Assembly (NCBI RefSeq): GCF_013340845.1
Contig: NZ_AP020335.1
Location: forward strand, 1,054,001 to 1,118,000
Reading direction: 5' to 3'
From: Hydrogenovibrio marinus
GTDB lineage: Bacteria > Pseudomonadota > Gammaproteobacteria > Thiomicrospirales > Thiomicrospiraceae
DNA: 64,000 nt
In this document: positions 1 to 64,000 of the stretch, piece after piece
Numbering within the stretch: position 1 is the first letter of the stretch
Layout of the letters: each line of letters opens with the position of its first letter
Notes under the pieces: model-generated
What the model was told of the DNA's origin: nothing
Databases searched by the model: none
The model's input: the letters and a program-made list of their open reading frames with translations, nothing else
Made by a program: the position numbers and the translations under genes

Positions 1-2
1 TG

Positions 3-1181
3 ATGTCGTTGACTTCTTTGGTTGCCAAGCTGGAAGCCAAAGGCGATTTTCAATCTCTAGGAGAATACCTTTCACAAGGCATTTGGTTATCGATTCCCAT
101 AGGACTTCTGATGTGGGGAGTCTTAACCTATTCAGACCTTTTCTTAAAGTTTCTTCCTTTATCGCCACCAGTGTTTCATCTAACGGATGATTATCTGGAT
201 TACATTGCCTGGGGGCTTCCAGGGCTAGGGTTTTACTTTGCCTATCGCTTCTTTTGGGAAGGGCTCAGTCTAACCATGCCGACAATGGTTATCAGCCTCG
301 GCGCACTGGTACTGAACATTCCTCTTAATGCGCTTTTCATCTATGGTTGGGGGCCGATAAAAGCTTACGGTGCGGCAGGGTGCGGTATTGCCTCTTCAAT
401 TGTCATGTGGTGTATGTTGTTGGCGGCATTGTGGTTTGTGTACGGACGTCTGGCTCGCAATCCAGAACGACAGGAAATGGACTTAAGCAAATTCCACCCG
501 CCCAAATGGCAAGGCCGTATTCGGTCTATGTTGGCGATTGGGGTGCCTAACTCCTTAGCCTTGTTGTTTGAAGCTAGCTTGTTCAGCCTAATCGCCATTT
601 TGATCGTTAAGCTCGGTACGTTAGCGATTGCTGCGCATCAAGTCGCGTTGAGTTATTCCTCTTTGGCGTTCATGTTACCCATCAGTATCTCATTAGCCGC
701 GGCAATTAGAAGTGGGCAGGCTTATGGTAAAGGCAGCCGACTGGAAGTGGAAACAAGAGTTTACTCTGCGGTGATTTTTGCCATTCTTGTTGCGATTGTG
801 ACAGCACTATTAACCTATTTCTTAAGACTACCAATTATTGAACTCTATACCGAGAATACTCAGGTGATTCAGTTAGCGATGAGCTTGCTGGTCATTGCCG
901 CTTTGTATCAGGTGTTTGACGCTATTCAAGTTACCACTGCAGGCGCGCTCAGAGGGCTACACTCAACGCATACCACGATGTGGATTACCTTGTTTGGTTA
1001 TTGGGTTGTTGGGCTCGGTGGTGGTTATCTGCTGACGTTCGGTTCTCCTTACAATGCGCCTTTGGGGGTTGCAGGTTTCTGGATAGGCATTTTGCTGGGG
1101 TTCGTCTTCTCGGCAGTTGCGTTGCAAATCAAAGTAGCGCACTTGATTCGCCACCTGAGCAGAAAAGGGGAGTTGGTGTGA
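3..1181 (+). CDS. MATE-family multidrug efflux transporter (5' partial)
   Basis: Multi-pass inner-membrane protein of the MATE (NorM-like) family, which exports drugs or cations in exchange for Na+ or H+. The readable 392 residues hold about nine to ten hydrophobic segments and the repeat architecture of the family, with a second bundle starting near residue 170 (AIGVPNSLALLFEASLF). MATE proteins usually have about 450 residues. The frame is open to the window edge and the first visible Met falls inside typical family sequence, so the true start is probably upstream of the window. The stop codon overlaps the GTG start of the next gene, suggesting translational coupling. The substrate cannot be deduced. 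Confidence 0.85.
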   Translation: MSLTSLVAKLEAKGDFQSLGEYLSQGIWLSIPIGLLMWGVLTYSDLFLKFLPLSPPVFHLTDDYLDYIAWGLPGLGFYFAYRFFWEGLSLTMPTMVISLGALVLNIPLNALFIYGWGPIKAYGAAGCGIASSIVMWCMLLAALWFVYGRLARNPERQEMDLSKFHPPKWQGRIRSMLAIGVPNSLALLFEASLFSLIAILIVKLGTLAIAAHQVALSYSSLAFMLPISISLAAAIRSGQAYGKGSRLEVETRVYSAVIFAILVAIVTALLTYFLRLPIIELYTENTQVIQLAMSLLVIAALYQVFDAIQVTTAGALRGLHSTHTTMWITLFGYWVVGLGGGYLLTFGSPYNAPLGVAGFWIGILLGFVFSAVALQIKVAHLIRHLSRKGELV

Positions 1182-1603
1182 ACAAGTTGAATGACTTAAC
1201 AGGCAAGGCGTGCCTTTGTGGTTCCGGGCAACTTTATGAAAACTGCTGTCAACCTTATCATCTATCTCAAAGTTGGCCTGCTACCGCAGAGCAGCTGATG
1301 CGCTCACGTTATGTTGCTTATGCACTAGGGCTCACGGACTATCTACAAAACACTTGGGCAAAATCTACCAGGTTGGGATCACTGGACTTGGAATCAAACC
1401 TCATTTGGACAGGGCTTGAAATCGTTGCAACACAGCGGGGTATGCCGTTTGATGACACTGGAAAAGTGCATTTTAAAGCGCATTATCAAGTGAAAGATCA
1501 ATCTGGAAAGGTCTTGGATTCAGGTGTCATGGAGGAAGTCAGTGACTTCATTCGTGATGAGAACCATCACTGGGTCTATTTAGACGGAAAAGTAGAGGGA
1601 TAG
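1178..1603 (+). CDS. ychJ: YchJ-like SEC-C motif protein
   Basis: A 141-residue protein of the YchJ/UPF0225 family: an N-terminal SEC-C zinc-binding motif (CLCGSGQLYENCC, residues 12-24) followed by an NTF2-like domain. Its biochemical role is not established. I chose the GTG at 1178, which overlaps the preceding TGA and has an AGGGGAG ribosome site five bases upstream; the longer open frame upstream of it is only the shadow of the MATE gene. The gene contains one copy of the 18-bp dispersed repeat, read as KSTRLG. Confidence 0.85.
   Translation: MNKLNDLTGKACLCGSGQLYENCCQPYHLSQSWPATAEQLMRSRYVAYALGLTDYLQNTWAKSTRLGSLDLESNLIWTGLEIVATQRGMPFDDTGKVHFKAHYQVKDQSGKVLDSGVMEEVSDFIRDENHHWVYLDGKVEG
1360..1377 (+). 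repeat. 18-bp dispersed repeat, copy 1
   Basis: Exact AAAATCTACCAGGTTGGG inside the ychJ-like gene. One of three copies whose G-rich strand is the sense strand. Confidence 0.85.
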
Positions 1604-1668
1604 CTAAAGTAGCTAGCTTAGCGGGCTATTTAAAGCGATCAATTCTGACCGCTTTATATGTCAAAGTG

Positions 1669-1836
1669 TTAATCTTCAGTCGGCTTATCTTCCATATCTT
1701 CAGCGACTTCATCTTTGTTTTTAAAGACGCGGTACAGCCACCAAACGGATACGCCAACGATTAATATGGATGCTACCAACAGGCCAAACGTAATGCCTAA
1801 AGCGGAAGTGACTTCTTCCATCCCTATGCTATGCAC
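1669..1836 (-). CDS. Small single-pass membrane protein, unknown
   Basis: About 55 residues with one hydrophobic segment (GITFGLLVASILIVGVSVWW) followed by a charged, acidic C-terminal tail (KNKDEVAEDMEDKPTED). I chose the GTG at 1836 because an AGAGG ribosome site lies seven bases upstream; an in-frame GTG at 1869 and an ATG at 1821 are alternatives. It stands alone, convergent with the ychJ-like gene and divergent from the SPOR-domain gene. No family recognised; the layout (one helix, charged tail) is that of many small membrane-complex subunits. Confidence 0.55.
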   Translation of the reverse strand: MHSIGMEEVTSALGITFGLLVASILIVGVSVWWLYRVFKNKDEVAEDMEDKPTED

Positions 1837-2010
1837 AAAAACACCTCTATTATTATGATCAAACGGCACATAAGTTTCTGCCGAAATCTTTTAATTGCTT
1901 GAAATACGAAGAAATCGTAAAGAAAGTTTTTCTTCTATTTCCATTGATTAAAATCTTTGGTACATTCTACAATAGTTGCAGTTAATTCAATATAGAAGTT
2001 TTGAACATCA

Positions 2011-3180
2011 ATGGCCCAAACCATCTCTGAGCTCGAAAAAGAACGAGCCGAATTGCTCAAAGCAATCGAAACCCAAGCGCAGACCATGTCATCAACACGT
2101 GGTGGCGGTGAAGACTCCCCAGAACATACCCTACAAGATTGGCTAAACGCCGCAGAGGAAGTTATGCCGAATAATCCTAGAACCCGTACCTCACAATCCC
2201 AGCAATCTGCTCCGGCTTCCGGAAAAGACAGCAAAGCCAATCAAACTAAAAACAATCGCGCATCGTTTTTCGGCGTGATTATCATGTTGGCGTTGTTGTT
2301 GACGATTCTCGGCGTGTTATATATCGCTTATACCAGCATCCATAACGAGCTGAAAACCGTTATGGCGAACAAAGTCGATGCGGTGAAAGAGATCAAAGAG
2401 CTCAAGGCATCTGTTGAGAAACTACAGACAGACGTAGCAGCAAGCGGCAAGGGGCAAATGTTTGAAGACTTACAGAACCGTGTAGCGTTATTGGAAAAAG
2501 AGCTTAAATCCCTTCAAGAGAAGATGTCCAAGCAAAGTGTTGCCGTTGTCGGCACGGCTCAGTTGCCAAACAATGTCGTCACCACGGATGTGCTAGATGC
2601 CAAGCTTAAAGAGTACACCAAAGGTATTGATGCCAAATTGGAAAAAATCCTCAAACACCTGAACCTGACGATGAACGACGACGATGCTACACCTGCGAAA
2701 GCCAAAGATGAGGAAACTCAGTCAAAAGTCACCGTCAGCAAAGAAGAAGCGGATGAACAGGTTGCAGAACCTAAAGCACCAACCGTCAAGCCGATGGATC
2801 AGCCTGTGGTTCGCCTAGTGCAAAAAGCACCAGAGCCAAAACAACCATCAGCACCAGAGAAGCCAAAGGCCGCTGCAGCACCACTGAAAAACTATACGCA
2901 AGACGTCAAATGGCTGATGTCACAACCAGCATTTAACTTTACCCTTCAGCTAGCCAGTATGGGCGACCGTGCTTCAATTCAAAAGGTTGTTGAGAACAAA
3001 GGATTGCAGGGCACTAAAATCATTCCTCAGGAACGAAATGGTGAGCAAAACTATGTCTTGGTAACCGGTAGTTACGCTACTCGCCAACAGGCAGAAAATG
3101 CCGCCAGCACCTATAAGTCGAAATTTAGTATTTCGCCATGGATTCGCAAAATCAAAGACTTAAGTTCAAGAGTCAAATAA
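2011..3180 (+). CDS. SPOR-domain inner-membrane protein
   Basis: A 389-residue bitopic protein. Residues 1-85 form a hydrophilic, probably cytoplasmic region; residues 86-108 are a transmembrane helix (GVIIMLALLLTILGVLYIAY); residues about 120-190 look like a coiled coil; a Lys/Pro/Ala/Glu-rich linker follows; residues about 305-389 are a SPOR domain (FTLQLASMGDR... YVLVTGSYATRQQAENA). SPOR domains bind denuded septal peptidoglycan, so a cell-envelope or division-site role is likely, similar in layout to DamX or FtsN, but it is not clearly either. Monocistronic, followed by the tRNA promoter. Confidence 0.8.
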   Translation: MAQTISELEKERAELLKAIETQAQTMSSTRGGGEDSPEHTLQDWLNAAEEVMPNNPRTRTSQSQQSAPASGKDSKANQTKNNRASFFGVIIMLALLLTILGVLYIAYTSIHNELKTVMANKVDAVKEIKELKASVEKLQTDVAASGKGQMFEDLQNRVALLEKELKSLQEKMSKQSVAVVGTAQLPNNVVTTDVLDAKLKEYTKGIDAKLEKILKHLNLTMNDDDATPAKAKDEETQSKVTVSKEEADEQVAEPKAPTVKPMDQPVVRLVQKAPEPKQPSAPEKPKAAAAPLKNYTQDVKWLMSQPAFNFTLQLASMGDRASIQKVVENKGLQGTKIIPQERNGEQNYVLVTGSYATRQQAENAASTYKSKFSISPWIRKIKDLSSRVK

Positions 3181-3216
3181 ATTCCCGAAAATGGCGAGGA
3201 GAGTGCGAATAATCGT

Positions 3217-3245
3217 TTGACTTCATGTCTTAGACTCTCTATAAT
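3217..3245 (+). promoter_or_regulatory. Sigma-70 promoter for the tRNA pair
   Basis: TTGACT (3217-3222), 17-base spacer, TATAAT (3240-3245), followed by a GC-rich stretch typical of stable-RNA promoters. Transcription would start near 3252, about 12 bases before tRNA-Leu. Confidence 0.8.
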
Positions 3246-3263
3246 TCGCTCCATTCTTTACAT

Positions 3264-3350
3264 GCCAGTGTGATGAAATTGGTAGACATGACGGATTCAA
3301 AATCCGTTGGTGGTGACACCGTGGCGGTTCGAGTCCGCCCACTGGTACCA
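3264..3350 (+). tRNA. tRNA-Leu (anticodon CAA)
   Basis: 87-nt class II tRNA with long variable arm. The acceptor stem GCCAGTG pairs with CACTGGT (terminal G-U), followed by discriminator A and encoded CCA. The anticodon loop TTCAAAA gives CAA, decoding UUG. The T-arm GGTTCGAGTCC is canonical. Confidence 0.95.
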
Positions 3351-3367
3351 TTTATTTTCCTCTCTAT

Positions 3368-3444
3368 ACGACCGTAGCTCAGTTGGTTAGAGCACCACCT
3401 TGACATGGTGGGGGTCGGTGGTTCGAGTCCACTCGGTCGTACCA
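3368..3444 (+). tRNA. tRNA-Val (anticodon GAC)
   Basis: 77-nt tRNA: acceptor ACGACCG pairs with CGGTCGT, anticodon stem CCACC/GGTGG, loop TTGACAT with anticodon GAC (GUC/GUU), T-loop GTTCGAGTCC, encoded CCA. It lies 17 bases after tRNA-Leu and is probably on the same transcript. Confidence 0.95.
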
Positions 3445-3604
3445 ATTATTTCCTTAACTTCCTTACGTTTGCCTTTTATGGTGATTGTCCGTTTATCTTT
3501 GCGAGTTGATTGTAGAATATCCCTCATATTTTGAATTTTCGTCTCTGAGTCGAAAATAGTATCTTGAGTGAAAGCTAGTCATAGAGTAGTTGGAAAGAAA
3601 ACCT

Positions 3605-4102
3605 ATGTGTAAATGTGAGCAAGGCTTTAGTGTCTCTGAACAATCCTTAATGCGAAAAGCGATTCAGCTATCCGCAGAAAAGATGGAAGCCGGATTTGGC
3701 GGACCTTTTGGTGCGGTGGTTGTAAAAGACGGTGACGTCATTGCGGAAGGGTTTAACCAAGTAACATCAAGCAATGACCCGACTGCGCACGCCGAGGTGG
3801 ATGCCATTCGCAAAGCGTGTCAAAAGCTGGAAACATTCGATTTATCCGGTTGTGAAATCTACACCAGTTGCGAACCCTGTCCGATGTGCTTGAGCGCGAT
3901 TTATTGGGCTAGGTTGGATAAGATTTACTACGCCAACTCCCGTGAAGATGCTGCGGATATCGGCTTTGACGATGAAATGCTTTACCGGGAAATTCCTAAG
4001 CCCGTTGAAGAAAGAGTCATTCCAACATTAAGACTCTTGGCGGATGAAGCGATCAAACCTTTTGAAGAGTGGAAGCAAAAAACCGATAAGATTCCTTACT
4101 AA
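3605..4102 (+). CDS. guaD: Guanine deaminase-like nucleobase deaminase
   Basis: A 165-residue cytoplasmic enzyme of the cytidine/deoxycytidylate deaminase superfamily. Zinc ligands and catalytic Glu are clear: H62-A-E64 and P-C92-P-M-C95. The C-terminal part carries the SREDAADIGFDDEMLYREI segment characteristic of Bacillus-type guanine deaminase (guanine to xanthine), which separates it from TadA. I chose ATG 3605, with GGAAAG seven bases upstream, over a TTG at 3590. An N-terminal Cys-x-Cys (MCKC) is unusual. Monocistronic. Confidence 0.8.
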   Translation: MCKCEQGFSVSEQSLMRKAIQLSAEKMEAGFGGPFGAVVVKDGDVIAEGFNQVTSSNDPTAHAEVDAIRKACQKLETFDLSGCEIYTSCEPCPMCLSAIYWARLDKIYYANSREDAADIGFDDEMLYREIPKPVEERVIPTLRLLADEAIKPFEEWKQKTDKIPY

Positions 4103-4239
4103 GTGCGTTAAATCGGGTAAATTCAATTTCTGGTCATCATCTTGTCGTAATTCTGCGGTAGACTGTCCCGAATGCTACAAAGCTGTAGTGCTTGCGTAAC
4201 CTACATTTAACCTTCATATAAAGAATTTCATTCATAACT

Positions 4240-4875
4240 ATGTCTTTAACGTCTCTTATTTCGGAATATGGCTATTGGGCCATTCTCGTGGGTACTTTTT
4301 TAGAAGGGGAAACCATTCTTGTATTAGGTGGTTTGGCCGCCCACAGTGGTTACCTAGATCTGACAACCGTCATCGCAGTAGCATTTATCGGTTCTTTGAG
4401 TGGTGATCAGCTTTATTTCTATATCGGGCGAGCAAAGGGCATGGATTTTATCGAGAAGCGCCCACGCTGGCACAAGCCGACCAAAAAGGTCTTTGATTTA
4501 TTACACCGTCATCAGGTACCACTGATTTTGGGATTTCGTTTTTTGTATGGGCTGAGAAGTGTGACGCCTTTTGCGATAGGCGCAAGCGGCATATCGCCAG
4601 TGCGTTTTTTGATTTTGAATATGATTGGTGCTTTGATTTGGGCGATTACCGTCGGTACTTTGGGTTACCTGTTCGGTCAGGTTGTTGAAAGTGTGATGGG
4701 CGAAATCAAGAAATATGAAATGTGGCTATTGGGTGGTATTGCGGTTTTGGCAATCTTGGCTTGGTTAGTGCATTATGTTTGGACGGGCAAACAAGCTAAG
4801 AAAGAAAAACCTGCTGATGAAACTGACACTATAGAAGCCCACAAGCCCGTACAGCAAAACTCAAATCAATCTTAA
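4240..4875 (+). CDS. DedA-family membrane protein
   Basis: A 211-residue multi-pass inner-membrane protein of the DedA (SNARE-associated/VTT) family. Family signatures: the N-terminal EGETILVLGG segment and the conserved FRFLYGLRSVTPFAIGASG region (residues about 100-120). The charged C-terminal tail is cytoplasmic. DedA proteins support envelope homeostasis, and some are undecaprenyl-phosphate or phospholipid flippases; which applies here cannot be told. Convergent with the lipid cluster, only 8 bases from its last stop codon. Confidence 0.85.
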   Translation: MSLTSLISEYGYWAILVGTFLEGETILVLGGLAAHSGYLDLTTVIAVAFIGSLSGDQLYFYIGRAKGMDFIEKRPRWHKPTKKVFDLLHRHQVPLILGFRFLYGLRSVTPFAIGASGISPVRFLILNMIGALIWAITVGTLGYLFGQVVESVMGEIKKYEMWLLGGIAVLAILAWLVHYVWTGKQAKKEKPADETDTIEAHKPVQQNSNQS

Positions 4876-4883
4876 GTAACAGT

Positions 4884-6074
4884 TTAAATCTGGTGTTGTT
4901 CAAACATTTGCGGTGCGTAACGATTCACCAGCCCAGAAAAACCTGAGTGAATCACTCTGCGATGCCAAGGTAAATGGCGGCAGTAAAAGGCTGTGTATTC
5001 CAGTGTCGGCTCACCGCCGCGCGCTCTTTTGAAGCCACCTGCACCAGAACTCAAATTCATCGGTTGCTTACGCTCATGCGTTAAGCGTAATAATACCGCC
5101 ATCAGCAATCTGTAAAGTCCTAACTCTTGCGGTAAATCCGTGTCGTAGCCAACAATCGGTGTGGTGATGATATTCTGTTGGGTAAACAATCCGATGGAAG
5201 CGATGATACGCCCGGTTTCATCAGTGAAACTGTGGAATTCAACCATTTCATTGTCATGCATGGCCTTTAAGAAATCTGTGTCAAACTGCGGGTTATAACG
5301 TGAATGTTTTTCAATAAAAAGTTTATGAAAACACTGTGCGATTTCTGCAAAGTGATGAGGCTTCAAACTTTCTGGCTTAAGCCAGGTTAAAGACGTTTTG
5401 CCAGCTTCGACTTTACGCAGTAAGGATTGATCTTTTTTAGTGTGATTACGTTTCCACCAGGTTTGATGAGGTTCGAACAAATAGACCTGACGTGCTGGAA
5501 TCAATAACCAACCTTGATCGGATAACGTTTGCATCAAGACAGGATTGTGAGTCGCATTTAAAGAACGAATACTCAACGAGTGGGTTGGGAAATCTTTAAT
5601 CAGACGTTGTGTGGTTTTATTCAGCTCATAAGGGTTGAGCTTGGGCAATAGATTGGTCGATACCAGCCAATTATTCAACGACAAGGTACGGTTGAGCTTA
5701 GCGAGTTTCAGAAAGCTGCCGGCAACACTCATGCCTGTGCCAATCAAGCCTTGAAGTAGAGGATTGTTAAGCAACCCCAGTTCGTCTTTTGCATAGCTGA
5801 TATAAGCAGTATAAGGCGAGCAGACATAGCTGTTTTCATACTCGGTATCATTGATGCTCATCGGCAAGAGGGTGTTGCCTATGGTTACCAGCTTATAGTC
5901 GGTTTGAATGTTGTCTATTGGCGTTTGGCGAATGAGATCGACATACTTTTCAGCCTGCAGGCTAGATAGGAACTCAATGGCTGAAGTATTCAACTCAGGT
6001 TCATGATGAGCGCTAGTAAGCGCTGCATCATGTTTATCGTTCAAAAGAGGGTGTTTACTGGTGATGATAGACAT
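4884..6074 (-). CDS. GNAT-like acyltransferase coupled to the BtaA-like gene
   Basis: A 396-residue soluble protein. The C-terminal half resembles GNAT-fold (FemAB/GNAT_6-like) acyltransferases: predicted beta strands around FHSFTDETGRIIASIGLF, then a helix (LYRLLMAVLLRLTHERK) and the signature SSGAGGFKRARGGEP. The N-terminal half is not recognised. The ATG at 6074 lies inside the end of the upstream BtaA-like frame (overlap about 20 bases), so the two are translationally coupled. BtaA is normally followed by the N-methyltransferase BtaB; here this protein takes that place. It may modify the homoserine lipid head group, but the substrate is unknown. An alternative GTG start lies at 6083. Confidence 0.65.
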   Translation of the reverse strand: MSIITSKHPLLNDKHDAALTSAHHEPELNTSAIEFLSSLQAEKYVDLIRQTPIDNIQTDYKLVTIGNTLLPMSINDTEYENSYVCSPYTAYISYAKDELGLLNNPLLQGLIGTGMSVAGSFLKLAKLNRTLSLNNWLVSTNLLPKLNPYELNKTTQRLIKDFPTHSLSIRSLNATHNPVLMQTLSDQGWLLIPARQVYLFEPHQTWWKRNHTKKDQSLLRKVEAGKTSLTWLKPESLKPHHFAEIAQCFHKLFIEKHSRYNPQFDTDFLKAMHDNEMVEFHSFTDETGRIIASIGLFTQQNIITTPIVGYDTDLPQELGLYRLLMAVLLRLTHERKQPMNLSSGAGGFKRARGGEPTLEYTAFYCRHLPWHRRVIHSGFSGLVNRYAPQMFEQHQI

Positions 6075-7359
6075 GGACACCACCGTAGATTGCTGAACGA
6101 TCTTTTAATGTCCAAGCACGGTTTTGTTCGATGTCGGTTTTCCATGGTGCAAGAATGTGCTCTGGAAGCTTGTCTTCCAAAGGAGACACTTCACCTGCGG
6201 TTCTAAAGACCACTTGAGCACCTGGCATGGCAGTACGGTTGACTTCTTGCCATAGTTCGGTCAATTGGTTTTCATCCATCCAGTCTTGTGCATCCAGGAA
6301 CAAATAAGAACTCAAACTATTGTCCGGCATGGCTTTTAGTCTGTCTGTCATGGATTGATGGAAGACGGCAACATGATCCAGATTTTGCTGAAGTGTGTCA
6401 TAGTGCTCAGCCATCAAATATCTTGGAACCGCAAGACGACGTTTTAAGTCATAGCTTCTATTGAAAGCCTGCCATGCGAAATAATTGGTTTCCAGAGGGA
6501 AATCACATGCTAGACGTCGAGCACGCTCTTTCATCAACTCGTGCATGCCTAGCTTCATCTGTTTGGATTCTTTGTCCATCTCATCAAATTGAGCGGGTGG
6601 GATCCCCAAGCTGTACATGACAATCGAACGGCTACATAGGAATTTCAATAGACGTGTTTCAAATACGGGTGCGACATGTTCGTTGAAGAGAGCTTGCTGT
6701 TCTTCGGCAGTGTGCGCTAGCATCACTTTGCTGATGTCATAACCGTAGAGTTTACATACCCAGTGAATCAAGCCGATAAAACGCCCCAACAAACCGTGGC
6801 GGTAAAAGCCATCTGTAAAATAGTGGATGCGAGGTTTTGACCAGAAGTTTTCTTTGGTTTCCCAATATTGTCGAGTCTTTTCATCTAGGTGTTGAGAAAG
6901 CTTACCGTAGTAGGTATCTAGGTTCTTGGTAAGGTCAGCTTTACCGAAGAAGTCAAAAAATGCTTCTTGTTCCAAGTGTTGAATCGCCGCTAGCTTTAGT
7001 TTGATTAAAGCAATATGCGCTTCGTTAAGGTCAACAACCGTAATGGATTCTGGTTTTACCGTCAGGTAGTTCAATGCGTTACAACCACCGGAAGAAATGG
7101 TGAAAACGTGAGAATGCTCGTCTAACCCTAGTGCTTGGATATCTACTTCAGGGTCTTCCCAGATTTGAGGGTAGACCAAACGATCGAACCATTTGGTAAA
7201 CAGTCTGTCCAACAAGCCTTTGCGGCTGAAAATGGAGGTGTTGTTGACAGCGGACTTGAGTAGTTCTTTAGTCGCTTTGGTTGGTTGTTCGTTTTCAGGG
7301 GTGGTTTCTAAGCCGGTTTCAACGGTTGGGCTGGATAAGCTCATGGTTCTCACTTTCAT
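6055..7359 (-). CDS. btaA: BtaA-like SAM:diacylglycerol 3-amino-3-carboxypropyltransferase (DUF3419)
   Basis: A 434-residue protein of the DUF3419/BtaA family, which transfers the aminocarboxypropyl group of S-adenosylmethionine to diacylglycerol, giving diacylglyceryl-homoserine, the precursor of betaine lipid. Family hallmarks: LVYPQIWEDPEVDIQALGL near residues 60-80, the SAM-fold stretch VFTISSGGCNALNYL and ITVVDLNEAHIAL. Three PhoB half-sites lie about 70-100 bases upstream, fitting phosphate-starvation control. No BtaB methyltransferase is seen in the cluster, so either the unmethylated lipid or a different head group may be the product. Start may be ATG 7359 or 7344. Confidence 0.75.
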   Translation of the reverse strand: MKVRTMSLSSPTVETGLETTPENEQPTKATKELLKSAVNNTSIFSRKGLLDRLFTKWFDRLVYPQIWEDPEVDIQALGLDEHSHVFTISSGGCNALNYLTVKPESITVVDLNEAHIALIKLKLAAIQHLEQEAFFDFFGKADLTKNLDTYYGKLSQHLDEKTRQYWETKENFWSKPRIHYFTDGFYRHGLLGRFIGLIHWVCKLYGYDISKVMLAHTAEEQQALFNEHVAPVFETRLLKFLCSRSIVMYSLGIPPAQFDEMDKESKQMKLGMHELMKERARRLACDFPLETNYFAWQAFNRSYDLKRRLAVPRYLMAEHYDTLQQNLDHVAVFHQSMTDRLKAMPDNSLSSYLFLDAQDWMDENQLTELWQEVNRTAMPGAQVVFRTAGEVSPLEDKLPEHILAPWKTDIEQNRAWTLKDRSAIYGGVHVYHHQ

Positions 7360-7427
7360 CTAAATTGCATTAGACAATAACTTAACCGTCAAATATGAAG
7401 AAACCGTGACCAAAACAAAGAAGTTAT

Positions 7428-7456
7428 ATGACGAATTTGTGATGGGAATATGACAG
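7428..7456 (-). promoter_or_regulatory. PHO box upstream of btaA
   Basis: On the minus strand three heptamers spaced at 11 bases: CTGTCAT (7450-7456), CCATCAC (7439-7445), TCGTCAT (7428-7434), each separated by 4 bases, matching the PhoB direct-repeat consensus CTGTCAT-N4-CTGTCAT. Located in the gap between the glycosyltransferase stop and the btaA start. Confidence 0.7.
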
Positions 7457-7497
7457 CGAAACCGAAAAAACATCTTCGGCTTGCATCAACAAAAAAA

Positions 7498-8526
7498 TCA
7501 GTCTTCGTTCCAGTCAATATAGCTCAGATTGCTGAGGAATTGATCTGCCGCTTCATCCCAAGTCAACCCGCCGATAGAGTCCGCAACCTGGCTGCGATCT
7601 AGCGTTAAACATTTTTCAACGGCGACTTTAAGGTCATTGTCCATCCAGCCGTTCAGCCCTTGGGTGATGATGTCTTTTGGCCCTGTCACCGGGAAGGCGG
7701 CAACCGGTAATCCACACGCAATGGCTTCAATGTTTACCACGCCGTAAGTATCGGTTAGGGATGGGAATACAAAGACATCTGCACTGGCGTAATAGGTCGC
7801 CAATTCTTCACCGAATTTGGCGCCGACAAAAACCGCATCAGGATAGCGTTCTTGGAGTTCTTCCAATATCGGTCCTCGACCGACAATCACCTTCGTACCG
7901 GGTAGATCTAAATCCAAAAAGGTTTCCAGATTTTTTTCCGGCGCGACGCGGCCAACCGATAGATAGATAGGCTTAGGAAAATCCATTTCAATACGGCGGT
8001 TTGGGTTAAAGGTATCGGTATCGACGCCACGGGTGACAACGGTCAAAGACTTGAAACCATGTTCTTTCAGCTCCTTAAGTGTTGACTCTGAAGGGACATA
8101 AGTCATCTGCCCCTTGTTGTGGAAGCGTCTTAATAAGGAATAAATCCAACTCGCCGGCACGGGAAAACGCTGATGAATGTACTCAGGGTATTTGGTGTGG
8201 TAACCCGTGGTAAACGGCAGTTTGTGTTTCAAACAGATGTTGCGAGCACGCCATCCCAAACCACCTTCGGTAGCGATATGAATGGCATCAGGAAGAAAAT
8301 CCAACAGGCGTCTTTCAAGGTTCTCAGCTGACCAGACAACCGGGATTTCAGGGTAGGTCGGCATCGGAAAAAATTTGTAATCGTTGGGCTGAAACACCTC
8401 GACAGTAATGTCTTTTTGCTCAAGTTCTCTGACCATCTGAGTCAGGGTGGTGACGACTCCATTTACTTGTGGTGTCCAGGCATCAGTGATTAAGGCAAAT
8501 TTACGAATAGGGGATTCAACATGCAT
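7498..8526 (-). CDS. GT4-family glycosyltransferase, probable diacylglycerol glycosyltransferase (Agt-like)
   Basis: A 342-residue GT-B fold glycosyltransferase. N-terminal ALITDAWTPQVNGVVTTL is typical of the family that includes alphaproteobacterial Agt and PimB-like enzymes. The C-terminal nucleotide-sugar half has LSVGRVAPEKN and the E-x7-E type segment DVFVFPSLTDTYGVVNIEAIACGLP. By context, divergent from a PlcP-like phosphatase, it probably glycosylates diacylglycerol released from phospholipids, making glycolipids when phosphate is scarce. Met at 8526 fits homologues; an upstream in-frame start at 8583 is possible. I saw no PHO box of its own oriented toward it. Confidence 0.7.
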   Translation of the reverse strand: MHVESPIRKFALITDAWTPQVNGVVTTLTQMVRELEQKDITVEVFQPNDYKFFPMPTYPEIPVVWSAENLERRLLDFLPDAIHIATEGGLGWRARNICLKHKLPFTTGYHTKYPEYIHQRFPVPASWIYSLLRRFHNKGQMTYVPSESTLKELKEHGFKSLTVVTRGVDTDTFNPNRRIEMDFPKPIYLSVGRVAPEKNLETFLDLDLPGTKVIVGRGPILEELQERYPDAVFVGAKFGEELATYYASADVFVFPSLTDTYGVVNIEAIACGLPVAAFPVTGPKDIITQGLNGWMDNDLKVAVEKCLTLDRSQVADSIGGLTWDEAADQFLSNLSYIDWNED

Positions 8527-8627
8527 CTTATTATTCTTTTCTTGAGTTCGCGTTAGGTGGGTAAGGTAATCGAAAAAATACACTAAGAAATGAAAGATTT
8601 ATGAAACCGATTTCAACAAAGTTGTTG

Positions 8628-8656
8628 TTGTCATCTAACCGACATTTAACTGTGAT
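8628..8656 (+). promoter_or_regulatory. PHO box upstream of the PlcP-like gene
   Basis: Three heptamers at 11-base spacing: TTGTCAT (8628-8634), CCGACAT (8639-8645), CTGTGAT (8650-8656), separated by CTAA and TTAA. This is the classical PhoB direct-repeat layout, ending 55 bases before the chosen start codon. Confidence 0.75.
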
Positions 8657-8711
8657 GAAAATGCAACTTTTGATGGTTAGACTGACGCAAATAATTGAGG
8701 AAGTGTGGATA

Positions 8712-9632
8712 ATGCAAGACCGACAAAAACTCGATAGTATGCCAGACTGGATGGCTTCCATTGCTAAAGACGATTTGATTGTTGCGGAAAATACGCACCA
8801 TCATCAGCATTATAAAACCATATTCATCTCGGATGTGCATCTGGGTTCCAAAGGGGCGAAAGCCGAGTTTTTGGCCGATTTCCTCAAATATAATCATTGC
8901 GAGACACTCTATCTTGTTGGTGACATCATCGACGGTTGGCGTTTGAGAAAACGCATCTTCTGGCCCCAAGAACACACTAACGTTATTCGACGTATTTTGA
9001 CGAAAGCCAAACGTGGCACAAAAGTGATTTTCGTCACGGGAAACCATGACGAATTTTTACGTCGTTATTCCGGTATCGATTTCGGAAACATTCTACTGAC
9101 CGATCAGACAGAACATCGTTGTGTGAATGGCGATCGCCTACTTGTGGTTCATGGCGATAAGTACGACAGTGTAGTGCAAACCCGTAAATGGTTGGCGGTG
9201 CTTGGAGATTGGGGATATGAAACCTTGGTGCGTTTCAACACCCATTTTAACAAGGTTCGCCAGTTGTTTGGTATGCGCTATTGGTCGCTATCTTCTTATG
9301 TGAAGCAAAAGGTGAAATCTGCCGTGGCGTTTATCACCGCTTATGAAGAAGCGGTAGTGAAAGATTGTCATTTGCACGGTTACCAAGGGGTTGTTTGCGG
9401 TCATATTCACCATCCTGAGATTCGTGATATCGAGGGGATTGATTACTACAACTGTGGTGATTGGGTGGAAAGCTGCACGGCGATTGTTGAAACCACTGAA
9501 GGCAAGATGAAACTGTTACGCTGGGTAGATATTGATCACAATACCAAAGCGGCATTTTCAAATGAGCCAGCAGGCGAATCTCAAGACGATGTGAGTACTA
9601 AAGCTGACGACAAAGAGAGCGTTACGGTTTAA
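8712..9632 (+). CDS. plcP: PlcP-like metallophosphoesterase (phospholipid phospholipase C type)
   Basis: A 306-residue calcineurin-like phosphoesterase resembling UDP-2,3-diacylglucosamine hydrolases. Metal-binding motifs appear in order: SDVHLG, GDIIDGW, GNHDE, HGDKYD, GHIHHPE. A true LpxH lies 0.5 kb downstream, so this is a paralogue. Together with the adjacent GT4 enzyme and a PHO box it matches PlcP, the phospholipase C that strips phosphate head groups from phospholipids in phosphate-starved bacteria. ATG 8712 is chosen because GAGGAAG lies eight bases upstream; the open frame extends to 8601 but would cover the PHO box. Confidence 0.75.
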   Translation: MQDRQKLDSMPDWMASIAKDDLIVAENTHHHQHYKTIFISDVHLGSKGAKAEFLADFLKYNHCETLYLVGDIIDGWRLRKRIFWPQEHTNVIRRILTKAKRGTKVIFVTGNHDEFLRRYSGIDFGNILLTDQTEHRCVNGDRLLVVHGDKYDSVVQTRKWLAVLGDWGYETLVRFNTHFNKVRQLFGMRYWSLSSYVKQKVKSAVAFITAYEEAVVKDCHLHGYQGVVCGHIHHPEIRDIEGIDYYNCGDWVESCTAIVETTEGKMKLLRWVDIDHNTKAAFSNEPAGESQDDVSTKADDKESVTV

Positions 9633-9699
9633 TCACAAGCATTCCCAAGCATTGCTTTTCACTAAGCTTTTCCTGTAATTCAGCGTCATTTTCAGTATC

Positions 9700-9727
9700 A
9701 TGCACTCAGTATTATTAGTGAGTGCAT
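9700..9727 (+). promoter_or_regulatory. Inverted repeat just before a start codon
   Basis: Perfect 9-base inverted repeat ATGCACTCA (9700-9708) and TGAGTGCAT (9719-9727) with a 10-base AT-rich centre, ending four bases before the ATG at 9732. It could be a repressor operator or an mRNA hairpin covering the translation start, where no clear Shine-Dalgarno sequence is seen. Confidence 0.4.
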
Positions 9728-9731
9728 TTCT

Positions 9732-10118
9732 ATGAAACTTCATTGCATGCAATTGGTCAGCGAGACGGATGTCTTGTCGACTTCATACGAACAAGCAGAG
9801 TACATTGCGTCATTAGTCGCAAGGTTGAAGGTCTGTATTACCAAACAATTGGCGCAAATGGAACAGGCTGAGCTAGAAGCTGAGATGGTTCAGGATATGT
9901 CACATATCAGCCAAGCAGCGGTCTATGCCGGCAACCTGACGGTAGATGATGTGGTTTACGTGAAAGACAATCTTTTCCGTTGTGATTATTCCTATGATTG
10001 GCAAATCGGCTGGACATGCTCCGGCACGCAGGAAGAAGGGCGGGTGAAAGAAAAGGTTCGCTTTTCACTAGAGCCTGATGGGGCTTTGACCTTCAAGTTT
10101 TTGAAACTGGAACTCTAG
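9732..10118 (+). CDS. Hypothetical protein, 128 residues
   Basis: Small soluble protein with no recognised family. Residues 15-60 are predicted helical and charged (EQAEYIASLVARLKV... QAELEAEMVQDM); the rest looks like beta strands with two Trp-rich stretches (DYSYDWQIGWTCSG). No signal peptide or membrane segment. It is monocistronic, follows the PlcP-like gene by about 100 bases and is convergent with lpxH. The inverted repeat immediately before its start is the only regulatory hint. Confidence 0.55.
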   Translation: MKLHCMQLVSETDVLSTSYEQAEYIASLVARLKVCITKQLAQMEQAELEAEMVQDMSHISQAAVYAGNLTVDDVVYVKDNLFRCDYSYDWQIGWTCSGTQEEGRVKEKVRFSLEPDGALTFKFLKLEL

Positions 10119-10129
10119 GTCTCGGGAAC

Positions 10130-10879
10130 TTAATTTCCGTTTAAGAATAGCCATTCAATTTCAGGCGATTGTCCTGGGCGTTCAGTGACCTTAAGTAATT
10201 GGGTTTCTGGGCGCCAGTCTCCCAATATCCAACGGTGCTTTTCTACACCTTCGACCATAAAGGTTTGTTCTCCAGGGCGGTGCGTGTGGCCGTGAACCAA
10301 GTGATTGCATTCCGGATAGCGAGCCAACAGGCTTTCTACAGCGCCCTGATTCACATCCATAATGTTGTCCGCTTTATTCTGATTGTACTGCTGAGATTTC
10401 TTTCGCATGTTTTCGCCAATTGCCAGACGCTTGGCTTTTGGCAAACACAAAAACAACCATTGAATGACCGGATTACGGAACCAGCGGCGCATCTTTTGAT
10501 ATTCCTTGTCGTCAATACACAAGCTGTCGCCATGGCTCAGCAGGATTTTTTCACCATAAAAATCTACCAGGTTGGGGTCGCTGAGCGGTTGAATGCCAGT
10601 TGCCTTCCAGAAGGCAGATTTCATCAGAAAATCACGATTGCCGAACATTAAGTACACGCGAGTGCCTTTTTTTACCAGGTCAGAGAGGTGTTGAATCGCT
10701 TTGGGAAAGGTTTCCAAGCCAACGTCGTCACCCACCCACATTTCAAAAATATCACCAATCAGATACAAGGCTTCCGCTTGCGGCGCATCCTCTTCTAAGA
10801 AACGATAAAACGCTTGGTTGATCGGGTGGGTTTCATCCGGTTGTAAATGGATATCAGCGGTAATCAGAGAAAAGGGCAT
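10130..10879 (-). CDS. lpxH: UDP-2,3-diacylglucosamine diphosphatase
   Basis: Peripheral membrane enzyme of lipid A synthesis, cleaving UDP-2,3-diacylglucosamine to lipid X and UMP. Motifs: ADIHLQ, GDIFEMWVGDD, GNRDFL, HGDSLC and HGHTHRPG, all as in LpxH. From Met 10879 it has 249 residues, near the usual 240, and begins like E. coli LpxH; Mets at 10912 and 10975 are alternatives. It follows ppiB as in E. coli (lpxH-ppiB, divergent from cysS). It contains one 18-bp repeat copy, read as PNLVDF. Confidence 0.9.
   Translation of the reverse strand: MPFSLITADIHLQPDETHPINQAFYRFLEEDAPQAEALYLIGDIFEMWVGDDVGLETFPKAIQHLSDLVKKGTRVYLMFGNRDFLMKSAFWKATGIQPLSDPNLVDFYGEKILLSHGDSLCIDDKEYQKMRRWFRNPVIQWLFLCLPKAKRLAIGENMRKKSQQYNQNKADNIMDVNQGAVESLLARYPECNHLVHGHTHRPGEQTFMVEGVEKHRWILGDWRPETQLLKVTERPGQSPEIEWLFLNGN
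10559..10576 (+). repeat. 18-bp dispersed repeat, copy 2
   Basis: Exact AAAATCTACCAGGTTGGG inside lpxH; the sense strand reads the C-rich form and encodes PNLVDF. Confidence 0.85.
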
Positions 10880-10993
10880 GTAATGATTGTCTTTAGCTGG
10901 AATTCTAAGCATTCTAGCCTGAGAAACAGAAAAAGTTAAGTTGCGAGATGGGAGAAGTGCTCGGTTTGCCACCAAGCACTTTCTTCGAAGAGG

Positions 10994-11500
10994 TTAGTCG
11001 TCTTCTTTTACGATGGTCTTTTCAACAATAATGTCTTCTACAGGTACGTCCTGATGACCGCGGCGGCTGGTTGTTGCAACTTTTGCCATGGCATCTAGCA
11101 CATCCATGCCTTCAACGATTTTACCGAATACGGCATAGCCCCAACCGTGAACGTCTTTTGACGTGTGATCCAGGAAAGCGTTATCAACCAAGTTCATGAA
11201 GAACTGAGTGGTTGCTGAATGAGGTTCCATGGTACGCGCATAAGAGACAGAGCCACGTACGTTTTTCAAGCCGTTGTCCGCTTCGTTTTCAATAGGGTCA
11301 CCTGAAGGTTTGTCTTCCATGCCTGGAAGCATACCGCCACCTTGCACCATGAAGCCTGGAATGATTCGGTGGAAAATGGTACCGTTATAGAATCCTTCCA
11401 TTGCATAGTGCACAAAGTTTTCTGCACCGACGGGTGCATTTTCGTAATCGACTTCGACAGTGATGTCGCCCATGTTGGTTTTGAAGGTGACTTGAGTCAT
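10994..11500 (-). CDS. ppiB: Cytoplasmic peptidyl-prolyl isomerase, cyclophilin
   Basis: A 168-residue cyclophilin without signal peptide. Cyclophilin core motifs: FHRIIPGFMVQGGG, EADNGLKNVRGSVSYART and TTQFFMNLVDN. It catalyses proline cis-trans isomerisation in the cytoplasm. It sits between ppiA-like and lpxH genes on the same strand, in a conserved neighbourhood near cysS. Confidence 0.92.
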   Translation of the reverse strand: MTQVTFKTNMGDITVEVDYENAPVGAENFVHYAMEGFYNGTIFHRIIPGFMVQGGGMLPGMEDKPSGDPIENEADNGLKNVRGSVSYARTMEPHSATTQFFMNLVDNAFLDHTSKDVHGWGYAVFGKIVEGMDVLDAMAKVATTSRRGHQDVPVEDIIVEKTIVKEDD

Positions 11501-11558
11501 GCTGTTTCCTTTCTTCTTTTTCTAAGTTGTCTTTTTAAAGTTGTCGAATAGTTAGTAG

Positions 11559-11598
11559 TGGCAGATTTTTGTTTTTCAACAAAATCTGCCAGGTTGGG
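11559..11598 (+). repeat. 18-bp dispersed repeat, copy 3, in a hairpin
   Basis: Exact AAAATCTGCCAGGTTGGG at 11581-11598, preceded by a partial inverted copy TGGCAGATTTT at 11559-11569. The two arms can form a 10-bp stem with an 11-base loop. The full copy begins 12 bases beyond the ppiA stop codon and the structure could terminate ppiA transcription. Confidence 0.8.
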
Positions 11599-11609
11599 GG
11601 TGCCAGCTA

Positions 11610-12266
11610 TTATTGAATTTGTGTTGCTTTGATAATAACCACTGGGTTATTCGGTACATCCCCCATACCGTTTTTGAAGCCGGTTTTGACCATGCGAATA
11701 TGGTTGACGACTTTCATGCCTTTGATCACGCGACCAAATACGGCATAGCCCCAAGCACGGTCAGTTTTTTCACGGAAATCCAAAAAGGTGTTTTGCGCCA
11801 CATTGATGAAGAACTGTGCTGTTGCCGAGTTAGGGTCATTGGTTCTTGCCATCGCAAGGGTGCCGATGCGGTTACGCAAGCCGTTGTCCGCTTCGTTTGG
11901 AATCGGTTCATGGGTTGGCTTTTTCTGTAGATCCGTTGTAAACCCACCACCTTGAATCATGAAGTTAGGAATGACACGATGGAAGATGGTGCCATCATAA
12001 AAGTGTTCGTTCACGTAACGTAGGAAGTTGGCGACCGTTTTAGGTGCTTTGTTTGGAAACAGCTCAACGGTGATGTCACCCATGTTGGTTTGAATCAGAA
12101 CATGAGGATTGGTTTTGACGTTGTCATAAGCGCTGCCATCTGCATTGGCCTTTGAAAAGGGTGAGAACATCAAGCCAAGTGTTGCTAAAGCAAAGAATGT
12201 TGAGAAGAGTCCGGTAAACAGTACGCGTCTGTTTAGCAAAGAGTGTTGTTTCACTGGTTGTGTCAT
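11610..12266 (-). CDS. ppiA: Periplasmic peptidyl-prolyl isomerase, cyclophilin
   Basis: A 218-residue cyclophilin with an N-terminal export signal (hydrophobic RRVLFTGLFSTFFALATLGL, likely cleavage after ANA). Catalytic-core motifs FHRVIPNFMIQGGG and SATAQFFINVAQN are intact. The ATG at 12266 has a strong GAGGAA site five bases upstream; the frame is open 40 codons further, but that stretch is not cyclophilin-like. Its role is folding of periplasmic or outer-membrane proteins. Its neighbour ppiB is the cytoplasmic paralogue, so this is a tandem cyclophilin pair. Confidence 0.88.
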   Translation of the reverse strand: MTQPVKQHSLLNRRVLFTGLFSTFFALATLGLMFSPFSKANADGSAYDNVKTNPHVLIQTNMGDITVELFPNKAPKTVANFLRYVNEHFYDGTIFHRVIPNFMIQGGGFTTDLQKKPTHEPIPNEADNGLRNRIGTLAMARTNDPNSATAQFFINVAQNTFLDFREKTDRAWGYAVFGRVIKGMKVVNHIRMVKTGFKNGMGDVPNNPVVIIKATQIQ

Positions 12267-12505
12267 AAGCGTTCCTCGTAGCGGTCGCATTCGGTTTGAG
12301 TGCCGAAGTTCGTTGAGAAAATTGTCATGCGAGAGTCGACGAGCTTGTGAAGTTTTATGAATGACTTCGCGCTGCCGTCGAGGCATAAAATTGGTGTGAT
12401 TCTAACATGAATTACCCGCTTTGCCGCGGCTGATAATGCTATAATTTTTCGATTATTAATCAGCATCGAAAATTCAAAAGGATTGGAGTAAAGGGTTTTT
12501 GCATA

Positions 12506-14179
12506 ATGAGTCAAAACGAAGCAATCGATAAACCGACCAATTTCATCCGTCATATCATTGACGAAGACTTAGCCTCACACAAGCACGATCACGTTCATAC
12601 GCGCTTTCCACCTGAACCGAACGGTTACTTGCACATCGGCCATGCAAAGTCGATTTGTTTGAACTTTGGCTTGGCGGAAGACTATAACGGCGCTTGTAAC
12701 CTGCGCTTTGATGATACCAATCCTACCAAAGAAGATATCGAGTATGTTGAGTCCATCATGCGTGATGTTGCTTGGCTTGGCTTTAAATGGGAAGGCGAGC
12801 CGCGTTACTCGTCAAACTATTTCCAGCAGTTTCATGACTATGCCGTCGAGTTGATTAACAAAGGCTTGGCGTATGTTGATTTTTCTTCACCAGAAGAGAT
12901 GCGTGAAGCGCGTGGTACTTTGAAAGAGCCGGGCAAAAACAGCCCATACCGTGATACCTCTGCAGACGAAAACTTGGTGTTGTTCACAAAGATGCGCCAA
13001 GGTGAGTTTAAAGAAGGTGAGTGCGTGCTGCGTGCCAAAATTGATATGGCTTCTAGCTTCATGTGCATGCGTGACCCAACGCTCTACCGTATTCGTTTCG
13101 AAACACATCATCAAACAGGCGATGCTTGGTGTATTTATCCTATGTATGACTTTGCGCATTGCATTTCCGATGCGATTGAAGGTATTAGCCACTCGCTTTG
13201 TACGTTGGAGTTCCAAGACAACCGTCGTTTATATGACTGGGTGCTGGATAATTTGGACGACTTTAACAAGCCGGATCGTCCACATCAATATGAGTTCTCA
13301 AGATTGAACTTGGCTTATACCGTGATGTCAAAGCGTAAGCTGCACCAGTTGGTTGACGATAAGCTGGTTTCTGGGTGGGACGATCCTCGTATGCCGACAG
13401 TCTCTGGTATGCGTCGCCGTGGCTATACGCCTGCGTCTTTACGTGACTTTGCAGAACGTATCGGGATTTCAAAAGTCGACAGCATGACGGAAATGAGCAT
13501 TCTTGAAGCGTCTATTCGTGATGATTTGAATGTGGTTGCACCGAGAACAATGGGCGTTATCGACCCAATCAAGGTGATTATCGAAAACTATCCTGAAGGT
13601 CAGGTTGAATCGATTCAAGCGCCAGTTCATCCGCAGAATGAAGAGATGGGCAAACGTGAGATTTTCTTTAGCCGTGAGCTGTACATCGATAGAGCGGACT
13701 TCATTGAAGAAGCACCAAATAAGAAATGGCAGCGTTTGGCGATAGACAAAGAAGTACGTTTGCGTAACGCTTATATCGTTAAAGCGGAAAGATTCGAGAC
13801 AGATGCAGCAGGCAATGTCACCACGCTTTATTGTTCTTATGACCCGGAAACCCTGGGTAAAAACCCAGCAGACGGACGTAAAGTGAAAGGGGTTATTCAC
13901 TTTGTTGAGGCGACTAAAGCCGTTCCGGCTGAGTTCCGGCTGTATGATCGTTTATTTACCGTTGAAAACCCTGGCAAGTCAGAAGACTTTGAGTCGGTAT
14001 TGAACCCAGAATCTTTGAAAATAATGCAAGGGTTTGTTGAACCCAACCTGGCAGATTCTGTCCCGGAAGTCGCGTATCAGTTTGAACGAGAAGGTTACTT
14101 CTGCCGTGACAACAAGTCAGAAGGATTGGTCTTCAACAAAACAGTTGGCTTGCGCGACACCTGGACGCAAGCTCAATAA
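12506..14179 (+). CDS. glnS: Glutaminyl-tRNA synthetase
   Basis: Class I aminoacyl-tRNA synthetase, 557 residues (E. coli 554). HIGH motif: [12 protein letters not shown] near residues 37-48; KMSKS equivalent: VMSKRKL near 272. C-terminal anticodon-binding beta-barrel domains are present ([12 protein letters not shown]... [20 protein letters not shown]). Divergent from ppiA and followed by cysS on the same strand. It carries one imperfect 18-bp repeat copy near the 3' end, read as EPNLADS. Confidence 0.97.
14042..14059 (-). repeat. 18-bp dispersed repeat, copy 4 (one mismatch)
   Basis: Plus strand reads CCCAACCTGGCAGATTCT inside glnS, one mismatch from consensus; the sense strand carries the C-rich form. 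Confidence 0.7.
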
Positions 14180-14196
14180 GTCTATGATTCACTGGA

Positions 14197-14217
14197 AGGC
14201 GTGTTTTCTACACGCCT
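14197..14217 (+). terminator. Hairpin between glnS and cysS
   Basis: AGGCGTG / CACGCCT stem with a 7-base loop, followed only by a weak T-run (ACTTTTCTG). Possibly a partial terminator or mRNA-stabilising stem between the two synthetase genes. Confidence 0.4.
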
Positions 14218-14246
14218 GACAACTTTTCTGAAATACAGGAAACAGC

Positions 14247-15623
14247 ATGTCCTTACAGATTTACAACACGGAAACCCGTCAAAAAGAAACCTTTAAACCG
14301 ATCCACGACAATGAAGTCGGTATCTATGTTTGTGGGGTGACGGTTTACGATTATTGTCACATCGGTCACGCACGTGTCATGGTCGTTTTTGATACGGTTG
14401 TGCGCCACCTGAGAGCGTTGGGTTATAACGTGACCTATGTGCGAAATATTACCGATATCGATGACAAGATCATTAAGCGTGCATTGGAGAATGGTGAAAG
14501 CATCCAATCTTTGACGGGTCGTTTTATCGATGCCATGCACGAAGACGAAGCGGCGATGAATGTTTTACGTCCCGACATCGAGCCACTTGCGACAGAGCAC
14601 ATGCAAGATATTGAGAGCATGATTTCGACGTTGATTGAAAAAGGGCATGCTTATCCAGCGGAAAACGGTGATGTTTATTTCAATGTGAAGTCTGATGAAG
14701 ACTATGGCCGCTTGTCGGGTAAAAACATCGATGACTTGGAATCCGGTGCTCGCGTCGAAGTGAATGAAGTTAAAAAAGATCCTTTGGATTTTGTGCTTTG
14801 GAAAGCTTCAAAAGAAAACGAACCGGCTTGGTCTTCACCTTGGGGAGAAGGGCGTCCGGGTTGGCATATAGAATGTTCGGCCATGTCTACCAAATGTCTA
14901 GGCAACCACTTCGATATTCATGGTGGGGGGATGGATTTGAGTTTCCCGCATCATGAAAACGAAATCGCTCAGTCGGAATGTGCGACGGGCGAGCATTATG
15001 TGAATACATGGATGCATTGTGGTTTTGTACGCGTGGATGACGAGAAGATGTCCAAGTCTTTGGGTAACTTTTTCACCATTCGTGAAGTGTTGAAGTTGTA
15101 TCACCCGGAAGTGATCCGTTATTTCCTATTGGCGAGTCATTACCGCAGCCCTGTGAATTATTCGGAAGATAATTTAGAAGTCGCGAAGTCCAGTGTGTCG
15201 CGCTTATATTCGGCATTGGAAAGCTTTACGCCAGAACAGTTGACCGCCGCCGAAGAGGGTACAAACTATGAAGTTGAATTCAACGATGCGATGAACGACG
15301 ACTTCAATACCCCTCAGGCGATGGCAGTGTTGTTTGAGTTGGCGAAAGAAGTGAATAAGACCAAGTCTGAAACGTTGGGCGGTTTGTTGAAAAAACTGGC
15401 GAACCAAATTGGTTTGTTGGAGCAGGATGCAACTGTATTCTTTAAATCTCAGCCTTCACAATCAGATTTGACGGATGATGCGATTCAGTCTTTGATTGAT
15501 GAGCGCGCGGAAGCAAGAAAGAATAAAGATTTTGCTCGTTCGGATCAAATTCGTGATGAATTGTTAGCGCAAGGAATTGAGTTGCTAGATTCTCCTCAAG
15601 GTACTACTTGGAGAAAAGTGTGA
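14247..15623 (+). CDS. cysS: Cysteinyl-tRNA synthetase
   Basis: Class I synthetase, 458 residues. HIGH motif in CGVTVYDYCHIGHARV (residues 29-44), zinc-site region PGWHIECSAMS, and KMSKS (EKMSKSLGN near 270). The C-terminal DALR-like region ends with ARSDQIRDELLAQGIELLDSPQGTTW. The stretch after its stop codon carries the probable small RNA described below. Proximity to ppiB and lpxH matches the E. coli gene order. Confidence 0.97.
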   Translation: MSLQIYNTETRQKETFKPIHDNEVGIYVCGVTVYDYCHIGHARVMVVFDTVVRHLRALGYNVTYVRNITDIDDKIIKRALENGESIQSLTGRFIDAMHEDEAAMNVLRPDIEPLATEHMQDIESMISTLIEKGHAYPAENGDVYFNVKSDEDYGRLSGKNIDDLESGARVEVNEVKKDPLDFVLWKASKENEPAWSSPWGEGRPGWHIECSAMSTKCLGNHFDIHGGGMDLSFPHHENEIAQSECATGEHYVNTWMHCGFVRVDDEKMSKSLGNFFTIREVLKLYHPEVIRYFLLASHYRSPVNYSEDNLEVAKSSVSRLYSALESFTPEQLTAAEEGTNYEVEFNDAMNDDFNTPQAMAVLFELAKEVNKTKSETLGGLLKKLANQIGLLEQDATVFFKSQPSQSDLTDDAIQSLIDERAEARKNKDFARSDQIRDELLAQGIELLDSPQGTTWRKV

Positions 15624-15779
15624 TTAATATTTTTTTGATAAAAAAATCATAAAAATTTAACAATCGCCAGGCTCGCTAAGCCTCTGTCTATAAGCATTTT
15701 ATAGTAAAAACCTTTTTAAAAATATGGTTTTGCATTAAGTAAGTTTATAATTTTTAATAACTTTTTTACATATTAATGT

Positions 15780-15808
15780 TTGACAATATAAGAGAAAACT
15801 CATATACT
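15780..15808 (+). promoter_or_regulatory. Sigma-70 promoter for a small RNA
   Basis: Perfect TTGACA (15780-15785), 17-base spacer, TATACT (15803-15808). No open reading frame follows on this strand before the terminator at 15885-15912. Confidence 0.7.
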
Positions 15809-15814
15809 TTATTT

Positions 15815-15912
15815 ATTCATGTTTCTTCATGAGTATCCTCCTCTGATTATTTCTTAAATAATTCAAGAAATAATTTTATTTAAGCCCTAGTTTGTCCCTA
15901 GGGTTTTTTTTT
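15815..15912 (+). ncRNA. Candidate trans-acting small RNA (about 98 nt)
   Basis: The interval from the predicted start of a consensus promoter to an intrinsic terminator is about 98 bases and has no credible coding frame. It contains an unpaired-looking pyrimidine stretch TCCTCCTCTG (15836-15845), complementary to Shine-Dalgarno sequences; an AU-rich stem CTTAAATAA/TTATTTAAG (15853-15884); and a GC terminator stem with nine T. This is the usual layout of Hfq-dependent regulatory RNAs. Family not recognised. Confidence 0.55.
15885..15912 (+). terminator. Rho-independent terminator
   Basis: CCCTAG (15885-15890), 7-base loop, CTAGGG (15898-15903), then nine T. Functional on the plus strand only. 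Confidence 0.85.
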
Positions 15913-15931
15913 ATCTAAAATTTACCAGTCC

Positions 15932-17953
15932 TCAATTCTTATCGTTAGTTGCGACTAATTTGTTATTGCCTGAGCCAATAGGCTTCATGAAGTTTCGCAG
16001 GCGATCATAGTGCTTGCTTAAAACCGATTTGAAAATAGTGGTGTATTCCATGACGGCTTTGACGTAATCTCGTGTTTCGGTAAAGGGAATGGTGTCGATC
16101 CATTGATCGGCCGAGATTTGCATATCTTTTGGAATCCAGCTGTCTACTCTATCCGGTCCTGCGTTATAGGCAGCCGTCGCTAAAATGCGATTACCATCAT
16201 ACTTATCTTCCAGATAGCTTAAGTAAGCACTGCCAAGCTGTATGTTTGACTCTGCATTTGTCAGATGCGTGTATTGTTTGCGTTTAAATCCGATTTTCTT
16301 ACCAATATAGCGAGCAGTGTTAGGCAATAGTTGCATTAGACCTGTCGCACCAGCGTGAGAGCTAATGGTAGGGGAGAAGGCACTTTCTCGTCGCATAACG
16401 CCGTATACCCAAGCAGGGTCAACTGTATGCTTTTTAGCGGCATTTAAAACAGGTTGTCTATAAGGTGTTGGGAAGCGTAACTCTAAGTCGTCCCACATTT
16501 TTGCTTTGGCAATGGTCTGGATGGCGAGGTGATGTTGTTGCGAGTCTGACATGTAGTTTGCGACAGCTTCGATATCGTTCGGCTCGACACGCTGTAGCAG
16601 GTGATACCACTCACGTTTTAAACTGTGCGTCCAATGAATGGCAATCAACTCTTTAATGGCGTTGAGTTGAGGGTATTTTTGCGTGAGTTTGTCCATATCA
16701 AATGACTTTTCAGGCGCAGGGTTGAAACGGTAAGGCTGGTTGAGTTTGTCAGCAGACATGAAACCGTAGAAGTTGCGTTCTTTCGCCAGTGTTTGAAATA
16801 TCGGCTTAGCTTGTCTGAATTCGTTAAGAGATTCATAAGCACGCGCTTTCCAATAGCGCCAGCGATTTTGTTGCTGCATATCGTCTGGCAGCAAATCATA
16901 CAGGTCAAGGTAGTTAATCCAGTTGGAGTGACGGATGGCAAGTTGTAGGCGCCAGTTCATGACTTTCTCGCTTTGAACGGCTTGATCCAAATCTCTGAGG
17001 TAGCCTTGGGCTTCTGGCATATATTGGTAAGCAAAGCGCAATGAAATCTGGCGGGAAAGCTTTTGTTGTTCCAGACGGCTAAGTCCGTATTGTTCAGAAC
17101 GATGCTGGAGCATGTGCATGGCCAGTTTTGGATTGGAATAGGATAAACGGGTAACCCCCTGTTTAAAAATGGGTTTCCGAATCACTGCAGGCACATAACT
17201 AGGCATGTTTTCAGTGACTTTTTCCGGGGAACGATAAACGGCTATCCAGTACTTGAGCGTTTTTCTACCTTGTGGAGAAAGATGCCTTGCCAGTCTCGTG
17301 GATTGGATCAAGTGTCCTTTTAGCATATTGAGTTGGATGCGTTCCCATACCATAGAGCCGGTAATGCGATTGGCTTTATGAAGTTCCTTCTCGAGTAGGC
17401 GACAGGTGTGGGGCAGCTTTTCCTGACTACGCCAAAAACGAGCGCCAAGTGCCAATACATCATCGGTCTGATTCAGTCTGATGCGAGCATCAAAGTAGTA
17501 GCACTGTAGTTTGGAATCGCTTTGTGGTCTCAGGTTGTAATATTTGAGATAGCGTTCCGAGTAATGGTTTTTTCCGAGGTATTCTAGGTAGTGCTTAATC
17601 AAGAAGGGGGTGAGAGTACTGTTTGGGTAACGCTCTAGAAAGTGGTCTATCTGCGATTCTGGAGTGGACTTGAGATGGTATTTGATGTCCAAATAAGATA
17701 AGTAGGGGTAGAGCACATAATCTTGTAGCTCTTTTTTGTAGAAAGCTATCAATGGGCGATCATTTGCTTTGATGGCTTCGTAGCCATTCAGGAAATCTCT
17801 TTGATCTTTTGTGAGCTTGCTTCTATCTAGGTTGCCGGTAGAGCTGTAGGTGTTTGTCGAGAGGAAAACCGAAAAAACGGCAATCGTTAGCAGTAGGGAG
17901 AGTGAAGCAGCATTTCTTTTGAGAGTACTTTCGATAATCTGCTTAACAATCAC
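15932..17953 (-). CDS. slt: Soluble lytic murein transglycosylase (Slt70-like)
   Basis: A 673-residue periplasmic enzyme: an N-terminal hydrophobic signal (residues about 17-35), a long superhelical alpha-domain, and a C-terminal goose-lysozyme-like catalytic domain from about residue 500 (VYGVMRRESAFSPTISSHAG with catalytic Glu, ATGLMQLLPNTA, ATAAYNAGPDRV). It cleaves peptidoglycan with formation of 1,6-anhydro-muramic acid. It lies one base after mltD and is the last gene of a gloB-mltD-slt operon. Confidence 0.92.
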   Translation of the reverse strand: MIVKQIIESTLKRNAASLSLLLTIAVFSVFLSTNTYSSTGNLDRSKLTKDQRDFLNGYEAIKANDRPLIAFYKKELQDYVLYPYLSYLDIKYHLKSTPESQIDHFLERYPNSTLTPFLIKHYLEYLGKNHYSERYLKYYNLRPQSDSKLQCYYFDARIRLNQTDDVLALGARFWRSQEKLPHTCRLLEKELHKANRITGSMVWERIQLNMLKGHLIQSTRLARHLSPQGRKTLKYWIAVYRSPEKVTENMPSYVPAVIRKPIFKQGVTRLSYSNPKLAMHMLQHRSEQYGLSRLEQQKLSRQISLRFAYQYMPEAQGYLRDLDQAVQSEKVMNWRLQLAIRHSNWINYLDLYDLLPDDMQQQNRWRYWKARAYESLNEFRQAKPIFQTLAKERNFYGFMSADKLNQPYRFNPAPEKSFDMDKLTQKYPQLNAIKELIAIHWTHSLKREWYHLLQRVEPNDIEAVANYMSDSQQHHLAIQTIAKAKMWDDLELRFPTPYRQPVLNAAKKHTVDPAWVYGVMRRESAFSPTISSHAGATGLMQLLPNTARYIGKKIGFKRKQYTHLTNAESNIQLGSAYLSYLEDKYDGNRILATAAYNAGPDRVDSWIPKDMQISADQWIDTIPFTETRDYVKAVMEYTTIFKSVLSKHYDRLRNFMKPIGSGNNKLVATNDKN

Positions 17954-17954
17954 G

Positions 17955-19628
17955 CTAACTTTTAACCCAGACGTCTAGCTTCGTTCCAGGTTGAACAACC
18001 TGTGACTTCCGGAGCCCGTTCCAGTTGCATAATTCAGTTGTGGTAACAGAGTATTTCTGCGCGACAATCCACAAACTCTCACCCTTTTTCAGAGTGTAAG
18101 TAAACTTTTTACCATATTTGTTTGAGCGTATTTCGAGCTTCTGTCCCTTACGAAGTGGTGTGCGGATACTAATGCGATTCCATTCGCACAGTGTTCTTGT
18201 TGAAACATTGTAGTAACGGGCAATCGTCCACAAGCTCTCACCAGGGCGGACGGTATGGTAATACTTATTTCCCTTATAGGGTTTTTTCTTATTTTCGGCT
18301 AGACGGACGGCGGTAATTTGGTTTTTAGGAACTGGGATCAGCAAGGTGTGACCTGCGCGAATCAAGTTGTTGTTCAAGCCGTTCAGCTTTTTGATCTCGC
18401 TCGCTGAGGTGTGGTATTTGTGTGCAATGACTAACAAACTCTCGCCTGGCTTGATGACATGTCTCGCCCAATTGACTTTGAATTTTTCAGGGTTGTCTTC
18501 GTATTGTTTTCTGAAATCGTTGGCAATGTCAGCCGGCAACAGTAAACGATGCTTGGCATTGGGGGGGGTTGCCACGCGAAGGAAACCAGGGTTCAAAACT
18601 TTTAGCAGTTGCAGATCCGTTTGCGTTGCTTTGGCAACGTTTCTTAAGTTGATTTGCTGTGTTAGCTTTAAGTCATCAAAGTAAGGCGCGTTCTCAATGG
18701 GTTCTAAGTGAATGTTGTATTCGGATTGGTGGTCAATTAGGTAGGCAATGGCTAATAGTTGAGGAACGTAGCGTTTGGTTTCTTGAGGTAAATAACGGCG
18801 GATGTTCCAGAAGTTAGGGTTGCCGTTAGAGTGCTTCTTCAAATATTTTCTTTGGGCTTTCAGTACATTACCCAATCCGGCATTGTACGAGGCAAGGGCT
18901 AATAACCAATCATAGTCGTTCATGACGTAAAGTTGCTGTAGGTAATCCAAGGCAGCTTGAGTACTCTTATAGATGTCCTGACGACCGTCATACCACCAGT
19001 TATGCTGTAGGCCGTAAAGGTGTCCTGTAGATGGCATGAACTGCCAGAGACCAGAAGCACTGACGTAAGAGCGGGCAAATGGGTAGTAACCACTTTCGAT
19101 AACCGGCAATAATGCGATTTCATACGGCATTTTGCGTTTTTTGATTTCCTGCAAAATGTAGTAGAGATAGGGTTTGGCACGAATCGAAACGCGTTTTAGA
19201 TATTTACGGCGCTTTAGATAGTATTCAATATAGGACTTGTATTCTTCTGCATGCGCAGGCGCTAGAAAGAAGTTGTGGCTAAGTACTTCCCACAAGTTGT
19301 CGTTTTCTTCAGTGTTTGGGGCGTGTACAAAATTCTTTAGGCGCTGCGTGTCGGTTTCAGCAAGGTCGTATTTTTCCAGTGTGGCTTTTTGAATGGTTTG
19401 CTCAAAGCTCAAGCTTTCGGCATCATCCATTTCAGATGGCATGGCGATAGGCAGTTTTGGATCTGCGTCGTCGTCATTTTCAGCAGTCGTAGCGTCACCA
19501 TCACCTGAGTTAGATGTCTGCCCGCTGGCGTTTGGTTCTGATTTTAGAGGTGTTAAGGCACAGCCATTCATAACGAATGGTAAAACCAAACAACCTAACA
19601 GAAAAAAATATTTTTGAACAAAGCTCAT
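17955..19628 (-). CDS. mltD: Membrane-bound lytic murein transglycosylase D
   Basis: A 557-residue lipoprotein: the signal peptide ends in the lipobox VMNGC (Cys near residue 23). An SLT domain spans about residues 160-290 (ALLPVIESGYYPFARSYVSASGLWQFMPST with catalytic Glu; ALASYNAGLGNV). Three C-terminal LysM repeats follow (VIKPGESLLVIAHKY, TVRPGESLWTIARYY, TLKKGESLWIVAQKY), which bind peptidoglycan. Anchored in the outer membrane. Ten bases after gloB; the mltD-gloB pairing is conserved with E. coli. Confidence 0.94.
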   Translation of the reverse strand: MSFVQKYFFLLGCLVLPFVMNGCALTPLKSEPNASGQTSNSGDGDATTAENDDDADPKLPIAMPSEMDDAESLSFEQTIQKATLEKYDLAETDTQRLKNFVHAPNTEENDNLWEVLSHNFFLAPAHAEEYKSYIEYYLKRRKYLKRVSIRAKPYLYYILQEIKKRKMPYEIALLPVIESGYYPFARSYVSASGLWQFMPSTGHLYGLQHNWWYDGRQDIYKSTQAALDYLQQLYVMNDYDWLLALASYNAGLGNVLKAQRKYLKKHSNGNPNFWNIRRYLPQETKRYVPQLLAIAYLIDHQSEYNIHLEPIENAPYFDDLKLTQQINLRNVAKATQTDLQLLKVLNPGFLRVATPPNAKHRLLLPADIANDFRKQYEDNPEKFKVNWARHVIKPGESLLVIAHKYHTSASEIKKLNGLNNNLIRAGHTLLIPVPKNQITAVRLAENKKKPYKGNKYYHTVRPGESLWTIARYYNVSTRTLCEWNRISIRTPLRKGQKLEIRSNKYGKKFTYTLKKGESLWIVAQKYSVTTTELCNWNGLRKSQVVQPGTKLDVWVKS

Positions 19629-19638
19629 AGTTTAAAAA

Positions 19639-20454
19639 TCAGTCCAATCCAGACTCTAAAATGCCGGTCTTATCGAGCGAATCCTTCCACGAACGCAGAG
19701 TTGCATAAAGATTAGCATTCGAATCCAACTTAAAATTATAAAAGGATTGGTGTCGTTTGATAAGGGTTTCTTTTAAATTTTCTGTATCAAAGCGTAAAAA
19801 TGGATTGGTCTGCTTCTCAACACCCAATCTTTCTGGTACACAGGGAATGCCGGCTTTGGTTTTTTCCCAGACCTCTTGCTTACGCTTTTGAACCGCTTCA
19901 TTGTCTGGTTCGGCGATGGCGGCAAAGTTGATGTTGGCAAAGGTGTACTCATGTCCGCAGTAAATCAAACAGTCATCGTTCAGGTCTCTTAAGCGTAGTA
20001 GAGACTCGGCCATCGGTTTGGGGGATTGCGTCCAGGTTTTGCCGCAACCCGCTGTAAAGAGGACGTCACCGCAGAACAAAGCTTCCGGGTGATAAAATGC
20101 CACATGTTCATGTGTGTGACCGGGGATTTCCAAGACTTCAAATGTTTTATCAAGCACTTGAACCTTGTCACCTTCCAAAACCGGATAGGTCACATGTTTG
20201 TATGGACCTCTCGGGTTGCTGACCACTGACGCATCACCAAGCGCTTTCAATACATCTTGGATACCATCAGCATGGTCATAGTGGTGGTGGGTTAACAAGA
20301 TACCGGCAAGAGAAAGCTGATTTTCCTGGAAGTAAGGAACAACGCGATGACTTTCGCCGGGATCGACAATCCAAGCCTCACGAACATTGGCATCGTCTGA
20401 GCGAATCACCCAGATGTAATTGTCGTAATCAGTAGGCAAACCAATGATGTTCAT
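19639..20454 (-). CDS. gloB: Hydroxyacylglutathione hydrolase (glyoxalase II)
   Basis: A 271-residue metallo-beta-lactamase-fold enzyme hydrolysing S-lactoylglutathione to lactate in methylglyoxal detoxification. Metal-binding THHHYDHADG near residue 54, GHTHEHV, FCGDVLFTAGCGK and CGHEYT are all present, as is the C-terminal glyoxalase II extension. First gene of the gloB-mltD-slt operon; divergent from the yafS-like gene. Confidence 0.92.
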   Translation of the reverse strand: MNIIGLPTDYDNYIWVIRSDDANVREAWIVDPGESHRVVPYFQENQLSLAGILLTHHHYDHADGIQDVLKALGDASVVSNPRGPYKHVTYPVLEGDKVQVLDKTFEVLEIPGHTHEHVAFYHPEALFCGDVLFTAGCGKTWTQSPKPMAESLLRLRDLNDDCLIYCGHEYTFANINFAAIAEPDNEAVQKRKQEVWEKTKAGIPCVPERLGVEKQTNPFLRFDTENLKETLIKRHQSFYNFKLDSNANLYATLRSWKDSLDKTGILESGLD

Positions 20455-20507
20455 TCCAGACCTTTATAGCTGTTATAATCACAGAATTCTAACAAATCTG
20501 ATGACAG

Positions 20508-21314
20508 ATGTTCATGCAGAATCCGACGTTCCAGACATTTTTGTCACGTTTTTATAAGACTCCGAAGGGACTTTCTCTTCTAAATGACGAGAAGCTGTTG
20601 CTTGAGCGTAGTTTAGAAAAAGTATTTGGTTACTATCTATTGCAGCTGGGCATCAGTTGTGAGGACGATCTTGTACAAAACAGCCGCGTTAGTCGCAAGG
20701 TGTTTGCTGATGCGATTAGGCCATCACATTTATCCTCGGAGAAAGTCCAAGCATTCGTACTCACGGATTTGAATTATCTGCCGTTCAAGGATGATTCGAT
20801 TGATGCTGTGCTGTTACCGCATACGCTGGAATCCGTTTCCGATCCTTATCACTTGCTAAGGCAGGTGGATAAAATGCTTGTTCCTGAAGGGCATGTCTTG
20901 ATTACCGGTTTCAACCCATTTGGTTGTCATGTCATACGTCAAAAGTTTGGAGAAAACAGTCAAATTTTCAAGCGAGCCAATTTGGTTAAAGAAAGCCGAG
21001 TTGTTGATTGGCTAAATGTGTTGGGCTACGAAATCCAGAAAATTTCCTATAGCTCGTTGAGCTGTGTCACAAAGGATATTGAGAATTACCAACCTAGTAG
21101 TTTTCTACTGATATTGGAGCACTGGATGGATAAAGTTGGTTTGGACTTGGGTAATGTTTACTGTATTGTTGCCAGGAAAAAAGTCGGCTCGCCAACGCCG
21201 GTAGGATTGAACTGGCGCTTCGCACCTTGGCAAACAGTGAAAAAAGGGCGGGTAATTGCCAACTCTGAAGTACACCATCGTTCTTCAAGTGTGAATGATA
21301 AGAAAACGAGTTAA
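20508..21314 (+). CDS. yafS: SAM-dependent methyltransferase (YafS-like)
   Basis: A 268-residue class I methyltransferase-type protein. The core segment LTDLNYLPFKDDSIDAVLLPHTLESVSDPYHLLRQVDKMLVPEGHVLITGFNP is typical of the type 11 family, although the usual N-terminal GxGxG SAM loop is poorly conserved. Its position between gloB and rnhA is that of E. coli yafS, whose function is unknown. The start may be ATG 20508 or 20514; no strong ribosome site at either. Confidence 0.8.
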   Translation: MFMQNPTFQTFLSRFYKTPKGLSLLNDEKLLLERSLEKVFGYYLLQLGISCEDDLVQNSRVSRKVFADAIRPSHLSSEKVQAFVLTDLNYLPFKDDSIDAVLLPHTLESVSDPYHLLRQVDKMLVPEGHVLITGFNPFGCHVIRQKFGENSQIFKRANLVKESRVVDWLNVLGYEIQKISYSSLSCVTKDIENYQPSSFLLILEHWMDKVGLDLGNVYCIVARKKVGSPTPVGLNWRFAPWQTVKKGRVIANSEVHHRSSSVNDKKTS

Positions 21315-21338
21315 TAACCAAAATTTAAGAGATAGAAG

Positions 21339-21779
21339 ATGCAACAAGTCGAAATTTTTACCGATGGCGGATGTCGAGGTAATCCCGGAATTGGTGGTTG
21401 GGGAGCGCTGCTGAGAATGGGCGGACATGAAAAAGAATTAAAAGGCGCGGCAAAGGATACCACCAACAATCGCATGGAACTGACAGCAGCAATCGAAGCC
21501 TTGAAGGCGTTGAAGCGCCCATGCAAAGTCCTACTGACAACTGACTCTCAATATGTTAAAAATGGCATTACGCAATGGCTTCCAAATTGGAAAAAGAACC
21601 AATGGCGAACGGCTGCGAAAAAGCCTGTCAAAAACCAGGATTTATGGCAACAACTTGACGAAGCCATTCTGCAGCATCAAGTGGAATGGGCTTGGGTAAA
21701 AGGGCACGCAGGGCATGCCGAAAACGAGCGTGCGGATGAGTTGGCCAACCTCGCAATGGATGAATTATCGAATGCATAA
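21339..21779 (+). CDS. rnhA: Ribonuclease HI
   Basis: A 146-residue enzyme degrading RNA in RNA-DNA hybrids. Catalytic acidic residues are in [13 protein letters not shown] (Asp), [13 protein letters not shown] (Glu), LTTDSQYV (Asp) and NERADELA (Asp), with the basic protrusion ([22 protein letters not shown]) characteristic of the E. coli-type enzyme. An AGAGATAGAAG ribosome site precedes ATG 21339. Confidence 0.96.
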
Positions 21780-21798
21780 CAACGGATTTTTGTCTTAT

Positions 21799-22686
21799 AT
21801 GAAGAAAACGATTTTTGTCGCAGGCTTGGCGCTGTGCCAGGCGGTTTTTGCGCAAACACCCGGTGTTGAAGTTGAAAAAGGAACTTTGGAACAGGGTGGG
21901 TTTGTCATACTCAAAGTCTCTCCTGGTTATGAAGTAAGTTACAAACATCACTTGCTTAAGCCGGATGCAGAAGGTCGTGTACTGATCGGGTTTTCTCGAA
22001 ACGATGGGGTTAAGCAAACACTAACGCTGATTGAGTCGGATGGCAAAAAGCAAAAACAAACGTTAAAAATTGCCAAGCGCAGTTATACGGTTCAGCGCAT
22101 CAATGGTTTGCCTAAAAACAAAGTGTCACCTGATAAAGCTACTTTGAAGTTGATCTATCGTGACATTGCCGAGGCAAAAGCGGCGAGAAAAATCAATCTA
22201 CCAACGCCTTATTTCGACAGCGGATTTGACTGGCCGACTAAAGGAATAATTAGCGGGATTTACGGCAGCCAACGCATTTTGAATGGCAAACCACGAGCCC
22301 CTCACTTGGGGGTTGATATCGCCGCACCGCAAGGCACGCCATTGCATGCACCGGCAGATGGAAAAATTACCTTGAGTGCAGACATGGTGCTGAGTGGTCA
22401 TACGGTGATGATTGATCACGGTTATGGATTACGTTCAACAGTGATGCATTTACATAAGGTGTTTGTTAAACAAGGCGACTTTGTGAAAAAAGGACAGGTT
22501 ATCGGTGAAGTCGGGCAAACGGGTCGAGCGACTGGGCCGCATGTTCATTGGGGAATGAGTTGGTTTAATGTCAGGCTGGATCCGTCGTTAGTGCTGATTT
22601 CAGATTTGAAGCCCGGTGATAAGGTATCACCGTCTGCCTTGGTATTGAATGAAAAAGAACCTGCAATGCAGGCCAGTTCCAAATAG
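21799..22686 (+). CDS. M23-family peptidase (LytM-type endopeptidase)
   Basis: A 295-residue secreted peptidoglycan endopeptidase. Signal peptide MKKTIFVAGLALCQAVFA, then a beta-rich N-terminal domain, then the M23 domain: HLGVDIAAPQGTPLHAPADG (zinc ligands His and Asp), MIDHGYGLRSTVMHLHK and GPHVHWGMSW. All zinc ligands appear intact, so it is probably an active enzyme rather than an EnvC/NlpD-type activator. ATG 21799 gives the cleanest signal peptide; ATG 21772 overlaps the rnhA stop. It is inserted between rnhA and dnaQ, which adjoin in E. coli. Confidence 0.9.
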   Translation: MKKTIFVAGLALCQAVFAQTPGVEVEKGTLEQGGFVILKVSPGYEVSYKHHLLKPDAEGRVLIGFSRNDGVKQTLTLIESDGKKQKQTLKIAKRSYTVQRINGLPKNKVSPDKATLKLIYRDIAEAKAARKINLPTPYFDSGFDWPTKGIISGIYGSQRILNGKPRAPHLGVDIAAPQGTPLHAPADGKITLSADMVLSGHTVMIDHGYGLRSTVMHLHKVFVKQGDFVKKGQVIGEVGQTGRATGPHVHWGMSWFNVRLDPSLVLISDLKPGDKVSPSALVLNEKEPAMQASSK

Positions 22687-22750
22687 TTCGCAATGAACTT
22701 TTAGTCACTGACCACCTTGGTTGTCAGCCACTACCCGTTACCACTAGTTT

Positions 22751-23467
22751 CTACCAGCTAAGCGTTTCACCAAATTTTTTACTGATCGCTTCCAACTTTT
22801 GTTGGTGGCGCATCAGTTCATCATCGGTTGCTTTCAGCACTTTTAACTTCGGTCGATTGACATCCAGTTGTACAACGTTGCCTGATACATTGCCTTCGTA
22901 TTCTTCATGGAGTGATAGGGCAGTTTGTCCACCTGTCATCGCCAGGTAGACGTCGGCTAGGATTTCGGAGTCGAGTAAAGCCCCGTGGAGCGTTCGGTTG
23001 GAGTTGTCGATACCGAAGCGTTTGCACAAGGCATCCAACGTATTGCGCTGCCCAGGGAAGGACTTACGCGCCATTTTCAAACTGTCAGTAATGGTACAGT
23101 GATCTTCAATTTTGCCCCAACGGTTATTCTTCAATTGAGACAGTTCATGGTTGATGAACCCGACATCGAAGGGTGCGTTATGGATAATCAGCTCAGCACC
23201 AGCGACAAACGCCATAAAGTCATCGACAACATCTGAAAAAATAGGCTTATCTTCAAGAAATTCGTTGGTGATACCGTGTACGGCGATCGCATCTTCTGGC
23301 ACATCACGCTCAGGCTGGATATATTGATGATAATTTTTGTGGGTCAGTTTTCTTTCGACGAGTTCCACGGCACCGATTTCGATGATTTTGTCACCGCTTT
23401 TCGGGTCAAGACCGGTGGTCTCCGTATCCATTATGATTTGACGCATTTCTAATAGACTCACAGTCAC
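22751..23467 (-). CDS. dnaQ: DNA polymerase III epsilon subunit (3'-5' exonuclease)
   Basis: A 238-residue proofreading exonuclease. DEDDh motifs: ExoI IIMDTETTGLD, ExoII HNAPFDVGFIN, ExoIII HGALLDSEILADVY. The C-terminal tail, which binds the polymerase alpha subunit, is present. The GTG at 23467 is the longest start; ATG 23446 would leave only three residues before the first motif. Convergent with the M23 gene, unlike the divergent rnhA-dnaQ arrangement of E. coli. Confidence 0.93.
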   Translation of the reverse strand: MTVSLLEMRQIIMDTETTGLDPKSGDKIIEIGAVELVERKLTHKNYHQYIQPERDVPEDAIAVHGITNEFLEDKPIFSDVVDDFMAFVAGAELIIHNAPFDVGFINHELSQLKNNRWGKIEDHCTITDSLKMARKSFPGQRNTLDALCKRFGIDNSNRTLHGALLDSEILADVYLAMTGGQTALSLHEEYEGNVSGNVVQLDVNRPKLKVLKATDDELMRHQQKLEAISKKFGETLSW

Positions 23468-23579
23468 TTTCGGTTAGAATATGCGCTATTGTAACTCAAC
23501 ATCCTTTTGTTGAAGGAAATATAAAGAAGACGTTCATCTGACATTTCGGATACGGCGTTGGAGAATAAAGGACAGATTC

Positions 23580-24005
23580 ATGAGAATTAAAAACGGTAGT
23601 GAAGTTACTTTTCATTATGAGCTACGCGATGAGTCAGGTGAACTATTGGATTCTACCTTCGGTGGTGAGCCAGTTCATTATGTACATGGTGAAGGTGAGA
23701 TTATCGAAGGGTTGGAAGAGTTGCTAGAAGGTGAAGAGCCAGGGTTTGAAGCTAAGGTCACCATTCCACCCGAGAAAGGATATGGTGTAACGCGTCAGGA
23801 CTTGATCGTCTATGCTTCTCCTGAAAACTTTGATGACAATGTTGAAATCAAGGTTGGTGAAGTTGTCGAAACGGAAGACCCTGATGGTGAAATCATCGCT
23901 TTCCGCATTGTAGAAATCGACGAAGACAAAGTTTTCCTAGATGGTAACCACCCATTGGCGAATCAAACCTTGAACTACAAAGTAGAAGTTTTGGAAGTTG
24001 CATAA
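23580..24005 (+). CDS. FKBP-type peptidyl-prolyl isomerase, SlyD-like
   Basis: A 141-residue FKBP-fold protein: FHYELRDESGELLDST, the VHYVHGEGEIIEGLEELLEG segment and an IF-domain insertion (about residues 65-120), as in SlyD. It lacks the His/Cys-rich metal-binding tail of E. coli SlyD, so a nickel role is unlikely. It acts as a cytoplasmic folding catalyst. Followed by a strong terminator. Confidence 0.88.
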   Translation: MRIKNGSEVTFHYELRDESGELLDSTFGGEPVHYVHGEGEIIEGLEELLEGEEPGFEAKVTIPPEKGYGVTRQDLIVYASPENFDDNVEIKVGEVVETEDPDGEIIAFRIVEIDEDKVFLDGNHPLANQTLNYKVEVLEVA

Positions 24006-24025
24006 GCCTTTCAAAACATAGCGAC

Positions 24026-24054
24026 AAAAAGCCCCGCAACGCGGGGCTTTTTTT
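24026..24054 (+). terminator. Rho-independent terminator after the slyD-like gene
   Basis: GCCCCGC-AAC-GCGGGGC stem flanked by A-run and seven T; could work in both directions. Confidence 0.92.
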
Positions 24055-24071
24055 ATGAAGATTTTGAAAAC

Positions 24072-24089
24072 AAAATCTGCCAGGTTGGG
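24072..24089 (+). repeat. 18-bp dispersed repeat, copy 5
   Basis: Exact AAAATCTGCCAGGTTGGG, ending 24 bases from the stop codon of the convergent persulfide dioxygenase-like gene. A preceding AGATTTTG (24059-24066) pairs with CAAAATCT (24071-24078) around an AAAA loop, so again a partial inverted copy is present. Confidence 0.85.
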
Positions 24090-24113
24090 TACCTGGGCTT
24101 GACATGTTGCAAG

Positions 24114-24803
24114 CTAAGCGACATTACCACACTGCATATTGCCAGGCACTGAGATGTCAATTTTTCTTGGGTTGGGTAGATTAAGGTTGTCCATAATCAC
24201 CGCGAAGTCTTCATAAGACTTACCTTTGCCCACTCTTGTGTTGTACTCAATCTCTTCACCGATAGTCGACTGTGAAAACCCTTTGTAATCGTGAGCAGGG
24301 AAAACCAAGGTGTCAGGTGACAGTTTGAAAAGCTTCTCTGTCAGAGATTCATACATGGCTTCATTGCTTCCTAATTGGAAGTCGGTACGACCACAGTCTC
24401 TTACCAACAGGGTATCCCCTGTAAAGACGGCACCGTCGATTTGGTAGGTGATGTCATTATTGGTGTGGCCTGGCGTGTGCAGTACCCGAATAGATTGTTG
24501 TCCAAGCATGAAGCTGTCGCCTTCTTCGGCAAGAATGTCAGCACACTCCGAACCAGAGTTTTTGTGTACGACGATTTTTGCGCCTGTGTGCTTGCGAATT
24601 GGACCTGCACCGGTAATGTGATCGGCATGGATATGGGTCTCAAGCAAATACTTAACGTTCAATCCCAGTTCTTCGATGTGTTGGATATCACGTTCGACCT
24701 GTTCAGCAACCGAGTCAATGGCGGCAGCTTCTTTTGTGTCTTCATCCCATAGCAAGTAGGTGTAAGTCCAGGTTTCGTAATCAAACAGTTGACGAATTTT
24801 CAT
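24114..24803 (-). CDS. Persulfide dioxygenase-like MBL-fold protein (ETHE1 type)
   Basis: A 229-residue metallo-beta-lactamase-fold protein of the ETHE1/persulfide dioxygenase branch, oxidising glutathione persulfide to sulfite. Motifs: ETHIHADHITGAGPIRK, HTPGHTNNDITY, FTGDTLLVRDCGRTDFQ (the RDCGRTDFQ stretch is diagnostic) and VFPAHDYKG. ATG 24803 has GGAGG nearby upstream; an in-frame start at 24830 is less likely. A sulfur-metabolising lifestyle would explain it. Separate promoter; monocistronic. Confidence 0.85.
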   Translation of the reverse strand: MKIRQLFDYETWTYTYLLWDEDTKEAAAIDSVAEQVERDIQHIEELGLNVKYLLETHIHADHITGAGPIRKHTGAKIVVHKNSGSECADILAEEGDSFMLGQQSIRVLHTPGHTNNDITYQIDGAVFTGDTLLVRDCGRTDFQLGSNEAMYESLTEKLFKLSPDTLVFPAHDYKGFSQSTIGEEIEYNTRVGKGKSYEDFAVIMDNLNLPNPRKIDISVPGNMQCGNVA

Positions 24804-24869
24804 CTTGTCCTCCATTGGCACGAGAGTCAATTTTTTTCTATAAAGATTCTTATTATTGCATTAATAACG

Positions 24870-24898
24870 TGTATAAGTAAACGCTAATAGGGTGCCAA
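24870..24898 (-). promoter_or_regulatory. Promoter of the persulfide dioxygenase-like gene
   Basis: Minus strand TTGGCA (24893-24898), 17-base spacer, TATACA (24870-24875), about 65 bases before the start codon. Confidence 0.5.
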
Positions 24899-25024
24899 AG
24901 AGAAAATGTCCAATAAAAACAATCGCTTTTGTGTTTTTTTGGGGAGGGAATGTATAGCAATGTCAAAGAAAATCGCTGCAAAATGTTGCGGAATGTTGGC
25001 TTTGGTCAACACTTTGCGACAATG

Positions 25025-25324
25025 TTATTTTCGGTTTGTTATCCAAATAAGATGATACCCAAATTGGGTTTTGACAGGACCTTGTACTTCGTTTAGTGGT
25101 GCTGAAAATACTACTTCGTCAAACTCCGGAACCATCACGCCTTTACCGAAAATCCCCAAGTCACCGCCAACTTTTGCAGAAGGGCAGGTGGAGTATTCTC
25201 TTGCTAGCCGATCAAAATCTTCAAAACTGTTAATTTGTGCTTTAAGTGAGTTGCACAGCGCTTCATCGGCCACGAGGATATGGCGAGCTTTGACTTTAGT
25301 GAATGTTTGAGAAGTATCGTTCAT
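25025..25324 (-). CDS. ppiC: Parvulin-type peptidyl-prolyl isomerase
   Basis: A 99-residue single-domain parvulin: KARHILVADEALCNSLKAQI, FDRLAREYSTCPSAKVGGDLGIFGKG and VKTQFGYHLIWI are classic. No signal peptide, so cytoplasmic like E. coli PpiC. GGAAG six bases before ATG 25324 decides the start; an adjacent ATG at 25327 is possible. It is the fourth prolyl isomerase gene within 15 kb. Confidence 0.9.
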   Translation of the reverse strand: MNDTSQTFTKVKARHILVADEALCNSLKAQINSFEDFDRLAREYSTCPSAKVGGDLGIFGKGVMVPEFDEVVFSAPLNEVQGPVKTQFGYHLIWITNRK

Positions 25325-25532
25325 CATTGTCTTCCGGAATATTCTTAATAGCTGAATTCTACCCAAATTTTGTCGAGAACGGGCTGCTTAAGAACTGCAC
25401 GGGCAGAATCACTGCGCAAAATTGGTCTTCGCGGTCTATCTAGCGTAAAATGCGCGCTAAGATTATTCGGTATGCCAATTGTTTTCTGGCTTTGTTTTTC
25501 TGGTTTTAAAGTCACTTTACCACCCCATATTT

Positions 25533-28500
25533 ATGTCTGATAGTTCTGCGCTTCTCAAAATGTCGAATCACGATTTTATCGATTCCTTAACAGAGGTCTT
25601 GTCGAGGGATCGTTTTGCCCTGCAAAAACAATGGGAAAGATTCAAGCCCAACACCTTGGACGACGCGCAAAAAGAAGTTTTGCAGGCAACCCCAACCTGG
25701 CAGAAATTTGTCAGTAAATGGCAACGCTCTCGTGAGTCGGTGGCGGCTAATCGTCAGGCAGTGCCTAAGATTGAATTCGACGAAAACCTGCCCGTTGCCA
25801 AGCGTCGAGAAGAGCTTAGAAAACTGATTGGGCAACATCAGGTTGTAGTGATTGCAGGGGAGACCGGCTCCGGTAAAACCACGCAAATTCCAAAAATTTG
25901 TTTGGAGGCGGGAAGAGGAATTTTCGGGCGCATCGGTTGTACCCAACCGAGACGTTTGGCGGCGCGCAGTGTTGCAGAGCGTATAGCAGAAGAGCTAGGT
26001 TCATCCATCGGGCAGTTGGTTGGTTATCAGGTTCGATTTCATGATCAGGTGCATCAACAAAGCCTGATTAAAGTGATGACGGATGGGATCCTATTGGCGG
26101 AAGTCCAAAACGATCCCTTTCTTAACCAGTATGACACTATCATTATTGATGAGGCACACGAGCGCTCAATCAATATCGATTTCCTATTGGGGATATTGAA
26201 GAAACTGCTGCCCAAGCGTCCTGACCTAAAAGTGGTGATTACCTCAGCGACCATTGATACCCAGCGTTTTGCCGATTACTTCAAAGGCGCTCCTGTCGTG
26301 GAGGTCAGTGGCCGAACTTACCCTGTGGAAATTCGTTACCGGCCTTTGATTAAACTCGAAGATGATGACGGCAACGAATATGAACAGGACATTCCACTGG
26401 CAATTTCTCATGCGCTAGATGAGTTGGCGTTGGAAGACCCGTTTGGTGATGTGTTGGTGTTTCAAGTCGGTGAGCGAGACATCAAAGAAACCGCTGAAAT
26501 CCTACGTAAGCAAAACCTGAAAAATACCGAGATCATACCGCTTTATGCTCGCCTATCGATGGCTGAGCAGAACAAGGTATTTCAAACCTCGCAAAAACGT
26601 CGAGTGATTTTATCGACTAACGTTGCGGAAACCTCTTTAACCGTGCCGGGCATCAAGTTTGTCATTGATCCGGGACAAGTGCGCATCAGCCGTTACAGTG
26701 TGCGCTCAAAAGTACAACGTCTGCCGATTGAAAAGATTTCCCAGGCTTCTGCCAACCAAAGAGCAGGGCGCTGTGGACGCGTATCTTCCGGTGTGTGTAT
26801 TCGCTTGTATGATGAGGAAGACTTTCAGGCAAGACCGGCATTTACGCCGCCGGAAATTCACCGTACGTCTTTGGCATCGGTCATTTTGCAGATGGCGACG
26901 TTGCGTTTAGGGGCAGTCAAACATTTCCCGTTTATCGAACCGCCTGAAGACAAAGCAGTCAATGATGGTTTCCGTCAGTTACAGGAAATCGGTGCATTGG
27001 ATGAGCAAAGGCAACTGACCGAATCCGGTAAGCAGTTGGCGACGTTGCCGCTTGATCCTCGCATGGCGAAAATGGTGCTGGAAGGCCAAAAAAACAATGT
27101 GTTGGCGGAAGTGCTGATTATTGCGTCGGCACTCAGTATTCAAGACCCACGAGATATGAACGAGTCCAACCGTCAAGCTGCGAATCAGGCGCATAAACGC
27201 TTTGAAGATGAACGCTCGGACTTTCTGTTTTACCTCAATCTTTGGCACTTTTATGAAGAGCAACGCCGCCACCTGAGCCAGAACAAATTACGTAAATTGT
27301 GTAAAACCAACTACCTGTCCTATCTGCGAATGAAAGAGTGGCATGATTTGTTTTACCAGTTAGAAGTCAGCTTGAAACGCATCGGTACCAAGGTTGGCGA
27401 TTTGCATCTTTATGAAGAAGTATCTCAACACGGAAAAGTGGTCGGTGAGCGCTTGTCTGACTTACATTCTATTGCCGTACATCGCGCGCTAATGACCGGT
27501 TTACTCGGTAATATCGCCATGCGAGATGATGAAAACACTTATCTCGGCGCGCGTAATACTAAACTGTTTATCCATCCAAGCTCGGTGTTATTCAAACGTA
27601 AACCCAAATGGATGTTATCTGGTGAGCTGGTCGAAACCACCAAACTTTACGCCAGAAACAATGCGACCATTGATGTTCGCTGGGTAGAAAGTCTCGCCAA
27701 GCATTTGATTAAGCATAGCTACGCTGATCCGCATTGGCAGAAGAAAGCAGGGCAGGTGGGCGCTTATGAATCCATTACCCTTTATGGTTTGCCGATTGTA
27801 AATCGTCGCCAGTGCAACTACGGACCTATCAATCCAAAAGAAGCCCACAAGATTTTTCTGCGCCATGGTTTGGTGGAGGGAGACATGCATTGTCGTGTCG
27901 ATTTCTTTGTGCACAACCAAAAGCTCATTGCTGAAATCCAGCAAATAGAGTCCAAGCTTCGTCGCCTGGATTTTCTGGTAGATGACAATGTACTGTATGA
28001 CTTTTATGCAGACAAAATTCCTGAGCACATTTACAGTCAGCCCGCATTTGAAAAGTGGGTGAAAAGCACCAAACAAAAACAGCCTGAGTTGATTGAATCG
28101 TTATTTTTGACGCGCGAGTTTTTGCTGAAGCAATCCATCGACAGTAGTTTAAATGTGGAATTTCCTGACCAGATTGGTTTACAGAACAGCATTCAGCTGG
28201 ATGTGGATTACCGCTTTGAACCGGGCAAAATGCAAGATGGCATGGTGGTGCATATTCCGCTATCAAACTTGAACTTGGTTCAGTCGGAAGATTTTGAATG
28301 GTTGACGCCGGGCTTGATCAAAGAGAAGGTCGCCTGCTACATCAAAGCCTTGCCAAAAGGGCTTCGTAAACAGTTTATTCCCGCGCCGAACTATGCTGAG
28401 TTGGCGTTGAAGGAAATGTCGCCGGAGAAACGTCATAAGGGGAGTGTTGCTGCTGAACCTTTCCTTAGTCAGTTGGTGTGGGCGCTCAATCGCCGCGCGG

Positions 28501-29552
28501 CGGATAAAGTATCTGTGAATGACTTCCAAGCCGTCGAGTTGCCGGATTACTTGAAGCCTTATTATTTACTGGAAGATGAAAAAGGCAAGCTCTTGGCGGA
28601 AGGTTCCGATCTTGAAAAGATCAAAGCCGAATACCTACACTTGGTTGATAAGTTGATTGAAAAACATCAAGGCCAAGCTGGTAGAGCCGCGAGAACCGAA
28701 AATCAAAAAGTCGAAACTTGGAATTTTGGTGATTTGGCAGAAACTCAAACCTTGGCAACGGGAAAATCTGGTGCGGAAATGGTGGTTTATCCTGCGTTAC
28801 AAACGACGTCAGATGGTTTTGAAATCGCATTGATTGGCGATGAATCGACAGCACAGCAAACGCATGGTGATGCCGTTCTGACATTGATAAAGCAGCTGCT
28901 GACGGATAAACAAAAATACCTCTTCAAACAGCTTCCCCTTCAAAAAGCTTGTCTGTGCTATGCGCCTTATGGCACCTGTCAGGATTTGACGCAGCAGATT
29001 ATTGACCGTGCGTTGGCGCAATTGGTACCAGAACCACAAGCTATACGTAAGCAATCGGAGTTTGAGCAGACGCTTGAACTGGTGCGTAGCCAATGGGTGG
29101 AGAAAGGGCAAAAAGTCGCGAAACAAGTCAGTGAGATTTTGACGGCTCATCAGAAAATAGCTAAACAGGTCAAAGGCAAGGTCAATCCACGTTGGCTGGC
29201 GTCTATTGCTGATATTCAACATCAGTTGGATGGCTTGATTTCCAAAGACTTTGTCAGAACCACGCCGGAAACATGGTTGGCACAATTGCCGAGGTATTTA
29301 CAAGGGTTGGAAAAACGTTTGGAAAAACTCGATTTGGACCCAGCGAAGGATCAAGTGGCGATTCGTCAGATTCAGCCATTGTTGGATTCTTATGAAAAAC
29401 TGGCTCAAGAACCTGCTTATGCCAATGCCCCCAACCTGGTAGATTTTCGTTGGATGCTGGAGGAGTTGCGCGTTTCATTATTTGCACAGCCGATGAAAAC
29501 CCTAAAGCCGGTTTCTATTCAGCGCTTGGAAAAACAACTCAAAGAATTCTAA
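25533..29552 (+). CDS. hrpA: ATP-dependent RNA helicase HrpA
   Basis: DEAH-box helicase, 1339 residues from ATG 25533 (ATG 25560 also possible). Motifs in order: GETGSGKTTQ (I), TQPRRLAARSVA (Ia), DEAHERS (II), TSATID (III), LSTNVAETSLT (V) and QRAGRCGR (VI), then the helicase-associated HA2 domain, an OB-fold region and the long C-terminal DUF3418-type extension typical of HrpA. It rescues stalled ribosomes and remodels mRNA. Two 18-bp repeat copies lie inside the gene and one just after its stop. Confidence 0.95.
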   Translation: MSDSSALLKMSNHDFIDSLTEVLSRDRFALQKQWERFKPNTLDDAQKEVLQATPTWQKFVSKWQRSRESVAANRQAVPKIEFDENLPVAKRREELRKLIGQHQVVVIAGETGSGKTTQIPKICLEAGRGIFGRIGCTQPRRLAARSVAERIAEELGSSIGQLVGYQVRFHDQVHQQSLIKVMTDGILLAEVQNDPFLNQYDTIIIDEAHERSINIDFLLGILKKLLPKRPDLKVVITSATIDTQRFADYFKGAPVVEVSGRTYPVEIRYRPLIKLEDDDGNEYEQDIPLAISHALDELALEDPFGDVLVFQVGERDIKETAEILRKQNLKNTEIIPLYARLSMAEQNKVFQTSQKRRVILSTNVAETSLTVPGIKFVIDPGQVRISRYSVRSKVQRLPIEKISQASANQRAGRCGRVSSGVCIRLYDEEDFQARPAFTPPEIHRTSLASVILQMATLRLGAVKHFPFIEPPEDKAVNDGFRQLQEIGALDEQRQLTESGKQLATLPLDPRMAKMVLEGQKNNVLAEVLIIASALSIQDPRDMNESNRQAANQAHKRFEDERSDFLFYLNLWHFYEEQRRHLSQNKLRKLCKTNYLSYLRMKEWHDLFYQLEVSLKRIGTKVGDLHLYEEVSQHGKVVGERLSDLHSIAVHRALMTGLLGNIAMRDDENTYLGARNTKLFIHPSSVLFKRKPKWMLSGELVETTKLYARNNATIDVRWVESLAKHLIKHSYADPHWQKKAGQVGAYESITLYGLPIVNRRQCNYGPINPKEAHKIFLRHGLVEGDMHCRVDFFVHNQKLIAEIQQIESKLRRLDFLVDDNVLYDFYADKIPEHIYSQPAFEKWVKSTKQKQPELIESLFLTREFLLKQSIDSSLNVEFPDQIGLQNSIQLDVDYRFEPGKMQDGMVVHIPLSNLNLVQSEDFEWLTPGLIKEKVACYIKALPKGLRKQFIPAPNYAELALKEMSPEKRHKGSVAAEPFLSQLVWALNRRAADKVSVNDFQAVELPDYLKPYYLLEDEKGKLLAEGSDLEKIKAEYLHLVDKLIEKHQGQAGRAARTENQKVETWNFGDLAETQTLATGKSGAEMVVYPALQTTSDGFEIALIGDESTAQQTHGDAVLTLIKQLLTDKQKYLFKQLPLQKACLCYAPYGTCQDLTQQIIDRALAQLVPEPQAIRKQSEFEQTLELVRSQWVEKGQKVAKQVSEILTAHQKIAKQVKGKVNPRWLASIADIQHQLDGLISKDFVRTTPETWLAQLPRYLQGLEKRLEKLDLDPAKDQVAIRQIQPLLDSYEKLAQEPAYANAPNLVDFRWMLEELRVSLFAQPMKTLKPVSIQRLEKQLKEF
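25691..25708 (-). repeat. 18-bp dispersed repeat, copy 6 (two mismatches)
   Basis: Plus strand CCCAACCTGGCAGAAATT inside hrpA, encoding PTWQKF; two mismatches at the AT-rich end. Confidence 0.55.
29430..29447 (-). repeat. 18-bp dispersed repeat, copy 7
   Basis: Exact match, plus strand CCCAACCTGGTAGATTTT inside hrpA, encoding PNLVDF. Confidence 0.85.
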
Positions 29553-29565
29553 TAGAAGTGTGGCA

Positions 29566-29583
29566 AGAATCTGCCAGGTTGGG
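29566..29583 (+). repeat. 18-bp dispersed repeat, copy 8 (one mismatch)
   Basis: AGAATCTGCCAGGTTGGG, 13 bases after the hrpA stop codon and upstream of the shared terminator. Confidence 0.75.
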
Positions 29584-29607
29584 TGTTGAAGGTATTTTTA
29601 GTAGATA

Positions 29608-29647
29608 CAAAAAAGCGAGCGCTTGGAAAACCAAAGCTCGCTTTTTT
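29608..29647. terminator. Bidirectional terminator between hrpA and the cold-shock gene
   Basis: Stem AGCGAGC/GCTCGCT extended by TTGG/CCAA around an AAAA loop, with an A-run on one side and a T-run on the other; suits both convergent genes. Confidence 0.88.
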
Positions 29648-29671
29648 TATAAGCTTAAACGTCGGGCTAGA

Positions 29672-29881
29672 TTATAGCGCTACGATGTTTTCTGCTTGAG
29701 GACCTTTTTGGCCTTGACCAACAGTGAACTCAACTTTTTGACCTTCAGCCAAAGTTTTGAATCCTGAACCAGAGATTGCGCTGAAATGAGCGAAAAGATC
29801 TGGACCATTTTCTTGTTGAATGAAACCAAATCCTTTAGATTCGTTGAACCACTTAACTGTTCCAGTTTGTGTAGTAGACAT
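29672..29881 (-). CDS. Cold-shock domain protein (CspA family)
   Basis: A 69-residue single OB-fold RNA chaperone. RNP1 KGFGFIQ and RNP2-like DLFAHFSAI motifs are intact. AGGAAAAG lies upstream of the ATG. The gene has its own promoter about 175 bases away, giving a leader of about 168 nt, similar to the thermosensing leader of E. coli cspA (about 160 nt). Either a cold-induced or a constitutive paralogue; the long leader favours post-transcriptional control. Confidence 0.95.
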
Positions 29882-30050
29882 AATGCTTTTCCTATAAAAA
29901 TAAAATTACTAAACGCGTCCTAAGATCTTCTAAGGACATAAGGAAAAAATTTTTTTGGTACTGATTTTCTATTTCGGGACGGAGAATTATGACTAACACA
30001 ACGAAAACGAGAGGTAGAACTAGGTAAACAAAGGCAATTTCTTCCTGTGA
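29882..30050 (-). promoter_or_regulatory. Long 5' leader of the cold-shock mRNA
   Basis: About 168 non-coding bases between the predicted start of transcription and the ATG. They include an imperfect inverted repeat near 29919-29935 (CCTAAGATCTTCTAAGG) and an A/T-rich run before the ribosome site. No open frame seen. Confidence 0.5.
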
Positions 30051-30055
30051 GTGAC

Positions 30056-30083
30056 AGTATAAGATCTATTCTATGAAAGTCAA
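30056..30083 (-). promoter_or_regulatory. Promoter of the cold-shock gene
   Basis: Minus strand TTGACT (30078-30083), 16-base spacer, TATACT (30056-30061). Confidence 0.65.
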
Positions 30084-30155
30084 ATTAAATCAAACGTTTA
30101 TTTTAAAATGATGTTTTAGACAGCTTTAATCGCACACATTTGGTCAAATTAACGC

Positions 30156-30428
30156 TTAAAGTTGAACCTGAACAGCGATATTGAGAGATTTTAGGCGTTT
30201 GGCAGTCCAATAAACCATTTCTTTGGCAGAAGAACTACAACCGCTATTACAGTTGCCGGTTGAGCAGCTTTCACCGTCTGAAGATACCAATTGAACATGA
30301 CCTTGCTCAATCAATGGCGTAAGCAGGCCTTGCAACGCGTTATCGTCAAGGTCAAACCGATTTTTTAAATCGTCGGTACTGACCTGTTGATGTTCGCGAA
30401 TGTAACGCTTCATTTCTAAAAGAATCAT
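30156..30428 (-). CDS. feoC: FeoC-like winged-helix protein
   Basis: A 90-residue small protein after feoB: an N-terminal winged-helix region (MILLEMKRYIREHQQVSTDDLKNRF) and a Cys cluster C-x4-C-x3-C (residues about 56-65) that can hold an iron-sulfur cluster, as in FeoC. A longer open frame to 30650 overlaps feoB antisense-free but lacks homology; ATG 30428 fits FeoC. It is the last gene of feoABC and probably regulates or stabilises FeoB. Confidence 0.8.
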   Translation of the reverse strand: MILLEMKRYIREHQQVSTDDLKNRFDLDDNALQGLLTPLIEQGHVQLVSSDGESCSTGNCNSGCSSSAKEMVYWTAKRLKSLNIAVQVQL

Positions 30429-30463
30429 AGTTAGACTCCTTTGACTTAGCAGCAGTGCACTGG

Positions 30464-32788
30464 CTAGTGCTGTGCTACTTTTTTCGTGGGCGCGGTTTTT
30501 TGCATACCAATACGCTTCAAGGTTAAGTATAAACCAATAAATGCCAAGGCGATAGCGGACAGCCACGCGAGGGAGTATTGCGGATGCTCCATGAATGTCA
30601 TGATTTGATAGAAGCTCACCGCTACAGTATAGCCGAGGAATAAACTCCAACTACCACTCATAATCGCCCATTTCCAACCGAGTTCTTTCTTGATGGCACC
30701 GACAGTCGCCACACAAGGGAAATAAAGCAGAATCAACAGCAAGTAAGCATAAGCAGCAACCTCACCACCAAAATGCTGGTGCATTTTTTGTAGAGTGCTG
30801 ACATTTACATCCAACTCTTGAGCAGCTTCTTGAGTGTTTTCTACGTGTTTAAGCGCTTCCAACCCTAGAGGATCGTCCAAGTTAGTGAAGATGCCGGTGA
30901 TATTTGCAGGGATAGTGGCAAAAGCACCTTTCATTGCACCGATAAAGTCATAACTGTCTTCTGTGGATTTGTTTTCTTCTTTGCTCTGATAAAGTGCATC
31001 CAAAGAGCCGACAACGACTTCTTTTGCCAAAATACCAGTAATCAATCCAACCGTTGCCGGCCAGTTGTCTTCCGTCACACCAAGTGGTTCGAATACTGGC
31101 GTGGTGACTTTGGCGACTTCACTTAAAACCGAGTTGTTTTGGTTTTCATGACCGAAAGTCCAGTCGGTTCCTAGGCTGTTGAAGAAGTTAATTAGCAGCA
31201 CGACGACGATAATGACTTTACCGGCATCGGTAATGAAGCCTCTAAGTTTGTTTCGAGAATTCAGCACTACATTGATGAAGGCCGGTTTGTGATAAATAGG
31301 CAGTTCCATCAACAGACTAGGCGCTTCGCCAGGCAGCAATGTCTTCTTCAGAACCAGAGCGGTCAGTACCGCAGCAACAATCCCCACCAAGTAAAGTGAG
31401 AAAACCAACAGGGTTGCATGGTCTGAGAAAAAGGCAGTCGCAAAGAGCACATAAACCGTCAAACGGGCACTACAAGACATGAATGGTGTCATCATCACGG
31501 TCATGATGCGGTCACGTTCGTCAGGCAGGACTCGGCTAGCCATGACGCCCGGAATGTTGCAACCAAAGCCGATAACCAGCGGAATAAAAGCCTGTCCGGA
31601 TAAGCCGACTCGACGCATGGAACGATCCATAATCAACGCGGCACGTTGCATATAGCCCGTCTCTTCGAGAATCGACAGTAAAAGGAACAAGGCACCGATA
31701 ACCGGAATGAACGTAGCAACCACTTGAATACCACCACCGATACCCGTTGCCAGAAGGGTAATCAGCCATTCAGGCGTGGAGATAGCTTGTAGTAAGTGAG
31801 TAGGGCCATCGACAAAAATGGCTTGAGCGCCTTGGTCGAAAAAGTCCAAAAACGCATTCCCCAGCGTTATGGAGAGGGCAAATACCAAGTACATGACGGT
31901 TAGGAAAATTGGCATTCCCAAAACCGGGTGCAGCGCCCATTTATCCAAAATATCCGTCGTGTTACGGGTAAATTGATCAGTATGAGTCAAGCTGGCATGG
32001 GTTGCATCATGTGCAAATTGGAAGTAAAGGTCAGTAGCGACAATCGCCAGGTCTTCTTCATAATGTTCTTCCAACTTTCTTTTCGATGCCATCGCATAGC
32101 TGCGCAACTCTAAGGGTGCCTGCTCTGGCTTGAGCAGGGTTTGCAACGTCTTCCAGCAGGATTCGTTCGTGTGTGGTTGCAAGTTACGGATGTCATGCAC
32201 GCATTCATGCAACATGTCCGGTAGATCGAAATGTAAGTTAGAACGCTTGTTTAGCAACTCTGGAATTTGTTCTTTAAGCTCGTCAACGCCTTGATTGAAG
32301 TAAGCGGAAATCGGGATGACTGGGCAGCCCAATTTTTCTGAAAGGGTGTCGATATCAATAGACAAATGACGTTCGTGCAACATGTCCATACGATTGAGCA
32401 CGACCACGACCGGCAAGCCCATGTGTAACAATTGCGCTGTTAAAAATAGCTGACGTTCAATGCTGGTGGCATCGACAATATTCAAAATTAATTCTGCTGG
32501 CTGGCATTGAAGGAAGTTGCGAGCGATTTTTTCATCCAGACCAGAGCGGGAAGAATTTTCTAGGCTGTACACACCCGGCAAGTCGATAAGCTTGTATTTT
32601 TCTGAGCCTATTGCAAATTGCCCGTTTTTTTGCTCAACCGTTACTCCTGGCCAATTCCCCGTTGTTTGCTGAGAGCCGGTCAGACGATTGAACAGGGTGG
32701 TTTTTCCGCAGTTTGGGTTTCCAATTAGGGCGATTTGATGTTGATAATTTTTTGCAACATTAGCAATGGGTAAATCAGTAACGGTCAT
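30464..32788 (-). CDS. feoB: Ferrous iron transport protein B
   Basis: A 774-residue inner-membrane Fe(II) transporter. N-terminal G-protein domain: G1 GNPNCGKTTLFNRLTG (residues 22-37), G3 DLPG, G4 NRMD; then the GDI-like helical region; then a polytopic membrane part with Gate motifs (CSARLTVYVLFATAFF and the YFPCVATVGAIKKE segment). It overlaps feoA by four bases, so translation is coupled. Confidence 0.96.
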   Translation of the reverse strand: MTVTDLPIANVAKNYQHQIALIGNPNCGKTTLFNRLTGSQQTTGNWPGVTVEQKNGQFAIGSEKYKLIDLPGVYSLENSSRSGLDEKIARNFLQCQPAELILNIVDATSIERQLFLTAQLLHMGLPVVVVLNRMDMLHERHLSIDIDTLSEKLGCPVIPISAYFNQGVDELKEQIPELLNKRSNLHFDLPDMLHECVHDIRNLQPHTNESCWKTLQTLLKPEQAPLELRSYAMASKRKLEEHYEEDLAIVATDLYFQFAHDATHASLTHTDQFTRNTTDILDKWALHPVLGMPIFLTVMYLVFALSITLGNAFLDFFDQGAQAIFVDGPTHLLQAISTPEWLITLLATGIGGGIQVVATFIPVIGALFLLLSILEETGYMQRAALIMDRSMRRVGLSGQAFIPLVIGFGCNIPGVMASRVLPDERDRIMTVMMTPFMSCSARLTVYVLFATAFFSDHATLLVFSLYLVGIVAAVLTALVLKKTLLPGEAPSLLMELPIYHKPAFINVVLNSRNKLRGFITDAGKVIIVVVLLINFFNSLGTDWTFGHENQNNSVLSEVAKVTTPVFEPLGVTEDNWPATVGLITGILAKEVVVGSLDALYQSKEENKSTEDSYDFIGAMKGAFATIPANITGIFTNLDDPLGLEALKHVENTQEAAQELDVNVSTLQKMHQHFGGEVAAYAYLLLILLYFPCVATVGAIKKELGWKWAIMSGSWSLFLGYTVAVSFYQIMTFMEHPQYSLAWLSAIALAFIGLYLTLKRIGMQKTAPTKKVAQH

Positions 32789-33024
32789 GACAGAGGGTGA
32801 ACCTTAATAAAATGAGCGATTTTTTTATCGACGGCGAAGCGGCTACCATCCACGGTTAAGATGTAGCTATCTCCACGTACCAATAAAACTTTTATGTGGC
32901 TGTTGGTATGAAATCCAAGGTTTACCAGGTGAAGTTTAGTCTCTAGGTCGCCAGTAAGGGCAACGATAGTACAGGTCTGATCCTGATGGCATTCATCTAG
33001 TCGAATGGCGTTTTTGTCTGGCAT
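32785..33024 (-). CDS. feoA: Ferrous iron transport protein A
   Basis: A 79-residue SH3-like cytoplasmic protein required for FeoB activity. Typical features: LDECHQDQTCTIVALTGD, LVNLGFHTNSHIKVLLVRGDSYIL and a C-terminal HFIKV. First gene of the feoABC operon; a Fur-box-like palindrome lies 60-75 bases upstream. Confidence 0.92.
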   Translation of the reverse strand: MPDKNAIRLDECHQDQTCTIVALTGDLETKLHLVNLGFHTNSHIKVLLVRGDSYILTVDGSRFAVDKKIAHFIKVHPLS

Positions 33025-33401
33025 AAAAGCACTATTCCAAACCGGACGTGAACGTCGGCGTTAAATAAGGTTAAAGTAAATAAAAATAATTATTATTTAT
33101 AATACCACAAAAGTGAATTTTGTCAATTGAATCCCACGAATAAAATGGGGTAAATCCTGCTGAAAGGTGGCAGAAGAAGTTCAAACGCGAACGTGTGATT
33201 AATTGCTTGCAAATTCAATGACTTCGTGACTTAATGTAGGCGAATTTTGGCTGAATATTAAATGAATTCAAGTCTTGAAACAATATGGAACATTTTGTTG
33301 CTTGAGTTCTATGCCAATGGAACTTTCGGTATTTTGTGCAATTTATTCCAAAAGATACGGAATTCATTAAACATCGGGTTAAAAAAAACAAGGAAATTCA
33401 A
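33025..33401. other. Intergenic region between feoA and the cytochrome gene
   Basis: 377 bases between divergent genes. Apart from the Fur-like site it is AT-rich (33070-33110) with no convincing additional signals, open frames or repeat copies. Confidence 0.5.
33084..33098 (-). promoter_or_regulatory. Fur-box-like palindrome upstream of feoABC
   Basis: AAATAATAATTATTT on the minus strand matches 10 of 14 defined positions of the Fur 7-1-7 consensus (TGATAAT-N-ATTATCA). The position before an iron-uptake operon supports it, but the stretch is AT-rich, so chance is possible. Confidence 0.45.
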
Positions 33402-33971
33402 ATGAAGTTAAAAACACTTTTTCTTTCTTCCTTACTATGTGTTTCAAGTGTGGCATTGGTTGGTTGTGGACATTCTGATAACCAAACATCCTCCTCTGAA
33501 AATGCTTCTAAGCAAGCAGAGGCTTTGAAATCATCAACCGCAGATCAGAACTTGATGCCGCCAAACGGTGAGCAAACTTCTACGATGGATGTTAAAACCC
33601 AGAATCTGACAACGAGTGAACCAGAAAAGCCAACAGATGAAACGGCTGCTAAGCCTGCGGAAACCACGGCACCTGCTGAAGATATTGAGAGGGCAGAACC
33701 TGAGAAAACCGCTATCGACAACGAACCGCATCCAGCAGTAAAAACGGGAGAAGAAATTTTTGCGACCTGTTCAGCTTGTCATGGCGATCATGGTCAAGGT
33801 GGAGTGGGCCCTAAACTAAAAGGTCTGAAGAAAGATGATATTATTGCCAAGCTCAAGGCTTATAAAGCAGGTAAGTCATTCGGTCCAATGAGTTCAATGA
33901 TGATTCCTAACGCTCAGCAATTAAGTGAAGAAGATATTAAGTCTGTCGCAGCATATATTGCTAAGTTGTAA
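33402..33971 (+). CDS. Lipoprotein mono-haem cytochrome c
   Basis: A 189-residue lipoprotein. The signal peptide ends in lipobox ALVGC; a long Ser/Thr/Glu/Pro/Ala-rich linker spans about residues 25-105; a class I cytochrome c domain follows with haem site CSACHGDHGQGG and a distal Met in PMSSMMIPN. The linker probably tethers the haem domain to the membrane so that it can reach partner oxidases. AAGGAA precedes ATG 33402; the frame open to 33336 upstream is not signal-like. Monocistronic. Confidence 0.85.
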   Translation: MKLKTLFLSSLLCVSSVALVGCGHSDNQTSSSENASKQAEALKSSTADQNLMPPNGEQTSTMDVKTQNLTTSEPEKPTDETAAKPAETTAPAEDIERAEPEKTAIDNEPHPAVKTGEEIFATCSACHGDHGQGGVGPKLKGLKKDDIIAKLKAYKAGKSFGPMSSMMIPNAQQLSEEDIKSVAAYIAKL

Positions 33972-34016
33972 AGCTAGGATTCGATTCGCATCGCTGTTAT
34001 CAGGCGGTGCGAACGA

Positions 34017-34862
34017 TTAAAAACTACCAGGTTGGGGGAAGAGGTAGTCAATGGCTTCGCGGATATCTTCTTCCGCTATCATCAATTCTTGATTGGCGTT
34101 TTCACGCATCAAAGCCACTTCTTCGGTGAAATACTCCGGCATTTCATGTTCGATAATACAAGCCTCACTGAGTTGAACCAGCGCGACTAATGTTCGGATA
34201 CTGTCGTCTTCTATTTCTGGTAAATGCTTTTTGTGCGCTTGGTAGATGATATGTCCCATCGATTTTCCCAACTGCCACTTCTTTGCCAGAAGTAATCCCG
34301 CTACATTTCGGCTTGAGGTATAACGTTCGTTCTCAATCTGTTTGGTGTGATAGGGTGCCGCTAAACATTCCATAAAGACTTCATCATAGTCTTTGAACTT
34401 GGTCGCTAAAATAATGCAACCGGAGTTATAGAACAGGCCGCCTAGGTAAGCTTGGTCAGATCTTATATGCATCACACGCTCACTCAAAAAACCGCAAAGT
34501 GATGCGGTGTTCAAACTGAGCTGGTTAATTTCGGTTCGGGCACGACCAAGATATTCCATGCTGTAATAAATTCCCATCACCAGGCTTTTCAGGCTTTTTA
34601 CGCCGATGACGTCAACCGCATCGCGGATGCTGGTGACGTCGGCTGCTCTGTGTTTGGAAAATAGGGGATAGTTGGCAGTTTTGATGACTTCGGCAGTCAA
34701 GTTCATGTTCTGAGAAATCAGTTTGACAATTTCATTGGTTTCGGGAAGTTGTAGTCCAGACAGGAGCTCGTTTAATTTGAGGATTTCCTTGGGAAGTGCG
34801 GGAATCTTATCAATCTCAAAAAGCGTTTTCGCATGTTCTATTTGTTCTTTTATGGTGAGCAT
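34017..34862 (-). CDS. HDOD-domain signalling protein
   Basis: A 281-residue soluble protein with an HDOD domain: IPALPKEILKLNELL at the start of the domain, LTAEVIKTANYPLF and IRDAVDVIGVKSLKSLVMG, then a helical HD-like core. HDOD proteins are non-enzymatic signalling scaffolds linked to stress, cyclic-di-GMP or motility circuits. ATG 34862 has AGGA five bases upstream; the open frame reaches 34943. The C-terminal residues QPGSF and the stop codon are formed by a copy of the 18-bp repeat. Confidence 0.8.
   Translation of the reverse strand: MLTIKEQIEHAKTLFEIDKIPALPKEILKLNELLSGLQLPETNEIVKLISQNMNLTAEVIKTANYPLFSKHRAADVTSIRDAVDVIGVKSLKSLVMGIYYSMEYLGRARTEINQLSLNTASLCGFLSERVMHIRSDQAYLGGLFYNSGCIILATKFKDYDEVFMECLAAPYHTKQIENERYTSSRNVAGLLLAKKWQLGKSMGHIIYQAHKKHLPEIEDDSIRTLVALVQLSEACIIEHEMPEYFTEEVALMRENANQELMIAEEDIREAIDYLFPQPGSF
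34019..34036 (+). repeat. 18-bp dispersed repeat, copy 9 (one mismatch)
   Basis: AAAAACTACCAGGTTGGG overlaps the stop codon of the HDOD gene and encodes its last residues in a third reading frame (QPGSF). Confidence 0.75.
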
Positions 34863-35033
34863 GTGCGTCCTGCGATCTCTAACAACTGTGTCCAAATAAG
34901 TTTGATGAAACTTGCTATGTGTAGGCATTTTATTCGGTTTCAATTAGAAATGCCTTAATTTTACGGGCGAAATATAACCTTTATTTCAATCAAATTCAAA
35001 ATAGAAGGTTTTATGAGGCTGGGTGCTCTAGGG

Positions 35034-35963
35034 TTAATGCTTTGTTTTTCTGCCTTGTAGTCCACCGGAATGGTACAAAATGACTTTTGATCCCGAAGGA
35101 ATATGATTTTTATCCAATTCAGCAAGAAAGGCGAAAATCAGCTTTCGGGTATAAATCGGATCAAGCAGGATGCCAAAGTTCTCTTCAAACCAGGTTTCCG
35201 TATCTTCCATGTCTTGAGATGATTTTGCATAACCATTGCCATGGTAATCTTGTAAAAGTTTCCAGGCGTTTGTCTGGTGATTCGAAGCCTTCTCAACCCA
35301 AGTGGAAATGTCTTCAATCAGATAATTGGAATCCTTCAATGTCGATACACCAAGTAATTGTCTGTTAGCTTGATATTGTGTATTGGTAATGAACCCAGCA
35401 AGAGTTCCTCCCGTGCCGACAGCCGTATAGAGGTGCGTCCACTCGGGACATTGAGTTTCAAGGTCTTTACAAATCTCTTTGAATCCGAGGATGGCAAGTT
35501 CATTGGTGCCGCCTTCCGGCAGGATGTAGGCATTTGGGTGGCAAGTATTGAGGGTCGATAAAAACTCAGGAGATTGTTTTAGCCGGTAATCGCTACGGGA
35601 AATAAAGTGTAGCAGCATGCCTTTACGGGCAGCTTCAGTGAGAGTGAGACTCCATTTATTCGGAGTATCTCGTAACTCTTCGCCGCGAATATAACCATGG
35701 GTTTCAAATCCTAAATTTTTTCCGGCGGCGGCTACTGCGGCAATGTGGTTTGAGTAAGCGCCGCCAAAAGTGACCAGTGTTGTTTTCCCCTCAAGTCGCG
35801 CTTGCTGAAGATTTAGCTTCAGCTTGTGCCATTTATTGCCTTGAATGGTAGGGTGGTTCAAATCATCCCGCTTTATCCAAACGTCAATTCCCTTATCGGA
35901 AAAACGTGGATGATCGAGTCTGGATAAAACAGTTTGATGGTGCATTAGTTTTTTCTGAGACAA
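35034..35963 (-). CDS. PLP-dependent ACC deaminase / D-cysteine desulfhydrase family protein
   Basis: A 309-residue fold-type II PLP enzyme. The PLP lysine lies in IQGNKWHKLKLNLQ near residue 43; the nucleophile-side segment FGGAYSNHIAAVA and the phosphate-binding loop AVGTGGTLAGF are present; HSGGLQG closes the C-terminus. The family includes 1-aminocyclopropane-1-carboxylate deaminase and D-cysteine desulfhydrase; in a non-plant-associated bacterium the latter, or another D-amino-acid activity, is more likely. Monocistronic. Confidence 0.82.
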   Translation of the reverse strand: MSQKKLMHHQTVLSRLDHPRFSDKGIDVWIKRDDLNHPTIQGNKWHKLKLNLQQARLEGKTTLVTFGGAYSNHIAAVAAAGKNLGFETHGYIRGEELRDTPNKWSLTLTEAARKGMLLHFISRSDYRLKQSPEFLSTLNTCHPNAYILPEGGTNELAILGFKEICKDLETQCPEWTHLYTAVGTGGTLAGFITNTQYQANRQLLGVSTLKDSNYLIEDISTWVEKASNHQTNAWKLLQDYHGNGYAKSSQDMEDTETWFEENFGILLDPIYTRKLIFAFLAELDKNHIPSGSKVILYHSGGLQGRKTKH

Positions 35964-36039
35964 ATTTGACCCTTAACGCGACAGAGTTGGTAAAATTCAC
36001 GTTTTTATAAAATTCTATTCGATTCAACGAGGAGTTCGC

Positions 36040-37257
36040 GTGGAACATTTAACCACCAGCTTAGATGTCTTATTTATCCTTTTAGGGGCTATTTTAGTCC
36101 TGTTCATGCATGCCGGTTTTGCTTTTTTGGAAGTGGGAACGGTACAACACAAAAACCAAGTCAATGCTCTGGTCAAAATCATGTCGGATTTAGGCGTGTC
36201 GACCGTTGCTTACTTCTTTATCGGTTATGGCGTTGCTTATGGGGTTTTCTTAGGCTTCAACTTGGATGGACAGCTTGCCAAGGCGATGACGGAAAAGTCC
36301 GGTTATGAATTGGTTAAATTCTTTTTCTTGATGACGTTTGCTGCGGCGATTCCAGCCATCGTTTCCGGTGGTATTGCAGAGCGTGCGAAGTTTTACCCGA
36401 TTCTATTGTCTACCTTCTTTATCGTCGCTTTTGTTTACCCGTTTTTTGAAGGGATTGCTTGGAACGGTAACTACGGTATCCAGGATTGGCTGAAAACAAA
36501 CTATGGCGCACCTTTTCATGATTTTGCAGGTTCGATTGTCGTTCACGCCGTTGGTGGTTGGATTGCATTGACAGCCATTATGGTTCTGGGTGCTAGACGT
36601 GGCCGTTATGGTAAAGATGGCAACATTAAGCAAGTGTATCCACCGTCAAGCATTCCATTTCTGGCGTTGGGTGCATGGATTCTGACCGTTGGTTGGTTTG
36701 GGTTCAACGTGATGTCTGCACAGCAAATCACGGGCATTCAAGGTTTGGTTGCCATGAACTCATTGATGGCGATGGTCGGGGGAATCCTGGCTGCGACATT
36801 CATGAGCGACAAAGATCCAGGTTTCGTGCATAACGGACCACTTGCTGGTTTGGTAGCGATTTGTGCTGGTTCTGATGTGGTGAGTCCATTAGGCGCATTG
36901 GTTATCGGTTTGGTTGCCGGTGCTTTGTTCGTTAAGGCATTTGTCTGGACGCAAAAAACTTTGAAAGTTGATGATGTTCTTGGGGTTTGGCCGCTACACG
37001 GTTTATGTGGTGTTTGGGGTGCAATTGCCGCTGGTATCTTCGGAGGCACGGCCCTTGGTGGTCTAGGTGGCGTATCTTTTATGTCTCAGCTTATTGGAAC
37101 TTTGATGGGGGTTGCCGTTGCTTTGATTGGCGGATACATCGTTTACAAGTTAATTGATGTGTTCTTTGGCATTCGTCTATCAGAAGAAGAAGAACATCAA
37201 GGTGCGGATTTGACGATTCACAAAATCCATGCGAATCCACCGAGAGATGAGTATTGA
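36040..37257 (+). CDS. amt: Ammonium transporter
   Basis: A 405-residue polytopic channel of the Amt/Rh family: GFAFLEVGTVQHKNQVNAL, the DFAGSIVVHAVGGWIAL signature with the first pore His, and GVWPLHGLCGVWGAIAAG with the second. Start GTG 36040 with GAGGAG eight bases upstream. No glnK is adjacent, unlike the usual glnK-amtB pair. Followed by a strong terminator. Confidence 0.95.
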   Translation: MEHLTTSLDVLFILLGAILVLFMHAGFAFLEVGTVQHKNQVNALVKIMSDLGVSTVAYFFIGYGVAYGVFLGFNLDGQLAKAMTEKSGYELVKFFFLMTFAAAIPAIVSGGIAERAKFYPILLSTFFIVAFVYPFFEGIAWNGNYGIQDWLKTNYGAPFHDFAGSIVVHAVGGWIALTAIMVLGARRGRYGKDGNIKQVYPPSSIPFLALGAWILTVGWFGFNVMSAQQITGIQGLVAMNSLMAMVGGILAATFMSDKDPGFVHNGPLAGLVAICAGSDVVSPLGALVIGLVAGALFVKAFVWTQKTLKVDDVLGVWPLHGLCGVWGAIAAGIFGGTALGGLGGVSFMSQLIGTLMGVAVALIGGYIVYKLIDVFFGIRLSEEEEHQGADLTIHKIHANPPRDEY

Positions 37258-37346
37258 TTCAGTAACTTATTGATTTTATTTGAATCGTTTTGCCGGTTTA
37301 TTCATCGGCTGAAACAAACACAATCTAAGTTATTTTAATTAAAAAC

Positions 37347-37374
37347 AACCCGCTTTATCCAAGCGGGTTTTTTT
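37347..37374 (+). terminator. Rho-independent terminator after amt
   Basis: AACCCGCTT-TATCC-AAGCGGGTT stem followed by a run of T. Confidence 0.92.
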
Positions 37375-37433
37375 GTGCTATTCTTGTATCCGGCTTGGAT
37401 ATTTATAGAATATAAACTGACTCATCGACGACT

Positions 37434-39824
37434 ATGCGCAAACTTTCTGCTGATCAACTCTACCGTTTTACCACTATCAACCCTGAAAAATTTGAAGAAC
37501 AAGAGACGAATGTCAATGCGTTCATGAAACGCTTTCATCCTCGTGCCTATCAATCTCTAAATTTTGGGTTGCACCTCAAACGTAATCAGAATCATATTTT
37601 CATTATGGGGGAACCTGGCGTTGGTCGTATCGGCATGACCAAATCCGTGTTACGTGATGCCGCCGCCAGAAGAGATATTCCGCAGGATGTCGTTTTGGTG
37701 TCCGATTTCAGTGAGTCTAACAAGACACAGTATCTTTATTTTAAGGCTGGACACGGGCATGCTTTTAAAGCGGCCATGGAAGAGTTTATTACGCAGTTGA
37801 AAACGCAGTTGCCGGTCGTGTTTGATGGGCATGTCTACCAGCTGAAAAACCAGCAGTTGGAAAATGATCTTGCACAAAAGCAAGAAGCTGCGTTGACGCC
37901 GGCATTCGAGTTAGCGGAGTCGTTGAGTATTGAGATTCAGCAAACTGAAAATAACTTTGTTTTGTTGGCGGTAGTCGATGGCGAACGATTGCGTATGTCC
38001 GAATTGAAGAATTTGGAAGAACCTTTGCAAAAACATTTTCTTGAAGCGTTGGATCAAGTTGAGGAAGAGTTGAATAAAGGCTTGACCCGTTTCCCATTCT
38101 TGCAGCATGAATATATGGATGCTGGTAAGAAGCTGAACACTCGTTTTGCCAACGACCATCTGGCACCATTGACTGATGCTTTGAAGATGGAGTTTGGAGA
38201 AAATGATTCTGTAAAACAATATTTGGAATCATTGAAAGATGCGGTGATTTCCAAGTTACATCTGTTTTGGGATCAGTCCGGTGAAAGTGTCACCAGCACC
38301 ACACAGAATTCCATGGAAGACCTGTTGGCAGAACAGCACGGTTTTTCGATTTTTGAAGTGAATTTATTGGTCGATCATAGCGGTCTGAAGCATGCGCCGA
38401 TTATTTACGAACAAAATGCCAGTATGCCGAAACTGTTCGGTTATACCATCAATTCAGCCAGTGCCAATGCAACGGATACCCTAACGTTGGCAATGAACCA
38501 TCAAGCCGGGTTGTTACAAAAAGCGAATGGCGGTTTCTTGTTGTTGAATGTTGAATCTCTGCTGAAAGACCCTGAAATCTGGTCGAACTTGAAAGCCGCA
38601 TTATTGAGTAAGAAACTGACGTTTGAAATTCCGTCTTCAAGCAGTGTAGTGCCTTACCATTTGCCGGATTATCCTTTGAATGTCACTTTGGTTCTGTTGG
38701 GGCGTGCAATTCATTTCTACGCATTACAGGAAATCGACAGTCAATTCAGTCGTTTGTTTAAGGTGCAGGTCGAGTTTGAAGTTGAGCTGGAACGTACTGA
38801 AGAACATGAATTGGTGCTGGCGAAACAGCTAGAAAACGAAATCAAGGATTGGGATGACTTACCTGTCTCTGTTTCTGCTTATGAAAGATTGATTGAATAC
38901 GCTTCACGTCTGGCAGAGTCGGAAAGCCGCCTTTACACCAACAAAGCGATTTTACGTGATGTGCTTGCCGAAGCAAACGCTTTTGCCAGAGCAAATGACG
39001 AAACCGAAATCACCAGAAGTACGATCGAAGCAACGATTCTGCAACGAGATTTCCATACCGGGTTGATGGAAGATTATTTCCACCGAGCGATTATCGAAGA
39101 GCAGGTGTTAATTTCTGTTACAGGCTCGCATGTTGGGCAGGTTAATGGTTTGACGGTATTGACAGTTGGACGCCAATCTTTCGGTCAGCCAGTCCGTATT
39201 ACCGCTCAGGCTTCATCAGGTGATGAAGGGGTGGTGGATATTGAACGTGAAGTTGAAATGGCAGGCCCCATCCATTCTAAAGGGATGTTGATATTGTCCG
39301 GCTATTTACGTGGTCGTTATATGAAGTTCAAGGCGTGGGGCTTTAGTGCTTCTATCGTTATGGAACAAACTTATGATGGCGTTGAAGGGGATAGTGCTTC
39401 TTCTGCAGAATTGTTGGCATTGATTTCATCGATTTCTCAAACCCCATTACGTCAGGATTTGGCGATTACCGGGTCGGTAAACCAGTTTGGTGAAATTCAA
39501 CCCATTGGTGGCGTGAATGAGAAAATCGAAGGCTTCTTCAAGGTCTGTAAGGCTCGTGGTCTGACAGGAACCCAGGGAGCGGTTGTTCCTGAAGCCAATA
39601 CCAAACACCTGATGTTGAACGCAGAAGTGCGTGAAGCGGTGGAGTCAGGTCAATTCCATATTTACGCGATGAGCCATATTGATGATGCGCTAGGTTTGTT
39701 TACCGATATGCCTGTTGGCAAAGTCAACGATAAGGGTGAGTTCCCGGAAGGCAGCGTTAACGATAGAGTGATTAAAGCGCTGGAAAAAATGAACGAAAAG
39801 CATGACGAAAGTCATGATGATTAA
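37434..39824 (+). CDS. Lon-like ATP-dependent protease
   Basis: A 796-residue protease of the Lon family without the N-terminal LAN domain (YcbZ/LonH-like). The AAA part begins near residue 55 with a modified Walker A, MGEPGVGRIGMTKS, where Arg takes the usual Lys place. The C-terminal protease domain has the Ser-Lys dyad S654 (EGDSASSAEL) and K697 (PIGGVNEKIEG). A helical insertion of about 200 residues lies within the ATPase. Such proteins form ring-shaped cytoplasmic proteases; ATP dependence is uncertain given the altered P-loop. Monocistronic. Confidence 0.85.
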   Translation: MRKLSADQLYRFTTINPEKFEEQETNVNAFMKRFHPRAYQSLNFGLHLKRNQNHIFIMGEPGVGRIGMTKSVLRDAAARRDIPQDVVLVSDFSESNKTQYLYFKAGHGHAFKAAMEEFITQLKTQLPVVFDGHVYQLKNQQLENDLAQKQEAALTPAFELAESLSIEIQQTENNFVLLAVVDGERLRMSELKNLEEPLQKHFLEALDQVEEELNKGLTRFPFLQHEYMDAGKKLNTRFANDHLAPLTDALKMEFGENDSVKQYLESLKDAVISKLHLFWDQSGESVTSTTQNSMEDLLAEQHGFSIFEVNLLVDHSGLKHAPIIYEQNASMPKLFGYTINSASANATDTLTLAMNHQAGLLQKANGGFLLLNVESLLKDPEIWSNLKAALLSKKLTFEIPSSSSVVPYHLPDYPLNVTLVLLGRAIHFYALQEIDSQFSRLFKVQVEFEVELERTEEHELVLAKQLENEIKDWDDLPVSVSAYERLIEYASRLAESESRLYTNKAILRDVLAEANAFARANDETEITRSTIEATILQRDFHTGLMEDYFHRAIIEEQVLISVTGSHVGQVNGLTVLTVGRQSFGQPVRITAQASSGDEGVVDIEREVEMAGPIHSKGMLILSGYLRGRYMKFKAWGFSASIVMEQTYDGVEGDSASSAELLALISSISQTPLRQDLAITGSVNQFGEIQPIGGVNEKIEGFFKVCKARGLTGTQGAVVPEANTKHLMLNAEVREAVESGQFHIYAMSHIDDALGLFTDMPVGKVNDKGEFPEGSVNDRVIKALEKMNEKHDESHDD

Positions 39825-39885
39825 GCGTTGATTTAAAGCAGGTCAAACTCGACCATAACCCGACTAGAGGGTTTGGTCACTAATT

Positions 39886-40419
39886 TTATTGTTCCTGGTT
39901 TTTGCGACGTTCCTGACGACGGATTTTCCATGATTTGGCGACATGCCAACGCCAGAAAATGTGGATGCCGAAGTAGCTGAAAACAGCCAACGTAACACCG
40001 ACGACCGTACTGCCCAAATACAACGGTAACCAAATCTGATCCAAGGTATGCAATATACCATCAAATGACAAGTCAAAAGCTTCCGAAGACTGTGCTTTAT
40101 CTCCTAGAATCCATGTTCCCACCAAGTAGTTGAAATAGAAAATCGGCGGCATGGTCAAAGGATTGCTAATCCACACCAAAGCGACACTGATCGGCAGGTT
40201 TGCTCTGAAAATAATCGCGGTGATGGCTGATGTCAGCATCTGAGAGGGAATCGGAATCGACATCCAAAATAAGCCACTTGCAAAGGCTTTTGCCGTATTA
40301 TGACGATGAACGTGCCATAAATTCGGGTTTGCTATCCATTTGGCGAGAAAGCCAATGCCTTTTATTTGGCGAATTTTTTCAGGGTTGGGCGCGTATTTTT
40401 TGATGAGTTTTTTCGGCAT
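39886..40419 (-). CDS. DUF2062 membrane protein
   Basis: A 177-residue membrane protein of the DUF2062 family: the N-terminal NPNLWHVHRHNTAKAFASGLF region, then IPIPSQM and WISNPLTMPPIFYFNYLVG, with two to three hydrophobic segments and a basic tail. Function unknown. Divergent from comEC with only 24 bases between start codons, so their promoters must overlap each other or the coding sequences. Confidence 0.82.
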   Translation of the reverse strand: MPKKLIKKYAPNPEKIRQIKGIGFLAKWIANPNLWHVHRHNTAKAFASGLFWMSIPIPSQMLTSAITAIIFRANLPISVALVWISNPLTMPPIFYFNYLVGTWILGDKAQSSEAFDLSFDGILHTLDQIWLPLYLGSTVVGVTLAVFSYFGIHIFWRWHVAKSWKIRRQERRKNQEQ

Positions 40420-40443
40420 AGCGGTCGAGTTACTAAAATTTTT

Positions 40444-42987
40444 ATGTTTCGTTATTTTGTTTTAGGGTTTATCAGCGCATTAGTCGGCATTTATCATCTG
40501 TCTCAACCGCCATGGACAAGCGTTACCGTGGGCTTGTTCTCGCTTTCCCTATTGTTATTTGTTGGCGCATTGCGTTTTTCAATGCCTCGGTATTCTTTCT
40601 TTACCAAGCTCAACCAAATTATTATACAGCTTATTTTCGGCGCACTTATTGCATTTTTGTTGAGCTTTTATGTCGAAAATACATCCATAAAAATCCCTGA
40701 AACGGCGTTTAACCAGAAGGTTTGGGTGGAAGGCGAGATTGTCGGTTTGTCCACTGAAAAACAAACCGATTTCGGTCAGAAAAAAGTCCAATTCACCTTG
40801 AAACTGTCTCGCATTAATCAGCTGTCATTACCCCCAACCTGGCAGATTTTTTCATCCAGAATCCGGCTGTCTTGGTATTTTAATAAAACTGCCAGCAGCC
40901 TGACATCATTGCCGAAATCCGGCGAGAAGTGGCGCTTTTATATCAAACTCAAGCCAAATCATTTCAGCTTGAACCCCGGTGCGTTTGATTACGAAACCTA
41001 TTTATTCCAACAGCATGTTCAAGCGGTTGGTTATGTACTGAATGCGAGAACCTTCGCTACCGCACAGCGGTTGGCACCGCCATCTAACTTCAGCTTGCAG
41101 CAGTGGATTTGGCAAAGACTTAATCCTTGGTTTCAACATAGTGCGTTTGGTGGTGTTTTCGGGGCATTGCTCTATGGCGATAAATCCCTGATTACCGCAC
41201 CGCAATGGCAAGTTTTCAGGCAAACCGGTACTGTCCATCTCATGGCGATTTCCGGATTGCATATCGGCATTATGGCAGCAATCGGATTTTGGTTGTTTGC
41301 ATCAATTTGGAAATGGCTCGTTTTGTATTTGCCACTGTCCGCCTTAAGACAGAGTATTTCACGTACGCCTAAAGTGGTTTGGGGAAGCCTTGGCGCCAGT
41401 GGTTTTGCATTTATGTATATCGCACTTGCCGGGTTTGCCATACCCACGGTGAGAGCAGGGTTGATGGTATTCATCCTCTTGATTTTCATCGTGTTTCGCC
41501 GTCGTTTCCAAGTGTGGGCGGCACTGGCACTGGCGGCATTTTTCATCACGTTACCGGATTCAAGAGCAGTACTCAGCCAAGGGTTTTGGCTGTCTTTTAT
41601 TGCCGTCGCCATCATCTATGCGGTTATCGCTTCTCCCGGTTTTCAGGGACGCGCGACATGGCAGCAGTTTTTACTGTTGCAACTCGCACTGACTTTAGGG
41701 ATGGCGCCAATATTGACGTTGTTCTATGGTCAAGTGCCTACCATTGGTGTTCTCGCTAACTTAGTAGCTGTTCCAGTAGTCACACTGGTGGCGCTACCAT
41801 TGTTGATGTTGTCGGCGGTTTTTATTCTGTTGTTTGGCGCATGGCTACCCGGAGTTGCCGAGTTTGTCATGGAAATGAATAACGAACTATGGCAATGGCT
41901 TTGGTGGGGGTTGAACGAGATATTGAAGCTAGGCCAACATGCCGTAATTTATTGGATGCCGGGAGCTATCTCGCCGATTGCACTGATTTGTCTTTATGCT
42001 GGATTGGCGCTTTGGGTTTCAACTAAGTGGCCAACTGAGTTCAGCTCTAAAGGAAAGACATACCCTTGGAGAGAATCTTATCGATGGCTTGGTGCGGTCA
42101 TGATGATTGCTCTGTTCTTTTTAGTGTCTGTTGGTTACAGCCAATTCAAGAGTGAATTGTTGCCGGGAGAAGTCAAAGTGACGTTGTTGGATGTTGGACA
42201 AGGGCAAGCCATGATGTTTGAAACGCGTCACCATACGTTAGTTTACGATACCGGACCTAAATTCAGTGAAGCATTGGATGGTGCCAGTATGGCACTATTG
42301 CCTTATCTCTCCCATGAAAAACGTAACAGCGTTGATTTACTGGTGGTGAGCCATTCCGACATGGATCACGCAGGAGGAACACAAACGCTATTGCAAAACG
42401 TAGAGGTGGATCATGCCATTTTAGGGCAGCCAAAAAAATTAAATGGAAGGCTACAAAAAGAAGCTATTAAGACTCAATTCATGCCATGTTTTGCGGGGCA
42501 ATCCTGGATATTTGATCAAGTTCATTTTGACGTTTTATCGCCGCAAAAGGGCGCAGTCGCGCCTGATGATAATGATGCGTCTTGCGTGTTACGGGTTTCA
42601 ACCGGCAAGACAGCGATGATGGTGATGGGAGATGCTTCAAAAACGATTGAGCAGCACTTGATTGAACGCTATCGGAAGCAGGGAAAGATGGCGTTGAAAT
42701 CCGAGGTGCTGGTTGCTGGTCACCATGGCAGCCATACGGCAACATCCTTGGTTTGGCTAGGAACCGTGCAACCCAAGTTGGTACTGTTTTCAGCAGGGTA
42801 TTTGAATCGCTATCATTTTCCGAATAAACCGGTTGTCGAGCGGATAAATAAATTGGGAATTGCCATGCTCAATACGGCATGCAATGGCGCCATAACCTTA
42901 AAAATGACACCAAATGAATTTCAAGTCGAAAATCGTCAACGCATTGACCATAAAACTTGGTATCATCACCAATGTAAAGCGCCATAA
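40444..42987 (+). CDS. comEC: ComEC/Rec2 DNA-uptake channel
   Basis: A polytopic inner-membrane protein of about 847 residues carrying single-stranded DNA into the cytoplasm during natural transformation. An N-terminal DUF4131/OB-like region is followed by the competence domain (YGDKSLITAPQWQVFRQTGTVHLMAISGLHIGI) with many helices; a C-terminal metallo-beta-lactamase domain carries VTLLDVGQGQAMM, VVSHSDMDHAGG and VAGHHGSHTA. Met 40444 is the first start outside the divergent gene. One 18-bp repeat copy lies inside, read as PTWQIF. E. coli-like order comEC-lpxK-ycaR-kdsB, but msbA is absent. Confidence 0.92.
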   Translation: MFRYFVLGFISALVGIYHLSQPPWTSVTVGLFSLSLLLFVGALRFSMPRYSFFTKLNQIIIQLIFGALIAFLLSFYVENTSIKIPETAFNQKVWVEGEIVGLSTEKQTDFGQKKVQFTLKLSRINQLSLPPTWQIFSSRIRLSWYFNKTASSLTSLPKSGEKWRFYIKLKPNHFSLNPGAFDYETYLFQQHVQAVGYVLNARTFATAQRLAPPSNFSLQQWIWQRLNPWFQHSAFGGVFGALLYGDKSLITAPQWQVFRQTGTVHLMAISGLHIGIMAAIGFWLFASIWKWLVLYLPLSALRQSISRTPKVVWGSLGASGFAFMYIALAGFAIPTVRAGLMVFILLIFIVFRRRFQVWAALALAAFFITLPDSRAVLSQGFWLSFIAVAIIYAVIASPGFQGRATWQQFLLLQLALTLGMAPILTLFYGQVPTIGVLANLVAVPVVTLVALPLLMLSAVFILLFGAWLPGVAEFVMEMNNELWQWLWWGLNEILKLGQHAVIYWMPGAISPIALICLYAGLALWVSTKWPTEFSSKGKTYPWRESYRWLGAVMMIALFFLVSVGYSQFKSELLPGEVKVTLLDVGQGQAMMFETRHHTLVYDTGPKFSEALDGASMALLPYLSHEKRNSVDLLVVSHSDMDHAGGTQTLLQNVEVDHAILGQPKKLNGRLQKEAIKTQFMPCFAGQSWIFDQVHFDVLSPQKGAVAPDDNDASCVLRVSTGKTAMMVMGDASKTIEQHLIERYRKQGKMALKSEVLVAGHHGSHTATSLVWLGTVQPKLVLFSAGYLNRYHFPNKPVVERINKLGIAMLNTACNGAITLKMTPNEFQVENRQRIDHKTWYHHQCKAP
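40833..40850 (-). repeat. 18-bp dispersed repeat, copy 10
   Basis: Exact match, plus strand CCCAACCTGGCAGATTTT within comEC, in the frame that gives PTWQIF. Confidence 0.85.
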
Positions 42988-43053
42988 TCGCCAACCGATT
43001 AAGCTTTACTATCTTTTCGTTTTCCCTTATGACTACATACCGCCGAGGATCTT

Positions 43054-44082
43054 ATGAGTTGGCCGAGTTTCTGGCTGAGAGCCGATCACAATCACATTGC
43101 TTGGCAAAGCCGTTTGCTGTTGCCGATTTCCCGGTTGGTTTGCCGTGTGGCGCGTCGCCGTCTCCAAGCATTTGAAACACAGCATCCACCAAAAGTCACT
43201 GAGGCGAAGGTCATCGTTGTCGGTAACATCGTCGTGGGCGGTTCCGGTAAAACGCCTTTTATCATGTGGCTGGTTGAGCAATTGCAGCAACAAGGTTTTA
43301 GTTGTGGAATCGTGAGTCGAGGCTATGGCGGTAAAGCCAAAACCTGGCCGCAAATGGTTACGCCGGATTCTGATCCGAAATGGGTGGGCGACGAACCAGT
43401 GATGCTCGTCAAGCAGGCGAAAGTACCGATGGCGGTGTCACCGAACAGAGTGGAAGCGATTCGATATCTTGAACAAAACGTCAAGGCACTAGGCGGTCAT
43501 CTCGATGTGATTATTTCGGATGACGGTCTACAGCATTATGCGATGGCGCGTGATATGGAAATCGTAATGGTCGATGGCGAAAGAGGGTTGGGGAATGGCA
43601 TGTGTTTGCCATCAGGCCCTTTGCGTGAATCTAAACGTCGTCTTAAGACAGTGGATTTCATCGTCAGTAATGGCACATTGCGCTATCCTTTAGCGATTGC
43701 CGACACCATTGAAATTATGCGTTTGACGCCAGTTTGTTTTCGTAATGTGAAGCACCCGGAAAAAACCTTGTCACTTGAAGCGTTCAAAAACCAAGCGGTC
43801 AATGCTATTGCAGGGATAGGCAATCCGGCACGTTTTTACCGTGCTTTGAATCGCTTAGGGGCGATTGTAGAGTCTCGGGATTTTGCCGATCATCAGGCGT
43901 ACCAACCAAAAGATTTTTCGTGGCTAAAACAGCAAAAGGAAGCAATTCCGTTACTGATGACTGAGAAAGATGCGGTAAAATGTGTGGCATTTGCTGAAGA
44001 TGATTGGTGGTACTTGGAAATCAAGCCTCAGTGCAGTCAGCCTTTTGCCGAGCAAATCATCAAAAAATTACGTCGTCTTTGA
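43054..44082 (+). CDS. lpxK: Tetraacyldisaccharide 4'-kinase
   Basis: A 342-residue inner-membrane-associated kinase adding the 4'-phosphate of lipid A. P-loop: VVGNIVVGGSGKTPFIMWL near residues 52-70; DDGLQHYAMARDMEIVMVDG and LPSGPLRE are family signatures. GAGGATCTT precedes the ATG. It heads an lpxK-ycaR-kdsB operon for lipid A/Kdo assembly. Confidence 0.95.
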   Translation: MSWPSFWLRADHNHIAWQSRLLLPISRLVCRVARRRLQAFETQHPPKVTEAKVIVVGNIVVGGSGKTPFIMWLVEQLQQQGFSCGIVSRGYGGKAKTWPQMVTPDSDPKWVGDEPVMLVKQAKVPMAVSPNRVEAIRYLEQNVKALGGHLDVIISDDGLQHYAMARDMEIVMVDGERGLGNGMCLPSGPLRESKRRLKTVDFIVSNGTLRYPLAIADTIEIMRLTPVCFRNVKHPEKTLSLEAFKNQAVNAIAGIGNPARFYRALNRLGAIVESRDFADHQAYQPKDFSWLKQQKEAIPLLMTEKDAVKCVAFAEDDWWYLEIKPQCSQPFAEQIIKKLRRL

Positions 44083-44154
44083 ACCGGTTTCAAGACGGGC
44101 AAAAACGCAAAGAATACAAAACGAATATAAGCGAACTAAGGAAGAGTTGATTTC

Positions 44155-44364
44155 ATGGATCCAAAACTTTTGGACATTCTGGTCTGTCCAGTCACCAAAA
44201 CCTCTCTGTTGTTTGATAAAGACAAGCAAGAGCTGATTTCCACTGCGGCTAATCTGGCTTATCCTGTTCGTGACGGTATTCCGATTATGCTTGAAAACGA
44301 AGCCCGCGAACTCGTGCCGGAAGAAGTGGAAGCCTATCGTAAACAAAAAGGGCAACACGCTTAA
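44155..44364 (+). CDS. ycaR: Trm112/YcaR-like small protein
   Basis: A 69-residue protein of the UPF0434/Trm112 family: [18 protein letters not shown] at the start, [20 protein letters not shown] at the end. In E. coli it lies between lpxK and kdsB as here; function is unclear. The usual four-Cys zinc knuckle is not complete (one Cys only). Two bases separate it from kdsB. Confidence 0.9.
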
Positions 44365-44366
44365 GT

Positions 44367-45131
44367 ATGGGGTTTGTTGTCATTATTCCCGCTCGTTATG
44401 AGTCCAGTCGCCTATGCGGCAAACCTCTGATGGACATCTGCGGTAAACCGATGATTCAATGGACTTGGCAGCAAGCCAAATTATCTGGTGCAGAGCGTAT
44501 TATCATCGCCACAGAATCCGAAGCCGTTAAGCAAGCATGTGAAGCCTTTGGCGCAGAAGTTTGCATGACTTCCATGAGCCATCAGTCCGGTACAGAACGT
44601 ATTGCCGAAGTGGTCGAAAAGCTAGGCTTTTTTGATGATGACATTATCGTCAATGTTCAGGGCGATGAACCGATGTTGCCGCCTGAATTAATCGTCCAAG
44701 TTGCAGATGGGCTGTCTACCCATGAAAGCGTACAAATGGCGACGCTCTGTGAGCCGATTGATGATGTTGAAACGGTTTTCGACCCTCATGCGGTGAAAGT
44801 GATTCGTAACCAAAAGAACTTCGCGTTGAACTTCACGCGTGCGCCAATGCCTTGGTCGAGAGATACTTTTTCCAATGAGCCGCCAACCTTACCTGAGAAC
44901 TGGGATTATAAGCGTCATATTGGTTTGTATGCCTATCGTGCAGGGTTCGTTAAACGTTATGTTGCCTGGCCGGAGTGCGCCTTGGAGCATGTAGAGCGTT
45001 TGGAGCAGTTGCGTGTTTTATGGCATGGTGAATCAATTTTGGTGTTGGACGCGCTTTGCGATGCCGGTATTGGTGTGGACACTCAAAAAGACCTGGATAA
45101 GGTTCGTCGACTAATGTCAGAAAAGGCATAA
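44367..45131 (+). CDS. kdsB: 3-deoxy-manno-octulosonate cytidylyltransferase
   Basis: A 254-residue enzyme activating Kdo to CMP-Kdo for lipopolysaccharide. Nucleotide-binding PARYESSRLCGKPL at the N-terminus, VNVQGDEPMLPPELI, and HIGLYAYRAGFVKRYV are diagnostic. Last gene of the lpxK operon. A copy of the 18-bp repeat lies 26 bases after its stop. Confidence 0.96.
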   Translation: MGFVVIIPARYESSRLCGKPLMDICGKPMIQWTWQQAKLSGAERIIIATESEAVKQACEAFGAEVCMTSMSHQSGTERIAEVVEKLGFFDDDIIVNVQGDEPMLPPELIVQVADGLSTHESVQMATLCEPIDDVETVFDPHAVKVIRNQKNFALNFTRAPMPWSRDTFSNEPPTLPENWDYKRHIGLYAYRAGFVKRYVAWPECALEHVERLEQLRVLWHGESILVLDALCDAGIGVDTQKDLDKVRRLMSEKA

Positions 45132-45157
45132 CCTTTAAACTCGAATAACGGAAATGC

Positions 45158-45175
45158 CCCAACCTGGCAGATTTT
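45158..45175 (-). repeat. 18-bp dispersed repeat, copy 11
   Basis: Exact match, plus strand CCCAACCTGGCAGATTTT, downstream of kdsB and before the next small gene. Confidence 0.85.
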
Positions 45176-45191
45176 AAACACAAAATATTTC

Positions 45192-45398
45192 ATGTCTAAA
45201 CTTCTAAATTTCTTAACACTAATTGGTTTGATTGCGTTTGGCTATTGGATGATCAAACGCTATTTCCATCAAAGAAAATTACGCCAGCAAGGCATTGTTA
45301 TTGAACAGAAAGGGCTAAGACCGATTACGGTTTTCAGTATTGTTTTGCTGTCAATTTACGCGCTATATCTCATTATCCATTTCTGGAATATGTCCTAA
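45192..45398 (+). CDS. Small two-helix membrane protein, unknown
   Basis: 68 residues: a first hydrophobic segment (FLTLIGLIAFGYWMI), a basic loop (KRYFHQRKLRQQG) and a second segment (VFSIVLLSIYALYLIIHFW). No family recognised and no obvious ribosome site before ATG 45192. Separated from kdsB by the repeat copy; convergent with the btuF-like gene. Confidence 0.5.
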   Translation: MSKLLNFLTLIGLIAFGYWMIKRYFHQRKLRQQGIVIEQKGLRPITVFSIVLLSIYALYLIIHFWNMS

Positions 45399-45418
45399 AT
45401 ACCTAAACGGACAAGTGT

Positions 45419-46267
45419 CTATTTTTGGGAATAGGCTTTTCTCGCAATATTTATTTGGTTGCACAGCTCAGGCAGGGCTTCAATAAAGCGTTGCGTCGGG
45501 CGTTGGTATAAATCGCTATTGACCCCAATGATTTGACGTTGCTGAACAGCCTGTAGCATTGGGAAAGCTTGCCAATTACGGCGCCATGAAGGCTGTTTGT
45601 CTTTGGCACCGCCCAGTAAAATCACTTGAGGGTTTTTCAGCAAGACGCTCTCCCGACTGATCTGTGGCGCTAAGGGTGTCAGGTCTGCAAACACATTTTG
45701 TGCCCCGCATAGAGCCAGACCCTGGCTAATGAACTGTTGTCCATTGATGGTGGTAAGGGGTTGATTCCACACTTCATAAAACACAGAAATGGGTCTCTTT
45801 GAGGCGTATTGCAGTCTTAAAAACGTCAAGCGATGTCTCAATTCTTCCGCAGTCGAAAAAGCATGGCGTTGTGTACCCGCTCTGCGACCGATTTCTTCGA
45901 TTTCATTGGGGATGTCATTGAGTGTCTGGATATTGGACACAAAAACACGCAAGCCTAAATCCCGAAGCCGTTGTAAATCTTGTGGTTTGATGGAAGATTG
46001 CCAAACCAGAATCAAGTTGGGTTTTAAGGCGACTATCTGTTCGAAATTCAAGTGAAAGGCATCGCCGACCTTTGGTAGTTTAGTTGTTGAAGTCGGATAA
46101 TTTGAATAGCGGTCAACACCGACCAGATATTTACCTGCGCCAGCGGAAAAGACCATTTCGGTCAGATGAGGGGACAGCGAAACAATTCTAAAACTTCCGG
46201 CCTGTGAAAGAGGGGAAATCACCAATAACAGGCAAAGCAAAAAGGCGGGCAGGCGAGACAGGATCAT
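45419..46267 (-). CDS. btuF: Periplasmic cobalamin-binding protein, BtuF-like
   Basis: A 282-residue class III substrate-binding protein: signal peptide FLLCLLLVISPLSQA, then IVSLSPHLTEMVFSAGAGKYLVGVDRYSNYP, typical of BtuF, and ALKPNLILVWQSSI in the linker region. It presumably delivers corrinoids to an ABC importer, which is not encoded in this window. Last gene of the riboswitch-controlled cobalamin operon, 12 bases after cobO. Confidence 0.85.
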   Translation of the reverse strand: MILSRLPAFLLCLLLVISPLSQAGSFRIVSLSPHLTEMVFSAGAGKYLVGVDRYSNYPTSTTKLPKVGDAFHLNFEQIVALKPNLILVWQSSIKPQDLQRLRDLGLRVFVSNIQTLNDIPNEIEEIGRRAGTQRHAFSTAEELRHRLTFLRLQYASKRPISVFYEVWNQPLTTINGQQFISQGLALCGAQNVFADLTPLAPQISRESVLLKNPQVILLGGAKDKQPSWRRNWQAFPMLQAVQQRQIIGVNSDLYQRPTQRFIEALPELCNQINIARKAYSQK

Positions 46268-46279
46268 GACGTTGCCTTC

Positions 46280-46882
46280 TCAGAAATCTACGCCGATTTG
46301 CGCTTTGACACCGCTTTTATAGGCATGCTTGACTTCCTGTATTTCTGAAACTGTATCGGCAATCTCTTTTAGCTCGGCGGCGGCTGAACGACCGGTAACC
46401 ACTACATGTTGCATCTCAGGACGGGCTTGTAGTGCGCTGAGTACCCGTTGCTTGTCAATATAATCATAGCTCAGTAGATAAGTCAGCTCATCAAGAACCA
46501 CCAAGTCATAGGACGGGTCTGACAACATTTTTTCTGCAATTTGCCACCCGCGTTCTGATGTGGCGATATCCTGTTCACGGTTTTGAGTATCCCAAGTGAA
46601 GCCATCACCCAGCACATGCCATTCACAGTTTGGTTGGGCGCTGAAAAAGGCTTCTTCACCGGTATCAGTACGACTTTTGATGAACTGGCATACGCCAACT
46701 TTCAAGTCATGACCCAGTGCTCGGGCTACCATGCCGAATGCAGAAGTCGACTTACCTTTACCATTGCCGGTGATGACCAATAAAATTCCTTTTTCGATGT
46801 TGGCTTTGGCGATGGAAGCATCAATCTGAGTCTTTTTTCGTTCCATACGGACTTTATGATAGGCATTTTTCTTATCGGTCAC
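46280..46882 (-). CDS. cobO: Corrinoid adenosyltransferase
   Basis: A 200-residue CobA/CobO/BtuR-type ATP:cob(I)alamin adenosyltransferase. P-loop: LVITGNGKGKSTSAFGMVARALGH near residues 33-56; VVLDELTYLLSYDYI and VVVTGRSAA are diagnostic. GTG start inside the end of cobQ (11-base overlap) with GGGAG six bases upstream. Confidence 0.93.
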   Translation of the reverse strand: MTDKKNAYHKVRMERKKTQIDASIAKANIEKGILLVITGNGKGKSTSAFGMVARALGHDLKVGVCQFIKSRTDTGEEAFFSAQPNCEWHVLGDGFTWDTQNREQDIATSERGWQIAEKMLSDPSYDLVVLDELTYLLSYDYIDKQRVLSALQARPEMQHVVVTGRSAAAELKEIADTVSEIQEVKHAYKSGVKAQIGVDF

Positions 46883-48395
46883 TTTGTACTCCCAGTATAT
46901 TTAATAACTTGTCCATATCCAAACAACCCTCCAAGGTATTGGCCAATACTTCTAATTGTGCGTGGCGCTGTTGGTCGGCGTCAAGTTCGGGTTGTGTTGC
47001 CACAGGAGTATTGTCTGATTCCGTCACCCAGTTCATCAAAAATTGGATAGCGGATGATTGATCGAACACGCCATGTAAATAGGTGACGAAAATTTGGTTG
47101 TCTTGACTGAAACCACCTTCAACACTGCCGTCTTCCAGAGTGATGGCCGGAGTGAGTTCGGATAAGTTGGTTTGACCGCAATGAATTTCATAGCCGACAA
47201 CTTTCGTTGTTTCATCCGATATGAAGTGGCCTGTTCTATTTTTCAGGGTCTTTTTCGGCATGAGCGTTGTTTCATAGTCTAATAGCCCCAACCCGGATTG
47301 GCTGTCGCCACTTTCAGATTCAATGCCGTAAGAATCATGAATGGCTTGTCCTAACATCTGTAGACCACCGCAAATGCCTATCAGCTTACCGCCATAACGT
47401 AGGTGATGGTTCAAATGGGTTTCCCATCCCTGAGTTTTTAACCATTGCAGATCGAATGCGACATTCTTACTTCCCGGCAAGATGATTAAATCAGCGGGCG
47501 GAATGGCTTCATTATGCTTAACCCATTGAAAGTGGATATCCGGGTGGTATTGTAAAGGCGCAAAGTCGGTGTGGTTGCTGATATGCGGTAACAGCGGGGC
47601 TATGACTCTGAGAGTGGTTTGAGGCTTTTCAGTTTGTTGAAAGTCAACGGCATCTTCCGCATCCAAAAACAAACCATGCAGATAGGGCACCACGCCTAAA
47701 ACTGGTTTACCTGTTCCGGCTTCCAGCCAATCCAAGCCATCTTTCAATAGCGCTAAGTCGCCACGGAATTTGTTGATAACAAATCCTTTGATGCGGTTTT
47801 GTTCAGAGTCAGATAGGCAGGCGAGTGTACCGACAATATGGGCAAATACCCCGCCTTTGTCGATGTCTGCTACTAGAATGACCGGACAGTCGATGGACTC
47901 GGCAAACCCCATATTGGCAATGTCGCCTTCGCGCAAATTGACTTCGGCAGGACTGCCGGCACCTTCGGCAACAATGTAACTGAAGCGATGGCGTAACCAG
48001 GCAAAGGAGTCCAACACGGCATTGGCCGCAGTGGGTTTATATTCGTGATAATTCAGTGCGTTATAGTTGCCGATGCTCTTGCCTTGAATAATGACCTGAG
48101 CACCGACATCGGAATTGGGTTTAAGAAGAACGGGGTTCATGTGTACGCTGGTAGGCACGCCGGCGGCAAAAGCCTGTAGTGCTTGTGCACGGCCGATTTC
48201 CCCGCCATCTTCTGTGACTGCGCTGTTCAAAGCCATGTTTTGTGGCTTGAAGGGCGCAACCGATAAACCTTGCCGCGCCAGGACGCGGCAAAGTCCGGCG
48301 ACTAACGTACTTTTTCCCGCGTCAGACGTACAACCCTGCACCATCAAACAGTGGGAAGGGTTGGGGCTTTGGGAGGAAGTGTTTGTCGTCATCAT
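46872..48395 (-). CDS. cobQ: Cobyric acid synthase
   Basis: A 507-residue amidotransferase (CobQ/CbiP) that amidates adenosyl-cobyrinic acid a,c-diamide at four side chains. N-terminal ATP-binding MVQGCTSDAGKSTLVAGLCRVL; C-terminal glutamine amidotransferase with nucleophile Cys in GKLIGICGGLQMLGQ and YEIHCGQT. No other corrin-ring or lower-loop synthesis gene is in the window; it may be part of a salvage route or a larger pathway elsewhere. Between btuB and cobO in one operon. Confidence 0.93.
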   Translation of the reverse strand: MMTTNTSSQSPNPSHCLMVQGCTSDAGKSTLVAGLCRVLARQGLSVAPFKPQNMALNSAVTEDGGEIGRAQALQAFAAGVPTSVHMNPVLLKPNSDVGAQVIIQGKSIGNYNALNYHEYKPTAANAVLDSFAWLRHRFSYIVAEGAGSPAEVNLREGDIANMGFAESIDCPVILVADIDKGGVFAHIVGTLACLSDSEQNRIKGFVINKFRGDLALLKDGLDWLEAGTGKPVLGVVPYLHGLFLDAEDAVDFQQTEKPQTTLRVIAPLLPHISNHTDFAPLQYHPDIHFQWVKHNEAIPPADLIILPGSKNVAFDLQWLKTQGWETHLNHHLRYGGKLIGICGGLQMLGQAIHDSYGIESESGDSQSGLGLLDYETTLMPKKTLKNRTGHFISDETTKVVGYEIHCGQTNLSELTPAITLEDGSVEGGFSQDNQIFVTYLHGVFDQSSAIQFLMNWVTESDNTPVATQPELDADQQRHAQLEVLANTLEGCLDMDKLLNILGVQSDR

Positions 48396-48407
48396 AACTT
48401 CTGCGAT

Positions 48408-50249
48408 TTACAGTTTGCCTCGCACGCCAACGAACAAAAGCGTGCCGCCATTGTTGTAGACATACTTTGGCGTGACACCATCGCTTTCGTAGCTGACAAC
48501 CGCCGGTGTGTAGTCTTCATTAAATAGATTTTGTACTTTACCGTAAATGGAGACATGCGGGTTGAATTGGTAGTCTGCGACCAAATCTGTGGTGCTGTAG
48601 TTACCGATATTCGCGCCTTTTTTATCCGCCTTGTCATACAGGTTGCCAACATATTTTGTCTGGATACCAAAATGCGTACGACTTAAACCATAGTAATCAA
48701 AGCCTAAGCCTGCTTGTTGTTCAGGACGGCGCGCCAGCCACTTACCAGCGTTGTCTTTTGCTGTCTGTTGTGTAAAGTTCAGTGACAGATCACTGTCAAT
48801 TGCATCCAGTGTTCGTTTGTAGTTGGCTTCAAAGCCTTGGTACTTAGAGGTGCCTTTCTGGTTGTAGTACTTGTAGCTGCCATCTGTTACCAATTCATCT
48901 TTGATTTCGTTATTGAAGTAGGTCAGCTCCAAGCCGTAAATACCCAAGGTCGCATCATAACCTGTCGAGGACTCAGGTGTCAGTTGCGTGGTTTGTGTCG
49001 ATAAATTGGTCAACTGGTAGAGTGATGGCGCATTGTAGCCCGTACCATAGTTAGCGCTGATGAAAACTTCTGGGATGAAATGATATTTGGTACCGATTTT
49101 TCCCGTCGTCTTATTGTCGAAACGATTGTACTCATCGTATCGAAGCGCTTCGGTAATCACCCATTTCTCACCAAACAATTGGTTGGTGTTGTTCACTGCG
49201 GCGGAACGGTTGTAATAGCTGTTGTTGTTTTTAATATCTTCAAGCTGTTTTGAAGCTACCGCGAAACTCGCTTGTTGTTTGTCGGCATAATGCCAGTCCG
49301 CCTGTGCGCCAAACTGATTCACTTTACCTTCGTAAACAGAAGAATAAGCAGGGTACTCTCTACGAATGTGGGAATCTTGTGCATAAAGTTGCGTGTCAAC
49401 TTTACCGAAGGTTGCCAAATAACGTAGCTGTCTCAACGTGCTTTCAAAAGTGCTGTGTGAAGAAGTATTCGGTGTACTGTAATCCGACTCAGAATCACCG
49501 TTGCTATGCTTGATAAAGGTTTCCAAACGCTGTTGTTTTGCAAAGTTAATGCCTAAACGGAAAGAGGCTTCCTGCTGTGCAAAAGGGTCTTTTTCATCAC
49601 CTTTACCGGATGTTTTGTATTTTTTGATCGAGGTAAAACCATCACTTGATAAGTCGCTGAAGTTTAATGCGAAATCGGCTTTTTCATTAGCTGCGCCCAA
49701 GCTGGCAGCCAATTTTTTCTGGTTGTTGCTACCAAACTCCAGATTTGCATTTGCGCGCTTGCCACCTTTTTTGGTGATGATGTTGATGACGCCGGCGGAG
49801 GCGTTTGCACCCCAAACACCGGATTGCGGACCTTTGATAATCTCGATTCGCTCAACGTCATCTAACATGATATTGGCAAAGTTGGTGGTACCGTCTGTGA
49901 GTGTCGGGTCGTTCAACTGCATGCCATTTTGTAACACGAGAATATTCTTTCCGCCCATGCCGCGCATGAAAAGACTGGTTGCCGTTCCCAAGCCGCCATT
50001 TGAGTAGGTGGTCAAGCCTGGAACTTGTCGCATGGCATCTTGCAGTGTTTGGTACTGGTGGTTTTCAATGTCTTCAGCGGTAATTACCGTGACATTTGAG
50101 GTGACGCTTCCGATGTTCTGAGGCGTGTTATTGGCAGTCACAATAACCGAATCAAGGTTCTTGTCATCTGCAGCAAAGCTGGCAGAACAAATTGAAAAAA
50201 TAGCCAACGCAATCGGCGTTTTGGCTAAGCGCATTTTGTTAGGGTTCAT
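48408..50249 (-). CDS. btuB: TonB-dependent cobalamin receptor, BtuB-like
   Basis: A 613-residue outer-membrane receptor. Signal peptide ends near SASFA; TonB box DSVIVTAN follows; the plug domain covers about residues 45-160 (LQDAMRQVPGL, GGKNILVLQNGMQLND, ERIEIIKGPQSGVWGANASAGVINIITKK) and a 22-strand barrel follows. The final residue is Leu instead of the usual Phe. Cobalamin specificity is inferred from the riboswitch and neighbouring cobalamin genes. GAAGGAATTTT precedes the ATG. Confidence 0.93.
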   Translation of the reverse strand: MNPNKMRLAKTPIALAIFSICSASFAADDKNLDSVIVTANNTPQNIGSVTSNVTVITAEDIENHQYQTLQDAMRQVPGLTTYSNGGLGTATSLFMRGMGGKNILVLQNGMQLNDPTLTDGTTNFANIMLDDVERIEIIKGPQSGVWGANASAGVINIITKKGGKRANANLEFGSNNQKKLAASLGAANEKADFALNFSDLSSDGFTSIKKYKTSGKGDEKDPFAQQEASFRLGINFAKQQRLETFIKHSNGDSESDYSTPNTSSHSTFESTLRQLRYLATFGKVDTQLYAQDSHIRREYPAYSSVYEGKVNQFGAQADWHYADKQQASFAVASKQLEDIKNNNSYYNRSAAVNNTNQLFGEKWVITEALRYDEYNRFDNKTTGKIGTKYHFIPEVFISANYGTGYNAPSLYQLTNLSTQTTQLTPESSTGYDATLGIYGLELTYFNNEIKDELVTDGSYKYYNQKGTSKYQGFEANYKRTLDAIDSDLSLNFTQQTAKDNAGKWLARRPEQQAGLGFDYYGLSRTHFGIQTKYVGNLYDKADKKGANIGNYSTTDLVADYQFNPHVSIYGKVQNLFNEDYTPAVVSYESDGVTPKYVYNNGGTLLFVGVRGKL

Positions 50250-50403
50250 AAAATTCCTTCGTAATGTTTATACGAAGGCAACAACGGATTCGGGACAAGC
50301 GCCCGAACAAAAAAGAGTGGTAATGCCTGACGACACAAAAAATCTCTTTTTCCGTATTGCCCACCGCAATCGGTTCAAAAGTTCGGCTACAAACGTAGAC
50401 CTA

Positions 50404-50598
50404 TTTTCTGGCCGGTATCCGGGCTGAAGAACAATTTCCTAACCCCTTCTCGGAAGCTCTAGTGAGCAACTCCAATGGGTTGTTGTCAGGTCTTTTCTAT
50501 CACCGTTGCGGGGGCAGCACTCGATTTGATGTGGTTTTGCGTTATCGCACGAGTTTCCCGTTTAACTGCATGTCTATGAGACAGCAAGCACCAGAAAA
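50404..50598 (-). promoter_or_regulatory. Cobalamin riboswitch
   Basis: On the minus strand: P1 arms TTTTCTGG (50591-50598) and CCAGAAAA (50404-50411); the GGGAA element (50551-50563); the core GCTGCCCCCGCAACGGTGAT (about 50500-50519); the B12 box AGCCCGGATACCGGCC near the 3' end (50409-50425). It ends about 155 bases before the btuB start and is expected to shut off btuB-cobQ-cobO-btuF when adenosylcobalamin is plentiful. Confidence 0.92.
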
Positions 50599-50674
50599 CG
50601 TGTATTCTACCGAAGAATTCAGTAGGGTAAAGAGGCAAATCGGCAAAATAGAGGTTTGGGGGCATGAGTTGAAC

Positions 50675-50726
50675 AAAATCTGCCAGGTTGGGGGGAATAA
50701 GTTTGATACCCAACCTGGTAGATTTT
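50675..50726. repeat. 18-bp dispersed repeat, copies 12 and 13, inverted pair
   Basis: AAAATCTGCCAGGTTGGG (50675-50692) and CCCAACCTGGTAGATTTT (50709-50726) face each other across 16 bases, making a stem of 18 pairs with one G-T wobble. It starts 20 bases after the stop of the next minus-strand gene and would make a strong terminator hairpin. Confidence 0.9.
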
Positions 50727-50746
50727 AAAGGCAAGAGTGCTATGGA

Positions 50747-50992
50747 TTAAGGCGCTTCGTTAATGTTGTCCTGTTTGTTTTCTTCGGCTTGGCGCTCAGC
50801 TTCATATTTCTCACGAATTTGATGGGTGTAGCGATAAGTAATCCATAAAATCGGAAAAACGATAACCAGCGCATAGATCATGGACATGATGCTTGCCGCA
50901 ACTGTTGTGCCTTGCAGATGAACCGCTAGGCCAACAATGAACATAATCAACAAGCTGTTTCTCAATGCTCGTTTAAAAGGGGACTGAAGCAT
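50747..50992 (-). CDS. Small inner-membrane protein, unknown
   Basis: 81 residues with two hydrophobic segments (NSLLIMFIVGLAVHLQG and IMSMIYALVIVFPILWITY) and a charged tail (KYEAERQAEENKQDNINEAP). GAGGAAAC precedes ATG 50992. It follows the DUF1841 gene by 18 bases and ends at the inverted repeat pair. No family assigned. Confidence 0.6.
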   Translation of the reverse strand: MLQSPFKRALRNSLLIMFIVGLAVHLQGTTVAASIMSMIYALVIVFPILWITYRYTHQIREKYEAERQAEENKQDNINEAP

Positions 50993-51010
50993 GATGTTTC
51001 CTCTAAAGGG

Positions 51011-51442
51011 TTAGTTTTCCAGCAGTGCCTGTAGGCATTTCAAATAAGCTTGTTCATCTGGCTCAGTTTGGTTGCGTTGAGCTTGCCACATGGCTTCCGC
51101 CAGACATTCCATCATGGCATGTTCAGTTTCATGAACATCTCTTAGGCGCTCGCCTAATTTCTTGTAAACGTCTTGAATGCCTGCCGGGCGATCCATGGAG
51201 ACTTGTTCTTGCAATCCCAAGTGCATTCCCATGTGAAGAAATGGATTGGTTTCGCCCATCTCAGGAAAATAGTTGTTGCCGAGGTGTTTACTGTTCGTCA
51301 GCATGGCATGGTATTCAGGGTGCATTTCGATGACGCGGGCGACGAGGGTTTCCATCGCATCCAGAGGCTCGTTGTTGCGTGCCTTTTGCCAAGTGTCCAC
51401 GTAAAATTGACGTAGGCGGTCTCTTTCGGTTGTGTAAATCAT
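51011..51442 (-). CDS. DUF1841 family protein
   Basis: A 143-residue soluble protein. The central stretch VIEMHPEYHAMLTNSKHLG, then NPFLHMGMHLGLQEQVSMDRPAGIQDVY, is characteristic of the DUF1841 family of proteobacteria, whose function is unknown. His/Glu-rich and likely helical; it may bind a metal. In a two-gene unit with the small membrane protein downstream. Confidence 0.78.
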   Translation of the reverse strand: MIYTTERDRLRQFYVDTWQKARNNEPLDAMETLVARVIEMHPEYHAMLTNSKHLGNNYFPEMGETNPFLHMGMHLGLQEQVSMDRPAGIQDVYKKLGERLRDVHETEHAMMECLAEAMWQAQRNQTEPDEQAYLKCLQALLEN

Positions 51443-51634
51443 TTCAATCTTGTAACTCTGTGGGTATTAACGCTATTTTAACGAATTACGCTACCGGGTT
51501 GGAAAGTAATCGGCAATGCGGCAGACTGACATTGAACCTGTTAAACTGAACTGAAACTGCTAAAATCATTATTAATGATGAAATAACAGAACCATTCATA
51601 CGCGTAAACTTGCATTCAAACTGGGAGAGAGCTC

Positions 51635-52177
51635 TTGTTACAAAGACCTTGGTTATCGTTAAAAATAATTCATACGAGTCTTCGTGTGCGCTATTTCTTC
51701 GCTGTCATGGTCGGTTTAACGCTGTTTTCCTCACCGACGTTCTCGCAAGAAAGCACCGCGGAAGAAATATTGGAAAGTCATCCTCTTGGGCTGGTCAGTC
51801 CTGAGATTCAAGCAGAATTAAGCAATGAAGCTTTACACACTCAACTGGTCACTGCGGCCATTGAGTACGACACCTTCAACCAACGATGCAGAGGGGTGAG
51901 TGCAGCCTATAACGAGTCCAAGGTGAACCGTTTGTTTTTGAACAAATTCGGTATCACCATGAACGACTATATGATGAACTATATGTCGAAGGACGCCAAC
52001 GACCCCAGAGACGTGAAACAGAAAATCGTTAATCGTGTCTATCAGAGCATCGCCAAGATGGGCGGTTGTCAACCAGCCCGATCCAAAGGACTGGAAAAGA
52101 ACCTGAAAGACGAATACCGTAATCTGTACCATCAAGTCGAAAAGTCTACTTGGTTCCCAAGCGTTCATAACGATTGA
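51635..52177 (+). CDS. Secreted protein, unknown
   Basis: A 180-residue protein with an export signal (RYFFAVMVGLTLFSSPTFSQ, cleavage likely after SFSQ or nearby) and a helical mature part with two Cys (QRCRGVS and GGCQPAR). The start is probably a TTG at 51635, since a strong GGGAGAG site lies five bases upstream; ATG 51707 would truncate the signal. No family recognised. Upstream of a glycerate kinase gene by 68 bases. Confidence 0.6.
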   Translation: MLQRPWLSLKIIHTSLRVRYFFAVMVGLTLFSSPTFSQESTAEEILESHPLGLVSPEIQAELSNEALHTQLVTAAIEYDTFNQRCRGVSAAYNESKVNRLFLNKFGITMNDYMMNYMSKDANDPRDVKQKIVNRVYQSIAKMGGCQPARSKGLEKNLKDEYRNLYHQVEKSTWFPSVHND

Positions 52178-52245
52178 TCGTTGATTACAGGCTGTGTCCT
52201 TTAGGTTTAACCACAGTTGACAAACTGTAAGCAAAGGCATCGTTT

Positions 52246-53385
52246 ATGAAGATTTTAATTGCGCCTGATTCATTCAAAGGCAGTTTGGAAGCGGTTACTT
52301 TTTGTGAAGTTGCCACGCAAGCCATCCAAAGTGTTTATCCTCAAGCCGACGTTATCAGCCAACCGATGGCAGATGGCGGTGAAGGTATGGTCGATACCCT
52401 ATCCAGTCTTGACGGTGCCGAGCGCATTTCTGCCATAGTGCAAGACCCGGTTGGCAAAGCCATTACCGCCAACTATGCCTATCTTCAAGAATCCCAAACT
52501 GCCATTATCGAGATGGCCGCCGCATCAGGCCTACCGCTATTGAAACCCAAACAACGTAAGGCGATGAAAACCTCAACCTATGGCACAGGCCAGCTTATAC
52601 AAGATGCGCTTTCCAGAGGTGCCAAGCATTTCATTCTAGGGTTGGGCGGCAGTGCCACTACCGATGCCGGTATTGGGTGTTTGTCGGCACTGGGCTTTCA
52701 ATTCCTCAACGCTAATAAAGAACATGTCTCTTTGGATGGCGAAGGTCTGTTGGCTCTGGAAAGCATTGTTCCACCGAGCAGCTTGGATTTAGACAGTATT
52801 AGCGTTCAGGTGGCTTGCGATATTTCCAATCCACTGTATGGCGAAACGGGCGCGGCCTATATGTTTGGTCCACAAAAAGGTGCAAGTTCGGAAGAAGTGG
52901 CATTATTGGATCAGGGATTGCGAAACTTTGCGCGCGTGGTCAAGAAGGACTTGCAGTTAGAGGTTGCGGAACTTGCCGGCGCGGGCGCAGCAGGTGGAAT
53001 GGGTGCGGGGCTAATGCTTATTGGCGGGAAGTTGAATTCTGGTTTTAAAATCGTTTCAGAACTGCTACAACTGGAACAACAGTTTCAAACACATCAGTTC
53101 GATTTGGTCATCACTGGAGAAGGTCAGTTCAACGAGCAAAGCCAATACGGCAAAGTGCCGGTTGAGGTTGCAAAGCTTGCCAAAAAATACAATGTATTCG
53201 TTGTCGGTATTGTCGGCGGCATTGATTTTCCGATTGCCGATATCCATAAACTCGGCATTGATGCTATCTTTAGTATTACCGACAGACCTTTGGCACTTGA
53301 AGATTGTTTCAAAGAAGCCAGACCATTACTTTTTAATCTTATTCAGAACATTGTCAGACTAACTTTTAGAAATATTCAGGAGTAA
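52246..53385 (+). CDS. glxK: Glycerate kinase
   Basis: A 379-residue enzyme of the GlxK/GarK family phosphorylating glycerate, in the glycolate/glyoxylate or glycerate pathway. Signatures: MKILIAPDSFKGSLEA, MADGGEGMVDTL, the GLGGSATTDAGIGCL loop and LVITGEGQFNEQSQYGKVP. ATG 52246 with AAGG nine bases upstream. In an autotroph it would recover glycerate made from photorespiratory-type glycolate. Confidence 0.93.
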   Translation: MKILIAPDSFKGSLEAVTFCEVATQAIQSVYPQADVISQPMADGGEGMVDTLSSLDGAERISAIVQDPVGKAITANYAYLQESQTAIIEMAAASGLPLLKPKQRKAMKTSTYGTGQLIQDALSRGAKHFILGLGGSATTDAGIGCLSALGFQFLNANKEHVSLDGEGLLALESIVPPSSLDLDSISVQVACDISNPLYGETGAAYMFGPQKGASSEEVALLDQGLRNFARVVKKDLQLEVAELAGAGAAGGMGAGLMLIGGKLNSGFKIVSELLQLEQQFQTHQFDLVITGEGQFNEQSQYGKVPVEVAKLAKKYNVFVVGIVGGIDFPIADIHKLGIDAIFSITDRPLALEDCFKEARPLLFNLIQNIVRLTFRNIQE

Positions 53386-53468
53386 AATATTAGAGGAGAA
53401 GTGTTTGAACGCTTTTTTGCTAGTGATTTATGACGATAGTCGATTAAAGCTCATTAAGGAGTCGTGTG

Positions 53469-53696
53469 ATGGGTGAAATGTATGATGAATATCAAAAGAT
53501 GCTGGATCAAGGTATCTACGATGACGAAGAAGACCTTATGAATCAAGAAGGTCTAAGTTATGACGATTTGTACAAAGACGATGATGAATATGACGAAGAA
53601 GATGACTTCGCTGAAGATTTTGATGATAATCTGGGAAATAGGTTAGAAGATGAATTGGATGATGATTTGAACGATGAGTTCAATAAAGACTACTAG
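53469..53696 (+). CDS. Very acidic small protein, unknown
   Basis: 75 residues, of which 34 are Asp or Glu and only four Lys/Arg; a few Tyr and Asn, no Cys, no membrane segment. AAGGAG seven bases before ATG 53469 decides the start over the GTG at 53466. The protein is probably disordered. It may bind cations or basic proteins (a nucleic-acid mimic is possible), but this is only inference. Downstream of glxK by about 80 bases. Confidence 0.6.
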   Translation: MGEMYDEYQKMLDQGIYDDEEDLMNQEGLSYDDLYKDDDEYDEEDDFAEDFDDNLGNRLEDELDDDLNDEFNKDY

Positions 53697-53716
53697 GATG
53701 GTGGCGTAATTTGATT

Positions 53717-53735
53717 GCCGTTAAAATTTAACGGC
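53717..53735. repeat. 19-bp palindrome
   Basis: GCCGTTAAA-A-TTTAACGGC, 20 bases after the acidic-protein gene, without a T-run. Could be a protein-binding site or a weak hairpin. Confidence 0.4.
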
Positions 53736-53820
53736 GCGCATATTCTTGAACATAGGTAGCAACCACTATTCGTCCTAGGGTTTGCTACGCACTTCTAAAC
53801 GCAAAGAAGTTTTTACATCG

Positions 53821-53838
53821 AAAATCTACCAGGTTGGG
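53821..53838 (+). repeat. 18-bp dispersed repeat, copy 14
   Basis: Exact AAAATCTACCAGGTTGGG, ending 19 bases from the beta-lactamase stop codon. Confidence 0.85.
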
Positions 53839-53857
53839 GTCTTTCTCGTTGGAATAG

Positions 53858-54769
53858 TTAGTGCGGCGAAAACTGTTGGCTGATAATTCTGCCCACCTGT
53901 TCAAGCACATGATTTTTGGTTTCAAAAGGTTCTTTGCTGCCAGTGTAATAAACCGCCACCAAAATCGGGTCATCGGCATCCGGCCACATGATGGCGATGT
54001 CGTTCATGGCACCATTATTCCCAGAACCGGTTTTATCGCCAACAGGCCAGTAGGTTGGAATACCGGCACGAAGCTTATTGGCACCGGTGGTGTTATTCAA
54101 CATCCATTGTGTCAGTTGATTTTTTGAAGCTTCTGACAACACATGTCCCAGAAGGATTTTTTTCATGCTTTTCAACATGGCGTTGGGCGTTGTGGTGTCG
54201 CGTTCATCACCAGGTATATTGGTGTTGAGGTGGGGTTCAATGCGATCAACACGGGTTTCCTTATCACCAAAACTACGCATAAAGGTCGTTAGCCCTTGAG
54301 GGCCTCGAACAGGTTCAAACAGCAAGTTAGCGGCAGTGTTATCGCTGTATTGAAGTGCGGCTGCCAGTAATTGTGATATGGTCATTTCGCCTTCGCCATT
54401 GCGAAGGTTTTTTCGAGTGATGGGGGCATAATCCAGCAGGTCTGAAGTGGAGTAGGTGACAACCCGATTTAGGGATTCTTCTTTAGCATCTACTTTGGCA
54501 AGAACGGAAGCGGCTAACAGGAACTTGAAGGTACTGCACATGGCAAAACGTTCATTGCCTCGGTATTGTAGTTGAAATCCGCTGCTTGCATCCCAAACTG
54601 CGACACCTAGTCTGCCACCGAAGGTGGATTCTAATTCAGAGATTTGCTGCTTGAAGTTTACTTGAGCACTTTTCAAGCTATCGGCATGAGCCGTCGTGAT
54701 AAATAGCCATAATGATAGGGTGAAGAAAGAAGACGCTATCGTTCCTTTGACAGTCTTTAATGCTTTCAT
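53858..54769 (-). CDS. bla: Class A beta-lactamase
   Basis: A 303-residue serine beta-lactamase with signal peptide (FFTLSLWLFITTAHA). Catalytic motifs are complete: S79-T-F-K82 (Ambler 70-73), S142-D-N (130-132), E178 in EPHLN (166) and K246-T-G-S-G (234-238). The residue before the catalytic Ser is Cys, and Ser follows KTG, as in CTX-M types; carbapenemase Cys238 is absent. GAGGAA five bases before ATG 54769. Monocistronic, with no mobile elements around, so it looks chromosomal and native. Substrate range cannot be read from the sequence. Confidence 0.92.
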   Translation of the reverse strand: MKALKTVKGTIASSFFTLSLWLFITTAHADSLKSAQVNFKQQISELESTFGGRLGVAVWDASSGFQLQYRGNERFAMCSTFKFLLAASVLAKVDAKEESLNRVVTYSTSDLLDYAPITRKNLRNGEGEMTISQLLAAALQYSDNTAANLLFEPVRGPQGLTTFMRSFGDKETRVDRIEPHLNTNIPGDERDTTTPNAMLKSMKKILLGHVLSEASKNQLTQWMLNNTTGANKLRAGIPTYWPVGDKTGSGNNGAMNDIAIMWPDADDPILVAVYYTGSKEPFETKNHVLEQVGRIISQQFSPH

Positions 54770-54839
54770 AAAGTTTCCTCTTGCAAGGTTAAGCACATGG
54801 TGTCGTTATTTAGGCGCCATGTGGACAAAGAGATGCAAC

Positions 54840-55430
54840 TTATCGTTTGGCAATCAGTTGGACGACAGCGCCCAATCCGGTGTGAAAAATACCTTCGGTA
54901 ACATCTCTTTCAGTTTCGTGCATCATTAAGCAATCCAAACCTTGGATTTCGTTTTCTAAATTCTTTAGGCTGACGGTCATCTCGACGACTTGTGGTCCGC
55001 CGGTTTTGTATTCTAGTTGTTTCGGACAATAGGCTTCCAATAAAAAGACGCCGTTGGGTTTCAGTGCATTTGGGATCTGTGCATGAACACCTTGTCGCAT
55101 GGCGGGTGGCAAATGGCAGAAAATGGACACGATGCTATCCCATTTGGATTCACCTAGGTCAAAATTACCAAGGTCGGCAACGATGGTTTCGATTTCTACG
55201 CCACGTTGTTGGGCAAGTTTTTGTGCTTTTTCCAGCCCGATTGCAGAGTTGTCTACCGCTGTGACGTCATAGCCTTGTTCAGCAAGAAAAACGGCATTGC
55301 GACCTTCTCCTTCAGCCAAACAGAGTACTTTGCCTTTTGGTAATTGCTGGAAATGTTCGGCAAGAAAGGTGTTGGGTGCAGTGCCATAAACATACTCTTC
55401 AACAGCGTAACGATCATCCCACATGGTCAT
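54840..55430 (-). CDS. SAM-dependent methyltransferase (TehB-like class)
   Basis: A 196-residue class I methyltransferase. SAM loop VLCLAEGEGRNAVFLAEQGYDVTAVDNS (residues about 35-62), then ADLGNFDLGE and the LKPNGVFLLEAYCPKQL segment. Resembles TehB/thiopurine-type enzymes acting on small molecules or metalloids. Ten bases after nth on the same strand, so possibly co-transcribed with the rnf operon. Confidence 0.78.
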   Translation of the reverse strand: MTMWDDRYAVEEYVYGTAPNTFLAEHFQQLPKGKVLCLAEGEGRNAVFLAEQGYDVTAVDNSAIGLEKAQKLAQQRGVEIETIVADLGNFDLGESKWDSIVSIFCHLPPAMRQGVHAQIPNALKPNGVFLLEAYCPKQLEYKTGGPQVVEMTVSLKNLENEIQGLDCLMMHETERDVTEGIFHTGLGAVVQLIAKR

Positions 55431-55439
55431 GTTCCTTTG

Positions 55440-56072
55440 TTATTCGGTTTTGTCTTTGTATTCGCACAGGTCATAAATGCAGCAAGCACCACATCTTGGT
55501 TTGCGCGCAGTGCAAGTATAGCGCCCATGCAAAATCAGAAGGTGGTGTGCGGGAATCAAGTATTCCTTCGGTACGAACTTCAACAGGTTCTTTTCGACCT
55601 CCAGCACATTTTTCCCCGGTGCAATCTTTGTGCGGTTTGAGACTCGGAAAATATGGGTATCCACTGCCATAGTGGGGTGTCCGAAAGCTGTGTTCAAGAC
55701 TACATTGGCAGTTTTTCTGCCGACGCCAGGTAGTGCTTCAAGCGCCTCTCGCGTCTGTGGAATTTCGGAGTCGTGAAGGTCTATTAGCATTTTGCAGGTT
55801 TTGATGATATTTGCTGCCTTGCTGTTAAACAAGCCAATGGTCTTGATGTATTCTTTCAAACCTTCTTCACCAAGTGCATAGATCGCTTCTGGCGTATTGG
55901 CGACAGGGAAGAGTTTGGCAGTGGCGATATTGACGCCTTTGTCGGTCGCTTGCGCCGACAAAATAACGGCAATCAATAACTCGAAAGGGTTAGAGTAGTT
56001 CAGCTCGGTTTCCGGGTTTGGAATGGCTTCAGCGAGACGTTGAAAAATCTCTAGGCGTTTTTGTTTATTCAT
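55440..56072 (-). CDS. nth: Endonuclease III
   Basis: A 210-residue DNA glycosylase/AP lyase removing oxidised pyrimidines. Helix-hairpin-helix with catalytic Lys in LPGVGRKTANVVL and Asp in VDTHIFRVSNR; 4Fe-4S cluster Cys ligands in CTARKPRCGACCIYDLC. It ends the rnf operon, as in E. coli (rsx-nth), three bases after rnfE. Confidence 0.95.
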   Translation of the reverse strand: MNKQKRLEIFQRLAEAIPNPETELNYSNPFELLIAVILSAQATDKGVNIATAKLFPVANTPEAIYALGEEGLKEYIKTIGLFNSKAANIIKTCKMLIDLHDSEIPQTREALEALPGVGRKTANVVLNTAFGHPTMAVDTHIFRVSNRTKIAPGKNVLEVEKNLLKFVPKEYLIPAHHLLILHGRYTCTARKPRCGACCIYDLCEYKDKTE

Positions 56073-56075
56073 AGA

Positions 56076-56786
56076 TTAGGATTGGTTGATTGCAACTTGT
56101 ATACCTAGTGCATTGGTTTTCTTTGCAAGACGTCTTTGCTCGATGGCATTTTTCAGCGCCACCAACAGACCCAAGCCGATGAATGCACCCGGGGGCAAAA
56201 TTGCCAACAGCATCGGGTGAAAGTCAGATGGCATATAAAGGGTTAGACCTTTAGCGGCGTCACCGAACATCAGGTTCATTTGATCGAAAAGAGTACCATT
56301 ACCGATAATCTCACGCATCGCGCCCAGTACGACTAAAACGGCAGTGAAACCAAGCCCCATGAAAAGTCCATCGATAAAAGATTTATCAACTGGGTTTTTG
56401 GAAGCATAGGCTTCAGCACGCCCGAGAATGGTACAGTTGGTAACAATTAAGGGAATGAAAATGCCCAGAATGCCGTGTAGTGTGTGAAGGTAAGCATTCA
56501 TCATCATGTCGATAATTGTCACTGCCGAAGCGATGATGGCAATGAAAATAGGAATGCGGATTTCCGGCGAAACGTGGTTTCTAATCAGTGATACCAAAAC
56601 ATTTGAAATCACCATAACAACCATGGTGGCAAGTCCAAGTCCAAGCCCATTGACGGTGTTGTTGGTGACGGCAAGCAAAGGGCAAAGCCCCAACATGGCA
56701 ACTAGTGCCTGGTTGTTGTCCCAAAGGCCGTTGCGGGCGATTTTGGAGTAATCACTCCAAGAAGTTTTCTGCGTAGTGTCAGTCAT
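56076..56786 (-). CDS. rnfE: Rnf complex subunit E
   Basis: A 236-residue membrane subunit with six helices, paralogous to Rnf[26 protein letters not shown] and [18 protein letters not shown] (a Cys pair facing the membrane centre) are family signatures. Overlaps rnfG by eight bases. Confidence 0.95.
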
Positions 56787-57432
56787 AGAGTTTTGCTCCT
56801 TGCTGATTGACGAATGTCAGTGCTTTTCTCACTGCTTTGACGACTGCTCTTGGCGTAATCGTCGCACCGGTAAACTGGTCAAAGATACCACCGTCTTTTT
56901 TCACGCGCCACTTGGCAGCGTTGTCATCACGAAGGTTCATGTCATTGAAAGAAAGTATCCAGTTGGATTTTCTGAGTTCTATTTTATCGCCTAAACCTGG
57001 GGTTTCTTTGTGCTTTAAAACACGCACTCCAGAAATGCGACCATCAGGATACACACCTATCAAGACTGTGATTTTACCGCTATAACCGTCAGGTGCAACC
57101 GCTTCGAAGATGACGCCGGCAGGTTTGCCGTCTTTTCGAGCACGATAGAAGGTGACAGGGGTTTCTGAACCCAACAAGGCTTCATTGGTGAGGTTCTTGG
57201 TGTCTTTGAGAGGATCATTGTCGTAGCTGGATGCGGGTAGCACTTCGTTAAAAGCCGCCTGTTTGTTTTCTTTTTCCGCGTTGTCGATCAACTCTTGAGT
57301 GACAAATTTAACCGCCAACAATAAACCAACACCGAGCAGCACATAGAGGCTCAATACTCTTGCAGACTTAAACATCTGCTGGAAGATAGAAGCTTTTTGA
57401 GTGTTTTTGGGTGTTTCCGTTGTCTCTGTCAT
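56779..57432 (-). CDS. rnfG: Rnf complex subunit G
   Basis: A 217-residue subunit: one N-terminal membrane helix ([19 protein letters not shown]) and a periplasmic FMN domain with covalent-flavin site [11 protein letters not shown] (Thr). ATG 57432 starts just after the rnfD stop; the frame remains open to 57486 but overlaps rnfD. Confidence 0.93.
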
Positions 57433-57442
57433 AGTGAAAGCT

Positions 57443-58483
57443 CTATTTTTTGTGTCCAAATACGCGCGGTGTTGTGTATTGGTCAATCAAAGGAACGAAC
57501 ATGTTCAAGATCAATACGGCAAAAGCGATGCCATCTGGGAAAGCTCCCCAGTTACGAATGATATACACCATAATACCGATGCCAATCGCATAGACCAATC
57601 TCCCTCTTGGAGTGGTGCTTGAAGTGACCGGGTCGGTAATGATAAAGAAAGCCGCCAACATTACGCCACCAGAGAGCAAGTGGTAGCTTACTGGCGCATA
57701 GGTACTTGGGTCGATTTGGTGGAATATAAACGCCATGGTTGCCAATGCACCAAGAAAGCCAACTGGATACTGCCAACGGATAGTACGTTTATACAGCAAC
57801 CACAAACCGCCCAATAAGAAAGCCAAGTTGACTTCTCCCCAACCAATTGGGAAAGCGTCTTTTCCGAAAGTGGCACTGTTCAGTGTTGCTCCGACGGGTA
57901 TACCTGTAGAAAGCGCTGTTTTCACTTCTCCCAATGGGGTTGCGCCAGTGATTTGGTCGATAGCAATATCCGCGTGACCGAAGAAAATCACCGATGCGGA
58001 TTCCATGAAGCTGAGGTGATGCCCTGATACTTCAGCAGGCAGTGTCCATTGGGTGACTTGCGCTGGAAATGAAATCAATAGGAAGGCATAGCCGAGCATA
58101 GCCGGGTTGAAGGGATTGTAGCCCAATCCGCCATAGAGATGCTTACCGAAAATCAGCGCAAAGGTTACGCCCGACACAATGATCCACCAAGGGGCTTCTG
58201 GCGGAATACAAAATACGATACCGGTGATGGTAATCAAGCCGCTCAGATCGGCTAGATAAGGAATCACTGGGCGACCACGAAGCTTAAGCATTGCCGTTTC
58301 AACAACCAAAAGCGTTAAAACAGCCAGCGCCCATTGGATGATGATACCAAAACCAAAGAAGTAAATATGCGCCATTAATGCTGGGAAGGCGGCATATTGC
58401 ACCTGAATCATGGTTTTGCGCACAGAAACGACATCATGCGTAAAAGGAGAGGTTGCGGTATTAAATAATGAGTTATCGCTCAT
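57443..58483 (-). CDS. rnfD: Rnf complex subunit D
   Basis: A 346-residue polytopic subunit related to NqrB. Covalent-FMN motif ITGATPLGEVKT, and GKHLYGGLGYNPFNPAMLGYAFLLISFP. The start overlaps the rnfC stop in ATGA. Confidence 0.95.
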   Translation of the reverse strand: MSDNSLFNTATSPFTHDVVSVRKTMIQVQYAAFPALMAHIYFFGFGIIIQWALAVLTLLVVETAMLKLRGRPVIPYLADLSGLITITGIVFCIPPEAPWWIIVSGVTFALIFGKHLYGGLGYNPFNPAMLGYAFLLISFPAQVTQWTLPAEVSGHHLSFMESASVIFFGHADIAIDQITGATPLGEVKTALSTGIPVGATLNSATFGKDAFPIGWGEVNLAFLLGGLWLLYKRTIRWQYPVGFLGALATMAFIFHQIDPSTYAPVSYHLLSGGVMLAAFFIITDPVTSSTTPRGRLVYAIGIGIMVYIIRNWGAFPDGIAFAVLILNMFVPLIDQYTTPRVFGHKK

Positions 58484-60633
58484 GAATCACTTCCTGATGT
58501 TTCAGTATTGTCAGGCTGGGGTTTCTTACGTGCGGCGGCACGTTTTTTCGCAGCTTCCATTGCTGCTTTACGCTTGTCGACCACTGGCTTTTCTTCCACC
58601 TCCGCAGTGTTTTCTTGCTGTGTAGGTATTTCCGTTTGGTCTGTGTGTGCTTGATGTTTTGCAGCCATTTCCTGAGCACGCTTCTGTGCCGCTAAACGTG
58701 CTCGGGTCTTTGCATCCAACTTTGGCTCATTCTCATCAGAAGTATCTGGTGTGGCATCTTTTATGGTTTCGGATTGTGAAACCATGCTTTCCGACTTTTT
58801 AGCTGCCTGTGCACGTTTTTTGGCGGCAGCCATCGCTTTTTCGCGTGCGGACATAGCAGGCGAAGCGGATTTATCGGAGCTAGAGGAATTTTGTGTCAAC
58901 TCAGATTTATCTGTAGCGGCTTGCGCGCGTTTCTTGGCTGCGGCAATTGCTTTTTCCCTTGCAGATAGCGGTGCATCAGACTGTTTTTCGCTCGCAGAAA
59001 CTTTCATTTCTTCAGTGGCTGTGACATCATTTGATTGTGCAGCTTTTTTACGAGCGGCCGCCGCTCTAGCGGCTACCACAGCAGCAGGTGCTTTTTTCTC
59101 GGGCGTTTGAGTAGCAGTTTCTTGCCCGGCTTCACTTGCCGCTTTGCGCTTAACGGCTTCTTTTTTGGCTTTCAGTTTCGCTTCACGCTCTTGTTTGATG
59201 CGTTCTTCACGTGCCAATTTTGCCTCATGACGTTCTTTCGCACGTTGGGTCGACAAAGTTTCTTGCTTGTTCTTTTTCACTTCACCTTTGGCAAAGCGGT
59301 AGTATTGTACGAGTGGGATATGGCTTGGGCACACAAAACTACAGCATCCGCATTCGATGCAGTCGAATAGATTGAGTTTTTCTGCCTTGTCGAACTCATG
59401 ACTGCGAGCATGCCAGTACAGTTGTTGAGGCAATAGATTGACCGGGCAAGCATCCATGCATTCTCCACAGCGAATACAAGGCATCACCATTTCGGCGGGC
59501 TTCGGTGGATTCGCCAGGATACAGTTAGTGGTTTTAATGACCGGTACATGATTGTTTGGCATTTCAAAGCCCATCATCGGGCCACCCTGTACAAGGGGAT
59601 AATTGAGTTTGGTTTTTGGTTCTGCAAGCTCAACTAAATCCTCAAAGGACGTTCCTATCAATGCTTCGATATTGAATGGGCGGTTCAGCCCCAAACCGGA
59701 AACCGTCACATAACGTGATGTCAAAGGCTTGCCGTGACGTACGGCATGAAAAATAGCAGCAAAGGTGGCGACGTTCATCATCAATAGACCGATGTCGACC
59801 GCATGTGCATGTGCAGGTACTTCAATACCCGTCAGTTGCTGTGTCAGCTGTTTTTGTCCGCCCATCGGGTAAACCGTTGGAACAGGTTGAATTTCTACCA
59901 GGTTGGGGGGGGCGAGTTCTGCCACGGCTGCCTGCATGCACTCAATGGCTTCAGGTTTATTGTCTTCGATGCCGCAGATAATGCGCTCGCAACCTAAAGC
60001 CTCGGCGACAATCATCGCGCCACGAATAATGTCCTTAGGATGCGTCTGCATCAAAATATCATCACAGGTGATAAAGGGTTCACACTCAGCACCGTTGACC
60101 AGTAGGGTGTGGATTTTGCCTTTTTCATCCGGTATTTTGGCAAAAGTAGGGAAGCCGGCTCCGCCCATGCCCACGATACCTGCTCGGTAAACCAGTTCTT
60201 TTAATGCTTTAGGATCCGATGGTGTTTTGCCATCGGTTTTCAAAATGTTATCAATGGTCTCATCTTTGAAATCCGGTTTCAGCACGATGCAAAGCCCGGT
60301 CAATCCGGATGGATGAGGAAGGGTACGATTCTCAATGGCGATGATTTCACCGGATGTCGGTGCATGCACTGGGGCGCTTAGACCTTTTTTGCTTTCAGCA
60401 AGACATTGGTTTTTGAGAACTTTGTCACCCACCTGAACTTTTGGTTCAGTCTCGACACCGACGTGTTGGTGAAGAGGCAGAATCAACTCGTCCGGGATAA
60501 AGCTCTTATGAATAGGGTGCTGTTTCGACAAGCTTTTGTTGTAGCGAGGAAAAACGCCACCACTGAAACGATAAAGTCGACGCTTCGCCATAGGATAGAT
60601 TTTGGCAAGAAATTTAAAGAAACTGACTTTCAT
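58480..60633 (-). CDS. rnfC: Rnf complex subunit C with Ala/Lys-rich tail
   Basis: A 717-residue peripheral subunit oxidising NADH or receiving electrons at the cytoplasmic face. Nucleotide/FMN-binding region [13 protein letters not shown]; two ferredoxin clusters [12 protein letters not shown] and [12 protein letters not shown] (residues about 385-435). A C-terminal extension of about 250 residues carries repeated KKRAQAA-type units, as in enterobacterial RsxC. Contains one 18-bp repeat copy (PNLVEI). Confidence 0.95.
59890..59907 (+). repeat. 18-bp dispersed repeat, copy 15 (two mismatches)
   Basis: AATTTCTACCAGGTTGGG inside rnfC, encoding PNLVEI on the sense strand. Confidence 0.6.
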
Positions 60634-61199
60634 GAAAACTTCTCAATTAACGGGCGAGTACTTGCCGTTGGGTCAGGTTCTGCCCAGCTCCAGTTTTGCA
60701 ATGTAGGCTCTATCGGAATCATGGTGATACAGTCTACAGGACAAACGGGTACACATTTTTCGCAACCGGTACACTCGGATTCGATAACGGTATGCATGAG
60801 TTTTGTTGCGCCGACAATTGCATCCACAGGGCATGCCTTGATGCAGTGGACGCAGCCAATACAGGTGTCTTCGTCAATAATGGCGACAATTTTGCCCTCT
60901 GCAGCTTCCGGAACTTCTTCCATTTCTTTGGGTTCACGGTTGGTGATTTCCGAGATATGAATCATGACTTCATGTCCACCCGGAACACACAGATTCACTT
61001 CGGAGTCTCCATTTGCCAACGCTTCCGCATAAGGGCGACAGCCTGGAAAACCGCATTGTCCGCATTGCGTTTGCGGCAGGATGTTGTCGATTTGATCCGC
61101 CATTGGATTGCCTTCAACTTTGAAGCGGACAGCGGCAAATCCCAGCAATAAGCCGAAAACCAATGCAAGCCCTAAGAAAATCAGTATGGCGGAAATCAT
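60630..61199 (-). CDS. rnfB: Rnf complex subunit B
   Basis: A 189-residue iron-sulfur subunit: N-terminal membrane helix ([20 protein letters not shown]), a 4Fe-4S region [16 protein letters not shown], then two ferredoxin clusters [12 protein letters not shown] and [12 protein letters not shown]. It passes electrons between RnfC and the membrane. Stop overlaps the rnfC start (ATGA). Confidence 0.95.
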
Positions 61200-61214
61200 T
61201 TGATGTGTTTTTCC

Positions 61215-61793
61215 TTACTTGACGAGACCGCCAAAGCCCATAAAGGCAATGGACATGAGTCCAGCGGTTATCAAAGCAATTGGAACGCCTTGAAAAGGCT
61301 TAGGAACATCTGCATACTCAACGCGTTCGCGAATGGATGCGAATAGCACCATGACCAAAGAGAAACCAACTGCCGCGCCAAAACCATAGAGTGCAGATTC
61401 CAAGAAGTTGTGACGTTCGCCCACATTCAACAGGGCAACCCCTAGTACAGCACAGTTAGTGGTAATCAGCGGGATGTAGATGCCTAATACTTGATATAAA
61501 ACTGGACTGGTTTTATGGATAGCCATTTCAGTAAAACCAACCACGGCGGCAATCGCCAAGATAAAACCGATGGTCTGCAAAAATTCCAGGTGGAAGGGAA
61601 CCAGTAAATAGGTATTGATTAGGTAGCTTAAAACGGAAGACAGCGTCATAACAAAGGTAGTTGCCAAGCCCATGCCGACCGCGGCATCGGTCTTCTTGGA
61701 AACACCCATGAACGGGCAAAGCCCTAGGAATTTAACCAGCACGAAGTTGTTTACCAAAATGGTACTGATTAGGATTACAAAATACTCTGTCAT
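61215..61793 (-). CDS. rnfA: Rnf complex subunit A
   Basis: A 192-residue membrane subunit with six helices: [20 protein letters not shown] and [15 protein letters not shown] are diagnostic, with Cys residues for a membrane cluster. First gene of rnfABCDGE-nth. In this family of complexes it is coupled to Na+ or H+ transport and may serve ferredoxin reduction or SoxR reset. Confidence 0.95.
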
Positions 61794-61953
61794 ATTATTC
61801 CGTCGTTATTTGCTTTAAGTTCGTTAAAGCCTTATCGAAGCAAGCTTAAACAACACAGTATAGTCAAAAAAATTGCACAGAAACAGCTGAGATTTTAAAG
61901 ACCAACGCATAAGTAAAGATTATTGGCGAGCTTAAGTGAAAGCCCGCAATAGC

Positions 61954-64000
61954 TTATTTTACACGCATTCCAGGTTGAGCGCCTTCATCAGGATTTAAGA
62001 TGAATAAGTCTTTGCCGCCAGGACCGGCAGCGAGGACCATACCTTCGGACATGCCAAAACGCATTTTTCTTGGGGCTAGGTTGGCGACCATGACCGTCAG
62101 CTTGCCAACCAACTCTTCAGGCTGATAGGCCGATTTGATACCGGCAAATACCTGACGCTGTTCCAGGCCGATATCCAGTGTCAGCTTTAATAGTTTATCA
62201 GCTTCCGGTACTGCTTCAGCATTGACGATTTTTGCGATACGAAAATCCAGCTTGGCAAAGTCGTCAAATGTGATTTCCGGTGCAATAGGGTCGATATCCG
62301 CGTTTGCAGCTGCAGGCGCTGTTGCTTGAGGTTGAGCCGCAGGCATGCTTTGTTTGGAATCTTCAATCATTTTTTCAACGGCATCCATTTCAACTCGAGT
62401 CATTAGTGGTTGGAACTTTTGAATGGTATGACCCATCAATGGCGATTCAATCGCATTCCAGTCTAAAGTGTTGAGCTGTAAGAAACCGAGTGCTTTTTCA
62501 GCGGTTTCTGGCAGAACGGGCGCCAAATAAGTCAGCAGTACGCGGAACAGGTTGATGCCGACACTTACGGATTCATGAAGTTCAGCTTCTTTGCCTTCTT
62601 GTTTTGCCAATACCCAAGGTGCTGTTTCATCAATGTATTCGTTAGCTCTATCGGCTAATGCCATTATTTCGCGCATCGCTTGACCGTATTCACGTTTTTC
62701 GTAAAGTGAAGCAATCATTTCTGATTCAGCAACAAAAGACTGGTAAAGCGACTTGGCGTTATCCGAAAAGTCGTCAGCCAATTTGCCGTTAAATTTCTTC
62801 ACCACGAATCCGGCACAACGGCTTGCAATATTGACAACTTTACCGACAAGATCAGAGTTGACGCGTTGGACGAAGTCTTCTATGTTCAAATCCAAATCGT
62901 CGATGCGGCTGTTCAATTTGGTAGCGAAGTAGTAGCGCAAGTATTCTGAATTCAGATGATCCAAGTAGGTTTTTGCCATGATGAATGTACCGCGGGACTT
63001 CGACATTTTTTGTCCGTCAACCGTCAGGAAGCCATGAGCGAAAATAGCATCTGGTGTTCTGAAGTCCGCACCGGATAACATTGCAGGCCAGAAAAGAGCG
63101 TGGAAGTAGATGATGTCTTTACCGATGAAGTGGTAAAGTTCGGCGTCACTGCCTTGTTTCCAGAAGTCATCAAAGTTGATACCGGTCTTATCGCAAAGCG
63201 CTTTGAAGCTTGCCATATAACCGACTGGTGCATCCAACCACACATAGAAGAACTTATCTTGTTCACCTGGAATCTCAAATCCGAAGTAAGGGGCATCACG
63301 TGAAATATCCCAGCCACGAAGTCCTGACTCAAACCACTCGTCAAGTTTATTGGCGATTTGTGTTTGAAGGTGACCTTTGTGAGTCCATTCTTTCAGCATG
63401 TCGCCGAAGTGATCTAATTCAAAGAACAAATGGTCAGTTTCTTTTTCAACTGGCGTGGCGCCTGATACAGCAGATTTTGGGTTCAAAAGTTCGGTTGGGC
63501 TATAGGTTGCCCCGCAAACTTCGCAGTTATCGCCGTATTGATCTTCTGCTTTACACTTAGGGCAGGTTCCTTTGATAAAACGATCCGGTAAGAACATTTG
63601 TTTTTCCGGGTCATAAAACTGGGTAATTGTTTTACGTGAAATATGACCTTTTGCTTTTAGCTGTTCATAGATATAGCTAGCAAAATGACGGTTTTCCGGT
63701 GAATGCGTAGAGTGATAATGATCAAAAGCAATGTTGAAGCCGGCAAAGTCACGTTGATGTTCTTCAGAGACGCGTGCAATCAACTCTTCAGGCGCAATGC
63801 CTTCGGCTTGTGCGCGTAGCATGATCGGGGTTCCATGAGCATCGTCTGCACAGACGTAATAACACTCGTTTCCTCGCATTTTCTGAAAGCGAGACCAAAT
63901 GTCGGTTTGGATATATTCAACCAAGTGCCCCAAGTGAATAGGACCGTTTGCGTATGGAAGCGCGCTTGTAATCAGGATTTTTCGGCTAGCTGTTTGTGTC
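61954..64000 (-). CDS. metG: Methionyl-tRNA synthetase (5' end outside window)
   Basis: Long MetG form, at least 680 residues here. The frame is open to the window end, where it reads [14 protein letters not shown] and then the HIGH motif IHLGHL; only a handful of residues should be missing. Zn-binding Cys in [23 protein letters not shown] in [12 protein letters not shown]; a C-terminal tRNA-binding (Trbp111-like) domain [23 protein letters not shown]. The rnf operon begins 160 bases downstream. Confidence 0.95.

Follow-up and report, generated by a model that had tools for sequence, protein, structure and literature searches.

The locus described here, from the complete, single-contig genome (2.49 Mb) of a sulfur-oxidising Hydrogenovibrio-like bacterium, looks like a PhoB-controlled, phosphorus-sparing lipid-remodelling locus in which the usual partner of btaA, the gene btaB, has been replaced by a gene for a GNAT-type transferase. 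We consider it probable that this transferase caps the amine of diacylglycerylhomoserine (DGHS) with an amide, yielding a homoserine lipid that is not a betaine lipid. The PhoB-controlled remodelling by PlcP and an Agt-like glycosyltransferase belongs to what is already known; the new part is the recurrent replacement of BtaB by a transferase of the FemX/MprF fold, which predicts an unreported membrane lipid. No description of the BtaA-GNAT pair was found in the open-licence literature. The features of the locus, numbered within the window (the whole stretch of 64,000 nucleotides that was analysed), are as follows.

4884..6074, minus strand: GNAT, 396 aa, predicted double-GNAT-fold transferase in the btaB position (family alignments, AlphaFold2, nearest solved folds)
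6055..7359, minus strand: btaA, predicted SAM:diacylglycerol 3-amino-3-carboxypropyltransferase (DUF3419; PF11899), start at 7359 or 7344
7428..7456, minus strand: putative PhoB box of btaA-GNAT, CTGTCATATTCCCATCACAAATTCGTCAT (matrix rank 1 of 127,944)
7498..8526, minus strand: GT4 glycosyltransferase, Agt-like (Pfam and motifs), probable start at 8526, the listed open reading frame reaching 8583
8590..8607, minus strand: two-half-site PhoB-like box upstream of GT4, GTTTCATAAATCTTTCAT (rank 3 among two-half-site scores)
8628..8656, plus strand: putative PhoB box of plcP, TTGTCATCTAACCGACATTTAACTGTGAT (matrix rank 2 of 127,944)
8712..9632, plus strand: plcP, predicted phospholipase C-type metallophosphoesterase, start corrected
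10130-10975: lpxH, LpxH equivalog (264 bits)

The four genes that the initial annotation had grouped together are indeed all present, with GT4, btaA and GNAT transcribed in that order from the minus strand and plcP divergently from the plus strand. The btaA and GNAT reading frames share 20 bases at the 3' end of btaA, as in a translationally coupled pair. A close relative, Hydrogenovibrio sp. JE_KL2, encodes a BtaA that is 97% and a GNAT that is 91% identical. The GNAT-like gene had been listed in the initial annotation, but its role was left unexplained, and it is this gene, encoding a predicted FemX/MprF-fold protein in the btaB slot, that sets the locus apart.

Synthesis of the betaine lipid DGTS requires both BtaA and BtaB, the latter trimethylating the amine of DGHS. 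BtaA of the host matches PF11899 (DUF3419) over its full length and well beyond the cut-off (E 4e-105, profile positions 4-384 of 385), is ~42% identical to Rhizobium BtaA, and is predicted to transfer a 3-amino-3-carboxypropyl group to diacylglycerol. No BtaB ortholog was retrieved from the host genome with the Rhizobium protein as a query: the best match has 28% identity (E 1e-6), and the best matches read by sequence as UbiE and BioC. A BtaB hidden elsewhere in the genome was rejected on the grounds that these matches are generic methyltransferases. No convincing BtaB occurs at the host locus or in any other BtaA-GNAT locus examined, the sole match to the BtaB model in such loci outside the family (GTDB scan; locus L062) being weak (E 2e-4) and ~6 kb off. 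Outside the family, canonical BtaA loci carry BtaB next to BtaA and lack GNAT in 19 of 19 cases among 370 sampled genomes of the class, and a phylum sample adds 28 further canonical loci, all with BtaB and none with GNAT, bringing the sampled canonical loci of other Pseudomonadota genomes to 47/47. A divergent group of six BtaA loci in the class sample has neither BtaB nor GNAT. As BtaB is absent and its slot is taken by GNAT, the betaine lipid implied by the initial annotation is not supported, and the locus does not read as a BtaA-BtaB pathway; what stands of the proposed lipid swap under low phosphate is the remodelling itself, with PlcP predicted to supply diacylglycerol to the Agt-like GT4 and to BtaA.

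The pairing of BtaA with GNAT is obligate in the family: both occur in the identical 33 of 63 family genomes and are adjacent in every locus, although, the genomes being related, this 33/33 pairing does not represent 33 independent events. The gene plcP is likewise present in all 33 genomes and adjoins btaA-GNAT in 26 of the 33 loci, 16 of them forming a co-directional btaA-GNAT-plcP run, and GNAT is missing from family genomes that have plcP only. Searching GTDB genomes for GNAT revealed the pair also in Undibacterium, a Burkholderiales bacterium, Vogesella and Verrucomicrobiota, again without BtaB. In the BtaA tree the GNAT-linked proteins form two clades, each closer to BtaB-linked ones, and a single GNAT-linked clade was rejected (p-AU 2e-6); the tree thus indicates that GNAT replaced BtaB in two separate BtaA lineages. 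A single clade of lipid-linked GNATs is not rejected in the GNAT tree (p 0.26), which would be compatible with the transfer of one GNAT subfamily into both BtaA lineages. Homologs of GNAT are also encoded in clusters of another kind, alongside an ATP-grasp and a Rieske protein; its family is therefore not limited to lipids, which counts against the explanation preferred below.

Database comparisons say little about the GNAT protein. It has no Pfam match at 1e-3 (Acetyltransf_6 matches weakly, E 0.02), received no name from PHROGs or NCBIfam, and, like BtaA, found nothing when its sequence was searched against solved structures. An AlphaFold2 model based on 49 sequences (mean pLDDT 91.5) consists of two GNAT domains, and its nearest solved folds are FemX (Z 16.1 over 278 residues), Sbb17 (16.0) and MprF (15.0), with the best other tandem GNAT (13.9) and N-myristoyltransferase (11.8) scoring lower. 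The model thus predicts, with high confidence, a double-GNAT protein whose closest counterparts, FemX, Sbb17 and MprF, are all aminoacyl-tRNA-dependent transferases, Sbb17 being a streptothricin synthase. The modelled fold favours an aminoacyl-tRNA donor, with a fatty-acyl or acetyl donor as the alternative; a shared fold alone is no proof of the donor.

The protein shares the possession of two GNAT domains with FemX, the synthase domain of MprF, and LysX, and an invariant Phe-Lys near the C-terminus may be a further common feature. Its own pair, Phe348-Lys349, is conserved in 49/49 sequences, and is likened by motif and position to Lys305 of FemX and Phe328-Lys329 of DhpH-C, which are catalytic features (PMC12945691). 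MprF and LysX, moreover, act on lipids, and tRNA-dependent modification of phosphorus-free ones has precedent in Lys-DAG (PMC10580965) and Lys-Glc-DAG (PMC8893666). The GNAT protein differs from FemX, MprF and LysX in its low identity to them (~10-14%), in lacking a membrane-spanning flippase part, in its pairing with BtaA, and in leaving their Pfam models unmatched: neither FemAB nor DUF2156 (MprF-type) matched any of the 49 members, which counts against the explanation that we prefer.

According to that explanation, PhoB would bind its boxes at low phosphate and switch on three transcripts at the locus, whereupon PlcP would convert phospholipids to diacylglycerol. In one branch the Agt-like GT4 would glycosylate diacylglycerol; in the other BtaA would move the 3-amino-3-carboxypropyl group of SAM onto it, giving DGHS. 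GNAT, instead of BtaB, would then form an amide on the DGHS amine, the very atom that BtaB would trimethylate to yield DGTS. This amine is the likely acceptor because BtaB acts there and GNAT fills its slot. The product would be an N-capped, phosphorus-free, non-betaine homoserine lipid, namely aminoacyl-DGHS if the donor is an aminoacyl-tRNA. In this more specific form, which we put forward tentatively and hold to be somewhat doubtful, an aminoacyl-homoserine glycerolipid would be an undescribed, phosphate-regulated and tRNA-dependent phospholipid substitute, which in Thiomicrospiraceae, Undibacterium and some Verrucomicrobiota would have displaced betaine lipids. A tRNA-dependent step would make the protein-synthesis machinery a partner in forming a phosphorus-free lipid used in bulk in the membrane. 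Betaine-lipid capacity is inferred from btaA; if a GNAT-paired BtaA makes another lipid, genomes that carry it would be mis-scored, and a membrane lipid class would have been overlooked in marine and freshwater bacteria. It counts against the preferred explanation that BtaA alone would already yield a zwitterionic lipid, so that GNAT could act elsewhere.

A different donor could be accommodated within the same explanation, with GNAT as an acyl-CoA- or acyl-ACP-dependent N-acyltransferase that attaches a fatty acyl chain or an acetyl group to the amine of DGHS, resulting in a three-chain or an anionic homoserine lipid. Acetyltransf_6 is the only GNAT-type Pfam model matched (28 of the 49 members, best E 3e-8), N-myristoyltransferase does align with the GNAT model, and ornithine and glutamine lipids are made by GNAT N-acyltransferases (PMC11631085). 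The latter enzymes, however, belong to PF13444, which GNAT does not match; the conserved CoA loop [QR]xxGx[GA] is not seen in the alignment of the 49 family sequences, and the best solved folds are those of tRNA-dependent enzymes, so that we regard an acyl donor as rather unlikely.

It is more improbable that DGHS is the end product, or that a distant methyltransferase completes DGTS, while GNAT serves the same stress response by acting on a different molecule. DGHS contains no phosphorus even when unmethylated, generic methyltransferases are encoded in the genome, and homologs of GNAT do serve other clusters, but the closest methyltransferases resemble UbiE and BioC, GNAT follows BtaA exactly among the family genomes, and the btaB slot has been taken in two BtaA lineages. 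An ordinary locus for a betaine lipid and a glycolipid, as implied by the wording of the initial annotation, would be assembled from known ingredients (plcP, btaA and GT4; PMC4796936), but is very improbable in a complete genome from which a BtaB ortholog is missing.

Control by PhoB is suggested by boxes scored with a generic, untrained three-half-site matrix, hand-built on the published consensus, in the window (both strands, 127,944 positions) and in chosen stretches, the ranking being window-wide. The two boxes proposed earlier obtain the top two scores (21.0 for 7428-7456 on the minus strand and 19.4 for 8628-8656 on the plus strand, the next-best 29-mer reaching 15.9) and lie ~55 to 85 bases upstream of likely start codons. 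The box at 8590-8607 on the minus strand had been overlooked; it is retained in two close relatives. Across genomes the letters of the btaA boxes vary while motif and distance stay constant: a box upstream of btaA is present in 30 of 32 family loci, where it exceeds the 99th percentile of 312 control promoters taken from these loci, and the best score has a median of 15.3 against 1.0 in the controls (Mann-Whitney p 5e-20). A box of its own precedes plcP in 10/10 loci where it opposes btaA and in 0/16 where it lies co-directionally behind GNAT, the pattern expected from shared transcription. Strong boxes also occur in five of the six betaproteobacterial btaA-GNAT loci. No PhoB-like box was found by the same matrix at the verrucomicrobial btaA-GNAT loci, an observation that counts against the preferred explanation.

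The half-sites have the 11-base spacing of the Pho regulon, and the host genome encodes a PhoB equivalog within a phoU-phoB-kinase group, with boxes upstream of the adjoining PHO4-family phosphate transporter and of ppk (polyphosphate kinase). Together with the conservation of the boxes, these findings support phosphate-controlled remodelling, and the locus would be expressed under phosphate stress.

PlcP is a calcineurin-like phosphoesterase whose homologs adjoin btaAB in other Gammaproteobacteria. The concern raised in the initial annotation that it might be a second LpxH is not borne out, as it scores only 57 bits with the LpxH equivalog model (cut-off 134) and the genuine LpxH is encoded at 10130-10975. 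Its start is most likely at 8712 rather than 8601, since an in-frame TAG interrupts the upstream part in an ortholog with 96% identity. GT4 matches Glyco_transf_4 and Glyco_trans_1 of Pfam and contains GRVAPEKN and FPSLTDTYG, i.e. the Agt-type motifs GRVAxEKN and FPSxTDTFG with Asp instead of the usual Glu (PMC8231724), except for Tyr replacing Phe at one position; it is probably an Agt-like glycolipid synthase.

Two known systems resemble the locus in part. The type 1 plcP-btaA-btaB locus of Phaeobacter sp. MED193 (Sebastian et al., PMC4796936) shares with it PlcP, BtaA, an upstream Pho box and a phosphorus-free lipid made from diacylglycerol (here a prediction), but the host locus lacks btaB, has the double-GNAT gene in its position and is joined by a GT4 module. 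The plcP-agt pathway of SAR11 HTCC7211, Agrobacterium and Pseudomonas aeruginosa (PMC8231724, PMC8528852) has in common with it PlcP beside GT4, the GRVAxEKN and FPSxTDTxG motifs, Asp for the usual Glu, and Pho boxes, the host locus differing by the added btaA-GNAT branch. GT4 occurs in 31 of the 63 family genomes, mostly within ~2 kb of plcP, and these include genomes without btaA (G006 and G008), so plcP-GT4 and btaA-GNAT are separate modules. The combined glycolipid and homoserine pathway envisaged for this single locus is accordingly one arrangement among several: the two modules adjoin each other in this genome and a few relatives, but are separable in others.

Homologues of the transferase with a predicted double-GNAT fold that is encoded beside btaA also occur away from BtaA, where a recurring gene cluster groups them with an ATP-grasp protein (PRK06849), a Rieske oxygenase and, frequently, an F390-synthetase-like AMP ligase. 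This uncharacterised biosynthetic cluster is present in Shewanella, Runella, Opitutaceae, Ralstonia and Lysobacter (loci L097, L102, L109 and L128, among others), and that of Shewanella surugensis contains two GNAT paralogues.

L102 2589-10536: GNAT/ATP-grasp/Rieske cluster of S. surugensis, without BtaA
L102 5896-7026 and 8120-9283: its two GNAT paralogues
L083 5929-7149: GNAT on a contig labelled Synechococcaceae, ~52% identical to the window GNAT

The L083 contig, which may be misassigned or partial, bears no btaA. A divergent group of DUF3419 genes from other Gammaproteobacteria (L179-L184) has neither BtaB nor GNAT adjoining at these loci.

The PhoB motif used for promoter scoring is backed by PhoB-like boxes elsewhere in the genome that contains the window. 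These lie beside a PHO4-family transporter gene, itself adjoining phoU-phoB, and upstream of a polyphosphate kinase gene.

L197 6501-6518 and 6560-6588: PhoB-like boxes
L199 2931-2948: PhoB-like box

Two further window genes border the lipid genes.

4240-4875, plus strand: DedA/VTT-domain membrane protein, convergent with GNAT
9732-10118, plus strand: 128-aa ORF between plcP and lpxH

The end of the DedA/VTT gene lies 9 bases from the stop codon of GNAT, and conservation of this gene at the locus is confined to the closest relatives. The 128-aa ORF, for which Pfam and NCBIfam gave no confident match, is kept in two close relatives.
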